The position numbers were made by a program, and so were the translations under genes. Positions 1-64,000 of a DNA stretch of 64,000 bases are shown one piece after another. The stretch is from Salibacterium aidingense DSM 18341 (GTDB lineage: Bacteria > Bacillota > Bacilli > Bacillales > Marinococcaceae), in contig NZ_AUCI01000003.1 in assembly GCF_000429685.1 (NCBI RefSeq), positions 248,001 through 312,000 on the forward strand, read 5' to 3'. The stretch's first letter is position 1; each line of letters starts with the position of its first letter. Below the pieces are notes generated by a model. The model was not told the origin of the DNA. It made no database searches and was given only the letters and a program-made list of their open reading frames with translations.

Positions 1-969
1 TCGAATCTGCACTTCCAGCGGCTCTCCCTTAGGGCCTATCACCGTTGTATGAAGCGACTGGTACATATTAGCCTTAGGCATGGCAATATAGTCTTTGAAT
101 CGCCCAGGCATCGGCTTCCAGCACGTATGAATGATACCAAGGACCGCATAACAATCCTTAATGCTTTTTACGATGATGCGGACTGCCAGCAGATCATAAA
201 TTTCATTAAATTGTTTCTTCTGCTTCACCATTTTTCGGTAAATGCTGTAAATGTGCTTGGGCCGTCCGTATAATTCATCAGCTTCGATGTTTATATCCTT
301 CATGTTGTCCTTTATTTCACTAATGACTTCATCAATGTACTGTTCCCGCTCGGCCCGCTTTTGTTTCATTAAATTCACAATACGGTAATACTGCTGCGGG
401 TCTAAATAACGCAGGGCAGTATCTTCCAGTTCCCATTTGATGGTAGATATCCCCAGCCTGTGAGCGAGCGGAGCGAAGATTTCAAGGGTTTCATTGGAAA
501 TTCTGCGCTGCTTGTCCGGGGGAAGATGCTTTAACGTACGCATATTATGAAGGCGGTCCGCCAATTTAATTAAAATCACGCGGATATCCTTCGCCATAGC
601 TACTACCATTTTACGATGGTTTTCCGCCTGCTGTTCTTCCTTTGATTTATATTTAATTTTTTTCAATTTGGTGACGCCGTCCACAAGCATCGCCACCTCA
701 TCATTAAAGGCCTCTTCGATATCTTCCACTGTTACTTCCGTATCTTCCACGACGTCGTGTAGAAAAGCTCCAGCTAACGTATCCGGGTCCATCTGCAGTT
801 CCACCAGAATGCCGACAACCTGGATGGGGTGCAGTATATAAGGTTCTCCAGATTTTCGATACTGATCTTTATGGGCCTCTTCTGCGTATTTATAAGCACG
901 TTCCAAAAAGGAAACGTCATCCTCCGATAAAAATTCTCTGGATTTTTCCAACACTTCATCGATGGTCAT
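1..969 (-). CDS. relA: RelA/SpoT-type (p)ppGpp synthetase/hydrolase, N-terminal part (cut by window edge)
   Basis: Bifunctional stringent-response enzyme that makes and degrades (p)ppGpp in the cytoplasm. The 323 visible residues hold the HD hydrolase domain, with HDVVEDT at about residue 70 and [11 protein letters not shown] near 135-145. After it comes the start of the synthetase domain, ending in [12 protein letters not shown] and EVQIR at the window edge. The rest of the synthetase domain and the TGS and ACT domains lie outside. The ATG at 969 starts a typical RelA N-terminus and follows AGGGTGA. It lies downstream of apt on the same strand, with a terminator and its own promoter between, as in B. 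subtilis. Confidence 0.95.
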
Positions 970-1011
970 GAAATCACCCTGCAAGCCTTTCTAAAATCAT
1001 TATTACTTTAT

Positions 1012-1040
1012 ATTATCTTTAAATTTTATAATTCTGTAAA
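1012..1040 (-). promoter_or_regulatory. Predicted sigma-A promoter of relA
   Basis: On the minus strand TTTACA (1035-1040) is followed after 17 bases by GATAAT (1012-1017), about 45 bases before the relA start. It lies beyond the apt terminator, so relA can be transcribed on its own. Seen by eye only. Confidence 0.55.
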
Positions 1041-1102
1041 GGATAAAGAAATATGTCGAAACAAACCGAATGTTTTCCCCGTCTGGCTTGATAACAGATA
1101 GT

Positions 1103-1130
1103 AAAAAGTGCTCCAAAAATAGAGCACCTT
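1103..1130 (-). terminator. Rho-independent terminator after apt
   Basis: Read on the minus strand: stem GTGCTC / GAGCAC with an 8-base loop followed by TTTTT, just after the apt stop codon. It separates recJ-apt from relA. Confidence 0.8.
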
Positions 1131-1138
1131 TAACCCTT

Positions 1139-1654
1139 CTATTCAAATGTAACGAGGGAGTAGATATCGTACTCACTCAGGCTTTCTCTGCCGTTTAAAT
1201 ACAGCAGTTCAATCATGAAAGCCATACCGGCCACCCGGCCGCCCAGTTCTTCAACCAGTTTCACCGTTGCATTGACCGTGCCGCCGGTCGCAAGCAGGTC
1301 ATCCGTAATTAGTACATTCTGGCCGGGAAGAATCGCATCTTTGTGGATAGAAAGACTTGCCTCTCCATATTCGAGGCCATAATCAGCATCTACTGTTTCA
1401 CGCGGAAGCTTTCCTTTTTTTCTCACCGGTACAAAAGCCTTTTCAAGAGAATAAGCAATAGGACAGCCTACGACAAACCCTCTTGCTTCCGGTCCGACAA
1501 CAACGTCAATGTCCCGGCTGGAAGCAAAAGCTGTCATTTCATCTATCGCGCTTTTATAGACCGGTCCATTTTGCATTAAGGTTGTAATATCCTTGAAACG
1601 AATACCTTCCTTGGGATAATCTTCAATAATTGTAATATAATCTTTAAAATCCAT
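1139..1654 (-). CDS. apt: Adenine phosphoribosyltransferase
   Basis: Purine salvage enzyme converting adenine and PRPP to AMP and pyrophosphate. At 171 residues it has the usual length. The PRPP-binding loop [13 protein letters not shown] is at about 115-127, the N-terminal part shows the family pattern [15 protein letters not shown], and GPEARGF lies near residue 58. It overlaps the end of recJ by 11 bases, so the two are translationally coupled. The recJ-apt-relA order is conserved in Bacilli. Confidence 0.96.
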
Positions 1655-4019
1655 GGCCTACCTTCTCCTTCATTTCTTTATTATCACCGGCCTCCGCTGA
1701 TATAAATGGATCCAGTATCTCTTTAAGCCGACTGTATGTAGAATATAATAATTCCTGTTCCGTCTGCTTTTTACTGACATGTTTTTGATACGTAAACGAG
1801 TTGGTCAGGTCCTTTTTTACAGGAGCATCGTTTACAGTAATTATACCGTTTTCCATTGTAACAAAATCAAGTTCAAAAAACACTTCTGTCATCAAGGAAA
1901 CCGTAGAGAACTTCCATCCTTTTTTCCGTGCTAATTCTTCCCCATCTTTATGAACGTTAAATGTTTTTCTTTTTTTCAAAAAGGCGTAATACCATTTGAA
2001 CTCCTCTCGTGCTGGTGTCGACTGAAAGTAAAGGGTGTCATGATCTTCAAAGAACGCATATACTCTTTCTACCCCTTCTATGGCGGATAAAAGTCCGGTT
2101 AACTCCTCGATGGAGGATGGCATATCAGCCAGAATAAGATTCGCAGCGTGATAGGTGACTTCCCCTGCATCTGCGGCTAAAAGAACGTGTTTTCTTTCAA
2201 ACAACGAACCTAGTTTTTTATAGCTCTCTTCCTGAAAAGTAACGACGATGGTATCGTCATCTTCAAGATGATGGATAATACGATCCATTCCCTTTTGCTG
2301 TCTCTTATCAAATAGCTGCCAGGAGGAAACGGCCATGTCTTTCAAAAATAACTGTGGTTTTCGAAACCCGTTCCATTCATTGATGGATAATTCTCCAACT
2401 ACACTCACTCTGGCATGCTCGGTAATATTTTCCTCAAGGCCCCCAAGATGAAAACCTACCCCGTCGAGTCTAGTCCCGTTCTCCTCCATCTCAATTTTTA
2501 AATGGTTCTTTTCACTGCCAATTTTCCGTTTGGAGGCAAGCGCTACATTTTTCACCATAAATATTGGCTTAGGATTGCCAACGCCGAAGGGAGCCATTTT
2601 TCTTAATTCTTCCAGGGCAGACACAGTGATTTCTTCCAGGGGAGCTTGTACATCGATGGTTGTCGTTGGTATAAAATCTTCTTCGCTCAATACGTCGGCC
2701 GCTTGATTTTCAAGACGGTTTCTTAATTCACTGATATCTTTTTCCGCCATGGTCAGACCTGCTGCCATGGTATGTCCACCGAAATGAGGAAGAAGGTCTT
2801 TGTTTTTGGAAAGTTCCTGAAACATATCAAAACCTTCAATACTTCTTGCCGAACCTTTGGCTTCTCCCGTTTCTTCGTCAATGCCCAATACAATGGCAGG
2901 CCTGTAAAACCGGTCTGTTAACCTTGATGCCACAATACCGATAACACCGGGGCTCCATCCTTTTCTTCCGACAAGGAGCACTTTGTTTTCCCCGGGCGGA
3001 TATTCCTTTTCTACTTCTTCTACGGCCTCTTTTGTCATTTGATTTACGACCTTCTGACGTTCTTTATTTAATCCATCGATAATTTCAGCCCATTCCTGTG
3101 CTTCCTCCTCATCCGACGCCGCAAGCAGATGCACCGCCGGATCCGCCGATTCCATCCGGCCCGCCGCATTGATACGAGGACCGAGCGCAAATCCCACATG
3201 ATCCTCTTCCATCGCGCTGTCTTCTATTCCGCAAATACGTTTGAGCGCTTGAATGCCGGGCTTCCTGGATACAGCCAGAGCTTCCAGGCCCCGGGCTGCC
3301 AGCGTTCGGTTCTCATCAAGCAGCGGAACTAAATCACTAATCGTTCCAATCGTAAGAATATCAAGCAAATGCTCGGGAAAATAACCGAGAAGGGCCTGCG
3401 CCGTTTTAAACGCAACGCCTGCTCCTGCCAATTCTTTAAACGGGTACGGACAGCCGGGTTTTTTAGGATTAATAATGCTGTGTGCTTCCGGCAGTTCAGG
3501 CGGCGGTTCATGATGATCCGTTATGATAATATCCATACCCATCTCGTTTGCCGCTTTCACCTCCGGTACAGCGGCAATCCCGGTATCGACTGTTACAACA
3601 AGGGAGGCTCCTTCTTCTTTCGCCCGCTCCAGCGCGGGAATGTTCGGCCCGTATCCTTCCGTGAAGCGGTTTGGTATGTACCATCCAAAATCAGCCTGTA
3701 ATTCTTTCATAAGATGAATCATGATCATCGTGCTTGCTACCCCATCGGCATCATAATCCCCAAATATCAGTATCTTTTCTTTATTTCCAACGGCTTCTTG
3801 TATTCTATGAACAGCTTTGGTCATTCCGTCCATTTCATACGGATCATGAAGAATCCCGGAATTTGTATTTAAAAACGTTTCAGCTTCCTCCGCTGTTCTA
3901 AACCCTCTCTTCCACATCAGTTCGGCGGTAAGGGGGGACAGGTTCAATTCCTTTTTCATTTCTTCTCTTCCAGTGACTGGAGTATCATCGTACTTCCAGC
4001 GTGTATTAGGTCTTAACAT
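1644..4019 (-). CDS. recJ: Single-stranded-DNA-specific 5'-3' exonuclease RecJ
   Basis: Exonuclease of the DHH phosphoesterase superfamily used in recombinational and mismatch repair. The DHH domain shows [12 protein letters not shown] at about 84-95 and the signature [10 protein letters not shown] near 165, with the DHHA1 glycine-rich motif [10 protein letters not shown] at about 420. An OB-type domain and a long C-terminal extension follow. The 791-residue length is typical of Bacillus RecJ, which is longer than the E. coli protein. It is the first gene of recJ-apt and has a good promoter just upstream. Confidence 0.95.
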
Positions 4020-4043
4020 ATAACAAACACCCCTGACTCACTC

Positions 4044-4072
4044 ATTATACTAAAGCGAATCAGGGGTTACAA
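4044..4072 (-). promoter_or_regulatory. Predicted sigma-A promoter of recJ-apt, inside an inverted repeat
   Basis: Minus strand TTGTAA (4067-4072), 17 bases, TATAAT (4044-4049), about 25 bases before the recJ ATG. The promoter lies between the arms of an imperfect palindrome (CCCCTGA near 4030 and TCAGGGG near 4064), which could be an operator or the terminator of the preceding lapA-like gene. Confidence 0.65.
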
Positions 4073-4096
4073 TTGTTGTTCCTTAATGAAATACTG

Positions 4097-4429
4097 TTAT
4101 TTCGTTGAATGAGAACCGGTTTGCCGGCGCTCCCCGCTCTTTTTCTCTGTAGAGGACCGCGAAGTTGTTTGCTTTTCTGCACTGTTTTCTGCAGCTGCGG
4201 ATTTTTTCAGATGCTTCAGCTCCTGCTGCAGCCGATATACCTTAATGATTCCTAAAGATCCTGTGATCACAGCGCCCATTACTACAGAACCGAGAATAAC
4301 TAATATAAGAGGCCACTCCGCTGTACCAAATAAGTAATTTACTTCCACCCCATCTACATTAATAACGGCAAAAACCGCAATAATAAGAGCAGCAATCAAC
4401 CCGCATATTAAGGCCGTTTGTCCTTTCAT
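4097..4429 (-). CDS. LapA-domain (DUF1049) small membrane protein
   Basis: A 110-residue protein with two predicted membrane helices, at about 5-25 and 38-62, the second rich in V, I and G. A charged tail from about residue 70 contains a short coiled-coil-like stretch and ends in Lys/Ser/Glu-rich sequence. The pattern NVDGVEVNYLFG between the helices is typical of LapA/DUF1049 proteins; B. subtilis has one (YrvD) near recJ. Function in Bacilli is unknown. Its start overlaps the stop of the upstream CDF gene by four bases, so the two form an operon. Confidence 0.8.
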   Translation of the reverse strand: MKGQTALICGLIAALIIAVFAVINVDGVEVNYLFGTAEWPLILVILGSVVMGAVITGSLGIIKVYRLQQELKHLKKSAAAENSAEKQTTSRSSTEKKSGERRQTGSHSTK

Positions 4430-5343
4430 AAAGTTCCTCCTTTTTCATTCTCTTTTTCATACGGATTAATGTGGACAAATACATCTTTTACTTTTGACTC
4501 TTCCAACAGCAGGTCCTTAACATTTTTTCCGATTTGATGGCCCTCGCTCACCGTTATATATGGGTCCACCGCAATTTTAATGTCTATGATCACATAGTGC
4601 CCGTGCTCTCTTGCTAAAAATTCGTCAATCTGAAGCACACCCTCTATCTTTTTTACTTCGTCCCGCATGCTGGTTGTGTCTTCAGCATGCAGGACATGGT
4701 CAAGCGCATTGTGAATAGAGGATTTCCCCAACGTCCACGCCATTTTCATAATTAGAATAGAGACAAATAAACCGGCTGCCAAATCCCCGTAAAGCAGCCA
4801 TGCAATCTCCCAGTGAGCACCTGCTACGGAAGCTGCCACACCGATAAGGGCCGCGGCCGAAGAAAAAACGTCCGAGCGGTGATGCCAGGCATCCGTGATC
4901 AAAGCATCACTATTGTATTTATTACCCAGAAAATGTTTATATCGAAACATTCCTTCTTTGACCAAAAGGGAAAAGAAGATAGCGTATAATGCCGCCGTTT
5001 TAGGTACAGTAATTGGATTTCCCAAATCCTGCAGAGCGTTCAATCCAATTTCAAAACCAACGATAAATAACAGGACCGCCACAATGATAGCGGTTACTGT
5101 CTCTGCTTTTCCGTGCCCATAAGGATGGTCCCGGTCGGGAGGAAGGTTTGCTGCCCTTACCCCTATTAAGACAGCTATCGAACCAACCACATCAGAAGCT
5201 GAATGAACAGCGTCGGCTACAAGAGCCCGGCTGTCTGCAAGCAGCCCGGCTGCTCCTTTAAACAAGGCAAGAAAAATATTCCCTACAATGCCCACCATAG
5301 CTCCGAACCGTACCATTTTATAACGCTGATCTTCTTCTTTCAC
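4426..5343 (-). CDS. Cation diffusion facilitator (CDF) family metal transporter
   Basis: Proton-coupled efflux of divalent metal ions across the cytoplasmic membrane. The 305 residues show the CDF fold: about six membrane helices over residues 10-205, metal-site motifs HSASD (near 47-51) and HHRSD (near 155), and the DRDHPYGHGKAE segment. A cytoplasmic C-terminal dimerisation domain follows from about 210. The metal cannot be told from sequence; manganese, zinc and iron are all possible for this subfamily. It is followed directly by the lapA-like gene with a four-base overlap. Confidence 0.9.
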   Translation of the reverse strand: MKEEDQRYKMVRFGAMVGIVGNIFLALFKGAAGLLADSRALVADAVHSASDVVGSIAVLIGVRAANLPPDRDHPYGHGKAETVTAIIVAVLLFIVGFEIGLNALQDLGNPITVPKTAALYAIFFSLLVKEGMFRYKHFLGNKYNSDALITDAWHHRSDVFSSAAALIGVAASVAGAHWEIAWLLYGDLAAGLFVSILIMKMAWTLGKSSIHNALDHVLHAEDTTSMRDEVKKIEGVLQIDEFLAREHGHYVIIDIKIAVDPYITVSEGHQIGKNVKDLLLEESKVKDVFVHINPYEKENEKGGTL

Positions 5344-5401
5344 AAAAAGCCACCACCAATTCCAAGCAATTCCGCCACTACAGCTGCATTATACCAATAA
5401 G

Positions 5402-5436
5402 AAAAACGGTGGTCGAGAAACCCACTCAACCACCGT
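5402..5436 (-). terminator. Rho-independent terminator after secF
   Basis: Minus strand: long stem ACGGTGGTTGAG / CTCGACCACCGT with a seven-base loop, followed by TTTTTC. It closes the secD-secF operon before the CDF gene. Confidence 0.8.
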
Positions 5437-5466
5437 CTCTGTCCCCGTGGCAGTATATACCATGAC

Positions 5467-6417
5467 CTATACTTCGGGCTCCAGATCTTCCGGATCCTCT
5501 TCTTTTGGTTTATTCCATCCGCGCTGAATACTTTTCCATTTCCAGGAGAGCCACAATTGCGAAGCCAGGAACAAGGAAGAGTACGTACCGGCTACCAGTC
5601 CAATTAACAAGGCAAAGGAAAAGGAGCGAATGGCTTCGCCTCCGAGGAAAAAGATAGCCGCCGCTGCAAAAACAACGGTTAAGACTGTATTAATGGAACG
5701 AACCAGTGTCTGATTCAGACTAAGGTCCACCACCCGGGCCAGATCGTCAAACGACGTAATTTCTTCCTCGTAACTCATATTTTCCCGGATCCGGTCAAAC
5801 GTCACGATCGTATCATTAATCGAATAACCGACAATCGTTAATACCGCTGCAATAAATGGAACATTTACTTCAAATTGCACGATGGAAAATACAACGATAA
5901 TAAAAAACGCATCATGTAATAAGGCGACAATCGAAGCTGCTCCATACCAAAATTCGAATCGAATGGTTACATACAGTATGATACCAACAGAAGCAATCAG
6001 CACCGAAATGAGAGCATTTTGGGCCAGCTCCTGCCCGACCTGCGGAGATACAGTACTCACACTTGGCTCCTGGCCGTAATTTTCATTGAAATACGTTTGG
6101 ATTTCAGCAATCTCTTCCTGGGAAAGAGTTCCCACAAAACTTGCATAGGCCATTTCATTATTGTCTCCAGCCAGGGTTATTTCATCCGGTTCATATCCAC
6201 TTCCTGCCTGGGAAAAATCTTCTGCGACCTGGTCTTCTGTAAGTGTGTCCTCCGCCAGGACCTCTACTTTCGAACCACTTTGAAAATCAATACCAAGATT
6301 TAACCCTACTGTGAAAAGCAGAATGATACCAACTAAAGTAAACACGGCCGAGAAAATGAAAAACTTATTTCTGTGTTTAACGAACGGAATGAAGCGCTTT
6401 GAATGATTAAGATTCAT
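5467..6417 (-). CDS. secF: Protein translocase subunit SecF
   Basis: Membrane component of the Sec translocon that uses the proton-motive force to help release exported protein. The 316 residues have one N-terminal helix, the family motif GIDFQSGSKVEV at about 45, a periplasm-facing loop to about 130, then five helices with the conserved GYSINDTIVTFDRIRE near 200. The ATG start overlaps the end of secD by 11 bases. SecD and SecF are separate polypeptides here, whereas B. subtilis has one fused SecDF. Confidence 0.95.
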   Translation of the reverse strand: MNLNHSKRFIPFVKHRNKFFIFSAVFTLVGIILLFTVGLNLGIDFQSGSKVEVLAEDTLTEDQVAEDFSQAGSGYEPDEITLAGDNNEMAYASFVGTLSQEEIAEIQTYFNENYGQEPSVSTVSPQVGQELAQNALISVLIASVGIILYVTIRFEFWYGAASIVALLHDAFFIIVVFSIVQFEVNVPFIAAVLTIVGYSINDTIVTFDRIRENMSYEEEITSFDDLARVVDLSLNQTLVRSINTVLTVVFAAAAIFFLGGEAIRSFSFALLIGLVAGTYSSLFLASQLWLSWKWKSIQRGWNKPKEEDPEDLEPEV

Positions 6418-7708
6418 GGATTTCCTTCTCCTTTACTCCAAACACACGTGGTTTCTTATTAAATATTCTACTGCTTACCCACAGGCCAAGCAGAAGACGG
6501 GATCCGTAAACCGCGGTTAAAAAGCTTGTTAGTATACTGACTATCAGCATTACAGCAAAACCCTGGACAGAGCTGGTCCCGTAATAAAAGAGGACCCCTG
6601 CTGCCAGAATAGTGGTGATATTGGCATCCAGGATGGTGGACAGGGACCGTCTGCTTCCCGCTTTAAATGCAGATAATATCGTTTTTCCCGATCGTATTTC
6701 TTCTTTCACCCGTTCATACGTTATGATATTGGCATCGACCGCCATCCCGACCCCAAGAATCAAGGCCGCAATTCCCGGCAGGGTGAGAACTCCCTCCATC
6801 CAGTTAAAGATTAACAGAACAATATAGATATAAGCGCTCAGCGTGACAGCAGCGATAACACCCATAAAGCGGTAATAAACCATCATATAAGCTAATATCA
6901 TAGCAATACCGATAAACCCGGCAAATATCGTATTATCCATGGCTTCTTCTCCCAAAGAAGCACCAACCGCATTGGAATAGATTTCTTCCATTTCTACAGG
7001 CAGTGATCCGGAATTCAGAACTTCTGCGAGAAATTCAGCTTCCTGTATTTCAAAGTCACCCTCAATCTGGATGTCCCGTTCATAAAGGGGCTGATTTACC
7101 ATAGGAGCGGATAAGTATTTCGGATCCTCTTTTTGCACTTCCTCGGAAAAGGAATCCCCTTCTTCATAATCAAGCCAAATAACTAACCGGTTGTTCGGCT
7201 GATTATATTCACTAATAATATTTTCCGTCACTTCCCCAAATTCATTGGGGTCTTTCAGTGACAACGTAACGATTGGTTCATTGGCTCGTGTGAATCCAAC
7301 ACTCGCGCCGTTTTCCTCAAGGGCATCCCCGGAAAGGCGTTCCTTATCATCGACATCGCGGAAACTTAAATCGGCTTCGGTTGCCAAAAGGTCCCTTGCC
7401 GTTTGTTGATCTTCCACTCCGGCGAGCTGGACACGGATCCGGTTCTCCCCTTCAATCGATATGTTCGGCTCTGAGACCCCGAGGACGTTGACTCTCTGGT
7501 TTAAGGCACTTACCGTAGCCTGCATCGTCTCATCGGTTAACTCTTCTCCCTCTTCGGCCGGAGATACTTCATATAATATTTCAAAACCGCCCTGCAAATC
7601 GAGACCAAGATTGATCCCCTTCGCGGTATTCATGACCGTCTGCGAAATCACTCCGGCCAATGCCAGTACGATCACAAAAAAAGTAACAATTCTCCATTTC
7701 TTTACCAT
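6407..7708 (-). CDS. secD: Protein translocase subunit SecD
   Basis: Partner of SecF in the SecDF complex. The N-terminal helix (residues 1-25) is followed by the family motif GINLGLDLQGGFEILYEV, a large extracytoplasmic domain, and five helices with GVGMAVDANIITYERVKEE. I start it at the ATG at 7708, preceded by GGAAGGAGG, giving 433 residues. The open frame runs further upstream to 7867, but that stretch is Arg-rich and unlike SecD. A near-consensus promoter lies upstream at the end of comN. Confidence 0.95.
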   Translation of the reverse strand: MVKKWRIVTFFVIVLALAGVISQTVMNTAKGINLGLDLQGGFEILYEVSPAEEGEELTDETMQATVSALNQRVNVLGVSEPNISIEGENRIRVQLAGVEDQQTARDLLATEADLSFRDVDDKERLSGDALEENGASVGFTRANEPIVTLSLKDPNEFGEVTENIISEYNQPNNRLVIWLDYEEGDSFSEEVQKEDPKYLSAPMVNQPLYERDIQIEGDFEIQEAEFLAEVLNSGSLPVEMEEIYSNAVGASLGEEAMDNTIFAGFIGIAMILAYMMVYYRFMGVIAAVTLSAYIYIVLLIFNWMEGVLTLPGIAALILGVGMAVDANIITYERVKEEIRSGKTILSAFKAGSRRSLSTILDANITTILAAGVLFYYGTSSVQGFAVMLIVSILTSFLTAVYGSRLLLGLWVSSRIFNKKPRVFGVKEKEIHES

Positions 7709-7928
7709 TGACGTTCCTTCCTCCTTCCGCCGGCCGTTTCCGTATTTGAAAACCCAGCGATTGCAGAGCCTTTCCAGGCGAAGGGCAAGCCGCAGTGCAC
7801 TTGCTCTGATTTTCTCTCTCCCTTTATGCCTTCCGACCGTGCAAGCAAACAGGGACAAGACCATCATACAAAGACAGCCTGTCCCATTTTCATATGTACA
7901 TTACAAAGCAGTTTCCAGCAACAGGTTA

Positions 7929-7958
7929 ATTATACTGATGCACTTAAATTCATGTCAA
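7929..7958 (-). promoter_or_regulatory. Near-consensus sigma-A promoter of secD-secF
   Basis: Minus strand TTGACA (7953-7958), 18 bases, TATAAT (7929-7934): both hexamers are perfect. The -35 box forms the last codons and part of the stop of comN. The resulting leader before secD is about 210 bases long. Confidence 0.75.
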
Positions 7959-8279
7959 ATGACGCTTTGTTGAAGTATGGGTCTCAATTTCTCCCAGAAG
8001 GTCATCTAAATTAGCTTCTGTTGAATAATATTTAGCGCTTTCTTTATAAGAGGCTACGGTAATTTGGTTCATAAAATCACTTAAGGAAAGAGTCAGGATG
8101 CTGTTTACCAATACATGGATACGGTGGGATTCTTCTCTTTTTTTTAACTTTTCCATCGTACAGTTCCATACTCTTTCCTGATCGGCACTGGTGTAGCCAA
8201 ACATTTGAAACTCCTCTGCCTTGCTCTGCAGAACCGGTTCTACATCCTCTCTCCACATCTCAAAAGGTGAGATATTCAT
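7950..8279 (-). CDS. comN: Post-transcriptional regulator ComN
   Basis: In B. subtilis ComN (YrzD) promotes accumulation of comE competence mRNA and binds the septal protein DivIVA. This 109-residue soluble protein lies between secDF and spoVB, as it does there, and is of comparable size and composition: acidic, with helical segments such as NSILTLSLSDFMNQITVASYK. I prefer the second ATG (8279), ten bases after AGGAGG; the first ATG (8288) sits against the Shine-Dalgarno sequence. Assignment rests on position and overall resemblance. Confidence 0.75.
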   Translation of the reverse strand: MNISPFEMWREDVEPVLQSKAEEFQMFGYTSADQERVWNCTMEKLKKREESHRIHVLVNSILTLSLSDFMNQITVASYKESAKYYSTEANLDDLLGEIETHTSTKRHLT

Positions 8280-8449
8280 GTTAATCATCCCTCCTGTTTC
8301 GATAAAGTAGTCATGCTCGTCCTTCTTCCTTGCATATACATGGAAATAGTTTCAACTGTTCCATAAGAATTAAGAAAAGCCGCTGGAGCTGGATTTCGAA
8401 AACGCCCAAAAATTATACTTTCTCATCAAACAAATAAGGCGGGACCCTT

Positions 8450-9991
8450 ATGCAATCACAAACATTTATCAAAGGAACCCTCATTCTTATCGCAGCCGGG
8501 TTAACCACCCGTATTCTCGGCTTCATCAATCGTATAATTACAGCCAACATACTAGGAGCAGAAGGTGTTGGGCTGTACAATATGGCATTTCCTACACTCC
8601 TGTTGATTATTACTTTAACACAATTAGGGCTGCCTGTGGCGATTTCGAAGTTAGTCGCAGAAGCCCAAATGTCAGATAATGTACACAAAATGAAACGGAT
8701 TCTCGCCGTTTCCCTAACTGTCACAGGATTGTTAAGTATTTTTTTTACCATTCTTTTACTCGTGAGCGCCCCCATATTTGCCGCCTATTTAGTCACAGAC
8801 GAACGGGCAGTTTATTCGCTGTTGGCCATTACTCCCGTTATTCCAATTGTAGCTGTTTCAGCGGTGCTGAGGGGATATTTCCAAGGCAGGCAGAATATGA
8901 AACCAACCGCTGTCTCGCAGGTAATTGAACAAGTCGTACGCATTTCCCTGGTGGCGGTTTGTACGAATGCCTTACTTCCTTACGGACTGGAATTTGCAGC
9001 TGCTGGTGCCATGCTTTCTGTTGTCGCCGGGGAGGGGGCCTCTCTGGGCTATATGCTGTGGAGGTTTAAATATAACAAGCCTTTACGGATCAGAAAAAAT
9101 TTTTTCAAAGCGCTGCAGGATGGAAGATCCACCCTTCATGAACTAATGGCCATTGCCCTGCCTGCGACAGGAGGCCGGATGATCGGATCAATCACCCTGT
9201 TTTTAGAACCAATCGTAATCACTCACAGCCTTGCCATTGCCGGGATCAGTACCGTGGCAGCCACTTCGCAGTATGGGGAATTGAGCGGATTTGTTATACC
9301 ATTACTGTTTCTTCCTTCTTTTATTACGTATTCGCTTTCTGTCACCCTTGTTCCGGCTGTCAGTGAGGCAGCAGCAGCAAACCGTTTTGACATTATTCAA
9401 AAAAGACTTCGGCAGACGCTGCGCACGTCCATGATCGCCGGCGGGTTTTCCGCGCTGTTCTTATTCGTATTTGCTGAAGCCGTCATGACCGTTATCTACA
9501 ATTCTCCCAAGAGCGCTTATCTTCTGCAGATTTTAGCACCTTTTAGTCTGTTTATGTATTTGCAGGGACCGCTTCAAGCTATTCTGCAAGGGTTAAACCT
9601 CGCCCGTTCCGCTATGATGAATACCCTGACAGGGGCAATCATAAAAATAGCTTTGCTCTTCTTTTTAGCTTCTCAGCCGGAACTCGGAATAAAAGGAGCT
9701 GCTCTCGCCATAGCAGTGAACATGGTGCTGGTAACCCTGCTTCATCTCCATGTGGTAACGAAAGCGGCCGGTTTTATATTAGAAGGAAAAGTGACGGCTT
9801 GGATTCTCGCTGCGGCAGCATTATCTGTTTACGGTGCGGACGCCGTCATCCAGCAATGGATGAATCATCACCCACTATTTGTTCAGGTCATTGGAGCAGC
9901 CGGCCTGTCCGGTACCGCCTTTGTTCTTTTATTATGGGGGACGGGCATTCTAAAATGGAGTTATTGGAAAAAAATCATACCAGATGTTTAA
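8450..9991 (+). CDS. spoVB: Stage V sporulation protein B, polysaccharide-type flippase
   Basis: Membrane protein of the MOP exporter superfamily, needed for spore cortex formation and thought to flip lipid-linked precursors across the forespore membrane. The 513 residues contain about 14 hydrophobic helices. The N-terminal pattern KGTLILIAAGLTTRILGF and NRIITANILGAEGVGLYNMA are typical of SpoVB and its paralogues. It is transcribed divergently from comN and converges with the YetF-type gene, overlapping it by four bases. An AAGGCGGGACC Shine-Dalgarno sequence precedes the ATG. Confidence 0.92.
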   Translation: MQSQTFIKGTLILIAAGLTTRILGFINRIITANILGAEGVGLYNMAFPTLLLIITLTQLGLPVAISKLVAEAQMSDNVHKMKRILAVSLTVTGLLSIFFTILLLVSAPIFAAYLVTDERAVYSLLAITPVIPIVAVSAVLRGYFQGRQNMKPTAVSQVIEQVVRISLVAVCTNALLPYGLEFAAAGAMLSVVAGEGASLGYMLWRFKYNKPLRIRKNFFKALQDGRSTLHELMAIALPATGGRMIGSITLFLEPIVITHSLAIAGISTVAATSQYGELSGFVIPLLFLPSFITYSLSVTLVPAVSEAAAANRFDIIQKRLRQTLRTSMIAGGFSALFLFVFAEAVMTVIYNSPKSAYLLQILAPFSLFMYLQGPLQAILQGLNLARSAMMNTLTGAIIKIALLFFLASQPELGIKGAALAIAVNMVLVTLLHLHVVTKAAGFILEGKVTAWILAAAALSVYGADAVIQQWMNHHPLFVQVIGAAGLSGTAFVLLLWGTGILKWSYWKKIIPDV

Positions 9992-10647
9992 TCACTTTTT
10001 TCGTCGATATACAGGACTCCATCCTCCCGCAGAGCACAATAGGAGACCATTCTTACATGGTCAATCCCCGTTTTATGCAGTTCTCTTCGGAGCCAGAGTT
10101 CATCTTTCCCGGCCATTTTTAATTTGTCCCATTGGATATGGCCGTCAATGATAAAAGGAAGCGGATAAGGAACTTCTTCCGCTTCCTCTTTTTTTTCAAA
10201 TACAGAAAGCTCTCCAGAAGGTTCTAATATAGCAAATTCCACATCGGACACATCCTTGATATCTTTCTGGCGGATCTGCATCAGTAAATCATCAAAATTA
10301 TAGCGCTGCTGTTTCATCGCTTTTTCATCAATTTTTCCGTCCTTGATTAAAAATGTGGGCTTTCCGTCCAATATGTGACGCATCCGGTCACTTTTCAGCG
10401 ACCACACCGCCAGGACGATTTGTAATAAAGAAAGTACAATGATCGGGGTAAATGCTTTGGTGTAGGAGACATGAATATCTTCAATGGACACCACCGCCAG
10501 TTCCGCAATCATTATGGATATAACGAAATCCAGGACGGAAAGCTGGCCGATTTCTCTTTTACCCATCATCCGCAATACAACCAGGAGAAAAAAATAAACG
10601 ATAATGGTTCGATATATAATGGTCCATAACTCCTCCAAGATATTCAC
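9988..10647 (-). CDS. DUF421/YetF-type membrane protein (YrbG-like)
   Basis: A 219-residue protein with three N-terminal membrane helices (about 10-95) followed by a soluble C-terminal YetF domain. The conserved segments LRMMGKREIGQLSVLDFVISIMIAELA and PTFLIKDGKIDEKAMKQQRYNFDDLLMQIRQ mark the family in part. B. subtilis carries such a gene, yrbG, beside spoVB. Function is unproven; spore-membrane homologues exist. The frame begins with GTG at 10647; a TTG at 10638, six bases after AAGGTG, is an equally good start. Confidence 0.85.
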   Translation of the reverse strand: MNILEELWTIIYRTIIVYFFLLVVLRMMGKREIGQLSVLDFVISIMIAELAVVSIEDIHVSYTKAFTPIIVLSLLQIVLAVWSLKSDRMRHILDGKPTFLIKDGKIDEKAMKQQRYNFDDLLMQIRQKDIKDVSDVEFAILEPSGELSVFEKKEEAEEVPYPLPFIIDGHIQWDKLKMAGKDELWLRRELHKTGIDHVRMVSYCALREDGVLYIDEKSD

Positions 10648-10704
10648 CTTCTTCTCTGCCTGCCTCTTTGATAGTATAGCCCGCTCCTCCTTTTTCCATG
10701 TATA

Positions 10705-12000
10705 TCAATAAAACATAAGATAGCGGAAATAAATATAGACAGTAGAGACAATCAGCGATATCAAGGCGACAGGAAACCCGATTTTAATAAATTCTAGATA
10801 GCTGAAACCATGTCCTTCTTTTCCAGCGAGGCCCGCGACAATAACGTTGGCCGTCGCTCCAATGAGAGTGGCGTTCCCGCCGAGGCAGGCTCCCAGTGCG
10901 AGCGCCCACCAAATGGGTCTCAAATCTCCAATCCCATACCCTTCCAGTTCTAAAATGACCGGTATCATGGCAGCTACAAATGGAATATTATCAACAAATC
11001 CGGATACGATTCCGGAAATCCAAAGCATAGCCAAAGAGGTTTTGGTGATCTGCCCTTCTGTCATAAACATTAACCCTCTTGCCAGTTCTTCCAGCAGTCC
11101 TGTTTCTTCCAGCCCGCCAACCAGCATAAATAGACCGGCGAAAAAGAAGACAGTCGTCCATTCTATTCGTTGAAATACTTTTTCCGGATCGGCCTGGTTT
11201 TGGGTTAAGAATAATAATAGCAGAGCACCGGCCATAGCAATGGCTGTCAGTTCCATTTTTAATAAAGGCTGCAGCATAAAGGCAGTGATGGTAAGAAGGA
11301 GAACGGTTCCTGATTTTTGTAATAACGTCTTATTCGTAATAAAGTCTGCTGCATTAATCGAAAACAACTGCTTCTTTACATCTGTCCTATTGTCTGCTTT
11401 CCACTCGTGTCTATAATAAAAGGCTAGTCCGGTGATAATAAGGATAAAGATAAAAGCAGCCGGAGGGCCAAGATGGATCAAGAAATCATTAAACGTTATA
11501 TCAGAAGCCGCCTGGCCGATCATTAAATTCGGCGGATCCCCAATTAACGTTGCCGTCCCGCCAATGTTGGATGTGACAATGACAGCCATTAAAAAAGGCA
11601 GCGGTGGAAGCTGCAGCATTCTCGTTAGCGTAAACACCATAGGGGTAATTAACAGCACCGTCGTTACATTGTTCAAAAAAGCAGATCCTACGGCGGTTAA
11701 AATAGACAGCAAAAACAGAAGCGGCACCGGCTTGCCTCTTACCATTTGAGCTGTTTTAACAGCAGCATATTCAAACATGCCGCTTTGACTGCTGATCGAG
11801 ACAATGATCATCATGGATAAAAGTAAAATTATTGTGTGCCAGTCCATATATCGAAAAAAAACCAGCTCCAGGTTAAGCACCCCGGCCGCCACCATGAAAA
11901 AGCCGCCCAAACAAGCAACCAGTACCCTGTCTCCCTTTTCTGCAATAAGCAGACCGTAACTGATAATAAAAATAGTTAGCGCAAGTATTACGTCTTCCAC
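10705..12000 (-). CDS. ArsB/NhaD family transporter, probable Na+/H+ antiporter
   Basis: A membrane protein with 11-12 predicted helices and family features such as SAFLNNVTTVLLITPMVFTL, SNIGGTATLIGDPPNLMIG and its C-terminal counterpart LGGNATLIGATANVIVAGLAG. The two related half-motifs are typical of the ion-transporter superfamily and bind the ion. Known relatives export sodium or arsenite; no arsenic genes are nearby. I favour the GTG at 12000, six bases after AAGGTGG, giving 431 residues. An upstream ATG at 12063 adds 21 residues but is poorly placed for a Shine-Dalgarno sequence. Confidence 0.85.
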   Translation of the reverse strand: MEDVILALTIFIISYGLLIAEKGDRVLVACLGGFFMVAAGVLNLELVFFRYMDWHTIILLLSMMIIVSISSQSGMFEYAAVKTAQMVRGKPVPLLFLLSILTAVGSAFLNNVTTVLLITPMVFTLTRMLQLPPLPFLMAVIVTSNIGGTATLIGDPPNLMIGQAASDITFNDFLIHLGPPAAFIFILIITGLAFYYRHEWKADNRTDVKKQLFSINAADFITNKTLLQKSGTVLLLTITAFMLQPLLKMELTAIAMAGALLLLFLTQNQADPEKVFQRIEWTTVFFFAGLFMLVGGLEETGLLEELARGLMFMTEGQITKTSLAMLWISGIVSGFVDNIPFVAAMIPVILELEGYGIGDLRPIWWALALGACLGGNATLIGATANVIVAGLAGKEGHGFSYLEFIKIGFPVALISLIVSTVYIYFRYLMFY

Positions 12001-12197
12001 AAGAGCGACCACCTTTTTCACGGTTTGTACAAGTTTATGTGAAAGCTCCGCCAAGTTGAACATGAAAATGAAAGAAACAGAGGCTCCTTTCGCAGGCGCG
12101 GCAGTCGCTAAAGATTTTTATAAATTTTTCTTCTATTTTTATTCGTTGTCCATATAACTTAAATAAAGGAAATGAACTAAAAGAGAGGAGAATAGAT

Positions 12198-12572
12198 ATG
12201 GAGCGGACTGGACAGTTGTATGGAGCAGGCATCGGAATGATCGTTATTATTGGCATTATGCTGGGCTGTACTCTTATTGTCTCCACGTTATTGCGATTCA
12301 CGGCAGTCTCGGAGGATTCTCTGCAATGGCTTCTCCTGTTGATTACTATGGTTAGTTTTGGAATTGGAGGTCTGGCAGCAGGGATACGTTCGAAGGAAAA
12401 AGGTCTGGTTACCGGGCTGATCACTGCAGCTGGAGTTCTGCTCGTTTTTTCCCTGTTTGAATACCTTGGTTATGACAGCAGCATTACAGGGATGCAGGCG
12501 GTATACTTCGCCGTATTTGCAGCCTGTTCAGCTCTCGGAGGAATAATCGGAGTCAATACTTCCTCTCATTAA
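12198..12572 (+). CDS. TIGR04086-type four-helix membrane protein (YrzE-like)
   Basis: A 124-residue protein made almost only of four membrane helices. The glycine-rich pattern MVSFGIGGLAAGIRSKEKGLVTG near the middle and GIIGVN near the end fit the TIGR04086 family, represented in B. subtilis by YrzE in the same place between yrbG and yajC. Function unknown. AGAGGAG lies seven bases before the ATG. Confidence 0.8.
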   Translation: MERTGQLYGAGIGMIVIIGIMLGCTLIVSTLLRFTAVSEDSLQWLLLLITMVSFGIGGLAAGIRSKEKGLVTGLITAAGVLLVFSLFEYLGYDSSITGMQAVYFAVFAACSALGGIIGVNTSSH

Positions 12573-13003
12573 CGTAAGATTCGTGCTTTCACAGGATCCT
12601 GAATAGCCCGGACATCTGTTCCGTTATATGGCAGAATGAGCGGCCTGAAGCAATTTTTCGGACGTACGTTCCTCTATTCGGGCCCTGGAGTACTTTTTTA
12701 CCGCTGAAAAGGGGAAATAACGGAATAAATGTCCGAACCCGCCTCCAAAATGTCAAAAATGATAGATTTAGCGGTATAAATGTCCTCCGTTCAAGTGAAA
12801 GAGAGGCATCCGACTTGCAGCAAACACGGAATCTGCCTTTACACCAAGCTCGAAACCAGTAGAGGGTCACAGGCGTCCGTCCGATGCACAAAAAATTCCG
12901 AACGATTCTTCTATGAATCGTTCGGAAACATTTTGTCTTGTGATGGTTTTGTCCCAGAATTTCTTATTCCGGGTGGCGGTTAAAAACGCTTATGTAAGAC
13001 CTG
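12573..13003. repeat. Gene-free island with repeat families A and C
   Basis: No convincing gene. Family A motif (GGACATnTnTTCCGTTAT) occurs twice forward, at 12610-12629 and in degenerate form at 12660-12679. It occurs twice inverted, at 12715-12734 (AAATAACGGAATAAATGTCC) and 12771-12785. Family C follows at about 12890-12960: a perfect 10-base-pair hairpin, CCGAACGATT / AATCGTTCGG (12898-12925), then the end of the element with GGTTTTGTCCCAGAAT. Family A recurs near 57.3 kb and family C near 47.2 kb. Confidence 0.75.
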
Positions 13004-13258
13004 TTAGTCTTCATTCACAACGTCGCGTACAGAGTTACGATCAAAGGTTAACTTGTGATCATTTTCCACCGCTACAATGATTTTATCTTCATCCAGGGCG
13101 TCTATCGTACCGTGTATACCGCCGATTGTGACGATTCTATCTCCCTTTTGCAGGTTGGAATGCATTTCTTTTACCTGCTTCTGACGTTTCTGCTGCGGTC
13201 TAATTAACAGAAAATAGAAAATCGCAAACATCAAAACCAGCATTATAATCGCTTCCAT
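13004..13258 (-). CDS. yajC: Preprotein translocase subunit YajC
   Basis: Small accessory protein of the SecDF complex. The 84 residues comprise one N-terminal membrane helix (about 3-16), the conserved FLLIRPQQKRQKQ, and the cytoplasmic motif LQKGDRIVTIGGIHGTI. It lies just downstream of tgt on the same strand, the order seen in most bacteria. Its Sec partners are 5-7 kb away. Confidence 0.94.
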   Translation of the reverse strand: MEAIIMLVLMFAIFYFLLIRPQQKRQKQVKEMHSNLQKGDRIVTIGGIHGTIDALDEDKIIVAVENDHKLTFDRNSVRDVVNED

Positions 13259-13319
13259 ATTTCCCCCCCTTTCCTAACTTTCCCTTACAAACAGGCTAAC
13301 ACAGAAACTATACGAAAAG

Positions 13320-15496
<2,177 letters not shown>

Positions 15497-15562
15497 ATTT
15501 CTTTTCAACCTCACTTTAATCATCAGTGGAATCATTACTCCTATAAAATTTCGATCCTCATT

Positions 15563-15781
15563 TTAACGAAAACGACCGAAAATATAAAATAAAATAGAAA
15601 GCACAACACTAATGACTATCGAGGTAACGATCGGAAAATAAAATGTCGTGTTTTCTTTCTTTATAATAATATCTCCTGGAAGCTTTCCGAGCGAAATAAA
15701 GCGGCCGCCAACCTGCCAGATCAACCCAAATAAAACGAGAGCGATACCAAGACCAATTAACAGTTTTGGAATATCACTCAT
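15563..15781 (-). CDS. DUF2905 small membrane protein (YrzS-like)
   Basis: A 72-residue protein with two membrane helices around a [13 protein letters not shown] loop and the short [10 protein letters not shown] segment that defines DUF2905. The start is the ATG at 15781, eight bases inside the 3' end of ruvB and preceded by GGAGGTG. Function unknown; location between ruvB and queA is conserved in Bacilli. Confidence 0.85.
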
Positions 15782-16778
15782 TATCCGGCACCTCCATATG
15801 TAAATGCTCATATACAAGCGGCGTTACGCGGCGTCCCCGCGGCGTCCGAACTAAAAATCCAATCTGCATTAAATAGGGCTCGTATACGTCCTCCAGCGTG
15901 TTCGCTTCTTCTCCGATGGTCGCAGCCACCGCTTCCACTCCTACGGGGCCTCCGCGGAATTTTTCGATAATACTTCGCAGTAGTTTATGGTCAATTTCAT
16001 CAAGGCCGAGACGGTCCACTTGAAGATTTTCAAGAGCGGAATCAGCCAATTCGATGGAGATTTCACCGCTTCCCTCTACCTGGGCAAAATCCCTCACCCT
16101 GCGGAGAAGCCGGTTGGCCACTCTAGGTGTGCCACGAGATCGTCTCGCCATTTCCATAGCCGCCTTTTCCTCCATAACCACTCCCATTAACTCCCCGCTC
16201 CGGGCTACTATTTTAGAAAGTTCTTCTTCCTTATAGTATTCCAGTCTGGAATGTACTCCAAATCGATCCCGTAATGGGGAAGAGAGCATCCCCGCTCTGG
16301 TAGTGGCTCCGATGAGGGTGAATGGAGGAAGATCAAGCCGGACGGATCTGGCAGTAGATTCTTTGCCAATAATAATATCAATGCAGAAATCTTCCATCGC
16401 TGGATAAAGTACTTCTTCTACAGATCTTGGGAGGCGGTGGATTTCATCAATAAACAATACGTCCCCCGGCTCCAGAGCGGTTAAAACGGCGGCTAAGTCA
16501 CCGGGACGCTCAATAGCAGGCCCGGATGTCGTTCGGATATTAACACCCATTTCATTGGCGATAATCATCGCAAGCGTTGTCTTCCCAAGCCCCGGAGGCC
16601 CATACAGAAGCACATGATCTAAACTTTCCTCCCGCATTTTAGCTGCTTCGATAAATACCTCCAGGTTCTTTTTCACTTTTTCCTGGCCGATATATTGATC
16701 AAAATCCAGGGGCCTGATACTACTTTCGGCATGGTCATCTTCTCCATATGCTGCCTGTGACACCACGCGCTCTTCCAT
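15774..16778 (-). CDS. ruvB: Holliday junction branch-migration helicase RuvB
   Basis: Hexameric AAA+ motor that drives branch migration with RuvA. The 334 residues show Walker [10 protein letters not shown] near 60, Walker [10 protein letters not shown] near 110, the sensor [18 protein letters not shown] near 155-172, and the C-terminal winged-helix ending in TPRGRRVTP. It lies 24 bases after ruvA. Confidence 0.97.
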
Positions 16779-16802
16779 TTTTAGACACCCCCTGCCTTAG
16801 TT

Positions 16803-17408
16803 TTAAGACAACATCCACTGCAAAGCTTTCCTCACGTACTCATCTGCCGTCAATTTCTCTTGATTCAATTGCGGTTTCACTTTTGAAATTTCATGTTCCC
16901 CATAACCGAGCGCTTTAAGTGCTTCCAATGCTTCTTCCAACGCTTCATTTTCCGTAGGTTCGAACGCTGCATGGAGTACTGCTGCCTCTGCTTCCGATGC
17001 TCCTTCCAGGACATCGGTAAACTTTCCTTTTAAATCAAGAATCATTTGCCGGGCTGTTTTCTTGCCTACACCGGGGAACTTCACTAAAAATTTCTCATTT
17101 TCTTCTTCAATCGCACTAACAACCTGATGAGGGGCCCCTGCTGCCAGAATGGCAAGTGCTCCTTTCGGTCCAATACCCGAAACCTGCAGAAGCTGCTCAA
17201 ACAAGCTTCTTTCCTTTCTGGTCGGAAAACCGTACAGTCGAAGAACGTCTTCTTTCACATATTGATACGTATAAATGGTTACTCCGCTTTCTTCCCTCTC
17301 AAAAACAAACGGATTCGCGCAATAAATAAGGTAGCCGACATCTCCAACCTCAAGGGTCAGCGTCTCCCGTTCTGTATGAACAATGGTTCCTTTCAGAAAT
17401 TCAATCAA
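16803..17408 (-). CDS. ruvA: Holliday junction-binding protein RuvA
   Basis: Tetramer that holds the four-way junction for RuvB. Domain order: OB fold (IEFLKGTIVH to about 65), two helix-hairpin-helix motifs (LLQVSGIGPKGALAIL and FPGVGKKTARQMILDLKGK), and the C-terminal three-helix domain from about 150 that contacts RuvB. I start at TTG 17408, eight bases after AGGGAG, giving 201 residues with the family N-terminus MIEFLKG. The frame opens ten codons earlier but that extension is atypical. Confidence 0.95.
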   Translation of the reverse strand: MIEFLKGTIVHTERETLTLEVGDVGYLIYCANPFVFEREESGVTIYTYQYVKEDVLRLYGFPTRKERSLFEQLLQVSGIGPKGALAILAAGAPHQVVSAIEEENEKFLVKFPGVGKKTARQMILDLKGKFTDVLEGASEAEAAVLHAAFEPTENEALEEALEALKALGYGEHEISKVKPQLNQEKLTADEYVRKALQWMLS

Positions 17409-17486
17409 ATCTTCTCCCTCTCCCTGCAAACCGAACATGCTTTCTTTTTATCATAGCAAAATTAACACAGAATAGAAACCTTGTTC

Positions 17487-17789
17487 TTATTCTTCGTATG
17501 GTTTCCTCAAAATGATCTGCTTTTGATTCTGCTCGATAATATCCCAATCTTTATATTTGATCCAGAAATCCTCCGCTGCCCATACCGTTTCAATTTTTTT
17601 CTCGGTTACCACCACGCCATTTGGATTTTCTTTTTCTAATATAACTTCATATTGTGCCGGCCTTCCAGGCTCCATATCCGGCGGCGATGGATTTTTCTGA
17701 ATATCGTCCGGAGAAGCGGCTCCTGCCAGGAAAAGAAAAACCAGGAAAAAAGCGGCATAAAGCACCATCCTTCTTGTTCTGCCCCTCAT
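17487..17789 (-). CDS. bofC: BofC-like protein, N-terminal domain only
   Basis: BofC (bypass of forespore C) is a forespore-secreted regulator of the SpoIVB-dependent pro-sigma-K checkpoint in B. subtilis, about 170 residues with two domains. This gene lies at the bofC position, directly before ruvA. It encodes about 100 residues: a signal-like hydrophobic segment (about 9-26), then a sequence resembling the BofC N-terminal domain, with EKKIETVWAAEDFWIKYKDW. It stops at LRKPYEE and the next gene begins about 80 bases later, so the C-terminal domain is absent. Start at ATG 17789, eight bases after AGGGGG. Confidence 0.65.
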   Translation of the reverse strand: MRGRTRRMVLYAAFFLVFLFLAGAASPDDIQKNPSPPDMEPGRPAQYEVILEKENPNGVVVTEKKIETVWAAEDFWIKYKDWDIIEQNQKQIILRKPYEE

Positions 17790-17846
17790 AAGAAATTCCC
17801 CCTTTTTTACGGACAGCTTTTCCATAAAAAAGGTTGTTTATTCGTT

Positions 17847-18599
17847 TCAGCAAGATAAACGGGATAACTGGTCTTCTTCCACTTCAAAGTTATGATACAC
17901 GCTTTGTACGTCGTCGTTATCTTCGAGGGCATCGATCAGCTTCATCATTTTTTCTGCATGATCATCATTCAAAGCTGTATTGGTATCTGGAAATAAAATA
18001 ATTTCCGCCTTGGCGAAGGAATAACCGAGCTCTTCAAGCGTCTTCTTTACCTCTTCAAAGTCATCCGGTTCCGTTTGAATATAAAACCAGCTTTCATCGG
18101 AATCAAAATCTTCTGCTCCTGCTTCAATCGCTTCCAATGTTAATTCCTCTTCCTCGATATCTTCGGTACGTTCTATTATGAGCTGGCCCTTGCGGTTAAA
18201 CATGAAGGAGACACACCCGTTCTCTCCAAGGTTCCCTCCATGTTTGGAAAACGCATGTCTTACATCCGCTGCTGTTCGATTTTTATTCTCTGTTAATGCT
18301 TGAACGAGAACAGCCGCTCCGCCGGGTCCATAGCCTTCATACGTTATTTCGTCATAATTCACAGCTCCTGCTTCCCCTGAAGCCTTTTTTATGGTGCGCT
18401 CTATATTATCCGAAGGGATATTTTCAGCTTTTGCTTTTGTAACCGCCATACGAAGCCGTAAATTGGTATGGGGGTCATCTCCCCCTTCTCTTACAGCGGC
18501 GAAAATTTCTTTCGATAATTTTGTGAAAACCTTCGCCCGTTTAGCATCCTGACTTTCTTTCCGACGTTTAATATTATGCCATTTGGAATGTCCTGCCAT
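17847..18599 (-). CDS. YebC/PmpR family protein
   Basis: A 250-residue protein with the hallmark N-terminus MAGHSKWHNIKRRKESQDAK, then KAKAENIPSDNIERTIKK and YEGYGPGGAAVLVQALTENKNRT. Members act as transcriptional regulators; recent work links some to relief of ribosome stalling at proline runs. B. subtilis has this gene (yrbC) at the same place. Confidence 0.93.
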   Translation of the reverse strand: MAGHSKWHNIKRRKESQDAKRAKVFTKLSKEIFAAVREGGDDPHTNLRLRMAVTKAKAENIPSDNIERTIKKASGEAGAVNYDEITYEGYGPGGAAVLVQALTENKNRTAADVRHAFSKHGGNLGENGCVSFMFNRKGQLIIERTEDIEEEELTLEAIEAGAEDFDSDESWFYIQTEPDDFEEVKKTLEELGYSFAKAEIILFPDTNTALNDDHAEKMMKLIDALEDNDDVQSVYHNFEVEEDQLSRLSC

Positions 18600-18677
18600 T
18601 GTTCATTCCTCCTCTTTCTTTCCAATTATAAAATATAGCATATTTAACGGAAACATTGAAGGAAAGAGGAATCCAAA

Positions 18678-18719
18678 GAAAAAGCGTCCCACCGCTTTAT
18701 CAGTGTGGAACGCTTTTTT
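18678..18719 (-). terminator. Rho-independent terminator after the coxA-like gene
   Basis: Imperfect stem of about 14 base pairs, AAAAAGCGTCCCAC / GTGGAACGCTTTTTT, with T-runs on both sides, so it may work in both directions. Confidence 0.75.
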
Positions 18720-18729
18720 CTTTCCGATG

Positions 18730-19485
18730 TCAGCTGTCTTCAAACGGACGCTGAGCAGCATTGCTGATGTCTTCAATCATACCATTGATGGTATCGCCTG
18801 CTTCATCAAGACCAGCACCGTTTTCAATATCGTCGCCAATCTGCTGAATGTTGCCGAATTGTTCTTCATCAAACGTGACGTGGACGTTTTTATCTTCTAA
18901 CTTCGATTCAACTTTTGATTTGATTTTATCTGATAATTCCTGGGCCTTTTCTTCGTTCTCAGGTGTGTCAATCCCAATGAGAACGTCTTGCCCGCGGACA
19001 ATGGCACGACTGTCGTCTACACCTTCCATGTCTTCTACCTGGTCTTCAATTTCCTGCGCCTGCTGAGCGTTTCCATTGTTGGTGCCATTGTTAGTGCCAT
19101 TGTTAGCGCCATTGTTAGCGCCATTTCCATTGTTCATGCCGGCATCATTTGCTGTGTTCCCATCATTTACGTTACGGGCATTCAGCATGCCGCGTTCCCC
19201 GACCATGCCGGGACGATCTCCAATCTGACCCCGGTATCCATCGTTGTCAGGACGCTGTCCTCTCATTGTACCTCCGCCCTGTCTGCGGTCATCATCCGTC
19301 ATCATATCCGTCATTGGACCTTCACCGCGGCGGTTGGCATCCTCATTGTAACCAGTCTGATCATAATTATTGTTAGTGTTATATCTGGTTGGAGCAGCTC
19401 CTTCGTTATCCCCGGCATTACCGCAGCCAGTAAAGCCGCCGGCAATAATAGCACAAGCAGTCAGCGTTAATGCTGTTTTTTTCAT
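18730..19485 (-). CDS. coxA: YhcN/YlaJ-type sporulation lipoprotein, probable cortex protein CoxA
   Basis: A lipoprotein with signal peptide and lipobox FTGC (Cys21 from the ATG at 19485). A low-complexity middle follows with Arg/Gly/Asp-rich sequence and tandem Asn-Asn-Gly repeats (NGANNGTNNG, about residues 120-140). The C-terminal YhcN/YlaJ-like domain contains ALV-type DVLIGIDTPENEEKAQELSDKIKSKVE. Its position between safA and yebC matches coxA (yrbB), whose product sits in the B. subtilis spore cortex. The earlier start at 19503 lies at the AAGGAGG Shine-Dalgarno sequence. Confidence 0.75.
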   Translation of the reverse strand: MKKTALTLTACAIIAGGFTGCGNAGDNEGAAPTRYNTNNNYDQTGYNEDANRRGEGPMTDMMTDDDRRQGGGTMRGQRPDNDGYRGQIGDRPGMVGERGMLNARNVNDGNTANDAGMNNGNGANNGANNGTNNGTNNGNAQQAQEIEDQVEDMEGVDDSRAIVRGQDVLIGIDTPENEEKAQELSDKIKSKVESKLEDKNVHVTFDEEQFGNIQQIGDDIENGAGLDEAGDTINGMIEDISNAAQRPFEDS

Positions 19486-19571
19486 TGAAAAACCTCCTTT
19501 CACCTTTTAGTTTGGTTCAAGGAGGTTATTTTACACTGTTATTTAGAGGTAACAGAGCCAAATGCTATGCT

Positions 19572-20519
19572 TCATTCCTCATTCCGAGGGAACGTATTCA
19601 TCCAGGGTGAATAGGGACCGCTGCTCTTCACAGCCGGGGAAAAATAATTGTTGTTTGTAGGTTCCGCCTCATTATTTGTATTTCCTCCAGCTTTCTCATT
19701 ATTTTCCATGCCATAATAAGAAGGAGAAAATCCCGGCGGCATTTGATTATTTTGCGGCGGCTCCCATCCCATATTCATGGATGGACCCGGCATTTCCGGC
19801 ATCATTGGTCCACAGGGAGATGGAGGCGGTGCAGGCATCATCGGCTGGGGTGAATAAGGCTGGGCTCCATAGGGTGGACAATGCGGCATAACCGGTACTA
19901 CAGGTATATATTGACAAGGTCCGTTCATCATATAAGGCATAGATGGCGCTTCCTGCATATACCCGGAAACTCCTGTTTCCTGTTTTTTTTCTTTTGGAGG
20001 CGGAGTTTGAGACGGCATCACATCTTCTGGTTTTTTTGGTCCTTCCGAGGCCGGTTTCGACGCGGGCTGCATCTGCGGTTTCTTTTGCGGTTCTTTCTGT
20101 ACCGTTGGTTTATAAAAGTTAACGTTCATATTATAATTATTCTCTTCGGTGTGACTGGGAGCCGGTGGATTTGGCGGCAGCGGTGTTGGATGATACATCG
20201 GCGGCACATTCGGCTGCTTTGGTTTTTCCGCACTTTGTTCTTTTGGTTTCTCCTTCTGCTGGGGCATTGTTTTTTCTTTTTGCTGCGGCATTTCTTTCGG
20301 CTTTTCTTTTTGCTGCGGCATTTCTTTCGGCTGGTTGGCCTTTGGCTGTTCTTTTTTCACTTGAACACTTTTCGCTGGAATTTTAATTTTCATGCCAGGC
20401 ATAATTTTATCAGGATCAGCCAGATGGGTATTCGCTTTTTTTACTTCTTCAAATGGAACATTATATTGCTGCGCGAGCTTCCATAAAGTATCCCCTTTTT
20501 GCACGATATGAATATGCAT
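19572..20519 (-). CDS. safA: Spore coat/cortex-interface morphogenetic protein SafA
   Basis: SafA sits at the cortex-coat boundary and recruits inner-coat proteins. The 315 residues begin with one LysM domain (about 3-48: VQKGDTLWKLAQQYN, MPGMKIKIP), then a Lys/Pro/Gln-rich stretch of near-identical 10-11-residue repeats with core KEMPQQKEKP (about 60-100), then Pro/Met/Tyr-rich low-complexity sequence to the end. This layout and the neighbouring coxA-like gene match B. subtilis safA. The ATG follows GGAGGAGG. Confidence 0.85.
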   Translation of the reverse strand: MHIHIVQKGDTLWKLAQQYNVPFEEVKKANTHLADPDKIMPGMKIKIPAKSVQVKKEQPKANQPKEMPQQKEKPKEMPQQKEKTMPQQKEKPKEQSAEKPKQPNVPPMYHPTPLPPNPPAPSHTEENNYNMNVNFYKPTVQKEPQKKPQMQPASKPASEGPKKPEDVMPSQTPPPKEKKQETGVSGYMQEAPSMPYMMNGPCQYIPVVPVMPHCPPYGAQPYSPQPMMPAPPPSPCGPMMPEMPGPSMNMGWEPPQNNQMPPGFSPSYYGMENNEKAGGNTNNEAEPTNNNYFSPAVKSSGPYSPWMNTFPRNEE

Positions 20520-20604
20520 GGTTTTTCCTCCTCCATATTATGTTCGAACCCGGGATACAGGAGAGTAAGTTCCTCCCCTTTCATCCGTTCCAACGTCTAT
20601 GGCA

Positions 20605-20633
20605 AGCATATGCAAACAAATTCCCATATATGC
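20605..20633 (-). promoter_or_regulatory. Possible sigma-E promoter of safA
   Basis: Minus strand GCATATAT (20626-20633), 13 bases, CATATGCT (20605-20612), about 90 bases before the safA ATG. It resembles the mother-cell sigma-E pattern (about ATATT, 13-15 bases, CATAnnnT). safA is known to be sigma-E dependent in B. subtilis. By-eye match only. Confidence 0.4.
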
Positions 20634-20729
20634 ATGAATCGGAGTGCTGTTTCTTCCCTGCAAGTGCCTGTTCATTCAAATGGTAATGCTGTAAAATGAA
20701 GGACAGTACAGATAATGGAGGAACCTGGC

Positions 20730-21272
20730 ATGGAAAATAAATCAGAAAAGCTTCCAGGCGGGAAAAGAAGAGATCTTTTATTAGAATGGCTCCTGGAAGC
20801 GGACAAACCCTTAACAGGAAAGGAGCTTGCTTCCAGGACGAAGGTCAGCCGGCAGGTGATCGTTCAGGATATCTCTCTGCTAAAGGCAAAAAACCACCCC
20901 ATTCTTGCCACATCACAAGGTTATATTATGATACCCGAACCTGATCAGAAAATGGTCCGGAAACAAATCGCCTGTTTCCACTCTTCCGATTTAGCTGTTA
21001 CAGAAGAAGAGCTGAATAGTATCGTGGATCAAGGAGCCCGTGTTATTGATGTCTCGATTGAGCATCCTTTTTATGGAGATATTACCGCGTCCCTTATGCT
21101 TTCCAACCGCAGTGATATTAGACGTTTTATTCAAAGTCTGCAGGAAACCAGTGCCCCGTTATTATCAGAGCTGACCGACGGCACTCACCTGCATACGATT
21201 GAAGCCCCTTCTTCCCGCGTTATCGAAGATGTGGAACGTGCCCTGCTTGAAAAACAATTTCTGTTAACATAA
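20730..21272 (+). CDS. nadR: NAD-biosynthesis transcription repressor NadR (NiaR/YrxA family)
   Basis: Represses NAD-synthesis genes when niacin is present. About 180 residues: an N-terminal HTH_11 domain (LLEWLLEADKPLTGKELASRTKVSRQVIVQDISLLKA, seen in part near 15-50) and a C-terminal 3H domain with its conserved histidines in IEHPFYGDI and GTHLHTIEAP. The ATG at 20730 follows GGAGG; an ATG 15 bases earlier overlaps that sequence. In B. subtilis it lies beside nadB-nadC-nadA and nifS. None of these is here; its neighbours are safA (divergent) and pheA (convergent). Confidence 0.9.
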   Translation: MENKSEKLPGGKRRDLLLEWLLEADKPLTGKELASRTKVSRQVIVQDISLLKAKNHPILATSQGYIMIPEPDQKMVRKQIACFHSSDLAVTEEELNSIVDQGARVIDVSIEHPFYGDITASLMLSNRSDIRRFIQSLQETSAPLLSELTDGTHLHTIEAPSSRVIEDVERALLEKQFLLT

Positions 21273-21306
21273 GAATCGACGCCTCTCACTTCAGATGGGA
21301 AGCTTT

Positions 21307-21343
21307 TAAAAAAACCTGACCCTATTTGGGTACAGGTTTTTTT
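21307..21343. terminator. Bidirectional terminator between nadR and pheA
   Basis: Stem AAAAAACCTGACCC / GGGTACAGGTTTTTT around a TATTT loop, with A-run and T-run on the two sides, placed between two convergent genes. Confidence 0.85.
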
Positions 21344-22209
21344 ATCATTTTCCCTATTTCTGTGGGGAGCAGACAGGGATAACTCCCAAGGATGCGGACA
21401 CCACAGCCGAGTGCTTCCACTTCGGCAATAACTCCCGGCAGGAGGACGTCATCCATTTCTTTTTCAACATCAATGACGAAGAAATAGTTTCCAATCCCTG
21501 TTTTCATCGGTCTTGATTCTATTTTTGTCAAATTTAATTTCCGCCATGAAAATGCGGATAACACTTGGTGAAGCGCTCCGGAGAAATCAGAAGGAAGAGT
21601 AATGACCATCGTTGTTTTATTTTTTTGGTTTTCCTCCACTTGCGGAGTACGTTCCGTATGCGACAACAGCACAAAACGTGTATGATTGTTATCGTAATCA
21701 TGAATATTTTCCCTGACCGGAGTAAGTTCGTAGGTCTCCGCCGCTAAAAGGTTCGCAATGGCAGCAGCCTTGCATTCCGGATTTTCCGCCAGTTCTTTGG
21801 CAGCAGAACTGGTCGAATTGGTATAATGTATTTCCGCCTGAGGAAATTCTCTTTGAATAAATTCGTGACACTGGGCGATAGCCTGCGGGTGAGAATAAAT
21901 ATCAGTAATAGCATCCCAATCGTTTTCATTCTCCGGGTGAACAAGTAAATGTTGTTCAATGGGGACTGTGATTTCTGCAATGATGGGAAGTTCATGCTTG
22001 TGAATTAAGTAGTCCAGTGTCATATTCACAGAGCCTTCAATCGCATTTTCCAAAGGAACAACAGCAATATCTACGCTTCCCTCTGCAGCAGCTTCCATAC
22101 AGGCCGGGATCGTCGTGTATGGATGACGTTCGCTGTCCGGGAGTACGGCTTTGGCCGCCACTTCTGTAAACGTTCCTTCCGGTCCCAGATAGGCAACTTT
22201 CTTTGACAT
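21322..22209 (-). CDS. pheA: Prephenate dehydratase
   Basis: Converts prephenate to phenylpyruvate in phenylalanine synthesis. From the ATG at 22209 it has 295 residues. The catalytic domain starts with KVAYLGPEGTFTEVAA and carries the active-site segment NHTRFVLL near 175. The C-terminal ACT domain has the phenylalanine-binding motif ESRPMKTGIGNYFF near 235. A GTG at 22221 is a weaker start. It follows the ACT-domain gene and obg, as in B. subtilis. Confidence 0.95.
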   Translation of the reverse strand: MSKKVAYLGPEGTFTEVAAKAVLPDSERHPYTTIPACMEAAAEGSVDIAVVPLENAIEGSVNMTLDYLIHKHELPIIAEITVPIEQHLLVHPENENDWDAITDIYSHPQAIAQCHEFIQREFPQAEIHYTNSTSSAAKELAENPECKAAAIANLLAAETYELTPVRENIHDYDNNHTRFVLLSHTERTPQVEENQKNKTTMVITLPSDFSGALHQVLSAFSWRKLNLTKIESRPMKTGIGNYFFVIDVEKEMDDVLLPGVIAEVEALGCGVRILGSYPCLLPTEIGKMIKKPVPK

Positions 22210-22243
22210 TCCACTCTCCACTCCTTTATCGACATTTCCTTAT

Positions 22244-22696
22244 TCAGAGAGAACCCGATCCCACAATTTCAACATGCTCGACAGCATCCATCGCTTGAAG
22301 CCGCTGCACAAACGCTCCAATTTCCAACTGCAGGGCCGATGTATCGATCGTAAGAGTGACATTCGCACGTCCCTGCAACGGGATGGTCTGATTGATTGTT
22401 AATACATTGGATTCTGCTCCTGCCACTTCCTGTAATAAATTGGATAATGAACCAGATTTATCGGTCAACTGAATTGACAACGTTATGATTTTCTCTTTAA
22501 TGACGGTATGAAACGGGAAAATGGCGTCTTTATATTTATAAAAAGCGCTTCGGCTTAAGTCTACCGTTTGTACAGCTTCTGCCACTTTCTGGGTTTTCCC
22601 GCTTTCCAGCAGCGCTTTGGCTTCCAGGGTTTTCTGCATCGCTTCGGTCAGCATATCCTGCCTGACAAGATAAAAATTATCGATTTGATCCGTCAT
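22244..22696 (-). CDS. pheB: ACT domain-containing protein (PheB family)
   Basis: A 150-residue regulatory-type protein. A helical N-terminal part (QKVAEAVQTVDLSRSAFYKYKDAIFPF, seen near 35-60) is followed by an ACT domain from about 70 with TLSIQLTDKSGSLSNLLQEVA. Such proteins lie between obg and pheA in many Bacilli, where they are called PheB although the role is not settled. The ATG at 22696 follows GGTGGTGA. Confidence 0.88.
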   Translation of the reverse strand: MTDQIDNFYLVRQDMLTEAMQKTLEAKALLESGKTQKVAEAVQTVDLSRSAFYKYKDAIFPFHTVIKEKIITLSIQLTDKSGSLSNLLQEVAGAESNVLTINQTIPLQGRANVTLTIDTSALQLEIGAFVQRLQAMDAVEHVEIVGSGSL

Positions 22697-22785
22697 CCAT
22701 TCACCACCAGATGGTAAGAACCAGCTTTTTGCACTACGTAACAATTATAAAGCTGCCAAAAATTTTTTACAACGATTTCCCCGAT

Positions 22786-24066
22786 TTATTCCATGAATTC
22801 AAATTCAAAATCCATAAGCCGTACCGTATCCCCATCCTGTGCCCCTCTTTCGCGGAGGGCATCGTCAATTCCCATGTGCCTCATTTTGCGGGAAAACCGG
22901 TTAATTGAGTCCTCCCGGGTTAGATCGGTCATTTTAAAGATCTTTTCTATTTCTTCTCCCGAAATAACAAACACTCCATCGTCATCGCGGCTGATTGTAA
23001 ATGGTTCTTCCTGCTTTTGATATCGGTACACCACCCTCTGCTCCTCTTCTTTTTCGTACAATGGAAATTCAGGAGTTTGATCCACTAAATCTGCTACGTC
23101 CCGCAGCATTTCTGTTAATCCTTGTTTACTTATAGCAGAAATAGGATAAATCATGACATCTTCGGGCATGTTCTGTTTAAAATCATGAAGCTGTTCCTCT
23201 GCTTCCGGCATATCCATTTTATTCGCGAGAACCACCTGTGGACGTTCCAATAATCTCAAATTATACTGCCGCAGTTCTTCATTTATTGTATTGTAATCGT
23301 CATAAGGGTCGCGTCCTTCAAACCCGGACATATCCACGACATGAACAATAACTCTCGTCCTTTCGATATGCCGTAGAAACTGCTGGCCGAGTCCCACACC
23401 TTCATGGGCTCCTTCAATTAATCCGGGAAGATCTGCCATAACAAAACTGCGGCCGTCTTCTACACCGACTACCCCCAGATTTGGGTTGATGGTTGTAAAA
23501 TGGTAATCTCCTATCTTAGGCTGTGCTGCAGAAACAACCGACAATAAAGTGGATTTACCCACACTTGGAAAGCCAACCAGCCCTACATCGGCAAGCAGCT
23601 TCAGCTCCAGTTTTAAGTTCCGTTCGGCAGCAGGTTCTCCGTTCTCCTTTATTTCCGGAGCCGGATTGGAAGGAGATTTAAACCGTGTATTTCCTTTTCC
23701 TCCCCGTCCCCCCCGGGCAACAACCATCCGTTCTTTGTGAACCGTTAAGTCAGCAATCAACTCTTCTGTGTCTGCATCAATAATCGTGGTTCCCGGCGGT
23801 ACTTGAACCACCAGATCTTCTGCATTCTTCCCATGTTGATTCTTTGGTCTCCCATTTTCACCGGCCTTCGCTTTAAAATGTTTCTGGTACCTAAAATCCA
23901 TCAGGGTGCGGAGACCTTCATCCACTTCCAGGACCACATCTCCTCCTTTTCCCCCATCACCACCGGCCGGGCCGCCGTCAGGAACAAAGGGCTCACGGCG
24001 GAAGGCAACCATTCCGTCTCCACCGTCCCCCGCTTTAACAAAAATATTTACATTATCTACAAACAT
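22786..24066 (-). CDS. obg: GTPase Obg (CgtA)
   Basis: Essential GTPase acting in 50S ribosome assembly, stress signalling and sporulation onset. Domain order over 426 residues: glycine-rich OBG fold ([16 protein letters not shown] to about 158), the G domain with GFPSVGKST (G1), FTTINPN (G2), DLPGLIEGA (G3) and NKMD (G4), and a C-terminal OCT domain with [25 protein letters not shown]. It lies 13 bases after spo0B. Confidence 0.97.
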
Positions 24067-24079
24067 CTTTTCACCTCAT

Positions 24080-24607
24080 TCATTTAGTAAGAACCACAAA
24101 CAACAGTTCTTTTTCATTCCACACTATATCCTGCAGACTGCAGCTGTCAGAATCAGAATAAACCGATAACCAGTGTTTTAAGCCTTCAGCAGGGCGGAAC
24201 TCTCCCTGAAAATCAAATTCCAGATAGGGGTCTTCCCCCGGGTGTATAGTAATAAGAAGATAATTTTCCGCCCCGGGTTTGACAGCCCGGTCCAATTCCC
24301 GAGTAAAGGTGGAAATAATTTCATACCAGGTGTTTTCATACAAGGAACAATCCTGCTGGTCTGTCACTTCTATATCAAGATACAGCCAGTGCGATTCCCA
24401 ATTAAACGTTAATATTAATAAGGCAGTACGAGGAATGTTTAAATGAATAAGCCTGCTTTCATGTTCCGCTTTTCTAATGGTTTCGTCTAAAATTTCTTCT
24501 ACTCTATCCAAACGATTTAAGGAAAGGTTTCCTTTTATTATTTGAACCACATTCATCCAATCGTGTCTGGAATGACGGAGTATGTCCAATTCTCTCTGTT
24601 CTTCCAA
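24080..24607 (-). CDS. spo0B: Sporulation initiation phosphotransferase Spo0B
   Basis: Passes phosphate from Spo0F to Spo0A in the sporulation phosphorelay. The histidine sits in SRHDWMNVVQIIKGNL near residue 17, in the first helix of the dimeric four-helix bundle; a degenerate ATPase-like domain follows. I favour TTG 24607, ten bases after GGAGGAG, giving 175 residues; an ATG at 24628 overlaps that sequence. Gene order spo0B-obg is conserved, but the rplU-rpmA genes normally upstream are absent. Confidence 0.9.
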   Translation of the reverse strand: MEEQRELDILRHSRHDWMNVVQIIKGNLSLNRLDRVEEILDETIRKAEHESRLIHLNIPRTALLILTFNWESHWLYLDIEVTDQQDCSLYENTWYEIISTFTRELDRAVKPGAENYLLITIHPGEDPYLEFDFQGEFRPAEGLKHWLSVYSDSDSCSLQDIVWNEKELLFVVLTK

Positions 24608-24786
24608 TGTCTTTACACTCCTCCTCATTTGATGGTTGAGGATAAAACATATTGTATCATAACGTGATACGAAGGGAATACCCGTCAAATACCACGCTTT
24701 CGTTTCTGAAGCCGATATACATAATTTATACCAAATCGGAAAAGATAATTACCGTTACACTATACCATGTTAATGGAGGTTTTCTC

Positions 24787-25050
24787 ATGACTCAACAAAA
24801 CCAAAATCAACAGCTCCAGCAGGCCCAGCAGGCTATCCAGCAGGCCCAGCAGAATATGCAGAATGCGGGAAATGACCCTCAAAAGCTTCAACAGTCTCAA
24901 CAACAGCTGCAGCAGGCCCAGCAGCAGCTGCAGCAGGCTCAACAGCAGGGAACCATGCAGAATCAGCAGCAATTTCAACAAGCTCAACAAGACCTTCAGC
25001 AAGCCCAACAGGACCTTCAGCAGGTTCAACAAAGCCAGCAAAACCAGTAA
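24787..25050 (+). CDS. Glutamine-rich low-complexity small protein
   Basis: An 87-residue protein of about half glutamine, with no Cys, Trp, Tyr or hydrophobic core. It is built of seven-residue units of the type LQQAQQ(N/Q/D), for example LQQAQQQLQQAQQQ, with Gln, Leu and Ala at regular spacing. This suggests an extended coiled coil or an aggregating fibre. It has a clear ribosome site (TGGAGG, eight bases before ATG) and its own terminator. I do not recognise a named family; resemblance to Gln-rich spore-coat or biofilm proteins is only compositional. Confidence 0.65.
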   Translation: MTQQNQNQQLQQAQQAIQQAQQNMQNAGNDPQKLQQSQQQLQQAQQQLQQAQQQGTMQNQQQFQQAQQDLQQAQQDLQQVQQSQQNQ

Positions 25051-25057
25051 AATGCCA

Positions 25058-25095
25058 TTAAAAAGAACCGGTTCGAAGAGCCGGTTCTTTTTTCG
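25058..25095. terminator. Bidirectional terminator
   Basis: Stem AAAAGAACCGG / CCGGTTCTTTT with a TTCGAAGAG loop between the Gln-rich gene and hemY, which converge. Confidence 0.85.
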
Positions 25096-25098
25096 ATA

Positions 25099-26484
25099 TT
25101 ATTCGTTAATCAATTGCTGCACGACCTGTTCCCCCTGGGCTACACAATCCGGAAGTCCGATCCCCTCAAATGCCGCACCGGCTGTATAGACGCCGGGAAA
25201 CTCTTTCTTTAAATGGTTATTTATCATTTCCATTTTTTTGTAGTGCTCGACTTCATACTGGGGCATCGCGTGATGCCAGCGTGTAATCTGATGATATTCC
25301 GGCCTTCCTTCGATCCTCATTATCTGATTCAAATCCTCTAATACCGCTTTTATAATGACGTCATCCGATTTATCCACTATGTCTTCCCCGCCGGGCTTTC
25401 CGACATAACAACGAAGCAGGGCCTTGCCTTCCGGAGCAGCGTGGGTCCATTTTCGATGGGTCCATGTGCAGGCTGTGATAGTATAACCACTCTTTTTGGA
25501 AACGACAAAACCCGTCCCATCCATATCGTTGGATATCTGACTTTCATCAAATGCCATAGCGACTGTGGCCACAGAGGTGGCTGAAATCGAGGAAAGCTGT
25601 TCCTGCACCTCCGGGTCGTCTTCCAATAAAGCAGCGGTTACATGATGGGGACTCGTCATAATCACCTTATCAAACCATTGCGTTTGCCCATCAGCGAATT
25701 CCAGCCGATATTGATCCTGCTCTCTGCTGATTTTTTTCAGGGATTTATTTTTATGAACCGCATCCTCATCCAAATGATTTTCAATCCCGTCTACAAAAGA
25801 CTGCAGGCCCTTTGTAAAAGTTAGAAAACCTCCTTTTTTCTGTCCCTGTCCAGGCCGGACAGAAGGGCGCGCCGCTCTCATTCCCAGAATAAGGCTGCGG
25901 TACCGCTGCTCCACTTCAAAAAACTGAGGAAACGTGGCCTGCAGACTCAGCCGGTCAATATTACCAGCATATATTCCCGATAATAATGGATCAATAAGGT
26001 GATCTACGACTTCACTTCCGAGACGTCTGCGGAAGAATATTCCCAGCCCCTGATCTGCTCCCGCTTTAGATCTAGGCAGTAAAAGGTCGGCTGCAGCCCT
26101 GAGTTTTCCAGTGATAGAGAATAATCCTGTCGTTAAAAAAGGCCCCAGTTTCGTTGGGATCCCCATCACTGCTCCTTCTGGAATAGGGTGAAGATGTTGA
26201 TCTTTTAAAATGTATGCCTGCCCGGTATTGTTGGCAATCAATTCATGCTCCATTCCTACTTCTTTCGCCAGCCTGGAAGCACTCTCTTTTCTTGCAAGAA
26301 AAGAGTCCGGCCCTTTTTCAATCACAAATCCATTGTAATAATCCGTTTGAATTTTTCCGCCTAACTGCGGTTCTTTTTCAAATAAATGGTACTCCATATC
26401 CAACTGATTCGCCATGATTTCCTTCTGTAAATAGTAAGCAGCTGACAACCCCGTTATTCCGCCTCCAATGATTGCTGTCTTCAT
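25099..26484 (-). CDS. hemY: Coproporphyrinogen/protoporphyrinogen oxidase HemY (CgoX)
   Basis: FAD enzyme of the coproporphyrin-dependent heme pathway of Gram-positive bacteria, oxidising coproporphyrinogen III. The N-terminus has the dinucleotide motif IIGGGITGLSAAYYL, and the C-terminal FAD segment FEGIGLPDCVAQGEQ ends the protein. At 461 residues it has the usual length. Last gene of hemE-hemH-hemY, starting ten bases after hemH. Confidence 0.95.
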   Translation of the reverse strand: MKTAIIGGGITGLSAAYYLQKEIMANQLDMEYHLFEKEPQLGGKIQTDYYNGFVIEKGPDSFLARKESASRLAKEVGMEHELIANNTGQAYILKDQHLHPIPEGAVMGIPTKLGPFLTTGLFSITGKLRAAADLLLPRSKAGADQGLGIFFRRRLGSEVVDHLIDPLLSGIYAGNIDRLSLQATFPQFFEVEQRYRSLILGMRAARPSVRPGQGQKKGGFLTFTKGLQSFVDGIENHLDEDAVHKNKSLKKISREQDQYRLEFADGQTQWFDKVIMTSPHHVTAALLEDDPEVQEQLSSISATSVATVAMAFDESQISNDMDGTGFVVSKKSGYTITACTWTHRKWTHAAPEGKALLRCYVGKPGGEDIVDKSDDVIIKAVLEDLNQIMRIEGRPEYHQITRWHHAMPQYEVEHYKKMEMINNHLKKEFPGVYTAGAAFEGIGLPDCVAQGEQVVQQLINE

Positions 26485-26494
26485 GATCTATTCC

Positions 26495-27433
26495 TCACTT
26501 ACTTTCATCCCTTACCTTCATCTCTCTGAGGATGGTATCCGCCAGCGCATCTATAAATTCAGGCTTTGCATTCGGCATTTCCGGCCGATAATAAGAAGCA
26601 CCTACTTCCGCGCAGGCCTCTTTACACTCCACATCATTATCAAACAGGACTTCGAGATGATCCGCGACAAACCCGACAGGACAATAGACGAAGGCCGTAT
26701 AGCCGTATTTCTGGTACAGATCCTTTGTTAAATCCTGAACATCAGGTCCCAGCCATGGATCCGGGGTATTTCCTTCACTTTGCCATCCAATGGCATAATC
26801 CGTAATGCCGGCGCCTTCCGCTATCAGCCTGGCCGTTTCTTCCAGTTGTTCCGGGTAAGGATCGCCCGCCTGTATAATTTTCTCCGGGAGACTATGGGCA
26901 GAAAAAATTACACATGCTTTTTCGCCGGCTTGAGTTTGTTCCATAGTCCGTTTGACCTGATCTACCCAATACTCAATAAATTTGGGCTCGTCATACCAGC
27001 TTTCGACGCAATGAAGCTCAGGGCCGTTCATTCGTTCCGATTCTTCCTTCGCCCGTCCATTATAGGATTTAATACTAAAGGTAGAAAAATGAGGAGCCAG
27101 TACAATACTGTACGCTTCTTCAATGCCATCCTCTTTCATTTGAGCGACCGCATCCTCAATAAACGGATCAATATGCTTCAGGCCTAAATACCATTGAAAG
27201 ACAGCTTCTCCGCTTCGTTCATTCAAACGCTCCTGCAGGCTTTGGCCTTGTTCATTGGTGATTTTAGCAAGCGGGGAGACTCCTCCGATTGCTTCATACC
27301 GTGAAATTAAATCCTGCAGCGCTTCTTCCGACGGCTTTCGGCCATGCCGGATATGGGTATAATAAGGTTCGACTTCATCGAGGCTTCTCGGTGTTCCATA
27401 CGCCATGACCAGCAGCCCGATTTTCTTTGACAT
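26495..27433 (-). CDS. hemH: Coproporphyrin/protoporphyrin ferrochelatase HemH (CpfC)
   Basis: Inserts Fe2+ into the porphyrin ring. The 312 residues carry the N-terminal [27 protein letters not shown], the metal-site histidine in [12 protein letters not shown] near 183, and [16 protein letters not shown] with the partner glutamate near 265. It lies 15 bases after hemE and is translationally close to hemY. Confidence 0.96.
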
Positions 27434-27448
27434 TTGTCATTCCCCCTG

Positions 27449-28492
27449 CTAACTCTGTGTATATTCATGTACAAAAGCTGTTAATCGTTTTAACGTATCC
27501 GGGTTCACATCAGGAAATACACCATGACCTAAATTAAAAATATATCCTTTTTCCTGCATTCCCTGTTCTAGTATGGGTTTCACATTCTCTTTAATTACAT
27601 CCCACGGGGCAAGCAGTAGAGCCGGATCCAGATTTCCCTGCAGCGCTTTGTTTATTCCAAGTTCTCTTGCTTCCGCCACAGAGATCCTCCAGTCCAGGCC
27701 CAGAACCTGCAGAGGAAGATCGTTCCACTCTTTCATGAGATGAGCTGCGCCGACCCCGAACATAATAACCGGCACTTCTTCTGTGCGCAGGGCATCAAAA
27801 ATTTTCATCATAATCGGTTTAACATAGCTGCGGTAATCGGCTGCATTTAAAGCTCCGACCCATGAGTCGAATATCTGGACTGCTTCTGCCCCTGCCTTTA
27901 TTTGTGCTTTTACATAGCGGATGGTCATATCACCCAGGTTCTCCATAAGTGCGTGCCACGCCTGGGGCTGAGAATGCATAAATGCTTTTGTATTGTAGTA
28001 ATTTTTCGAAGGCCCGCCTTCAATCATATAACTGGCTAACGTGAAAGGCGCCCCGCTAAAGCTGATCAAAGGAACATGAAGCTGTTCTCTCAACAGCCGG
28101 ATCGTGTCTAGAACAAATGGAATTTCCTGTTCCGGTTCGAGGACGCCCAGCTTGTCCACGTCCTCCTTGCGTTTAATGGGATTGTGAATGACCGGACCGA
28201 CCCCCGGCTTAATGTCTAGTTCCACCCCCAAAGACGGCAGGGGTGTCATAATATCCTTATACAAAATAGCGGCATCCGTATTGTATTGGTCTACCGGCAG
28301 TTTCGTCACATAGGCGCACAATTCCGGATCACGTGTGATTTCAAACAAAGAATATTTCTCTTTTAACCTGCGGTACTCCGGCTGGGATCGTCCTGCCTGT
28401 CTCATATACCAGACTGGTACATGATCCACCCCTTCTTTATAAGCAGCTCTTAAAAAGTTATCATTTTTTTGCGTCTCTTCCATGCCAAACAC
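27449..28492 (-). CDS. hemE: Uroporphyrinogen decarboxylase
   Basis: Decarboxylates the four acetate side chains of uroporphyrinogen III. The 347 residues include the signature [17 protein letters not shown] near 24-40, the active-site aspartate in DAAILYKDI, and [16 protein letters not shown]. It heads hemE-hemH-hemY. Confidence 0.97.
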
Positions 28493-28640
28493 TCCTTTTA
28501 TCCAGCAGCCGGGACAATCCTCACGCTTTTATTGCCTATTCTTGTATTATTCCATACCCTTTTTACCATACTCGATGGGAAATGTCATGTACAGTACTCA
28601 CCAGTATTGTTCAAAAAATAGAAAGATATTAACCGGAAAG

Positions 28641-28740
28641 AAAAGAGTCTGAGACAAAACCCAAGATCGCTCCTTCATCGTCATCTGCTTTTACCGAAAC
28701 CTGCTTTTACCCCGACAAGGACGGCGGGTTTTGTCGTTTT
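28641..28740. repeat. Inverted-repeat element between hemE and the PBP gene
   Basis: Perfect 10-base arms GACAAAACCC (28653-28662) and GGGTTTTGTC (28726-28735) enclose 63 bases that hold two copies of CTGCTTTTACC. The outer GAGTCTGAGACAAAACCC resembles the end of repeat family C (CTGGGACAAAACC), so this may be a related, shorter element. Confidence 0.6.
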
Positions 28741-28749
28741 GTTGTTCAT

Positions 28750-28791
28750 AAAAAAACGGGAGTGACGAATTTCCCGGCAACTCCCGTTTCT
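28750..28791 (-). terminator. Rho-independent terminator after the PBP gene
   Basis: Minus strand stem AACGGGAGT / ACTCCCGTT with a 16-base loop, followed by a run of T, a few bases after the stop codon. Confidence 0.8.
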
Positions 28792-28794
28792 TCT

Positions 28795-30951
28795 TTATGA
28801 TCCGCTGCCAAACAGCGACCCGACGGAAACTTCCGCTACGTTGGAAGCTTCTCCTTCTTCTTTTGTTTGAGGGTTGTAAGGAACGATCATGTATTCCTGC
28901 ATATTAAAAATGTTAACCCCTTCGATGGTGTATTCTCCCGTGCCTTTTACTTCTTCAATTTCTTCTCCCGATCCGTCTGAGACCTCGTATATTTTATACG
29001 TCACCCGTTCATCGGAAGAGGGAGTCCATTCCAGGTTCACATTAAACAGCCCGCCTCCGCGTAAACTGAGGGACGCGGTTAAATCGTTCACTTCTCCCAT
29101 TTCAATCGGAGATTCCAGGTCCTGAACATTATCCGGCTGCTGAAATGCGGTCTGGACGTCACTGTCTGCCGGGACCTGATTGAGAATATCTTTGAATAAC
29201 CGGGTGGGGTAAGAACTTCCCGCTTCTAAATACTGCTCTTCGGTCGTTTTGTCATACCCCATCCACAACGCGCCTGTCCACTGCGGAGTAAACCCGGCAA
29301 ACCACGCATCCCGGGCCGCCCCTTCTACTTCTAAAAAGGAGGTTGTTCCTGTCTTTCCGGCTAAAGGATAGGTCGTTGATCCCTCTGTTCCTGTCCCTTC
29401 CTCCACTACATTTTCAAGAAGGCGTGTCATATACCAGGCATTCTGTTCACTCATCACCCTTTTGTCCGTTGTTTCGGCTTCAGCTATAACGCTGCCATCA
29501 CGATCTGTAATGCTGGAAATAAAATAAGGTTCGGTTTTTTTTCCATTATTGGCAAACGCCGTATAAGAAGATGCAATTTCATACGGGGAAAGTCCTTCAG
29601 AAAGTCCTCCAAGGGCTACAGCAAGACCGTTATCTTTTATATCAAGACCAACGGATTCCATCCACTCGGAGGTGGTGCTTTTGTCCAGCTGATCATACAG
29701 CCAGACTGCTGCTGCATTGGTAGACGCTGCTACGGCATCCACCATGGTGATTTCTCCCTGATACTCCCCGCTGTGATTTTTCGGGGTATACCCGTCATAG
29801 CTTGTCTCTTCATCTTTTAATAACGAATAGGGCTGATAGTCTCCTGATGCAAGAGCCGGAGCGTAGACAGCCAGCGGTTTCATTACAGAGCCGGGCTGGC
29901 GTTTGGCCGTCACCCGGTTCAATCCCTGCCGGACATATCCACGTCCTCCCTGGACTGCCGCAACACCGCCGTCATGATGGTCCATCATAAAGAACGCCCC
30001 TTCTGTTCCATCCGCTTCCGAGGGAAAATAGGAGGAGTCTTGAAACAGATCATAGGAAGCCTGCTGCATTTCCTTATTCATCGGAACGACAATGTCATAA
30101 CCGCCTCTATAGATTTCCTGCGCCGATAATTGATATTTCTCTTCTGCTTCGTTCAACATCATATCAATATACGTAAAAAAGGCCGGGTTCTCTTTAGATT
30201 CATGGAGAGAATCCGGGAGCGTTTTTCCCTGATAGGAAATCGTTTCTTCTGCTCCAAGGTATCCCTGCTGCTCCATCAGAGCAAGGACCGTGTTTCTGCG
30301 TTGTTTTGCCTGTTCGGCATCATCCACCGGTGAATAATTGGAAGGTGCTTTCGGAATACCTGCTAATAACGCGGCCTCATCAGCAGACAATGCTGCCGCA
30401 TTTTTATTAAAATACAGCTGGGCCGCCGACTGAATTCCGTAAGATCCATGTCCAAAATATACTTGGTTCATATAGTATTCGAGGATTTTTTCCTTGCTGA
30501 ATTTTCTTTCCAGTCCCATGGCAATCAACACTTCTTTTGTTTTACGAAGAAGCGTTTTATCGCTGGATAAAAATGCATTTTTAGCCAGCTGCTGAGTAAT
30601 AGTGCTTCCGCCTTCCACTTTGGCGCCAGCCATAATATCCCGGTAGAGGGCTCTAACTATCGCACGTGGATCAATTCCTTGATGTTCATAAAAACGCATA
30701 TCTTCTATGGAAATAAAGGCCTGCTTCACATGTTCAGGTAAATCCTCTATGTTAATCATATCCCGGTCTTCTTTATGGAGTTCTGCCAATTTCTCCCCAT
30801 TTTCATCATAAATCGTAGAGGTTTCATTCATCACTAACTGCTTTTCATCTATCGCTGCTGCACCAATAACGACAGAAGACAGATAAATCCCGGCACTCAC
30901 CAGTAAAAAGGTTATTATTAGAAGTCCCCAGATTATCCATTTCTTTCTCAT
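28795..30951 (-). CDS. pbpF: Class A penicillin-binding protein (PbpF-like)
   Basis: Bifunctional peptidoglycan synthase in the cytoplasmic membrane. After one N-terminal anchor (about 6-26), the glycosyltransferase domain shows EDMRFYEHQGID, KVEGGSTITQQLAKN and KEKILEYYMNQVYFGHGSYG. The transpeptidase domain shows the active-site serine in PGSVMKPL, the STNAAA triad and KTGTT. The last 95 residues look like a fibronectin type III module. In B. subtilis the class A PBP gene next to hemE is pbpF; the ID here rests on that position and on size (718 residues). Confidence 0.88.
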   Translation of the reverse strand: MRKKWIIWGLLIITFLLVSAGIYLSSVVIGAAAIDEKQLVMNETSTIYDENGEKLAELHKEDRDMINIEDLPEHVKQAFISIEDMRFYEHQGIDPRAIVRALYRDIMAGAKVEGGSTITQQLAKNAFLSSDKTLLRKTKEVLIAMGLERKFSKEKILEYYMNQVYFGHGSYGIQSAAQLYFNKNAAALSADEAALLAGIPKAPSNYSPVDDAEQAKQRRNTVLALMEQQGYLGAEETISYQGKTLPDSLHESKENPAFFTYIDMMLNEAEEKYQLSAQEIYRGGYDIVVPMNKEMQQASYDLFQDSSYFPSEADGTEGAFFMMDHHDGGVAAVQGGRGYVRQGLNRVTAKRQPGSVMKPLAVYAPALASGDYQPYSLLKDEETSYDGYTPKNHSGEYQGEITMVDAVAASTNAAAVWLYDQLDKSTTSEWMESVGLDIKDNGLAVALGGLSEGLSPYEIASSYTAFANNGKKTEPYFISSITDRDGSVIAEAETTDKRVMSEQNAWYMTRLLENVVEEGTGTEGSTTYPLAGKTGTTSFLEVEGAARDAWFAGFTPQWTGALWMGYDKTTEEQYLEAGSSYPTRLFKDILNQVPADSDVQTAFQQPDNVQDLESPIEMGEVNDLTASLSLRGGGLFNVNLEWTPSSDERVTYKIYEVSDGSGEEIEEVKGTGEYTIEGVNIFNMQEYMIVPYNPQTKEEGEASNVAEVSVGSLFGSGS

Positions 30952-31092
30952 GATTTGCTACTCCTTCATGCTGCACTGATTTATCCGTTGCATGAACCTT
31001 ACGGTACTATTATAAATAAAAAAGAGCCGTTCGACATTATATTTCATAGCTTTTGTTATTCTGCGTTTTTTTTCCATATTTATGATAAAAAA

Positions 31093-31722
31093 TTAATCTG
31101 CCAGCCCATGTCTGTGTGCATACACAGCAATCTGGGTCCGGTCATCTACAGCTAATTTTGATAAGATATGACTGACATGCGTTTTTACCGTCTTAATTCC
31201 AATATAAAGTTCATCTGCAATTTCCTGATTTGTTTTTCCTTCTCCTATCAAGGATACAACATCCCGCTCTCTTTCGGTCAAGGTGTCGTGCAAACTGGAT
31301 TCAGGCTGTCTCATCCGCTGCATCATCTTTCTTGTTACTTCCGCTTCCACCTTGGACTCGCCTTTCATCGCAGCCCGGATGGCTTCTGCTATCATTTCTG
31401 CTTTTGCCGTTTTTAATAGATAACTGAAAGCTCCTGCTTCAATAGCAGGGTATACCTGTTCATCATCATAAAAACTTGTCAGTACGATCACTTTCGTATC
31501 TGGAAGTTCTGACATAATCTGCTTCGTCGCTTCAATGCCATCCATCTTTTCCATAATTAAATCCATCAGCACCACATCCGGCTGATGTTGTTGAACAAGC
31601 TGCAAGCCTGTTTCCCCGTCTTCCGCTTCCCCGGCAACCTGGATATCATCTTCTGTCGACAGATAAGCAGAGACCCCCATCCGGACCATCTCATGATCAT
31701 CGATTAATACGACTTTAATCAA
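31093..31722 (-). CDS. liaR: LiaR response regulator (cell-envelope stress)
   Basis: NarL/FixJ-type regulator controlled by LiaS. The receiver domain has phospho-acceptor Asp54 in VLMDLIMEKMDG, and the LuxR-type HTH is near 148-205 (LTERERDVVSLIGEGKTNQEIA, KTVKTHVSHIL). I start at TTG 31722, nine bases after AGGAGG, giving the standard N-terminus MIKVVLIDDHEMVRMG and 209 residues. It overlaps liaS by eight bases. Gene order liaF-liaS-liaR supports the name over generic NarL regulators. Confidence 0.88.
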   Translation of the reverse strand: MIKVVLIDDHEMVRMGVSAYLSTEDDIQVAGEAEDGETGLQLVQQHQPDVVLMDLIMEKMDGIEATKQIMSELPDTKVIVLTSFYDDEQVYPAIEAGAFSYLLKTAKAEMIAEAIRAAMKGESKVEAEVTRKMMQRMRQPESSLHDTLTERERDVVSLIGEGKTNQEIADELYIGIKTVKTHVSHILSKLAVDDRTQIAVYAHRHGLAD

Positions 31723-32779
31723 CCTTATTCTCCTCCTCATTCGACACGGACACAGAAACTTCCACCTGGGTTCCTTTGCCGGGATACGACAAAATATGAA
31801 TTACACCGCCCAGTTCGTTCACCCTTTCTTTCATCATGGACAATCCATAGGAGGAATGCTTCTGGTTATTTTCTAAATGAAACCCGATGCCGTCGTCAAT
31901 AATTTTCATCCGTAGATGACCGTTAAACGATTTTAGTTGAACATCAACATAAGAGGCCTGGGCATGCCGGAGCACATTGGACAACGCCTCCTGGGCAATT
32001 CGGAATAAATGATCTTCTATGCCTTTGCCGGTATCTTCAATATTTTGAATATCCCAATAAAGCTGGAGCTTGGTTTTCTCCTGCAATTCTTCCAGCAAGG
32101 CCTGCAGTCCTTGTTTCAGACCCTTTCCTTCCAGGCTGACCGGACGAAGGTGCATAAGCAGCGCACGCATTTCCCCTTGAGCGCTGCCTGCCATTTTTTC
32201 TACCAAAGCTGCCTGTTTCATCGATTGCTCTGCATCCGTTTCAATCGTTTTCTGCAATGCGGCTGTCGTCATGGAAATTGCAAACAACTGCTGGCTGACA
32301 GCGTCATGAAGTTCTCTGGCAAGCCTTTGACGTTCATCGGCGGCGGCTGCCCGTTTAATGGAGGTTTGATACTCTGCTCGTTCCGCCGACAATTTCTGCA
32401 TAGACGATGCCTGTTCTTCCAGACGATCAGCCACCGCATGCAGGTGATTGCTCATAACACCCAGTTCATCTTCCCCCTGAAGCCGTATTTTTTTAGAAAA
32501 ATCCCCTCGTTCCAGGGCCATCGTGCTTTCCATCAATTGATTCAGCCGGTTTTTTTGTCTTTTTCCGCCGCGCAGGCCGATTAAAATAGCCAGACCAAGC
32601 GAAAGTACCATCCACAAGACAAATATCGGGATATTAAACCAGCTTCTAAAAGACATTAACAACCGCATATCTTCTATACTAGAAAGCAGAAGCGCGATCA
32701 GCAGAAATACCGTCAACAAGGAGGCTCCAAAGGCATGGCGGATATAATCCCATTGAATATTAACCATCCTTTTCATCAC
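31715..32779 (-). CDS. liaS: LiaS sensor histidine kinase
   Basis: Membrane kinase for LiaR, responding to lipid-II-binding antibiotics. Two N-terminal helices (about 18-37 and 48-68) with a very short external loop, typical of intramembrane-sensing kinases, are followed by HAMP (to about 125), HisKA_3 with the phospho-histidine in RQRLARELHDAVSQQ near 157, and an ATPase domain with DDGIGF and SYGLSMMKERV. It overlaps liaF by four bases. Confidence 0.9.
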   Translation of the reverse strand: MMKRMVNIQWDYIRHAFGASLLTVFLLIALLLSSIEDMRLLMSFRSWFNIPIFVLWMVLSLGLAILIGLRGGKRQKNRLNQLMESTMALERGDFSKKIRLQGEDELGVMSNHLHAVADRLEEQASSMQKLSAERAEYQTSIKRAAAADERQRLARELHDAVSQQLFAISMTTAALQKTIETDAEQSMKQAALVEKMAGSAQGEMRALLMHLRPVSLEGKGLKQGLQALLEELQEKTKLQLYWDIQNIEDTGKGIEDHLFRIAQEALSNVLRHAQASYVDVQLKSFNGHLRMKIIDDGIGFHLENNQKHSSYGLSMMKERVNELGGVIHILSYPGKGTQVEVSVSVSNEEENKVD

Positions 32780-33648
32780 ACATACCTCACATCAATATCT
32801 CCCAAAATAACAGAAATTAGAATTTTAACTTTCCGCGGCGCTTCTTTGTAATAATCGGTCTGTACAATAGCTTCTTTATTTAGACCCTCTTCCCGGTGCT
32901 CGAGGATGTTAATATCTCCAAGAGCTGCACTGGCCTGAATCGATACATTCAAGTCGTAAGGGATGTACAGATCTACATCGCCAATGCCCCCCTGCAGCAC
33001 AATCACGGTCTCCCCTTCATCGATGATGGCTTTGGAAAAATCTATGGCGATATCGCCCATCCCATATTTTACATTCATATCCTGAAGGGCAAACCTGCGC
33101 TTCATCAGCTTAAAATCACCGATAAATACATTTTTATGGGATGGAGTAACAATAGGTTCTGAACTGCGCTCGTCCGTATTTTGTCTGCTTTTCCGATTGC
33201 TTCTGCGGGCCGGAACCGCCTCTGTGACATGAGGGGTCTCTTCCTGCGTATCTCCCTGTTCCTGCTGCAAATCCGGCGTCTGGTCCACCGATGATCTGTT
33301 TTCTTTTTCTTCTTTTGGGGGCAGATCCTTATCAATATCAATTTCTTTAGAATTGCCTTTCATTAATTTAAATCCAAAATAAAGAAGAACCAGAGCAATG
33401 AAGACTCCCGTCAAATCAACATGAAAGAGATGATTCCCCAGGGATATAACGGCAAAAGCCAGAAACAATAAAGCCAGCCATTTCCGTCCTTTATTATAAA
33501 AATGATATGATATAGAAAATGCGATTAACGGCCAAATATATGCTGCCAGATTAACATGAAAACTGGTATCAAACTGATTAAACAATAAATGGAGTCCAAT
33601 CACCACGATGATAAATCCTAATATTAAGTTTCCGGAATTTCTCAGCAT
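32776..33648 (-). CDS. liaF: LiaF, inhibitor of LiaRS signalling
   Basis: Membrane protein that keeps LiaS off in the absence of envelope stress. Four helices in the first 95 residues are followed by a charged linker (about 100-165) and a C-terminal domain that looks beta-helical, with FIGDFKLMKRRFALQDMNVKYGMGDIAIDFSKA. First gene of liaF-liaS-liaR; GAGGGG lies seven bases before the ATG. Confidence 0.88.
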   Translation of the reverse strand: MLRNSGNLILGFIIVVIGLHLLFNQFDTSFHVNLAAYIWPLIAFSISYHFYNKGRKWLALLFLAFAVISLGNHLFHVDLTGVFIALVLLYFGFKLMKGNSKEIDIDKDLPPKEEKENRSSVDQTPDLQQEQGDTQEETPHVTEAVPARRSNRKSRQNTDERSSEPIVTPSHKNVFIGDFKLMKRRFALQDMNVKYGMGDIAIDFSKAIIDEGETVIVLQGGIGDVDLYIPYDLNVSIQASAALGDINILEHREEGLNKEAIVQTDYYKEAPRKVKILISVILGDIDVRYV

Positions 33649-33860
33649 TATTTATCCCCTCGATCGAATCTTTATCTGATGCAGCACTGACAATTTATCT
33701 CTTTGTCCTTTTAGTGTAATATGAAAACGGAAAAGATGCGACCAGCCTTGGTTTAATTTTTTCTCCGTCGGAAGTCGTACCCGCTGTGTTCAATGCTTCG
33801 TCAAACTTATACTGTATGATAATAGAATCAATGATTTTTCTCTGAAGTGGAGGGATACCC

Positions 33861-34577
33861 TTGAATGACATCAGTATTTGGCTCGCTTTCGGGGCAGGTG
33901 TTGCCTCTTTTTTGACCCCCTGCATCTTCCCGCTCGTTCCTGCCTATCTCGCCCAGCTTACAGGCACTACTGTTGCGGATGGGCAGATTCAGGTGGAACG
34001 GCGGATCATTTTATCGAGAAGTCTTGGGTTTATTCTCGGATTCACGATTGTTTTCCTGCTTATCGGGGCTTCTTCCACTGCTCTCGGCTCCTTATTCGAT
34101 AGCAGAAATGCTTTAATTGAACAACTGGGAGGCATCATTATTGTTCTGTTCGGCCTGCAGATGACCGGTCTCATTTCGATCAAAGCGTTAATGACAGATA
34201 AAAAAGTCCACCGCCCTCCAAAAAAATCGACCAGTTTTGCCGGTTCGGTCCTGTTCGGCCTTCTTTTTGCTGCCGGATGGTCCCCCTGCATTGGACTGGT
34301 CCTTGGGTCTATTTTAGCCTTGGCCAGCACGGCAGACACTATGTACACCGGCATGTTTATGCTTTTTATTTATTCGATGGGGCTTGGGGTTCCGTTTTTA
34401 CTGGTAGGCCTGCTTTATTCGAAATCACTAAATAAATTAAAACGGCTTAATAAATGGCTCCCCCGCATCCAACAAATCAGCGGCGTCATAATGATTGCTC
34501 TTGGCATTATGCTCTTCACGGGTTATTTTCAAATGTTATCCGCCTATTTATCAAGGTTCGTTCCTTTTGGCATTTAA
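33861..34577 (+). CDS. ccdA: CcdA, thiol-disulfide electron carrier for cytochrome c biogenesis
   Basis: Six-helix membrane protein of the DsbD family that carries reducing power out of the cytoplasm; in B. subtilis it serves cytochrome c assembly and spore cortex formation. The two conserved cysteines are visible in FLTPCIFPLVPAY near 21 and GWSPCIGLVLG near 138. The start is TTG at 33861, six bases after GGAGG; the nearby ATG is out of frame. It is divergent from liaF. Confidence 0.93.
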   Translation: MNDISIWLAFGAGVASFLTPCIFPLVPAYLAQLTGTTVADGQIQVERRIILSRSLGFILGFTIVFLLIGASSTALGSLFDSRNALIEQLGGIIIVLFGLQMTGLISIKALMTDKKVHRPPKKSTSFAGSVLFGLLFAAGWSPCIGLVLGSILALASTADTMYTGMFMLFIYSMGLGVPFLLVGLLYSKSLNKLKRLNKWLPRIQQISGVIMIALGIMLFTGYFQMLSAYLSRFVPFGI

Positions 34578-34608
34578 TGTTCGTTATGAAGACAGGGAGG
34601 GAAAGAAC

Positions 34609-35781
34609 ATGGAAAACTTATTATTTCGTTTTCTGGAGGATTCTTACGAAGAAATGGTCAATATCCGCCGGTACCTTCATCAATATCCAGAACTATCCTT
34701 TGAAGAGGAGGAAACACCAGCCTATATTGCCGAGTATCACAAAAAATTAGGGCATGAGGTAACAACAGAAGTGGGAAAACGAGGAGTAACCGCCAGGCTG
34801 GTGGGAGGAAAGCCCGGTCCTGTAGTCGGCCTGCGAGCTGATTTTGACGCTCTGCCGATTCAGGAGGAAACAGGGCTGCCGTTCCAATCCAAACGGAATG
34901 GTATCATGCACGCCTGCGGCCATGATGGTCATACCGCGACGATGCTGATTCTGGCCAAAGCTCTAAATCACATAAAAGACGAGCTCTCCGGTACGATAGT
35001 CTTTATTCATCAGCATGCAGAAGAACTTGCTCCAGGTGGGGCAGCTGCGATGATTGAGGATGGGTGTCTTGAAGATGTCGATGTAATTTTTGGTACTCAT
35101 CTTTGGGCCACCGTCCCCTACGGCGTCATGCAATATAAAGACGGCGCCATGATGGCAGCAGCCGACCGATTTGAAATAGACATTATCGGCAAAGGCGGCC
35201 ACGGAGCGACACCCCATTTAACAAAAGACGCTATTGTTATCGGCTCCCAGCTGGTAACCAATATCCAGCAGCTTGTCAGCCGCCGTATCGATCCACAGGA
35301 GTCTGCTGTCGTTTCAGTCGGCTCATTCGAAGCCGCCAATGCTTTTAACGTCATTGCCGACCAGGCCAGACTCGTAGGTACTGTACGGACGTTCAATGAC
35401 CACGTCCGTGATACAATTGAAAAAGAACTGGAACGGATGACCAAGGCTGTTTGTGACGGGGCTTCTGCCAGTGCTGACTTCCGTTATTACAGGGGGTATC
35501 CGGCCGTGGTAAATCATGCAGAAGAAGCACAGTATCTGGCAGACTGTGCAGCCCAGGTCCCCGGCATTTCAGAAACAGAATATATGAAACCGCAGATGAC
35601 CGGTGAGGATTTTGCGTACTATCTCCACCATGTGAAAGGCTCTTACTTTTTCACCGGAGCCCGGCATCCAGAATGGGAAGAAGCCTATCCTCACCATCAC
35701 CCGAAATTTGATATAGACGAACGAGCTATGCTGCTTGCTGCCAAAATTATGGGGAAAGCTGCGCTTGATTTCAAAAACTAA
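34609..35781 (+). CDS. M20-family metallo-amidohydrolase (N-acyl-amino-acid or hippurate hydrolase type)
   Basis: Dinuclear-metal peptidase/deacylase of 390 residues. Metal-site features: GLRADFDALPIQEE near 75, HACGHDGHT near 100, HQHAEELAPGG near 133 with the base glutamate pair, and PQMTGEDFAYYL near 330. A dimerisation insert starts with GKGGHGATPH. The substrate cannot be told; amidohydrolases of this type cleave N-acyl amino acids or similar amides. ATG at 34609 follows AGGGAGG; the longer frame from 34495 overlaps ccdA. Confidence 0.9.
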   Translation: MENLLFRFLEDSYEEMVNIRRYLHQYPELSFEEEETPAYIAEYHKKLGHEVTTEVGKRGVTARLVGGKPGPVVGLRADFDALPIQEETGLPFQSKRNGIMHACGHDGHTATMLILAKALNHIKDELSGTIVFIHQHAEELAPGGAAAMIEDGCLEDVDVIFGTHLWATVPYGVMQYKDGAMMAAADRFEIDIIGKGGHGATPHLTKDAIVIGSQLVTNIQQLVSRRIDPQESAVVSVGSFEAANAFNVIADQARLVGTVRTFNDHVRDTIEKELERMTKAVCDGASASADFRYYRGYPAVVNHAEEAQYLADCAAQVPGISETEYMKPQMTGEDFAYYLHHVKGSYFFTGARHPEWEEAYPHHHPKFDIDERAMLLAAKIMGKAALDFKN

Positions 35782-35858
35782 TCAGAGGACGGGGGATCAG
35801 CTGAACAAATGACCGGTCCAGGATGGTCCCCTTCTTCATCGATGCGTGAGACTGTTTT

Positions 35859-36602
35859 TTACATGTCGTTATTCTCCATCAGCCATTTCCAACGATACCC
35901 CTGCTTTGCCGCCTCGCCAAGGTGGCCAAGCAGATGATAATTCGCCGCAGCTCCTACCACAGCACCAAAACCAGGAACCAGCTGCATTAATTTCACTAAA
36001 TCAATGTGATCTCGGTATTCCTGCTGAAACGAGCTCCAGTCCAACTCCTGCGCTACCGAAATTTTCCTCGGTTTATCTTTGACATATTCCTGCCACTCCT
36101 CGAGCCGATAGGCCGTTTCTTCCCGTTTTTCAGCACTGGAAAAAGCAGCCTGAAACACATGAAGCATATACAGCCGGTTACGGAAATCACTGACATCGAT
36201 ACCATAAATGGTGGCAGCAGAAAATAAAAACCTCATTTTAAAACCGAGCAAAAGCGGGAAGTCAGCAGCTCCCAGCAGAAAACCGCCGGCTCCTGTTCCG
36301 GCTCCTTCCGCTGCCGCCCCTTTTTGAAATACCGGTATCAATTCATCCAGTCTGTCATCTGCTTCCTGAAGCATTTCGGCCTGTTCGTGCTTTCCATTCG
36401 GCAGATAATCAGATCCATTCAACACCCCTTCCGTCATTTGTTTGACAGCCTTCCCCACGGCATCATGAAACTTCTGGGGAACAAAACGGTTCATTTTGGT
36501 CTGAACATTCTTTGTCAGATGCTGTGTCATACTGGCGGGTTTTTTCAGCTGCCTCAGCCACACTTCCGTTTCTTCCAGGGCTTTCCTCTCATAGTCGTTC
36601 AT
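35859..36602 (-). CDS. ecsC: EcsC family protein
   Basis: A 247-residue protein of unknown biochemical role, third gene of the ecs operon. It shows EcsC-family segments, including WLRQLKKPASMTQHLTKNVQ at the N-terminus, a glycine-rich GAGTGAGGFLLGAADFPLLLGFK near 115-135 and LMQLVPGFGAVVGAAANY near 215. It starts ten bases after ecsB. Confidence 0.88.
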   Translation of the reverse strand: MNDYERKALEETEVWLRQLKKPASMTQHLTKNVQTKMNRFVPQKFHDAVGKAVKQMTEGVLNGSDYLPNGKHEQAEMLQEADDRLDELIPVFQKGAAAEGAGTGAGGFLLGAADFPLLLGFKMRFLFSAATIYGIDVSDFRNRLYMLHVFQAAFSSAEKREETAYRLEEWQEYVKDKPRKISVAQELDWSSFQQEYRDHIDLVKLMQLVPGFGAVVGAAANYHLLGHLGEAAKQGYRWKWLMENNDM

Positions 36603-36612
36603 ATCCTTCCTC

Positions 36613-37833
36613 CTACCTTGCTTGAATCATTTCTTTATCTTTTTTCAGGACCGGATAAAACCAGCAGAAAAGTCCCCCGGTTCCTAAAACGATAAGGCCT
36701 GGCATGAGCGAGCTTGCGACCAGACTGTACACGATTGTTAATAAGACGGTTTGAAACAGCAGCAGGATTTTCACCATCTCCTGAAAAGAGGTCTGCTTTT
36801 GCTGCAGGGAGACAGGATACAGATCCGGCCACATCGCTGTATCAAGATGATGCCAAAGCGTCCGCAGCTGGACGCTGGTCATATAAAGGAACAACAGGGC
36901 TGCTGCAACGCGGAACCAGTCATTAGGGAAGGCATACATGACAAGCCCTCCGGCTAAAAGCAGCCGGACATACATCCCCAAGTATTCCCCGTAACGGATA
37001 AATCCTTTACCAAATAAAACCCTGTATACCGAAGTGTTTCTCCAAAGCCATCGATCCGTTAGAACAGTCAGCCATTTCCGTCGTTTGATCCCTCCCTTTA
37101 TGTTAGGAACGTCTGTAAAGGACTGGACAAACCGATAAAATACAGAAAGCCGTTTTTCCTCCAGCTTCAGCAGTACTTCCCATTTTAATAAATGCCGGCG
37201 TAAGAGCGGATAATAGTAGAATAAATAGACAAACAGCATAAGAAGGAGTACAGCCAGCGGAAACCACAGCGCGGCATGCTGAAACAGCAAATATGCGGCA
37301 GCAAAATTCAGGACCGCCCTGGCAGCCGCATGTTTCTGCCGGCCAGCGTCTTCCTGTATTCTTGCTTCGGCCCAGATAGAAACATAATTCCACAAATTGA
37401 TAAGCAGCAAAAACAAGAGAACGACATATAAATAAAGGCCGTCGTCCGCCACCCTGTTTTTAAAAAGCGGACCTAACAATAAGTATACGATTGTCATGCT
37501 GAAAGATTGCATGATGAAAGAATACATCACGGATTTGTGAAAATACCCTTTCAATTGGTTCTCAAGCGGCAGAAGAAAGACCAGATCCCCTTCCTTTAAA
37601 AAGGTACGGAGCGGACATCTCGTTAACAGGTACGTAAATAAAACAGCGAATAAAAAAGAAACCGGTACCGCTTCCGGGAGCCAATCGATAAAAGAAGGAT
37701 AAAAGGAGCCGCCGACCAGAAACAGAGCGTACAAACTGAACATAAACCCGCTGTTTCCGAGCAGCCGCAAATATCGGATCGCTTCGTTCCAAAAAGCTTT
37801 TACACGGTCTCCCCATAGAGATGCTATATCCAT
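36613..37833 (-). CDS. ecsB: EcsB, ABC transporter permease
   Basis: Membrane partner of EcsA. The 406 residues hold about ten hydrophobic helices in several clusters and no clear soluble domain. It starts directly after the ecsA stop codon. In B. subtilis, EcsAB loss disturbs secretion, competence, sporulation and intramembrane proteolysis by RasP; the transported substrate is unknown, with peptides suspected. Confidence 0.9.
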   Translation of the reverse strand: MDIASLWGDRVKAFWNEAIRYLRLLGNSGFMFSLYALFLVGGSFYPSFIDWLPEAVPVSFLFAVLFTYLLTRCPLRTFLKEGDLVFLLPLENQLKGYFHKSVMYSFIMQSFSMTIVYLLLGPLFKNRVADDGLYLYVVLLFLLLINLWNYVSIWAEARIQEDAGRQKHAAARAVLNFAAAYLLFQHAALWFPLAVLLLMLFVYLFYYYPLLRRHLLKWEVLLKLEEKRLSVFYRFVQSFTDVPNIKGGIKRRKWLTVLTDRWLWRNTSVYRVLFGKGFIRYGEYLGMYVRLLLAGGLVMYAFPNDWFRVAAALLFLYMTSVQLRTLWHHLDTAMWPDLYPVSLQQKQTSFQEMVKILLLFQTVLLTIVYSLVASSLMPGLIVLGTGGLFCWFYPVLKKDKEMIQAR

Positions 37834-38574
37834 TCAGACTTCTCCTTTAGTTACTTCTATGTATAAATCATCTAAATCTGCTCCCGGCATTCCGGCTTGC
37901 TCCCTCAGTTCTTGTAATGTCCCCTGATATTTGATCCGGCCTTCATGAAGCAGTATAAAGCGATCGCAGTAACGCTCTGCCGTTGCCAAAATATGAGTAG
38001 ACATGATGATGCCGGCTCCTTCTTCCTTTTTTTCCACCATCATCTCGAGCAGCGATTTTATGGCAACCGGGTCCAGCCCGACAAAAGGTTCATCCACCAC
38101 ATACAAATCGGGCTGTACGAGAAAAGCGCACATAATCATAACCTTTTGCCGCATTCCTTTCGAGAAATGGCTCGGAAACCAGTCCTTCATTTTTTCCATA
38201 CGGTATTCCGTCAGAAGCGGAGCGGCCCGTTGTTCAAAGGTCTTGTCATCTACTCCGTATGCAGCTGCTGTCAGTTTTAAATGCTCCCACAGGGTCAGTT
38301 CTTCATATAAAATAGGAGTTTCCGGAATATAAGTAAACGTCCGCCGGTATGCTTCAGGGCTTTCTTTACAGCGGTCTCCGTTTATACGAATATCTCCTGC
38401 TGTCGGTTCCATTAAGCCAAGAATATGCTTAATGGTCGTACTTTTCCCGGCTCCGTTCAACCCGATCAGCCCTACCATTTCCCCTTTATGTACGTTGAAC
38501 CTTAAATCGTGCAGTACCGGCTTATGAACATTATAACCGCCGCTGACATGATTCACTTCAAGAAGTTCTGTCAT
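37834..38574 (-). CDS. ecsA: EcsA, ABC transporter ATPase
   Basis: A 246-residue ATPase. Walker A GLNGAGKSTTI is near 38, the signature SKGMRQKV near 140, Walker B DLYVVDEPFVGLDP near 160 and the switch histidine in STHIL near 193. First gene of ecsA-ecsB-ecsC. Only 12 bases separate it from the truncated ligase upstream, so that gene's promoter may drive it. Confidence 0.94.
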   Translation of the reverse strand: MTELLEVNHVSGGYNVHKPVLHDLRFNVHKGEMVGLIGLNGAGKSTTIKHILGLMEPTAGDIRINGDRCKESPEAYRRTFTYIPETPILYEELTLWEHLKLTAAAYGVDDKTFEQRAAPLLTEYRMEKMKDWFPSHFSKGMRQKVMIMCAFLVQPDLYVVDEPFVGLDPVAIKSLLEMMVEKKEEGAGIIMSTHILATAERYCDRFILLHEGRIKYQGTLQELREQAGMPGADLDDLYIEVTKGEV

Positions 38575-38586
38575 ATTCCATACTCC

Positions 38587-39894
38587 TTACTGCGCTGTAT
38601 CTGCGCTGGATGTTCTATTTTTTCTCCACCTTTTGCGTTCGACAATTTGAATGTACCCGTTTGGATCCACCACGGCCCTGTCTCCCGTGTGAAGCCAGCC
38701 GTTTTTGATCATATTGGACGTCTCCTCCGGATTTTTCAAATATCCTTCCATCGCATTATTTGAACGAACGACAATTTCACCGGGCGTCACCCCGTCGTAT
38801 GGGACCAGTTCCCCGTCCTCCCCCGTTACTTTAACATTCGATCCTATCATGGAGTACCCGATTTTAGCTTTAATATCCTGCTTTCTCTCCGGGGAAAAAT
38901 GATGATGTTGAGTACGCACCTCTGATACTGTCACAAGCGGAGATGTTTCTGTCATCCCATATACCTGAAGAAATTCCCAGCCCAGCTCATTTTCCACCGC
39001 AGATACAAACTCACGGGGCGGAACCGCTCCTGCAATGATAAGCCTGACATTTTCCCTCATCGGAACCCTTCCTTCCTCCTCCCAAAAAAAATCCAGGAGT
39101 TGTTCGAGAACCGGGGGTGTCATATGTACCACTGTAATATCAAAGTCCTGAATATTTTCTGCAAGGAGGCGCGGGGCTGTTTCTTTCTGCATCACCTGCG
39201 TTGCGCCGTTTGCAGTGTAAATAAAGGGGGCCCCCCACCCGTTCACATGATGCATCGGAAGAACGTGCAGCAGTCGGTCCTTATCCTCCACCCGCAGATG
39301 ATGCATAGCGGACAAGGCATGCAGATAATTGCTCCGGTGGGTAAGAAGCACCCCTTTTGGCTGTCCTGTGGTTCCTCTTGTATACTGAAGGGTTGCGATG
39401 TCCTGTTCTTCCAGTTCAATGCGGTTAAACTCCGAGGTCGGAAACTGATCTTTCCATGTATTATAACTATAATATTCCTCCGTATGCGAAAACGTCCCAA
39501 GCACGATCACGGTTTCTACCGTCTCCAATTCGTTCAGTACGGGACAAATCGAAGTATACAGGGACTCTTCCACAAATAGGACTCTGCTTCCACTATGATT
39601 TAAAATAAATTTGTACTCCTCCGGGGACAGTTCGGTATCCAGCGGAGTAATAATGCCCCCCACCTGAAACACACCGTAATATCCTTCCACCAATTCAAGT
39701 GAATTACGAGTAAGATACGCCACTTTGTCCCCCTTCTTGATATGAAGGGAAGTTAACGCATGGGACAGCTGATTCACCCGTTTGTTCAGCTCTTCATACG
39801 TAACTTCTTTCTGCCCGTCTATCACAGCTGTTTTATTTCCATATAATGAAGCCGCCCGATCCAGAAAATCTGTTAAAATAAGGGGGACAAACAT
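38587..39894 (-). pseudogene. AMP-binding acyl-CoA ligase lacking its C-terminal domain
   Basis: From ATG 39894 (after GGAGG) 435 residues match the large domain of the adenylate-forming family, close to long-chain fatty acyl-CoA ligases. A3 reads YTRGTTGQPKG (Arg where Ser is usual), A5 YGMTETSP, A7 GWLHTGD, and A8 begins GYIQIVERK. The frame then runs into RWRKNRTSSADTAQ and stops. The C-terminal domain of about 100 residues, with the catalytic A10 lysine, is missing. Another frame across the break reads GGEKIEHPAQIQ, like the usual GGENIYPAEIE after A8, so a deletion with frameshift is likely. Promoter and ribosome site are intact, so an expressed half-protein is possible. Confidence 0.75.
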
Positions 39895-39927
39895 TTTGAT
39901 TCCTCCTTCGGCATGCATGCTATGCAA

Positions 39928-39956
39928 ATTATAGCATTGTATCATGTATATTGTAA
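39928..39956 (-). promoter_or_regulatory. Promoter of the truncated acyl-CoA ligase gene (and perhaps ecsABC)
   Basis: Minus strand TTACAA (39951-39956), 17 bases, perfect TATAAT (39928-39933), about 35 bases before the ATG. No other strong promoter is visible before ecsA. Confidence 0.6.
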
Positions 39957-39973
39957 GAACCCGCGTTTGGTTT

Positions 39974-40002
39974 TTGCCCTCCAGATACCGGGCTGATAGA
40001 AT
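39974..40002 (+). promoter_or_regulatory. Predicted sigma-A promoter of hit
   Basis: TTGCCC (39974-39979), 17 bases, TAGAAT (39997-40002), 38 bases before the hit ATG and divergent from the ligase promoter. Confidence 0.5.
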
Positions 40003-40039
40003 ATAGTTATACGTAAATTTGAAAAAAGGAGCGGTGTAA

Positions 40040-40468
40040 ATGACGCACGACAGTAATTGTATTTTTTGTAAGATTGTTTCCGGTGACATCCCCGCTGCGG
40101 TAGTCTATGAAGACGATAGATGCCTCGCCTTCGCCGACCTCGGACAGGCAACAAAAGGCCATACCCTGTTAATCCCCAAAGACCACCAGGAAAATATCTA
40201 TGAACTCGAGGAAGATACCGCTGCCTATTTGTTTAAGATGGCACCCCGGATCGCAAATGCTATTAAAACGGAGTTTGAACCTGAAGGGATGAACCTTATT
40301 AACAATAACGGAAAAGCAGCTTCCCAGTCCGTTTTTCATTATCACCTTCATTTTATTCCAAGGTACGGAACAAATGACGGATTTCAGCCCTCATTTGAAG
40401 ATAACAGCGCTCAGTACACATCGGAAGATCTGCAGCTTATTGCAAAAAACATCAATAAACATTTATAA
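40040..40468 (+). CDS. hit: HIT family nucleotide-binding protein
   Basis: A small hydrolase or nucleotide-binding protein of the histidine-triad superfamily, Hint branch. The 142 residues start with CIFCKIVSGDIPA and carry the triad HYHLHFIPRY near 105. In B. subtilis hit lies divergent to ecsA; here the truncated ligase gene separates them. AAAGGAG precedes the ATG. Confidence 0.94.
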   Translation: MTHDSNCIFCKIVSGDIPAAVVYEDDRCLAFADLGQATKGHTLLIPKDHQENIYELEEDTAAYLFKMAPRIANAIKTEFEPEGMNLINNNGKAASQSVFHYHLHFIPRYGTNDGFQPSFEDNSAQYTSEDLQLIAKNINKHL

Positions 40469-40549
40469 AAAGCATAGCCCCGCGGTTGTAAATTCTGTTA
40501 GGATAGTTTCATCAAACGATAGTTGAGAAGTCTAAAGGAGTGGAGAGAG

Positions 40550-41635
40550 TTGCCTAGAGCGCATAATTTTAATGCAGGTCCGGCGGCCCTGCCGGAAGAA
40601 GTACTGGAGCATGCACGAGAGGAATTGGTGGATTTTAATGCTACCGGCATGTCCGTCATGGAATTAAGCCACCGCAGTGCAGATTACGAAGCGGTGCACA
40701 ATGAAGCGATCGCAGGTATAAAAGAACTGCTGAATGTTCCGGAAGACTATGAGGTGCTTCTGCTGCAGGGCGGAGCAAGTCTGCAGTTTCCGATGATCCC
40801 GATGAATTTCCTTCCTGAAAATCAAACGGCCAATTACGTGTTAACGGGGTCATGGTCTGAAAAGGCATTAAAGGAAGCAAAACTGCTCGGACGGACAAAA
40901 ACCGGGGCTTCCTCCGGGGAGAGCAATTATACTTATATTCCGGACGTTAAAGACATTGACATCGATAAAAACGATGCTTACGTCCATATCACCTCCAATA
41001 ATACAATATTCGGCACACAATGGCACAAATTCCCACAAACCGGAGCGGCTCCATTGATTGCCGATATGTCCAGTGACATATTAAGCAGACCTATCCCGGT
41101 GGAAGACTTTTCTCTGCTCTATGCCGGAGCTCAGAAAAACCTTGGGCCTTCAGGGGTTACCGTCATTATTATAAAAAAAGAGATGCTGAAACAGACACCG
41201 GATACCGTTCCTACGGTTCTCCGCTACGATACACATGCGGATAAAAATTCACTGTATAATACTCCGCCTACTTTTGCCGTCTATATGCTGAACAATGTCC
41301 TGAAATGGATAAAACGGCACGGCGGAGCAGAAGGCATGAAGAAGAGGAATGAAGAAAAAGCAGAACTGCTTTATCATACTATAGACAACAGCAACGGCTT
41401 CTACACGGGACATGCTGAAAAAGAGAGCCGTTCTGCGATGAACGTAACGTTTAACCTGCCGGAGGAGGAGTTAAACAAAAAATTCCTGCAGGAAGCGCAG
41501 AATGCCGGGTTTACAGGATTAAATGGACACCGTTCCGTAGGGGGATGCCGGGCCTCCCTTTACAATGCAGTATCCCTTGAATCGTGCGAAGCTTTACAGA
41601 CATTTATGGAACAGTTTCAGAAAAATCATGGGTAA
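40550..41635 (+). CDS. serC: Phosphoserine aminotransferase
   Basis: PLP enzyme making 3-phosphoserine in serine synthesis. The N-terminus reads HNFNAGPAALPEEVLE; the PLP lysine is in YAGAQKNLGPSG near 195, and the C-terminus has GHRSVGGCRASLYNA. I choose TTG 40550, nine bases after AAAGGAG, giving 361 residues; an earlier frame start at 40523 lies upstream of that ribosome site. Order hit-serC-yhaH-hpr matches B. subtilis in part. Confidence 0.95.
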   Translation: MPRAHNFNAGPAALPEEVLEHAREELVDFNATGMSVMELSHRSADYEAVHNEAIAGIKELLNVPEDYEVLLLQGGASLQFPMIPMNFLPENQTANYVLTGSWSEKALKEAKLLGRTKTGASSGESNYTYIPDVKDIDIDKNDAYVHITSNNTIFGTQWHKFPQTGAAPLIADMSSDILSRPIPVEDFSLLYAGAQKNLGPSGVTVIIIKKEMLKQTPDTVPTVLRYDTHADKNSLYNTPPTFAVYMLNNVLKWIKRHGGAEGMKKRNEEKAELLYHTIDNSNGFYTGHAEKESRSAMNVTFNLPEEELNKKFLQEAQNAGFTGLNGHRSVGGCRASLYNAVSLESCEALQTFMEQFQKNHG

Positions 41636-41663
41636 ACCCCATTTCATCAAGATTTAAGGAAAG

Positions 41664-41707
41664 ATACCGTCTGCAGAAGTTTATTCTGTCAGGCGGTTTT
41701 TTTTCGT
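41664..41707 (+). terminator. Rho-independent terminator after serC
   Basis: Stem ACCGTCTG / CAGGCGGT (one G-T pair) with a 17-base loop, followed by eight T. Confidence 0.75.
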
Positions 41708-41816
41708 CTGGAAAGAAAGTTTGTTCTTTTCTTTCAGCGTTTTTTTCTCTATACTGTTATCAAAGAATAATATTTTTATAAAAAGAGAAAAAAGGAGAGA
41801 AAGGATAGGTGGTACG

Positions 41817-42173
41817 ATGGATTCGAAATCATTAATTTCAGGTCTTATAACAGGAATAGTGGCAGGAGGAGTTTCCGCCCTGTTATCAGCTCCGGCTTCA
41901 GGAGATGAAACCAGGAATTACGTCAAAACATATGACTGGAAAACGTTAAATAACAGACTGACAAGAAAAGGAAGATCCGCTGCACAAGACTGGCGTTATG
42001 CCGCAACGGAAGGGCTTGAAGCTGTAGATGGATTAACACAGGAAATGAAAAAAACATACAGTCGTTATAAAGAAGAAGTTGAACCCGAAGTGGAAAGTAT
42101 TCAACAGCAGATAAAAGAAATTTCCGATTCCATCACGGAACTAAATGAACGAATTCGTAAAGAGTCTGAATAA
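41817..42173 (+). CDS. YtxH-type small protein (YhaH-like)
   Basis: A 118-residue protein with one glycine-rich N-terminal helix (SLISGLITGIVAGGVSALLSAP), the usual start of YtxH-domain proteins, and a long charged, helical tail with coiled-coil character. In B. subtilis yhaH lies between serC and scoC. Function unknown; the family includes general-stress proteins. The ATG follows GGATAGGTGG. Confidence 0.75.
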   Translation: MDSKSLISGLITGIVAGGVSALLSAPASGDETRNYVKTYDWKTLNNRLTRKGRSAAQDWRYAATEGLEAVDGLTQEMKKTYSRYKEEVEPEVESIQQQIKEISDSITELNERIRKESE

Positions 42174-42256
42174 TCCCTCAATATTTTCACCATAAATAAC
42201 AAAAATTGATGTTTTAAACTTTTTATTACAATAATACTTGGAGAGGAGGGGGAAGA

Positions 42257-42829
42257 TTGGATCATTCTTCTCTTTCTACAAAACAATCCATTCTGTTCAG
42301 CCACAAGTTTGCCCAATTAACCAAAGCTTTGTGGAAGTCAATAGAAAAGGATTGGCAGCAATGGATTAAACCATATAATCTGAATATTAATGAACATCAA
42401 ATTTTGTGGATTGCTTTTCACCTGGAAGGCGCATCCATTTCCGATATTGCAAAATTTGGAGTCATGCACGTCTCCACTGCTTTTAACTTTTCAAAGAAAT
42501 TGGAAGAAAGAGGACTGCTGCATTTTTCCAAAAATACGGACGATAAACGTAATACTTATATAGAACTGACCGAAGACGGAGACCATCTTTTATTGGAGAC
42601 ATTGGAAGCATATAATCCTGACACGTACAGTGTGTATAACGGAGCGCTGCCGATAAAAGAATTATACGGCAAGTTTCCTGAATTCACAGAGCTAATAACT
42701 ATTGTGAGACATATTTATGGGGAAGATTTCATGGAGATCTTCGAAAAATCGATCCATACGTTTGATGAGGAATTCACAGAAGAAAGTGGTACGTTAACAC
42801 CTGTAAAACAGGCAAAAACGTCACATTAA
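42257..42829 (+). CDS. scoC: MarR-family transition-state regulator ScoC (Hpr)
   Basis: Represses protease, sporulation and peptide-transport genes in B. subtilis. The 190-residue protein has the ScoC pattern: an N-terminal helix block ([23 protein letters not shown] in part), a winged helix with [30 protein letters not shown], and [17 protein letters not shown]. Its neighbours serC, yhaH and prsA agree with scoC. ATG follows GGAGAGGAGGGG. Confidence 0.92.
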
Positions 42830-42833
42830 GAAT

Positions 42834-42870
42834 AACGGAGCCGCAGACATTGTCCCGGCTCCGTTTTTTT
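42834..42870 (+). terminator. Rho-independent terminator after scoC
   Basis: Stem AACGGAGCCG / CGGCTCCGTT with a 12-base loop, followed by T-run. Confidence 0.85.
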
Positions 42871-43058
42871 GTTCAGAAACTCTGGCCAAAGCGGCTAATG
42901 TGCGTTTTTTTGAATGACATACCTGGACATTTTTCATGCCTGCCGCGGGGGTAATTGTCGAAATACTTTTTCTTTTCATTTATTTTGGCTGGCCTATTGA
43001 TTTTTTCCGGCTCACGCCGTACATTATTCTAGTAGGATGAAGAGAGGGGGGATCTCCC

Positions 43059-43607
43059 GTGAATTGCTGGAAATCCATTAACGTAAAGAAAGAATACAAT
43101 GCATCAAGAATGCTGTTGTTCTCCCTTAGTATTATGATTTTAACATTTATTGTAAGCTACCTTGGTTTCAGCCTTTATCATCATAATGTGGTGTATGCCG
43201 AGTTAAGCTTTTTAAATACGATTCTGTTCTTGCTGTTGTTATTTCCATTTCACTCTCTTCTTCACGCTATTCCATTGCGGTTTGTGGGGGTTCGGATGAA
43301 ATGGAACGTAACCGAGAGAAGAAAAAGAAAGGCTCCACTGCTTTTGCTTAAATTTACGAAGCCGGTCGCCCGGAATTTCTATATAGCGTCGATGATGTTT
43401 CCGGGTTTAGTTATTAATTTGAGCGCCCTCGCCGGTGCGCTGGTATTCCCATCCTTTATGCACTATTTTGTACTGGTGTTCTCCTTTAATACCGGCCTGG
43501 CTGTGTACGATTTTATATATGTAAAACAATTGCTCGGCGCTCCCCGTCACTGCTTTATAGAACAAAATAAAAATGGAATGGATATTTTATTAAAGCAGCC
43601 GGTGTAA
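43059..43607 (+). CDS. DUF3267 membrane protein
   Basis: A 182-residue protein with four to five membrane helices. The family resembles membrane metalloproteases of the HExxH type; here the equivalent segment reads FHSLLHAIP, with both His but Ser instead of Glu, so protease activity is doubtful. Position between scoC and prsA is shared with related genes in Bacillus. The start codon is GTG with AGGGGGG upstream. Confidence 0.72.
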   Translation: MNCWKSINVKKEYNASRMLLFSLSIMILTFIVSYLGFSLYHHNVVYAELSFLNTILFLLLLFPFHSLLHAIPLRFVGVRMKWNVTERRKRKAPLLLLKFTKPVARNFYIASMMFPGLVINLSALAGALVFPSFMHYFVLVFSFNTGLAVYDFIYVKQLLGAPRHCFIEQNKNGMDILLKQPV

Positions 43608-43621
43608 CGGCTGCTTTTATT
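43592..43621. terminator. Bidirectional terminator between convergent genes
   Basis: Stem AAGCAGCCG / CGGCTGCTT with a six-base loop that contains the stop codon of the DUF3267 gene; T-run on one side and A-run on the other. Confidence 0.75.
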
Positions 43622-44192
43622 ATTTCCCAACTTGGAGCACTATCTCATCCCTGCTGGGGGCAAAGGTTTCGGCTCTGATGGAGTAGTCGTTTCCTATGCT
43701 CATTTGATCCAGTTTAATCCATACCTGCTGGTCGTTTGGATGTACTTCTACCACATCGGGGAGCTCTGCCTGTGATTCCAGCAGTGCTAACGCTTTGGCT
43801 CCGGGAAGAGAAAACCGGCCGACCGAAACATTATGTTGGGACAGTACCAGACTGCCATTTTCCCCGATTTCTGTTTCAAATTCCATCTCCGCTTCAATGG
43901 TGCGACCTAGAAAATCAATCCCTGCCGTCATCCGGGCAGTCTCCCCTTCAAACTGAACCGTGACCTGCTCCGATTTCATTTCTTCCTGCAGCAGTTGATT
44001 TAATTGATTACCGGTTAATTGAACGGTAAAATATTCATGAAATTCTCCGTTGTCGGGATAAGAAGGGGAGCCTCCCTCTCCGGACCCGCCTGATGTACTT
44101 ACAAGAAAAAACATAAGCGATACCCCAAGCAGTACGGTTCCCAATAAAATAAAAAACAACCATTTCCATATGTTCCCTGTACGATTCTGCAT
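43620..44192 (-). CDS. YpmS-like (DUF2140) membrane-anchored protein
   Basis: A 190-residue protein with one N-terminal helix (about 8-30), a Gly/Ser-rich linker, and an extracytoplasmic domain with LTGNQLNQLLQEEMK, GIDFLGRTIEAEMEFE and a C-terminal IRAETFAPSRDEIVLQV, typical of DUF2140. B. subtilis YpmS is the reference; function unknown. Start at ATG 44192, behind GGAGG-like GGAAAG; the longer frame adds 13 unlikely residues. Confidence 0.8.
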   Translation of the reverse strand: MQNRTGNIWKWLFFILLGTVLLGVSLMFFLVSTSGGSGEGGSPSYPDNGEFHEYFTVQLTGNQLNQLLQEEMKSEQVTVQFEGETARMTAGIDFLGRTIEAEMEFETEIGENGSLVLSQHNVSVGRFSLPGAKALALLESQAELPDVVEVHPNDQQVWIKLDQMSIGNDYSIRAETFAPSRDEIVLQVGK

Positions 44193-44321
44193 CTTTCCAC
44201 CTTCTTTCCTGTTAACCTCGTTCCCTATCACATTTTCTCTTATATTGTACTAGAAAAAAACTATCTTTTTTTAAAATCTTTTGTTAAGGTATAATAGATA
44301 CAAGGTATTGGGGGTAAAAAG

Positions 44322-44504
44322 ATGCTGATCGCATTATTCGGATTATTTTCGCTAACCTATTTATTCGTGATAAACTCTATGACTAATGCCCTCTGTGTCC
44401 AAAAGGAGATACCGGCAGAACGGCAGCCGAAAATTTTCAGAACCATTAATATTCTGCTTACCATTCTACTCACGTCCACTTTTGTAGAGTTATGGTTTAT
44501 TTAA
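44322..44504 (+). CDS. Small two-helix membrane protein, unknown
   Basis: Sixty residues with helices at about 2-22 and 44-60 and a short basic loop (KEIPAERQPKIFR) between. A GGGGG ribosome site lies before the ATG, a TATAAT box at 44290-44295 about 30 bases upstream, and a hairpin follows the gene. I do not recognise a family. Confidence 0.6.
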   Translation: MLIALFGLFSLTYLFVINSMTNALCVQKEIPAERQPKIFRTINILLTILLTSTFVELWFI

Positions 44505-44535
44505 GCATTTTTTAAATTGAACATGTGATAGGAAG

Positions 44536-44577
44536 CCACAGGAGCACTGCAGGTCTACAGATCCTCCTGTGTCTTTC
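44536..44577 (+). terminator. Probable terminator after the 60-residue gene
   Basis: Stem CACAGGAG / CTCCTGTG with a long loop (about 18 bases) followed by TCTTTCT; weaker than the others in the window. Confidence 0.5.
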
Positions 44578-44753
44578 TGTATTAGTTTCTCTGCAGAAAA
44601 CGAAGATTAAGAAACTGCGTGCTTCCCCTCCGTTTGTTGATTCAAATGTGTGCGTTGAACGTAAGGCACCTTAAAAGGTCACATTTCAAATTTTCTATGT
44701 ATATGAAAACGTCCATCGAGAGGAGACCAGGGCAGGCGGGACTCCTGCAGAGT

Positions 44754-44795
44754 AAAAAAGCTTTCCCGGATCAGTATCCGGGAAAGCTTTTTGTA
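44754..44795. terminator. Strong bidirectional terminator downstream of the yjcZ pair
   Basis: Perfect 17-base-pair stem AAAAAGCTTTCCCGGAT / ATCCGGGAAAGCTTTTT with a CAGT loop, ending just before the stop codon of the first yjcZ gene. Confidence 0.9.
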
Positions 44796-44882
44796 TTAAT
44801 ATGCCCAAGCTGCGCCTACGATGACAAGCAAGATAAACAGCACAACAATCAGCGCAAATTTAGATCCATATTCGTATCCCAT
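44796..44882 (-). CDS. YjcZ-family tiny membrane protein
   Basis: Twenty-eight residues beginning MGYEYGSK, with a single helix ALIVVLFILLVIVGAAW and ending in AY. This is the standard form of YjcZ/SscA-type peptides of Bacillaceae, some of which act in spore assembly and germination. AGGAG lies seven to eight bases before the ATG. It follows a second copy, with 27 bases between them. Confidence 0.88.
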   Translation of the reverse strand: MGYEYGSKFALIVVLFILLVIVGAAWAY

Positions 44883-44909
44883 TTATTATCCTCCTTTTCT
44901 ATAATGATC

Positions 44910-44993
44910 TTAGTACCAGGAAGCACCTACAATTACAAGCAGAATGAAAAGTACCACAATTAAGGCGAAGCCTCCGTAGTAGCCTTTAGACAT
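44910..44993 (-). CDS. YjcZ-family tiny membrane protein
   Basis: Twenty-seven residues: a glycine/tyrosine head (MSKGYYGGF) and the helix ALIVVLFILLVIVGASW, ending in Y. The helix is identical to that of the downstream copy except for A to S. The Shine-Dalgarno sequence AGGAGGTG is excellent. Confidence 0.88.
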   Translation of the reverse strand: MSKGYYGGFALIVVLFILLVIVGASWY

Positions 44994-45149
44994 TTCTCCA
45001 CCTCCTAACAGCCTTACTGCGATATGTTATGTTCATCTTCATTTGAGTGTTTAGGCTTTTTGCCTAGATTTTTTCTTTTTCAAGAATTTTATGGTATTAT
45101 ATAGTTTGTCTTTCCATGGATTGATTTATAATTAAGGGGTTGGAGTAAA

Positions 45150-46031
45150 ATGAAAAAATTGCTTCTGACAGCGGGATGGGTAACTGGTTTACTGGTAATA
45201 TCCGCCTGCAGCGGGGAGGAAACTGGAAATGAATCGACTATTGTTAATGTGAACGAAACGTCTATTACCGAAGCGGAATTTGTGGCAGCCTTAAAAGACC
45301 GGTATGGGGAACAAATTCTGAATGAAATGGTACAGAAAACCATTTTTAATGATCAAGCCGATCAGTTAAATATAGATTCCGACCAGGTTGAGGAAGAATT
45401 TCAATCATTCAAACAAAATTACGGAGTGGAAGATGATGAACAGCTGCTCACGATGCTTCAGACTCAATTTCAGCTGCCTGTCGATTCCATTGAGGATTTT
45501 AAAAATGACGTGTTAAAACCTCAGCTAGTGTTACGTGAAATTTCCGAAAAAGATATTGAAATTACCGATAAGGATAAACAAACGTATTATGAAGATAATA
45601 AAGAAGACCTGGAAGCCGTGTCTGCAAGACACATCCTTGTGGAAAAGGAAGAAACAGCTGTCGAGGTAAAGGAAAAGCTCGAGAGTGGCGAAGAATTTGA
45701 AACATTAGCCGAAGAATATTCAACAGACGGCACTGCTTCTGAAGGAGGAGACCTTGGCTATTTCAACCGCGGCCAGATGGTTGAAGCATTCGACGAAGCG
45801 GCTTTTCAGATGAGCCCCGGAGAAATTAGTGAACCGGTGGAAACGGAGTTTGGTTTTCATATCATAGAAGTGCTGGATACCAAGACGTCTTACGAAGCAC
45901 TGGAAAGTGATATTGAAGATGTACTGAAGGAAGAACAGGCCACGCCTGAAAACGAAGTCATCCAGGAGCTTATGGACAAAGCTAATATCAATATCGAAGA
46001 ATCCTCTTATGAAGACTGGATTCAGACGTAA
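45150..46031 (+). CDS. prsA: PrsA, extracytoplasmic foldase lipoprotein
   Basis: Peptidyl-prolyl isomerase on the outer face of the membrane that helps exported proteins fold. A signal peptide with lipobox ISAC (Cys20) leads to an N-domain, then the parvulin domain at about 150-245 ([51 protein letters not shown]). Short (293 residues) but complete. It lies near the secretion-stress genes cssRS. AAGGGGTTGGAG precedes the ATG. Confidence 0.95.
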
Positions 46032-46075
46032 AAGGCGGAACACGTATAGATTCGTTTTTTCAAAGTTTTGTGCTG

Positions 46076-46122
46076 CAGCCGGGAGATTGGAACGAGAAGC
46101 AGTCCCCCGGCCTATTTTGGTT
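46076..46122. terminator. Probable terminator between prsA and isp
   Basis: Imperfect stem AGCCGGG / CCCGGCC with a long loop followed by TATTTTGG, between two convergent genes. Confidence 0.5.
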
Positions 46123-46143
46123 TATTCCACAGAGACTATTTTT

Positions 46144-47121
46144 CTACCGAGTTTTTTCCAGACGTCTTTTCCTATCTTCAGCGCTTGACGTATAGTTGGT
46201 AAGAACAAGCAGGCCGTTTCCTTCCATACTCCGGCTGTTGCCAAGAGGCTCCGTTCTTTTAATAACTTGGGAATAAATTTGTGATTCCGTTAATTCCCTG
46301 TCAAAATCATCTTCACATTGATTAATAATTAAAGCTGCGGCACCGGAAATATGCGGAGCAGCCATCGAGGTGCCTGACAATCGGGCAAATTTATTATCCG
46401 GATACGTGGAGAGGATATTAACACCGGGAGCCACCAAATCAATTTCATCGTTAAAATTTGTAAATTCGGCCAGGTTACGATCAAAATCAACAGCTCCTAC
46501 CTGCATGACTTCCTTGTAATAGCCCGGGTAAGCAATTTCTTCGGTATCTTCATCTTCATCTCCTTCATTACCGGCAGCACAAACTACTAAAATGTTGTGT
46601 TCCACTGCCCGTTTGATAGCATCATGCATTTCAGGAATGTCATTAGGTCCTCCGAGAGACATAGAAATGACCCGAACCCTTTCTCCGTTATCCCCCCGCC
46701 AGTCTACCGCATAATGTATGGACTCGATAATTCCCTGGTAGGAACCATAGCCCTCACCGGATAGAGCCTTTAAAATGAGCAGCTTCACTTCCGGAGCCAC
46801 GCCAACGACACCTGCATCGTCCAATGCGGCACCAATCGTCCCTGCCACATGAGTTCCATGCCCCTGGTTGTCTGTGAAATTTTCCCTATCACTATTGTAG
46901 TCATCCGTAAAATTTTTTCCTCCGATAATTCTGTCTTTTAAATCAGGGTGGTCTGTCTGGCAGCCGGTGTCTATCACGGCCACAATGTTTCCTTTCCCTT
47001 TATACCCTTCGTTCCAAAGCTCCGGAGCTTGTACCATTTCAATACCCAGCGGCGTTTTTTCTTCCGATTCATGCAGGACCTCTTCCACACGATAAGGAAT
47101 TAATCGAACCTGTTTATTCAC
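46144..47121 (-). CDS. isp: Intracellular subtilisin-type serine protease
   Basis: Cytoplasmic S8 peptidase; 325 residues, no signal peptide. The N-terminus carries [10 protein letters not shown], the short autoinhibitory LIPY motif typical of intracellular subtilisins, which must be cut off to activate the enzyme. The catalytic triad is visible in [13 protein letters not shown] (Asp), GHGTHVAGT (His) and SGTSMAAPH (Ser). Order of neighbours prsA and css suggests protein-quality functions but is not proof of a link. Confidence 0.94.
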
Positions 47122-47795
47122 AAAAGCCCCTCCTTTTCTGAATATTACAATTTCAATTCTACTATTATTTTCCTTTTTTTACACTCCGTCTTTGTTCTTG
47201 ATTCTGGGCAATCCACAAACAAACAAGGCCGGAACAAAACATTATCAAGGAACAAAAAACCCGAACAATTTTTTCCATAAATCGTTCGGATTTTTGCGTA
47301 TTGTTCTATCGCTGCGTCAAAATAGGTCGCTTTCCGCGGGCACGGCTCGAATAAAGGAGGATCGGCTAAGGACGGCACATCCTGTGCCGACGCCGATCTG
47401 ACCCGCATCCTGCGGGCCCTCGGGAAAAAATCTCTTCCTGCGGGGTCTCGAGACTCGTGCTTTTCCCGCAGGAGTCGACCTATTTTGACTCCGCTGAATG
47501 GACGTTCTTGTTATATAAACCCTAAGATGTCCGTTTTACCAATTTTCTTTCGTTTGGCCCAACCTCCCTCTCTATTCAGCCGAGGCCGGCCACGGAGACT
47601 CCTATGGGACGAAGACGAACGGAAGATTCCCTTGGTAATGCGATCTTCTTTACCAAGGGAGCTGTAGCCGTCCCTATGGAAAGCCCAGTGACCGGGTGCA
47701 GCGATCCCATCGTCATTATTTTGTTCGGGTTTTCGGCCAGCTCCTATCCTTCTGTCTCGGCCTCGTTTTTCAAGAGAAAATAATTTTTGTTTAGT
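47122..47795. repeat. Gene-free island with repeat families C and B
   Basis: No convincing gene. Family C occupies about 47200-47292, in the opposite orientation to the 12.9-kb copy: ATTCTGGGCAA-type end, ACAAAACATT, and the hairpin CCGAACAAT / ATCGTTCGG (47261-47289). Family B follows at about 47327-47415 (GCTTTCCGCGGGCA, CGCCGATCTGACCCGC, TCCTGCGGGCCC) and continues as CCTGCGGGGTCTCG and CCCGCAGGAGTCGACC to about 47495. A further 11-base-pair hairpin, TCCCTTGGTAA / TTACCAAGGGA, lies at 47628-47660. Confidence 0.75.
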
Positions 47796-48062
47796 TTAGG
47801 AGGAAGCGCGCTTTTTTTCGCGTTCTTCTTCCATTCTCCTGATAAACACTCTTCCCTCCTGCTCAATCCATCGTTCGTCTTCTTCTTTTTCTACCCGGCT
47901 CGTTTTCCACCACATATACCCGCTGAATACAATACCCATACCGCTTAATAAAACCCAGGAAGGTACCTGCGGGGCTCCCGCTTCAAAAAAACGCTGCAGC
48001 ATGACAAGCACAAAAAACAAAACAATGAGACTAATTAATACCTTCTTTGGTCGGTTATCCAT
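47796..48062 (-). CDS. Sporulation protein YhaL-like
   Basis: Eighty-eight residues with two hydrophobic segments (about 8-25 and 38-52) and a charged tail, ERWIEQEGRVFIRRMEEERE, that resembles the end of YhaL from B. subtilis, where the gene lies between prsA and yhaM. YhaL there is about 70 residues with one helix, so this version is longer. Shine-Dalgarno AGGAGG is clear. Confidence 0.68.
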   Translation of the reverse strand: MDNRPKKVLISLIVLFFVLVMLQRFFEAGAPQVPSWVLLSGMGIVFSGYMWWKTSRVEKEEDERWIEQEGRVFIRRMEEEREKKRASS

Positions 48063-48122
48063 AGGGACCTCCTATCTTGTCCTGTTTTATTTCTATGCTT
48101 ATGCATCCTTTTAGTGAATATG

Positions 48123-49466
48123 TCATGATTTAGGCAGCGTAATCTGAAATTCCACCCCGTCTTCCAGATTGACAATCTGAGCATCACCATGGTGAAGCTC
48201 TGCAATCCGTTTTACAATGGCCAGTCCCAGCCCAAACTGACCTTTATTGCCTTTACGGAATGGAGCAAACAAGGACGGCAGATCCTCTTCACTAATTGGA
48301 TCGCCATTATTTTTCACTCGGATCAGGACTTCATTTTCCGCAGTAGGTTCCGCCATCATCCACACGGTATCAATGGCATATCTCATTGCATTTTCCACCA
48401 GATTTTCAAGCAGCACCTGGAGATGTTCAGGGTCTGCTTTCAGCTTCACATCTGCTCCCTGAATAACAAAGGTGATATCCTCCCGCTGCATACGGAAGCG
48501 TTCTTCAATTTGAAAAGCGAGCGAACCAAACATGATCTCTTCCAGATTAATGGTATCCTTCTGCATTGTATCCAGCTTCGTGAAGTAAAGCATGTCTTTC
48601 ACTCGTTTATCCATACGATCCGTTTCATCAATAATCACATTCATCGTCTGTTCCAGGTCATCCTTTGGAAGGATACCGTCTTTGACAGATTGCGCATACG
48701 TTTTAACCACCATAATAGGCGTTTTCAGCTCGTGGGAGGCATGCTGAATAAATGTTTTTTGAGAACGGTCATAGCGAATCAGATTTTGACGCATTTTTTC
48801 AAATTGGTCGGAAAGCTTTTGAAAATCTTCGTCCCCTTCCCAGCGGAAAGGCTCTTTCCAATTTCGCTTGGCAATTTGTTCAAAATGGTCTCCCAGCACC
48901 CGGAATGGATGCCGGAGGTAACGCTTGAGCCAGATCGCCGGAAGAAGACTCAGCACGCTGGTAATCAGCAGCAGATAAATCAGTCTTTCCCATAACCGGT
49001 TTACCATGAGATCGCGATACGTATCCCACATAAATGATATTTGATATGCTTCCTCCCCATCCGATTCAATCCGGGTAATTACATAAAACAGGGTAGCTTC
49101 ATTGTAGGTAAGCTCGTACCGCTCCCTTTCCCTTTCCTGATTCCCGGCATTGGTGACCATTTCTTTTAATACATTATCCGGAGGGACAGGTTCGCCCCGC
49201 TGCTCCCCGTCCAATAAAAATACGTGCCCGACGGAGCGCTCTGCTTCCCGCCTTTCAATGAAATCCATTTCCGATTGCGGCAGGGAAAAATGTTCACTGA
49301 ACGGGTTGGCCATACGTGCCTGCTCCTGTTCTATAATTCGGTAGGTCTCATCTGTCAGGGTTCCTTTTATGGAAATAGGATAAATGATGATAATAGTTAA
49401 ACCAACAAGGACCACCAGTGCTATGAATGAAAACCATATTCGCTGCGTTAAATTAACCTTCATCAT
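48123..49466 (-). CDS. cssS: CssS, secretion-stress sensor histidine kinase
   Basis: Membrane kinase sensing misfolded protein at the membrane-wall interface. The 447 residues contain helix 1 (about 11-31), an extracytoplasmic sensor loop to about 165, helix 2 (about 165-185), HAMP, the phospho-histidine in HASHELKTPIMV near 242, the N box ENLVENAMRYA, and GQFGLGLAIVKRIAELH. It overlaps cssR by four bases. The partner regulator's strong CssR likeness supports the name. Confidence 0.88.
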   Translation of the reverse strand: MMKVNLTQRIWFSFIALVVLVGLTIIIIYPISIKGTLTDETYRIIEQEQARMANPFSEHFSLPQSEMDFIERREAERSVGHVFLLDGEQRGEPVPPDNVLKEMVTNAGNQERERERYELTYNEATLFYVITRIESDGEEAYQISFMWDTYRDLMVNRLWERLIYLLLITSVLSLLPAIWLKRYLRHPFRVLGDHFEQIAKRNWKEPFRWEGDEDFQKLSDQFEKMRQNLIRYDRSQKTFIQHASHELKTPIMVVKTYAQSVKDGILPKDDLEQTMNVIIDETDRMDKRVKDMLYFTKLDTMQKDTINLEEIMFGSLAFQIEERFRMQREDITFVIQGADVKLKADPEHLQVLLENLVENAMRYAIDTVWMMAEPTAENEVLIRVKNNGDPISEEDLPSLFAPFRKGNKGQFGLGLAIVKRIAELHHGDAQIVNLEDGVEFQITLPKS

Positions 49467-50146
49467 GACGATAAAATACGGTATCCGAAACCATACAGCG
49501 TTTCCAGATGTATACGGGGCATTTTTTTACGGACACGACGTACAACATCGTCAACAGCCCTTTCGGAACCGAAATAGTTTTCACCCCAGACATTTTCAAT
49601 GATTGCTTCACGGGAAAGGGCTTTCCCAATATCTTCGGTCAGAAGCAGAATCAAGTCCATCTCCTTAGTTGTAAGCTCCACATGGCTGCCTTCATTTTGT
49701 TGATCTGTCACAATTCGTGCTTCGGGATCAATGTGATAATCATTCAACTCCACTTTCTTTTGCTCCTGGGCTTGTTCCCCATAAACTCTTGAAAGCAGTT
49801 TTTTCGCACGTATAAGCAGTTCCTGGGGCAGAAAAGGTTTCGCCAGATAATCATCACTGCCCATTTCGAGACCAAGAACCCGGTCGAGGTCCTGATCTCT
49901 GGCAGAGATGAATATGACCGGTACATCGCCTTCTTCCTCCCGGATCCCTTTTAAAATTTGATAACCGTCCGTACCGGGAAGCATAATATCGAGCACCCAT
50001 AAATGCGGTGGCGCTTTGACGGCTTCTAATGCGTCCCCTCCATTATCAAATACTGTAACCTCCCATCCCTCTTTTTCCATATATGCTTTTAACACTTCTG
50101 ATAAATTTGCTTCGTCTTCCACCAGGTAAACTTTATAAGTATTCAT
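49463..50146 (-). CDS. cssR: CssR, secretion-stress response regulator
   Basis: OmpR-type regulator of htrA-type protease genes. Receiver domain with phospho-acceptor Asp53 in LWVLDIMLPGTDGY, switch residues in VIFISARDQDLDRVLGLEMGSDDY, and a winged helix with SREAIIENVWGENYFGSERAVDDVVRRVRKKMP. The receiver and DNA-binding halves closely follow B. subtilis CssR as I recall it. First gene of cssR-cssS. Confidence 0.9.
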   Translation of the reverse strand: MNTYKVYLVEDEANLSEVLKAYMEKEGWEVTVFDNGGDALEAVKAPPHLWVLDIMLPGTDGYQILKGIREEEGDVPVIFISARDQDLDRVLGLEMGSDDYLAKPFLPQELLIRAKKLLSRVYGEQAQEQKKVELNDYHIDPEARIVTDQQNEGSHVELTTKEMDLILLLTEDIGKALSREAIIENVWGENYFGSERAVDDVVRRVRKKMPRIHLETLYGFGYRILSS

Positions 50147-50281
50147 CGTTTCGGATCCTTTCTGAATCTGAATTTCATGGCACTCCCATATTTACGATCA
50201 GTTGGAAGGCCCCCGATTCAAGGGACCTATATCATTCCCCACCATCGTAGCAGGGTTCTTCCGAAAGTTCCACACTTCTTT

Positions 50282-53146
50282 CTACATTTCCGCTTCCAGT
50301 TCACTGAAAGTACTGCTGTGTACCACTGCCTTTGGAAGATTGCCGCAGGTGAAGTATAAGATCTGCCGATTTGCACTGGCCCGTTCTACTAAATCAAACG
50401 CCAGGTTCTGTCTCTCTGCATCAAAATTGACAAACGGATCATCCAGAATGAACGGAAAAGGCTCACTATGGCTGTAATTATCCGCCAGGGCCAGTCTTAA
50501 AGATAAATACAGCTGTTCCGCCGTCCCACGGCTTAACTCTTCCGGCGAAAACCATATTCCAAACTGGTCTTCTACAATGAATGTTTCTTTTCCCAGCGGC
50601 GCAAATAACCGTGAATAATGACCCTGTGTAATATAAGAGAAATGGCGGGAAGCTGTCTGTATGACATCGGGCTGTCTTTCTTTCTCATATACAGATTTCG
50701 CTTCCCTTAGAATAGCAGACGCCGCTTTAAGCACCATCCACCTATGGGCGTCCTGCTGTAAATCCTGTTTCATTTCTTCGTATTGCTGCAGGTCTTGTTC
50801 ATAGGTGCCGCCTTCTTCTATATGCCTCTGTTCCTGTTTTAATTCAGCCAGTTTGTTCTGAAGGTCCTCTTCTTCGGATACAGCCTGATGCAGTGCTTCT
50901 TCTATTTTTGCCATTTCCTGCGACGGGGATGGGCCTTCTTTTCTCACTTCCTCCATCCAGGCATTAATGCTTTCGCCTGGATATAAGTGAGACTGAAGCT
51001 GATTCATGAGCCATTCATATTTTTTTCCCCACTCGATGTATTCTTTCTTTTGAGCTATAGCACGGTAGAACGATATAGCAGTATCCGTCTCTGTCTTTTT
51101 TAATAATTGAGCTATTATCTCTTCAGCCTGTTCTTTGATTTTCGTAAAATACGTTTTTTGGTCTCTTGCCGCGATCCAGATTTCAGCTTCCTGGTTCCAC
51201 TCCGAGTTCTGTTTTTCTTCTTTTTCCATCATTTCCCCCAGCATAGGGATAACAGCAGCAGGGTCCTCCCCTGTCACTCCCAGCTGTCCGCCGAGCTGTT
51301 TTGTCTCCTGCTTGATCGTATGTGCACCCATGGCTGCTGCTTCCTTCTCCTTTTTCAAATGAAGGATGTTATTTTGCAGTTCTTTCCATTCCTTCACAGA
51401 CGCAAAAAATGTCTCTGCCGTGAGAAGGGAAGGAATCGAAGGGAAATGGCAGGTCTCTGCCCATTGTTCAAAATCAGAAAGCAGCATTTTCCAATTTTCT
51501 GATTCTTGCTCTTCTTTTCTTTCTAATGATTCATACATATTTGTTTCTCTTTCCAGCTGCCATTCTACTTCACGAATGGAAGCATCTAGACGCTGAAGAG
51601 TGTCCAGGTCAGCCGTGCTACGGGAGTTTGATGCACCCATGTTCCCCGTATAACGCTTTTTCTGCTGATTTTGCAGGTACCACAGAATGCCAGCAGAAAC
51701 ACCAGCTCCGAACATAATCAATCCTATCAGCCAGTGACCGGTTGTGCTTTCCCAGATACCAAGCGTCATAAATATGATCGCAGATAATTGCAGCATAAAA
51801 ACAGGTTGGTTCCAAGACTTTCGTTGATTTTTATTCCTTTCGCTTTCCGATTCTTCCTTTTGTATTCGTTTTTCTTCTGCTCGTTGTTTTTCCATCATAC
51901 GCTCCAGCTCATTCTGGAGGTGGGAGACTTTATCTCTCTGCTGCTGGCACTGCTCCTCAAGAAGGCGGATTCTTTCCTGCATTCTCTTTGCTTTTGCCGT
52001 TAATTGATACAGCTCTTCTTCCGCAGCGAGCGACGTCACGCAGAGCGAAAGCTCTTTTTCATAACTTTCCCCCAAACGTTCCTGTTTTTCCTTGAGACTG
52101 TGCTTTTTTTGAGCTAATTGAAAACGAAGACTCTCGTAGTCTTCCAGATATTTTTTATACAACGGAAGTTTTTCCTTCAGGGAATAAAACCTGTCTTTAT
52201 TACTCAATAAAAACCACGTATTCGCAGCCCCTTTATGCTTATTCTCCATCTGCTTTAACGTAATCTCCCTTTCTTCCTCCTGCTGTTTGGCTTCTTTATA
52301 TTTTTCATCCCAGTCTTTAAATTCCTGTTCCCACTCCAATGAAATATCTTCATACGGGGCCAATGCCTGCAGACGGTGCTCAATATTCTCTTTTTCCTGG
52401 TAGAAGCGTTCCATCGTTTGTTTTCTTTGCTGGTATTCTTTATCTATGTAAAGGTTCTGTTTCTTCTTTTTCACTTCTTCCAGGTTCCCGGCCGTTTCCT
52501 GCATTTCCTGTATGAGGCGGTCATACCTTTCAAATTGGGCCTCCCACTCTCTCAGATGAATTCGCTGCTGCTGCAGTTCCTTCAGCTTTTTATTAATAGC
52601 AGGCTTCTGCCCTTTTGCCTTATACAAAACCTCCATTTGTCCATTCAGCTTTTTTTCAATCTGCGCTGCATATTTCGTACCGGTCATTCCCGCCTCATAA
52701 ATATATTGGTTTAATTCTTCTCCTTTTAATCGTTGAATTTCACTTAGACCTTCCAGCCCAAAACAGAAAATGCCTTTAAACATACCACGATCTATATTGC
52801 CAAGAACTGCGTGAAGCCACTCCTCTCCGTATCGTTCCCCATTCTCTGTATATACTGTCACTTCTCCCGCTGCTTTTTTCCCTGCCGTCCTTTCTATGAC
52901 TGCTCTTGTTCCATTTTCCAGCTGCACACTCACATTTCCGCCATGACGCCCCCCTTGTTTTGGTTCATAGCGAAGGGCTTTTTCTTTTTTAGTCGGGAAA
53001 CCAAAGAGAACCATCTGGATAAAAGAACGAATGGTTGATTTGCCCGCTTCATTTTCACCACGAATCACATGAAAGGGGGAACCCAACGATATTGTTTTAT
53101 CATAAAATTTTCCAAACCCGTACATGTGAAGACCTTCAATCTTCAT
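50282..53146 (-). CDS. YhaN, SbcC/Rad50-like ATPase with membrane hairpin
   Basis: A 954-residue SMC-like protein. Walker A GENEAGKSTIRSFIQ is near 33; two long coiled-coil arms follow, broken near residues 450-490 by two membrane helices (SAIIFMTLGIWEST and GLIMFGAGVSAGILWYL). The ABC signature LSRGTAEQLYLSLRLALA and Walker B FILDDPFVNFD lie near the C-terminus. In SbcC the middle holds a zinc hook, which is absent here. It overlaps yhaO by 11 bases, so it likely forms a nuclease complex with it at the membrane. Confidence 0.88.
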   Translation of the reverse strand: MKIEGLHMYGFGKFYDKTISLGSPFHVIRGENEAGKSTIRSFIQMVLFGFPTKKEKALRYEPKQGGRHGGNVSVQLENGTRAVIERTAGKKAAGEVTVYTENGERYGEEWLHAVLGNIDRGMFKGIFCFGLEGLSEIQRLKGEELNQYIYEAGMTGTKYAAQIEKKLNGQMEVLYKAKGQKPAINKKLKELQQQRIHLREWEAQFERYDRLIQEMQETAGNLEEVKKKKQNLYIDKEYQQRKQTMERFYQEKENIEHRLQALAPYEDISLEWEQEFKDWDEKYKEAKQQEEEREITLKQMENKHKGAANTWFLLSNKDRFYSLKEKLPLYKKYLEDYESLRFQLAQKKHSLKEKQERLGESYEKELSLCVTSLAAEEELYQLTAKAKRMQERIRLLEEQCQQQRDKVSHLQNELERMMEKQRAEEKRIQKEESESERNKNQRKSWNQPVFMLQLSAIIFMTLGIWESTTGHWLIGLIMFGAGVSAGILWYLQNQQKKRYTGNMGASNSRSTADLDTLQRLDASIREVEWQLERETNMYESLERKEEQESENWKMLLSDFEQWAETCHFPSIPSLLTAETFFASVKEWKELQNNILHLKKEKEAAAMGAHTIKQETKQLGGQLGVTGEDPAAVIPMLGEMMEKEEKQNSEWNQEAEIWIAARDQKTYFTKIKEQAEEIIAQLLKKTETDTAISFYRAIAQKKEYIEWGKKYEWLMNQLQSHLYPGESINAWMEEVRKEGPSPSQEMAKIEEALHQAVSEEEDLQNKLAELKQEQRHIEEGGTYEQDLQQYEEMKQDLQQDAHRWMVLKAASAILREAKSVYEKERQPDVIQTASRHFSYITQGHYSRLFAPLGKETFIVEDQFGIWFSPEELSRGTAEQLYLSLRLALADNYSHSEPFPFILDDPFVNFDAERQNLAFDLVERASANRQILYFTCGNLPKAVVHSSTFSELEAEM

Positions 53147-54371
53147 TGGCTTTCTCCTTTCCCCACATCTGCCAAAGCATCCGTTCTGCTTCCTGTATCA
53201 TAGAATCCGCATTTTCTTCCGTTACGGACGAAAGATACTTTCCGGCTGAAGGATGATGATACAAATCCTGCCATTCTTTTTCCACTTTTCCAGGCTCGTG
53301 TTTCAGCTTTTCTGCAGCTTTCAGCATATCGCTGAGAAAATGTTCTTCCTCTGCATGATTTGGAAGTTCTTCGGAGACCGTATGGTTTTCCATACGGTAA
53401 ACATAGAAAAAAGGGCGTTCTGCGGCTCCCATCTCATTTACGGTTTCTTTCCACATCTCTTTTTCGCTGTCATCATGGAGAAAGTCGCTTAAATCGCCTT
53501 TACCGGTCAGCGTTACATCCAGCATCAGGCCTCCCGAAGTCTGGGACTGTAATATGGATATCTGTTGTAACAGAGCGTTGGTAAGATTGTTAAATGTTAA
53601 ACAATCTTCAATCGGCAGTTCCAAGGTGTAAAATAGGACATCCGCTGCCGCCCGAAATGTCACCTGCAGCTCTCCCCCCTTGATTTCGACCAGGGAATAC
53701 CCTTTCTCCCCCGTTTCCTTTCGGTGCCTTCCTTGTATATTTCCCGGATAGGATATACGATCCGAAATGTATTGTCTGGCGTGAATATGTCCCAATGCCC
53801 AGTAATCAAATTGTTTCTCTTCCAGTTCTCTTCTCTCAAAAGGCGCATAAGGGTGGTCCCGGCCTTGTTTTTCCTGACCATGAAGAAGCCCTATGTGATA
53901 TACGCTGCCGTCCTTTTTTTTAAACTCTCTGGCAACATTTCGAAGTTCGCGCTCTTCGTAACTGCAGCCGTAGAGGTACGCAGCTTCCTTGTTATTTTTA
54001 GTAAAAACTTTAACTTCCGGAGTCGTATGGAATATATGTACATTATCGGGCCATTCCACCGGCGCGAATTTTCTATGAACCGGATCGTGATTTCCATAAA
54101 TTAGATATACCGGAATACTGTACTTATGAAGTGTTTCAAACTGCTTTTTTAAGAAGAGCTGCTGTTTTAAGCTTCGGTTTTCCTGATCGAATAAGTCCCC
54201 GGCAATAAGGAGAAAGTCAACCTGAAATGATGCAGCATCATGTATCATATTTTCTACAGCCCGGTAAATACTGTTTTCCAATTGTTCTTTTACGAAAGGG
54301 GCCGCTCCGGATCCGGCCGGAATGGGAGAACCCAAATGAAGATCAGCTGCGTGAATAAATCGCAGATCCAT
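53136..54371 (-). CDS. YhaO, SbcD/Mre11-like exonuclease subunit
   Basis: Metallophosphoesterase of about 411 residues from ATG 54371. All metal-site motifs are visible in order: HAADLHLGSP near 7, AGDLFDQ near 45, YGNHDPVH near 80, LLHGQE near 160 and GHIHARQYI near 195. The C-terminal half carries the cap-like domain. The longer frame to 54650 is Arg-rich antisense sequence of the next gene. No strong ribosome site; AGGAAAGG is the best candidate. Confidence 0.88.
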   Translation of the reverse strand: MDLRFIHAADLHLGSPIPAGSGAAPFVKEQLENSIYRAVENMIHDAASFQVDFLLIAGDLFDQENRSLKQQLFLKKQFETLHKYSIPVYLIYGNHDPVHRKFAPVEWPDNVHIFHTTPEVKVFTKNNKEAAYLYGCSYEERELRNVAREFKKKDGSVYHIGLLHGQEKQGRDHPYAPFERRELEEKQFDYWALGHIHARQYISDRISYPGNIQGRHRKETGEKGYSLVEIKGGELQVTFRAAADVLFYTLELPIEDCLTFNNLTNALLQQISILQSQTSGGLMLDVTLTGKGDLSDFLHDDSEKEMWKETVNEMGAAERPFFYVYRMENHTVSEELPNHAEEEHFLSDMLKAAEKLKHEPGKVEKEWQDLYHHPSAGKYLSSVTEENADSMIQEAERMLWQMWGKEKANED

Positions 54372-54449
54372 AAACAAAACTGCCTTTCCTGCTATTATTT
54401 CTTCTATTATAGCATGAAAAACGTGAACATACGCTCGTATATTTCGAAT

Positions 54450-54483
54450 TAAAAAAAGAGCCTGCGTACACACACAGGCTCGA
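54450..54483 (-). terminator. Rho-independent terminator after the Sm-like repeat gene
   Basis: Minus strand stem GAGCCTGTG / CGCAGGCTC with a TGTGTA loop and seven T. It isolates the upstream gene from yhaO. Confidence 0.85.
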
Positions 54484-54487
54484 TATT

Positions 54488-55039
54488 TTAAAATAAGGTG
54501 GAAAGGGCGACTAGAGCAGTTAACGGTAGAATTAGACGGCGGAACCTTGGACGCGGCCCATAGCCGTAACCGCCGTAGCCTCCATAGCCGCCGTATCCCC
54601 CGTAGCCTCCGAAAAACTGACGGTTCATCGGACCCGAGTGACAGCCGCACTGCTTCCCTTTAGGCATCGTTTGATCCATTGTCGGGCTTTGCATGCCCTG
54701 CACATTGTTAGGTGGATACTGCATGCCCTGCACATTGTTGGGTGGATACTGCATGCCCTGCACATTGTTGGGTGGATACTGCATGCCCTGCACGTTGTTG
54801 GGTGGATGCTGCATGCCCTGCACGTTGTTGGGTGGATGCATGCCCTGCACATTGTTCATCGGGCCGCCCTGCATACCCTGCATCATGTTATTATCATGGT
54901 TTTCCGGGATCATCATATACACGTTATTGTCGTCTACATTTTCAATATAACCTTCCACTTGTTCATTATTATTCGTCTGCACCCTTACGTAACGCCCTAT
55001 ATTTTGTTTACACATTTGGTGCATCTGCATAGGATTCAT
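54488..55039 (-). CDS. Repeat-rich small protein with an Sm-like N-terminus
   Basis: One hundred and eighty-three residues in four parts. (1) Residues 8-45, CKQNIGRYVRVQTNNNEQVEGYIENVDDNNVYMM, in part resembling the small beta-barrel of Sm/Lsm-like proteins. (2) About 60-115: five to six tandem ten-residue units PPNNVQGMQ(Y/H). (3) A GGYGGYGGYGG tract near 142-160 after a CGCHSG cluster. (4) A basic turn and a hydrophobic end (LILPLTALVALSTLF). The composition is like spore-coat proteins; I know no exact family. Strong AAGGAGG ribosome site. Confidence 0.75.
   Translation of the reverse strand: MNPMQMHQMCKQNIGRYVRVQTNNNEQVEGYIENVDDNNVYMMIPENHDNNMMQGMQGGPMNNVQGMHPPNNVQGMQHPPNNVQGMQYPPNNVQGMQYPPNNVQGMQYPPNNVQGMQSPTMDQTMPKGKQCGCHSGPMNRQFFGGYGGYGGYGGYGGYGYGPRPRFRRLILPLTALVALSTLF
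54694..54860. repeat. 30-base tandem repeats inside the Sm-like gene
   Basis: Five to six direct repeats of a 30-base unit with core GCATGCCCTGCACATTGTTG, at least three almost identical, coding for the ten-residue units above. There are no unique spacers, so it is a coding minisatellite and not a CRISPR array. Confidence 0.9.
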
Positions 55040-55106
55040 TTAACCATCCGCCTCCTTTTACATGGATATCATATTCAGGCAGGCGGGCTCATGTGCAGTA
55101 AATAAT

Positions 55107-55859
55107 CTATTGATCGGAAGCCGTTTCCGTGCGGGCACGGTACTTGGAAAAATACATGGATTGAAAGATCATAAAGATACCTCCGGTAAACCAGTATAAC
55201 GAAAGGGCAGAAGGAAGAGCCGCCCCTGCCGCAATGATCATGACCGGCATTAAATACATCATTACTTTCATTTGCTGCGGAGTATCCTTCATCGTAATTT
55301 TTGTCTGTAAAAACATAGCAGCTCCTGCAGCGACCGGTAAAATGAATAAAGGATCCGGCTGTCCCAGATCAAGCCATAAAAAACTGTGGTTGGCAATTTC
55401 CTCAGTACGGACAATTGCAAAATAAAATGCCATTAGAATCGGCATTTGTATAAGGACAGGCAGGCATCCCGCAGCCGGGTTTACTCCATTTTTCGAATAC
55501 AGCTGCATCATTTCCTGCTGGAACTTTTGGGCCTGCTGCTGATTCTTGGTATCATATTTCTCCTTAAGCTTTTCCATTTCAGGCTGTAATTCACGCATCG
55601 CCACCGTACTTTTCTGCTGTTTCATAAACAGCGGAAGCAAGCATAAACGAATGACAAAGGTCATAAAAATAATAGCCATGCCATAACTTCCCTGAAACAA
55701 ATCTGCCAGGTTGGTTAATACCCAGGAAAACGGGTAGACAAAAAAGTGATTCCATATGCCTTCACTTTCCGATGTAATCGGGTCACGATTCATACCGCAT
55801 CCCGAAAGGAGAGTAGATAACGCCACAATGATAATGAATACTGTTCTTTTTTGAAGCAA
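55107..55859 (-). CDS. YidC/OxaA family membrane insertase (second, lipoprotein type)
   Basis: A 250-residue insertase. The lipobox LLSGC (Cys21) is followed by YGMAIIFMTFVIRLCLLPLFMKQQKSTVAM and the conserved arginine, KNGVNPAAGCLPVLIQMPI, and a last helix with PSALSLYWFTGGIFMIFQ. B. subtilis has two paralogues, SpoIIIJ (next to rnpA) and YqjG; absence of rnpA and rpmH here argues against the SpoIIIJ locus. Confidence 0.9.
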   Translation of the reverse strand: MLQKRTVFIIIVALSTLLSGCGMNRDPITSESEGIWNHFFVYPFSWVLTNLADLFQGSYGMAIIFMTFVIRLCLLPLFMKQQKSTVAMRELQPEMEKLKEKYDTKNQQQAQKFQQEMMQLYSKNGVNPAAGCLPVLIQMPILMAFYFAIVRTEEIANHSFLWLDLGQPDPLFILPVAAGAAMFLQTKITMKDTPQQMKVMMYLMPVMIIAAGAALPSALSLYWFTGGIFMIFQSMYFSKYRARTETASDQ

Positions 55860-55895
55860 TGTTTCTTCCTTCCTCTCTCTTTATATTTGTTTGTT

Positions 55896-56168
55896 TTAGA
55901 GCAGAAGAATGAAAGAATAATACTCGTCATCATCGAGGTGATCTTTTAATGCTGGAATTTTTCTGCAGATAAAGATAAATAAAAATAAAGACAGAACAGG
56001 AACATGATCCCTTTGCCGGCGTTGGTCTATAATATAATGAGAATGGATCATCTGATTGGACGACCATGGTGTTATGCCGCCGTCCAGCACAGACCAGCCT
56101 GCGATATAAAAGACAGAGACGAGCAGAACCATCTCCAGAATATTGATATCAAACAGTATTTCCAGCAT
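55896..56168 (-). CDS. Small hydrophobic protein, unknown
   Basis: Ninety residues: a hydrophobic segment at about 10-28, a charged middle (HYIIDQRRQRDH), a second hydrophobic segment at about 55-68 and a DDDEYY stretch before the end. A strong ribosome site (AAGGAGG, seven bases before ATG) suggests translation. No family recognised. Confidence 0.45.
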   Translation of the reverse strand: MLEILFDINILEMVLLVSVFYIAGWSVLDGGITPWSSNQMIHSHYIIDQRRQRDHVPVLSLFLFIFICRKIPALKDHLDDDEYYSFILLL

Positions 56169-56193
56169 ATCGTACCCTCCTTTTCCCGATTTT

Positions 56194-56829
56194 TTATTCT
56201 GCTGTTGTTTTTACAGCGTTATGATGTTTCTCATACTTTTCCGCATAGGAAAGTACCTCTTCCACATACCAATCGGCCTGATTATATTGGTGTAAGGCCT
56301 TCCTTAATTCTCCATCCGCTCCGCCATTAGCAGCCAGATAGTTTGCTGTTGAAAAAACAGCGTCCTCTATATTATATGGATCGGCTTCCCCGCTCCCATC
56401 GGCGTCCACTCCATATCCGCCATTGGCTTCGATCACATCCGTATCTGTCAAATCCTCTTCGGATATGTTCGCATCTCCTTTTCCGCCACAGCCGTCATAG
56501 CTCCATCCAACAAACGAGCAGGGCATGAATTGGGTATGACCGATAGCTCCTGCGGGGCTTTCAAGCTCGTCCATCGTGGAAAATATGGTTTCCACACGAT
56601 GCACCGCTGCAAGGACTTCCCAGGAAACGCCGTAGGCTTGTTCTGCTTCTTTATAAATAGGGATATAGTTCTCAGGAATTTCCTTGTCATCAAACGGGGA
56701 GCTGCTTTGTTCCTGCGAAGAATCGGGTTGATCGGGCAGGCCTTTCCATAGAAGTGCAGCTGCGACCGCACTAATAATAACCATAACCACAGCTGACGGA
56801 ATTGGCTTTTTCTCTTGCTTTTTTGCCAA
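56194..56829 (-). CDS. Membrane-anchored lytic transglycosylase
   Basis: A 211-residue cell-wall hydrolase of the SLT/MltB-like type. Helix at about 12-30, linker, then the lysozyme-like domain: VSWEVLAAVHRVETIFS with the catalytic glutamate near 83, and SPAGAIGHTQFMPCSFVGW near 100, a variant of the G-x-x-Q-F-M-P motif. The acidic Asp-rich loop DADGSGEADPYNIEDAVF is typical of this group. Cleaves the glycan strand of peptidoglycan; role in growth or sporulation not shown. Confidence 0.88.
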   Translation of the reverse strand: MAKKQEKKPIPSAVVMVIISAVAAALLWKGLPDQPDSSQEQSSSPFDDKEIPENYIPIYKEAEQAYGVSWEVLAAVHRVETIFSTMDELESPAGAIGHTQFMPCSFVGWSYDGCGGKGDANISEEDLTDTDVIEANGGYGVDADGSGEADPYNIEDAVFSTANYLAANGGADGELRKALHQYNQADWYVEEVLSYAEKYEKHHNAVKTTAE

Positions 56830-56962
56830 ACTCCCACCTCCCCTATTTCATCATAAACAATCCGCCTGAATTCATCCAGCGACAAATAGGTGAACAAACA
56901 ATATATACGGCCTTGCCCAGGTTTTTGTTTCATCTTAAAATAATGGTAAGGGAGGGAGAGCG

Positions 56963-57142
56963 ATGCAGTTTTATTTAACCGCGTATGCAGAAGATGGAAA
57001 CCTTCTGCTTAACGAAATGTTTGAAAGCGGGGAAGAAAAAAAAGCAGTGCAGTATGGCAGACAACGCCTGGAAGAAGAAAACTGCTCCCGATGTACCCAT
57101 CGTCTGACAAAAAACGGAGAGTTACTTTTATTTCATCGATAA
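56963..57142 (+). CDS. YhzD-like small protein
   Basis: A 59-residue soluble protein starting MQFYLTAYAEDGNLLLNEMF and ending GELLLFHR. The layout and the end resemble YhzD of B. subtilis as I remember it. It contains two cysteines, CSRC, near 45. AAGGGAGGG lies seven bases before the ATG. Function unknown. Confidence 0.65.
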   Translation: MQFYLTAYAEDGNLLLNEMFESGEEKKAVQYGRQRLEEENCSRCTHRLTKNGELLLFHR

Positions 57143-57715
57143 GAACTTGGGGAACCCACAGGCTGCGGAACGGTCTTCGCTTTTTATTAAGTCATTGAGC
57201 CTATTCGTTTTGATGGAGCACCTTGCGGACATCTGTTCCGTTAAATGACAAAAAAAGGACCTTGGGATGCTTTTTTTGGACATTTATTCCGCTATCAAGG
57301 CTCCCAGACGCTTCTTTTATGCTAAAACAGGGAAATAACGGAACAAATGTCCCATTCCCTCTTCAAAAGGGGAAAAATCGAAGAAATAACGGAATAAATG
57401 TCCAACCGCTTTAGTAAAAACTTTTAATCCCCGTCATTAGATCCATAGCACGGGATCAGATCACCACACCTTCCTCTGAGTTGTATCAAAAGTGCGTTAC
57501 ATGCTGAGGCATCCGCTGCAGGTGGACGCTTGCCGCGGGCAGGGCCTCAGCTGCATCATTGGGGGAAGATCCGGCACGTCCTGGCGGGCGCCGATCTGAC
57601 CCGCTTCCTGCGGGCCCAAACACCGTTTGATGGGAGCTTCGGCTGCTGCTTGCTTCGGTTACATTTTCTTTATCACAGGAAAGGAGCTGTACCTTTTGAT
57701 ACAGCCCCGCCTTTT
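57143..57715. repeat. Gene-free island with repeat families A and B
   Basis: No convincing gene. Family A: two forward motifs, 57227-57246 (GGACATCTGTTCCGTTAAAT) and 57278-57295 (GGACATTTATTCCGCTAT), and two inverted motifs, 57333-57352 and 57384-57403 (AAATAACGGAATAAATGTCC). Family B follows at about 57526-57616 (CGCTTGCCGCGGGCA, GCCGATCTGACCCGC, TTCCTGCGGGCCC). The end holds the yhaX terminator. Confidence 0.75.
57680..57714 (-). terminator. Probable terminator after yhaX
   Basis: Minus strand stem GGGGCTGTA / TACAGCTCC with an eight-base loop followed by TTTCCTG, just after the stop codon. Confidence 0.6.
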
Positions 57716-58555
57716 TTATATCTCCACTCTCATTTGTTTACGAAAGACTTCCTTTACCATATAGGCCAGCCCGTTTTGATCATTGGATCTGGTTATCCAA
57801 TCTGCATGCTGTTTTACTTCTTCCGGAGACTGTCCCATAGCAACCCCGATCTCTGCCAAATCAAGTGCCGGAGCATCAGCAGTACCAGATCCTATATATA
57901 TGAGTTCTTCTCGTTGTATACCAAGCTCAGACATCAGCCAGGTCAACGCATGTTCTTTCGTGGCTTCCTCTTTCTTTATCGTTAAATGGTTCTGCTGCTG
58001 CTCAATTATAATTCCAGGTATTTCGTTTATTAATTCCAATCGGCAGTCCTCTGCGTCCTTTGTTTCTTCAAACTCCCCGAACAGCCGCAGCGCGGTCAGC
58101 TGTTTTTCAGCAACCGCAGAAGAAATCTGGTTCGTATATGTTTTTGGCTGAAACAGACCTTCGCCAAGGCTGAACTGTATTTTGCCGAGCATGTTATTAG
58201 TTGGCGGTTGTTTGTTCTCCCATTCATAATCCTGACTTTCCAGCTGAATCCGGCAGGGGTAGTTTTCCATACATGCGGCAGCATCATATACTAATTCAGC
58301 CGGCATTCTTGCTTCTAAAATCGAAGCTCCTGATAAACCGGCCAACAGGGCCCCGCCATGACAAATCATTTCATGCTCCATTTTTAAATGCTTGGCAACT
58401 TTTTTAGCTGCAGAGAAGCTCCGATTCGTTACAAGAACGGAGTATACCCCTTTATTGCGGACGAAATCAATTGCCTCTTTCGTTTCCCGGCTCATCCTGT
58501 CGTTTGATTTCAAAAGCACTCCGTCAATACTCATTGCAAGCAGTCGATATCCCAC
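57716..58555 (-). CDS. YhaX-like HAD-superfamily protein with degenerate active site
   Basis: A 279-residue protein of the Cof-type HAD fold. The nucleophile motif that should read DxDGT reads SIDGV (residues 9-13), so the first aspartate is replaced by serine. The usual GDGxND near 220 reads GSGTAD, so a metal-binding Asp is also lost. VTNRS (motif II) is kept. YhaX of B. subtilis also departs from the first motif as I recall it. It is therefore likely non-catalytic. Start is GTG 58555 after GGAGGG. Confidence 0.8.
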   Translation of the reverse strand: MGYRLLAMSIDGVLLKSNDRMSRETKEAIDFVRNKGVYSVLVTNRSFSAAKKVAKHLKMEHEMICHGGALLAGLSGASILEARMPAELVYDAAACMENYPCRIQLESQDYEWENKQPPTNNMLGKIQFSLGEGLFQPKTYTNQISSAVAEKQLTALRLFGEFEETKDAEDCRLELINEIPGIIIEQQQNHLTIKKEEATKEHALTWLMSELGIQREELIYIGSGTADAPALDLAEIGVAMGQSPEEVKQHADWITRSNDQNGLAYMVKEVFRKQMRVEI

Positions 58556-58679
58556 GTTATGTCCCTCCTTGGCACCTGGCCTGATCTACCTTTATCCTAT
58601 GCGGGCCTGGCCGCCTTTAGAACACACATAACAGGAGAGGGATCGTGTGGATTTAGGAACTCAGTAAAAACTTATAACC

Positions 58680-58718
58680 GAAAAAACCGGCGGAGTTCTG
58701 CTCTCCCGCCGGTTTCTT
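58680..58718 (-). terminator. Rho-independent terminator after yheA
   Basis: Minus strand stem AACCGGCGG / CCGCCGGTT with a 12-base loop and T-run. Confidence 0.85.
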
Positions 58719-58728
58719 ATCTACGCTG

Positions 58729-59094
58729 TTACTGCTGGTCGTACTGATCTTCCGGAGAACCATATAGATCCTCTAATGGCTCTGTAATAATTTTATTTAG
58801 ATCCTGTATGATCGTGCTCATCTGCTGTTCTACTTCCATCAGCTTTGAAATCACTTCATGCTGCTGAACCATTTCAAACTGCTTTTGAGCCTGGTTAATT
58901 TCTTCTTCCGAAGGTTGTTCCCCCTGCATTTGCTTCTGCTGCAGCTCCAGCTGCAGGGAACGGAAGTTATCAAGCATTCGTTTGGCAACTTCATCATTCT
59001 CTACTTCTTCGTGAAGGTTCTTCAAGTTTTGAAATTCGTCGCTGTCTCTTAATTCCTGAGACAAATCGCGTGCTTTGTCATATACACTGGACAT
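58729..59094 (-). CDS. yheA: YlbF/YmcA-superfamily protein YheA (UPF0342)
   Basis: A 121-residue, all-helical protein with MSSVYDKARDLSQELRDSDEFQNLK at the start (in part) and the LQLELQQKQMQGEQPSEEEI hinge of the YlbF/YheA family. Its relatives YlbF and YmcA form the RNase Y specificity complex; YheA itself has no known role. ATG 59094 follows AAGGAGG; the earlier frame start is 18 codons upstream and less likely. Confidence 0.88.
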   Translation of the reverse strand: MSSVYDKARDLSQELRDSDEFQNLKNLHEEVENDEVAKRMLDNFRSLQLELQQKQMQGEQPSEEEINQAQKQFEMVQQHEVISKLMEVEQQMSTIIQDLNKIITEPLEDLYGSPEDQYDQQ

Positions 59095-59177
59095 TACATA
59101 GTCCTCCTTTTTACAATCTTCACCGAGCATAACATGAATGAAAGTCATAAATCATCCATTCTTGTTGATTCTTTTCT

Positions 59178-60311
59178 TTAAATAGAAAAAAGAAGGACAA
59201 GGATCCCTTGAAGTAAACCAATGATTCCTCCTAGAAACGCTCCCAGATACGTAATCATTTTAAACTCCCGGCGGGATATCGTAAGAACGAGGGCTTCCAG
59301 TCTGTCCACAGAAAAAGTGTCCACCTGGCCGCGAACAATGTCATCCAGTTTGAACTGCTCAAATATATAGGGAAGTCTGTCGATTAAAACGGACTGTCCT
59401 ATTTTCACCATGCCGGGAACCCAGCGGTCCTTCAGGGTATTTTCAAAAAAAGGCGCCCAATCTGCCAGTGGAGCCTGCAGATTACGGTATATGCCGACTT
59501 CCCTTTTCAGAAATGCCGCCGCTTCCTCTGCCAATGTCTCCGTTGGCAGGGAAGAACGATAAAAACCTGTTGGTGTTTTCTTTATTTTTTCCCATTCGTC
59601 TACCAGCACATTTTTTAAAAAGGTTTGCGAAGCAGGATCCTCGAAAAACCGGACAATTTCAGGCTGAAGTTTTTCGATGATTTTATCGTTTCCAAACATG
59701 GAGCCTAAAAAATTCAGCATAGACCCTTTTCCCTGCAGAAATTTTTCCAAAAGCAGGTGCAGCTGGCGCTGTCCTTCCGTTCCTCTAAAAAATTCGGCTC
59801 CTTTTTCCGTTATTTTCTCAGCCAGAACAGGAACCATCTCATCTCCTTTTTGAATAAGGCGGGAAGGCAGTACATGCTGTAATGGAATATCGTGATATTC
59901 ATCTAAAAACCCGTCTGCTTTCTTTTTTATCCATGTTTTCATCTGCTCGTCCAGATCTAACGGCTGATCACTGATATGACCTGCCAGCTCCATCACACTG
60001 GAATTACTTTGCAGAAGCGAAGTGATCTCCTCCGCCATCCAGCTCGTCATTTTATCACGGAATCCGTTTTCCCGGATTTTTTCAAGAATGCGTTCCGGTG
60101 TAAGTAAATGGTTAACGACCATCTTTCCCATCTGCTCGGCCAACTCCCCCCGTCGTTTCGGGATGAGCCCAGGTGTAAAAGGCAGCCGCCATTTGCCAAT
60201 ATAGACGGCCTTATACGGGCGAAACAGCATTTTTATAGCCAGTGAATTGGTGACTCCACCAATAATTGCTCCAATTCCTATCATTACCGCTATTAACATC
60301 AGAGCTCCCAT
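59178..60311 (-). CDS. yheB: DUF445 (UPF0754) membrane protein YheB
   Basis: A 377-residue protein with a hydrophobic segment at each end (about 3-22 and 350-375) and a long helical middle. The pattern GGVTNSLAIKMLFRPYKAVYIGKWRLPFTPGLIPKRRGELA, visible in parts at the N-terminus, is typical of the family; KMITYLGAFLGGIIGLLQG ends it. In B. subtilis yheB lies beside yheA. Localisation to the forespore has been reported for relatives; function unknown. Confidence 0.88.
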   Translation of the reverse strand: MGALMLIAVMIGIGAIIGGVTNSLAIKMLFRPYKAVYIGKWRLPFTPGLIPKRRGELAEQMGKMVVNHLLTPERILEKIRENGFRDKMTSWMAEEITSLLQSNSSVMELAGHISDQPLDLDEQMKTWIKKKADGFLDEYHDIPLQHVLPSRLIQKGDEMVPVLAEKITEKGAEFFRGTEGQRQLHLLLEKFLQGKGSMLNFLGSMFGNDKIIEKLQPEIVRFFEDPASQTFLKNVLVDEWEKIKKTPTGFYRSSLPTETLAEEAAAFLKREVGIYRNLQAPLADWAPFFENTLKDRWVPGMVKIGQSVLIDRLPYIFEQFKLDDIVRGQVDTFSVDRLEALVLTISRREFKMITYLGAFLGGIIGLLQGILVLLFSI

Positions 60312-60421
60312 TTTTATTCTCCTTTATATTGACAACTCATTCTCCTACGACCATTATTACCTTATCAAGTTGTTTCAGCAAGAGCAAGCAATGCAGGAAA
60401 CCTGAAAAGGAGGCGGATACA

Positions 60422-60649
60422 TTGATAACTCATTTTCAGTGGGAGCCGAGAAGAAACGATTGGTGGAAAAAAGAATGGGGATTTTCCTTTTATTATCAAG
60501 GGAAGTATTTTAGAGGCAGGTATTACAATGATGGAACGATAGACTGGCTCGGGACCGGCCCGGAAAAATCTGATAAAGCCGTGCTGGAAAATCAGATTCA
60601 TGATCTTATTCTATACCATGTTCTTGAAGACCATCATCCCCGTTCGTAA
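60422..60649 (+). CDS. yheE: YheE family protein (DUF5342)
   Basis: Seventy-five residues from TTG 60422, eight bases after AAGGAGG. The pattern ITHFQWEPRRNDWWKKEW, FSFYYQGKYFRGRYYNDGTIDW and LENQIHDLILYHVLEDH matches YheE of B. subtilis as I recall it. Function unknown. Longer upstream frame is not supported by a ribosome site. Confidence 0.78.
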   Translation: MITHFQWEPRRNDWWKKEWGFSFYYQGKYFRGRYYNDGTIDWLGTGPEKSDKAVLENQIHDLILYHVLEDHHPRS

Positions 60650-60722
60650 ATGTCCCTGATCTCCCATGAACTGCCTCTCATGTTCAAAACACGGACAGGG
60701 TAACATAAAACCGGGAGGGAGC

Positions 60723-60881
60723 ATGATGAAAAATCAAGAACACACCGAGAATTATGAAATGGACGAAGACCGCATGATTAATGAAGGGCTGGCAGGCGGT
60801 ACCGTGCGTCAGGTTTATGATACTCCTCAAATAGAAAATGCAAGAAAACTAAAGAAAGAGAAACCTCCCCATCGTCAATAA
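60723..60881 (+). CDS. Small DUF4025-like (YozQ-like) protein
   Basis: Fifty-two charged residues, no membrane segment. The core INEGLAGGTVRQVYDTPQI resembles the GLA-x-x-x-x-Q-V-x-D-x pattern of DUF4025/YozQ proteins. GGGAGGG lies five bases before the ATG. Role unknown. Confidence 0.55.
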   Translation: MMKNQEHTENYEMDEDRMINEGLAGGTVRQVYDTPQIENARKLKKEKPPHRQ

Positions 60882-60887
60882 TATTTG

Positions 60888-60918
60888 CGGCCTGGTATTC
60901 CGCCAGGCTTTTTTTTGG
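60888..60918 (+). terminator. Rho-independent terminator after the DUF4025-like gene
   Basis: Stem GCCTGG / CCAGGC with a seven-base loop followed by eight T. Confidence 0.8.
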
Positions 60919-60929
60919 GGTAACACAAT

Positions 60930-60978
60930 AAGGGGGCTGTCCGGGTGACGCAGCGCGTCACCTTTAGACAGCCCCTCC
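60930..60978 (-). terminator. Hairpin downstream of the SASP gene
   Basis: Long inverted repeat GGGGCTGTC / GACAGCCCC with an inner GGTGACGC / GCGTCACC. No clear T-run follows on the minus strand, so it may stabilise the mRNA end rather than terminate. Confidence 0.5.
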
Positions 60979-60993
60979 AGCCATCATATTAAA

Positions 60994-61203
60994 TTACTGT
61001 TGCGGACCTTGGCCGCCCATTTGCTGTTCAGCCATTTGGACAAGACGCTTTGTGATTTCCCCTCCAACAGAACCATTAGAACGGGAAGTAGCGTCAGCAC
61101 TAAGCTGAACCCCGAATTCCTGTGCAATTTCAAATTTCATTTGATCCAGGGCTTGTTGTACGCCTGGCACTACCAATTGATTAGAGCTGTTATTGTTGGC
61201 CAT
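60994..61203 (-). CDS. Alpha/beta-type small acid-soluble spore protein
   Basis: DNA-binding protein that coats the spore chromosome and is cut by GPR at germination. From ATG 61203 (GAGGAGGTGA upstream) it has 69 residues. The GPR site region reads [13 protein letters not shown] and the DNA-contact part [21 protein letters not shown]. Gene number in the sspA/B/C/D series cannot be told. Confidence 0.95.
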
Positions 61204-61289
61204 GTGTCTCACCTCCTCGTTGTATCTATAGTTTGTATCGAATTTCTTACACTATGCTTTTTAAAAAATAGTAAATTTAGGTAATCCAC

Positions 61290-63236
61290 TTAATCTCCCG
61301 TCCTGAGCGTTTTAATTTCTTCTATGGATGTTGGATTTTCTAAGGAAGATAAGTCACCGGCCTCTTTGTGCAGATAGGCTGCTTTTATTGCCCGGCGCAT
61401 TACTTTAGCGTTTCTCGTTTTCGGAAGCGCAGAAACAAAATGCACAAAAGCCGGCCTAAAGGATTTTCCTATTTTGTCAGCGCACCATTGTATCAATTTT
61501 TTTTTCAGCTCGACTCTACCGTCTCTTTCCGGATATAATACGACAAAACAAACAGCCTCTTCTCCTTTCAAGCTGTCCGGCACTCCGATCACGCCCGCTT
61601 CCTGCACTTCAGGATGCGCCACCAGAACTGATTCAAATTCAGCCGGTCCTATCCTTTTTCCGGCAATATTTAAAATATCATCCGAGCGTCCGGTTATTTT
61701 CCAAAATCCATGTTTATCCTTGATGGCCCAGTCTCCATGGACCCAGCAGTCCTCCCATCTGTTCCAAAATGTTTCTTCATATCGTTTCGGTTCTTTCCAA
61801 AACCCTTTGGTCATCCCAACCCAGGGCTGTGTAATCACCAGTTCTCCCACTTCGTCTGTTACGGAAGTCCCCTGTTCATTAAAAACCCTGGCCGCCATCC
61901 CCGGCAGAGCCGCATTAAACGTGGCAGGGCCGATTGGTTTCACAAGAACATTGCCTAAAATGCCGCCGGAAATCTCTGTACCGCCAGAATAGTTAAAAAT
62001 CGGTACTTGTTTCTTTCCTACGCTTTCATACAGCCATTTCCAAGGTTCTGGATTCCATGGTTCCCCCGTCGATGCGATGATCCGAAGCGAAGAAAAGGGA
62101 CGGGCTGGTACATATTCATTTCCATATTTCATTAGAGCGCATATTAACGTTGGGGATATCCCTGCGTGGGTAATGTTATTCTTTTCGATCATCTTCCATA
62201 TACGGGAAGGATCGGGATAATCAGGCGTTCCTTCATACATAAAAAGGGCGGCACCATTTAACAGCGCACCATAAACCAAAAAGGGTCCCATCATCCATCC
62301 CATATCTGTCTGCCAAAATAGAAGATCTTCGTTTTTTACATCCATCCCTATCCCGGCATCAAATGCTGCTTTTACTGGAAAGCCGGAATGGGTATGCACC
62401 GTTCCTTTTGGTTTTCCTGTCGTACCGGACGTGTAGATTAACATCAGCGGATCAGAGCTCTTCATTTCCTCCATATCAGCCGAAGGAAAAGAAGGAGCGG
62501 TCAGTTCCTTCCATGTTTTATCTGTTTGACTGTTCCAATTCACCTGGCTCTGCAAATGTTCAACCATAATAAGAGAAGTGGTGGAGCTCGATTTTTTGGC
62601 GGCTTGATCCGCTTCTTCTTTCATGTTCACTTGTTTGCCCCGTCTTGTATAACCATCAGCTGTAATAATCATTTTAGATTGAGATGCCTTTAGTCTCGCC
62701 GCCACCGCTTCCGCCCGGTAGCCAGAAAATACGGGCGAAAATACAGCTCCAATTTTTGCGGCCGCCATCATAGCAATAACAGTTTCCGGGATCATCGGCA
62801 TGTAAAGTGTTATCACATCTCCTTTAGAAATACCGCTGTTTTTTAATCCATCTGCCGCCTGATCTACTTCCCGGCGCAGCTCGGAAAAAGAAAATCTTCG
62901 ACAGCTTCCATCCTCGCCCTCCCACAGTAAAGCTGTTTTGTCTTTATTTTTCTCCTGTAAGGCCCACTTATGAACAGCATTGTGGGCGGTATTGATTAAT
63001 CCCCCTCTATACCACTCGGGCCAAGCCTTTCCATTTGTTATATCCACCGTTTGCTTATAAGGATGAAACCATTCTATACTAAGTTTCTTTTCAGCTTCGC
63101 TCCAGAACCAGGAGATATCTTCTATACTTTGATGCCAAAAGGAATCGTAATCTTCAAAACCTAATTCTTTCATCCACTGATACAGCCTGGTTTTTTGAAT
63201 AAAAGCTCGGTCAGGAAACCATACCGGTTCTTCCAT
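61290..63236 (-). CDS. AMP-forming acyl-CoA synthetase, acetyl-CoA-synthetase-like
   Basis: Activates a short-chain carboxylate with ATP and CoA. The 648 residues show an N-terminal ACAS-type leader (SIEWFHPYKQTVDITNG), A3 YTSGTTGKPKGTVHTH, A5 YSGGTEISGG, A7 HGDWAIKD, A8 GRSDDILNIAGKRIGPAE and A10 PKTRNAKVMRR with the catalytic lysine, so it is complete, unlike the ligase near 39 kb. Substrate (acetate, propionate or acetoacetate) is uncertain. Confidence 0.88.
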   Translation of the reverse strand: MEEPVWFPDRAFIQKTRLYQWMKELGFEDYDSFWHQSIEDISWFWSEAEKKLSIEWFHPYKQTVDITNGKAWPEWYRGGLINTAHNAVHKWALQEKNKDKTALLWEGEDGSCRRFSFSELRREVDQAADGLKNSGISKGDVITLYMPMIPETVIAMMAAAKIGAVFSPVFSGYRAEAVAARLKASQSKMIITADGYTRRGKQVNMKEEADQAAKKSSSTTSLIMVEHLQSQVNWNSQTDKTWKELTAPSFPSADMEEMKSSDPLMLIYTSGTTGKPKGTVHTHSGFPVKAAFDAGIGMDVKNEDLLFWQTDMGWMMGPFLVYGALLNGAALFMYEGTPDYPDPSRIWKMIEKNNITHAGISPTLICALMKYGNEYVPARPFSSLRIIASTGEPWNPEPWKWLYESVGKKQVPIFNYSGGTEISGGILGNVLVKPIGPATFNAALPGMAARVFNEQGTSVTDEVGELVITQPWVGMTKGFWKEPKRYEETFWNRWEDCWVHGDWAIKDKHGFWKITGRSDDILNIAGKRIGPAEFESVLVAHPEVQEAGVIGVPDSLKGEEAVCFVVLYPERDGRVELKKKLIQWCADKIGKSFRPAFVHFVSALPKTRNAKVMRRAIKAAYLHKEAGDLSSLENPTSIEEIKTLRTGD

Positions 63237-63536
63237 ATTCCTGCCCCTCTCTTTTAAAATAATATAATGAAAGCGATTTCTTATGATTTGTAAACATTAT
63301 AATAAGGGTATGAGTAAACCGTCAATTGTAGTAACTATGCAGAAATATCTCGAGGTATGATAAGGCATCCTGTATAAGCAGAGTGTTTCGGACGCAGGAC
63401 AAAGTTGGAAAAAGAAACCGGTCCGGCTTACTTATATAATCCAAGCATGGTATACTAACAGGAAGAATATATTATATACTGGACCAGTTACATACACGTT
63501 TAAACTGGGTAAACTACCGACAAAGGAGGGCGGCCC
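63237..63536. promoter_or_regulatory. Intergenic region before the LemA gene
   Basis: Three hundred bases between divergent genes. A TATACT box lies near 63450 and AAAGGAGGG precedes the lemA start. No repeat family or gene seen. Confidence 0.4.
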
Positions 63537-64000
63537 ATGTCCATATTCAGCTTTATTCTTGGAATTGCTATTATTGTTGCGTTAGTCTGCTGGATCGTCG
63601 GCTATAACGCACTGATTAAATTTTTAAGCTGGGTGGAAGAAGCCTGGGCTCAGATTGATGTCCAATTGCAGCGGCGCATGGATTTAATCCCGCCGTTAAT
63701 TGATACCGTGCAGCAGTATGCCAAGCACGAACAGCAGACGTTGGAAAGGGTAGTGGAATTGAGAAGCCAGCTCACTTCGCCTGATACAACACGAGTAGAG
63801 CAGCTGAAGGCGAATGATTCGTTAAGCAAAGCGCTGGACACATTATTTGCTTTAAAGGAAGATAATCCAGAACTTCAGCAGGATGAAGAGTTTTTGTATT
63901 TGGAAAAAAATATTCAGGATGCGGATCAAAAAATCCAAAGGTCTGTTACCATTTATAATAATACGGTCCAAAAGTATAACACGAAAATTCATTCTATACC
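63537..64000 (+). CDS. LemA family protein (cut by window edge)
   Basis: First 154 residues of a LemA protein: one N-terminal helix (about 4-25), then the family motif YNALIKFLSWVEEAWAQIDVQLQRRMDLIPPLIDTVQQYA (seen in parts) and a long helical region. LemA proteins are membrane-anchored helical bundles of unknown function. The ATG follows AAAGGAGGG. The C-terminus is beyond the window. Confidence 0.92.
   Translation, partial: MSIFSFILGIAIIVALVCWIVGYNALIKFLSWVEEAWAQIDVQLQRRMDLIPPLIDTVQQYAKHEQQTLERVVELRSQLTSPDTTRVEQLKANDSLSKALDTLFALKEDNPELQQDEEFLYLEKNIQDADQKIQRSVTIYNNTVQKYNTKIHSI

Follow-up and report, generated by a model that had tools for sequence, protein, structure and literature searches.

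The spore-coat protein GerQ combines a flexible, less conserved N-terminal region with a core of two helices and five strands (PMC11405398). GerQ cores assemble into nine-membered rings via a continuous β-sheet between neighbors, and the rings stack into filaments; the name Sm is not applied to GerQ in the sections of that article considered here (PMC11405398). Expression of GerQ is reported to be under the control of sigma-E (PMC6490927).

Here we analyze a gene from Salibacterium aidingense DSM 18341 located in the window, by which we mean the whole stretch of 64,000 nucleotides that was studied. Its product resembles GerQ (YwdL, PF09671, structure 8zra) in joining a low-complexity, flexible part to a helix-and-strand core. 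It resembles the Sm, LSm, and Hfq proteins (PF01423, PF17209) in an Sm1-type helix, three strands, and an invariant Gly and Asp. However, the five-strand core of GerQ is C-terminal, whereas the three strands modelled for the window protein are N-terminal and accompanied by a conserved Cys and a hydrophobic tail. Furthermore, GerQ is controlled by sigma-E, while the window gene is preceded by a sigma-K-like motif.

Gene organization and overall architecture

The open reading frame at 54488-55039 on the minus strand begins with ATG and encodes a protein of 183 aa. The following features were assigned, with their basis in brackets.

54488-55039, minus strand: complete gene, 183 aa plus stop (ORF call; homologues)
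55051-55057, minus strand: ribosome-binding site AAGGAGG (similar sites in relatives)
55067-55094, minus strand: sigma-K-like promoter motif, with AC at 55094-55093, 17 nt, and AATATGATA at 55075-55067 (similar motifs in relatives)
54890-55039, minus strand: half Sm-like domain, residues 1-50 (alignment, profile search, model)
54690-54856, minus strand: tandem array of a 30-base unit, 5.7 copies, (Y/H)PPNNVQGMQ (Tandem Repeats Finder)
54641-54649, minus strand: Cys-Gly-Cys, residues 131-133 (sequence; CGC also in L003, L007, L008, L009, and L011)
54563-54611, minus strand: GGY tract, 9-base unit x5.4 (Tandem Repeats Finder, 77% matches)
54491-54547, minus strand: conserved tail RFRRLILPLTALVALSTLF, residues 165-183 (alignment; short helix 173-180 in the model)
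54458-54481, minus strand: terminator-like hairpin, then a T run (hairpin search)

From the N- to the C-terminus, the protein consists of the N-terminal domain, the 30-base array, Cys-Gly-Cys, the GGY array, and the tail. This agrees with a preliminary description made from the DNA letters and translated frames, whose layout of an N-terminal domain, PPNNVQGMQ repeats, a GGY tract, and a hydrophobic tail was recovered in full in the frame. The assignment as a real gene is supported by homology, with matches to the N-terminal domain in 43 of 61 genomes, its own included (single-sequence search, E ≤ 0.1).

The gene appears to stand alone, as judged from its own promoter-like element and the terminator-like hairpin. 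The hairpin contains 10 pairs; taken alone it proves little, because shuffles of the region yield 0.9 such sites on average. A YidC-type gene lies upstream on the same strand and a calcineurin-like phosphoesterase gene lies downstream (Pfam). Among the 46 family loci defined below, the upstream YidC-type gene is found on the same strand in 19, including that of the window, and the downstream phosphoesterase in 21.

The last 15 residues of the protein, LILPLTALVALSTLF, have a mean Kyte-Doolittle hydropathy of 2.27. A conserved hydrophobic tail that follows Arg residues, together with the YidC-type neighbor, could indicate a tail-anchored protein of the outer forespore membrane, in which the Arg-plus-hydrophobic tail inserts, possibly via the neighboring insertase, and tethers the coat to the membrane. 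However, the hydrophobic run spans only 15 residues and contains a Pro, and the best 19-residue window reaches a hydropathy of only 1.23, which falls short of a clear membrane span. Deeper relatives have an aromatic tail of the FPFFxxxxFFFPFFY type. The promoter-like motif and terminator-like hairpin of the gene itself also argue against such an anchor, as do the 27 of 46 loci where a YidC-type ORF is absent from flanks of ~1.5 kb, although the ORF filter may hide some. We consider membrane anchoring unlikely. An operon with the YidC-type gene was likewise rejected as the main reading, as the motif and the hairpin count against it.

An N-terminal domain resembling the first half of the Sm fold

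The single-sequence AlphaFold2 model of residues 1-57 (mean pLDDT 82) shows a helix at 3-12 and strands at 17-21, 27-35, and 40-43. Cys10, Gly30, and Asp36 are invariant among 29 aligned members, and Val40 is conserved in at least 90% of them; the alignment holds 29 of 30 rows, with L019 left out as its domain is identical to that of L018. We take Gly30 and Asp36 to fall at the Gly and Asp positions of the Sm1 motif. In the aligned register, Val40 presumably occupies the position of the Asn that contacts RNA in Sm1.

Sequence profiles and structural comparison point in the same direction. The family profile matches LSm4 among PDB sequences at E 0.008, and 17 of the 18 matches at E ≤ 10 are Sm/LSm proteins or an archaeal Sm homologue, the 18th being a ribosomal protein (E 2.1). 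In Pfam, LSM matches 16 of the 29 members and DUF150_C 14 of the 29 at E up to 0.1; against residues 1-57 the LSM model scores 17.5 bits, below its curated cut-off of 23.4. Structural alignment of the same residues gave Z-scores of 4.0-4.6, and values below 8 may reflect merely a common arrangement. Among the matches listed, 49 of 50 chains are Hfq, LSm/SmAP, or spliceosomal by entry title, and the remaining chain comes from a pneumococcal protein whose function is unknown. Foldseek alone returned nothing at E ≤ 0.001 (best E 0.38), with mixed neighbors that include a biotin ligase alongside Hfq and LSm. The agreement of sequence profile and model carries the weight for the predicted Sm-like fold.

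The full-length single-sequence model has a mean pLDDT of 51, with values below 50 for residues 48-161 and a short helix at residues 173-180. No Sm2 half (β4-β5) is seen in the domain or full-length models, single-sequence models being a weak test. Only the first half of the Sm fold is thus supported, namely the helix and three strands of Sm1. The Sm-like N-terminus of the preliminary description holds for this half, by profile, model, and structural neighbors, while its second half does not appear in the models. The structure prediction proposed there as a check likewise led to Hfq and LSm neighbors, at Z-scores up to 4.6, for half a barrel only. We also considered a full Sm barrel closed by the C-terminal tail and rejected it; the full-length model gives the tail a short helix instead of strands, which in a single-sequence model is weak evidence.

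The Sm1-type domain, and the Hfq entries that make up much of the structural neighbor list, would suit an RNA-binding regulator of the Sm/Hfq type that acts on gene expression late in the mother cell and whose repeats form a flexible arm that binds RNA. In contrast to Sm, LSm, and Hfq proteins, the window protein shows no visible Sm2 half, has a long low-complexity C-terminal part, and carries Val at the position where Asn contacts RNA in the Sm1 motif. With the Sm2 half not seen and Val at the contact position, RNA binding is unlikely. The near-neutral charge of the protein (10 K+R vs 8 D+E), the late-type promoter motif, and the coat-like composition also speak against a regulator, which we regard as very improbable. 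RNA binding, put forward in the preliminary description, is not supported by these data.

The best Pfam E-value for the N-terminal domain, 1.1e-4, belongs to the C-terminal domain of RimP (PF17384). RimP membership was nevertheless rejected: DUF150_C scores 22.8 bits against a cut-off of 26.3, RimP_N gives no match at E up to 10, and this genome carries a separate rimP gene. The same match bears on the possibility that the N-terminal domain is a plain dimerization or docking module of the SH3/RimP-C-like type, which would bind a partner such as SafA or SpoVID and form no ring. The RimP C-terminal SH3 domain fits the sequence at least as well as LSM does, and the strands seen are too few to close an Sm barrel; however, the PDB profile search yields Sm/LSm proteins and not RimP, and no partner is known. 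A module of this kind seems rather doubtful to us.

The similarity to GerQ is confined to a short stretch. With hhalign, the two profiles align over 24 columns, from β2 to β3, without gaps; the helix and β1 match by eye only. The hhalign probability is 6.3% and the score 16.7, compared with 16.4 for the best of 150 column shuffles, for the one family that was tried, on suspicion, and by a test in which any Sm-like order might succeed. The 24 Pfam families with matches to the 29 members at E up to 0.1 do not include PF09671, and GerQ is encoded by a separate gene in this genome. We do not claim membership in Sm/LSm, GerQ, or RimP, because each fails a tested feature. The family may work like GerQ, which would by analogy be its closest working model.

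DUF2642 (PF10842), which by eye looks Sm- or SH3-like, matches 10 of the 29 members at E up to 0.1. It is not among the families listed for the window protein itself and is represented by a separate gene in this genome, whose product has a Ser/Asn-rich N-terminal half. Among 14 control genomes, DUF2642 was matched only in Bacillus subtilis, and a literature search for DUF2642 together with spores found no paper. Two small ORFs lie side by side at L065:1357-1895 (+); the first is rich in Ser and Asn in its N-terminal half and matches the DUF2642 profile, which makes this locus a candidate for another small-domain spore gene.

Distribution and members of the family

Within the order, the family profile (E ≤ 0.001) finds members in 202 of 299 genomes, representing 92 of 116 genera, and a single genome can have as many as six matches. 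Of 299 genomes drawn from across the phylum, 5 contained the family at E ≤ 0.0001, and these five belong to the organism's own class. The window protein stays below the cut-off of every Pfam and NCBIfam model, the other members being judged by E-values only, and the paralogue in the same genome matches no Pfam family at E ≤ 0.1. Among the titles listed by open-literature searches on Sm-like spore-coat proteins, LSm and sporulation, and GGY repeats, none is about the family. The earlier statement that this is not a described family stands as far as Pfam and NCBIfam cut-offs for the window protein are concerned. It needs qualifying in two respects: the family is widespread, and the combination itself has a precedent in GerQ, which already joins a ring-forming helix-and-strand core to low-complexity sequence.

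Counts of promoters, Cys, and synteny refer to 46 genes: 30 loci from the single-sequence search (window gene included), 15 from the profile search, and the genome's own paralogue. Loci that hold a gene already counted were left out (L033, L035-L038, L041-L048, L051, and L058). Start codons were assigned from the best match to a ribosome site; those of L027, L056, L057, L061, and L063 are probably wrong. The Cys is present in 46 of 46 genes, a count that is partly circular because the homologues were gathered with the same domain.

A second family copy of 124 aa is found on the same contig outside the window (L034:1306-1680, minus strand), directly downstream of a sigma-70-family gene (Pfam) that we take to be sigK. 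Its promoter-like element fits only the looser of the two patterns described below. A Paenibacillus plasmid protein annotated as 'hypothetical protein' matches the window domain at E 0.04 and is taken as a family member by its Cys, domain, and tail; a tblastn search of plasmids with a distant member found nothing. A Blautia stretch (L031), the sole locus from a contig scan, was rejected as a member, its match being 19 residues within an unrelated frame.

A sigma-K-like promoter motif and a probable link to sporulation

The sigma-K consensus reads AC / CATAnnnTA. We searched with the pattern AC-N15-18-VATANNNTA, written from this consensus after the upstream DNA of L001-L030 had been seen, with the first -10 letter and the spacing widened. 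Sigma-K promoters have been described as two blocks separated by a gap of 14-16 nt (Eichenberger et al. 2004, PMC517825).

Within 80 nt upstream, the pattern is present in 26 of the 46 family genes, which are related and not independent trials, vs 0.73 expected from mononucleotide shuffling. It occurs in 4 of 74 control upstream regions from the same loci (Fisher p 4e-10), the controls being ORFs of at least 100 aa, some of which are probably not genes. Five of the 16 genes unseen when the pattern was written match it. A looser -10, adopted after the fact, finds an element starting 29-41 nt before the start codon in 40 of 46 genes; 39 of these 40 have AC at N16 or N17, and 1 of the 40 also has a sigma-E-like -35. 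As far as the upstream sequences indicate, the promoter-like element is kept while the surrounding bases vary. A sigma-70-type match (9 of 12) overlaps the sigma-K-like site of the window gene and, for this gene taken singly, may be the actual promoter.

By eye, many members also contain a GCCC-type element between -35 and -10, for example at 55080-55090 in the window. This might be a regulator site such as that of GerE.

The sporulation gene spoIVA is present in 287 of the 299 genomes of the order. At E ≤ 0.001, the family is found in 0 of the 12 spoIVA-less genomes vs 202 of the 287 with spoIVA (p 8e-7, by genus 5e-5), p-values that are optimistic because the genomes are related. In the looser single-sequence search, one spoIVA-less genome (G004) gave a weak, doubtful match at E 0.044. 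The family is not a core coat part, because 85 of the 287 spoIVA-bearing genomes lack it at E 0.001. The spore-surface location suggested in the preliminary description is supported indirectly by the sigma-K-like motif, the absence from the 12 spoIVA-less genomes, and the copy beside the gene read as sigK.

Three further genes of the window also carry repeats. At 19572-20519 (-) lies a SafA-like coat morphogenetic protein by eye, with a LysM-like N-terminus and KPKEMPQQKEK repeats (30-base unit x2.0 at 100%); with its own fresh repeat, this gene is probably another spore-coat gene of the window. A small Gln-rich protein with 21-base repeats at 24652-25050 (+) resembles, by eye, either a small spore protein of the gamma type or a Q-rich coat protein. 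At 18730-19503 (-), a lipoprotein that is YhcN-like by eye contains a 12-base Asn-Asn-Gly array x4.4.

Turnover of the repeats

The 30-base array has 94% matches and a score of 285, the top of 10 Tandem Repeats Finder entries for the window. Its six NNVQGM cores occur in only two DNA variants, 4 + 2. Other members have different, clade-specific repeats. Met-rich 39-base arrays are found in L008 (3.5 copies) and L009 (4.5-5.1 copies), a His-Gly 42-base array in L016 (8.0 copies), a 39-base array cut by the contig end in L019 (5.1 copies), and short arrays in L018. Three congeners (L002-L004), judged from their proteins, have no such array.

The middle region is free among the aligned members, and the N-terminal domain and C-terminal tail are common to all. 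The different arrays across members suggest that new repeats keep forming in one and the same region of the protein, with numbers that change between sister species. The recent growth of the 30-base repeat that had been proposed from the window sequence is supported: sister genera differ in their array and sister species in copy number.

VrrB, rich in His, Gly, and Gln, is a repeat locus used for strain typing in the B. cereus group. L016, L018, and L019 are His-Gly repeat versions of the family and recall VrrB.

A possible role in the spore coat

We favor, with moderate confidence, the reading that the product of the window gene is a spore-coat protein made late in the mother cell, with self-assembly driven by its half Sm domain. 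The family as a whole is most likely part of the protective shell of the spore. In the proposed mechanism, sigma-K RNA polymerase would transcribe the gene alone, from its own promoter. The half Sm domain would self-associate by strand-edge pairing between subunits, by analogy with Sm and GerQ rings, and the conserved Cys of the helix may link subunits by disulfide bonds after mother-cell lysis. The disordered repeat and GGY parts could provide flexible spacers and sticky sequence, free to drift in length, and the fixed Arg-plus-hydrophobic tail might dock the assembly onto itself or onto a different component of the coat.

A bolder and rather improbable extension is that these are 'open' Sm proteins, half barrels that close only with strands borrowed from neighbors and would build a coat lattice instead of closing into an RNA ring; the spacing of this lattice would be set by repeat arms that evolve freely.

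The coat contains dozens of proteins, many of them of low complexity and hard to place by sequence. The half Sm domain, the fixed Cys, and the fixed tail offer handles on the assembly of such low-complexity coat proteins, and the family profile allows the naming of members such as the plasmid protein now annotated as 'hypothetical protein'. The favored reading would tie coat assembly to the ring principle of Sm proteins, which GerQ filaments resemble. If the 'open' Sm reading is true, the family, with GerQ, would show that the endospore shell has taken over the RNA-ring fold as a building block.
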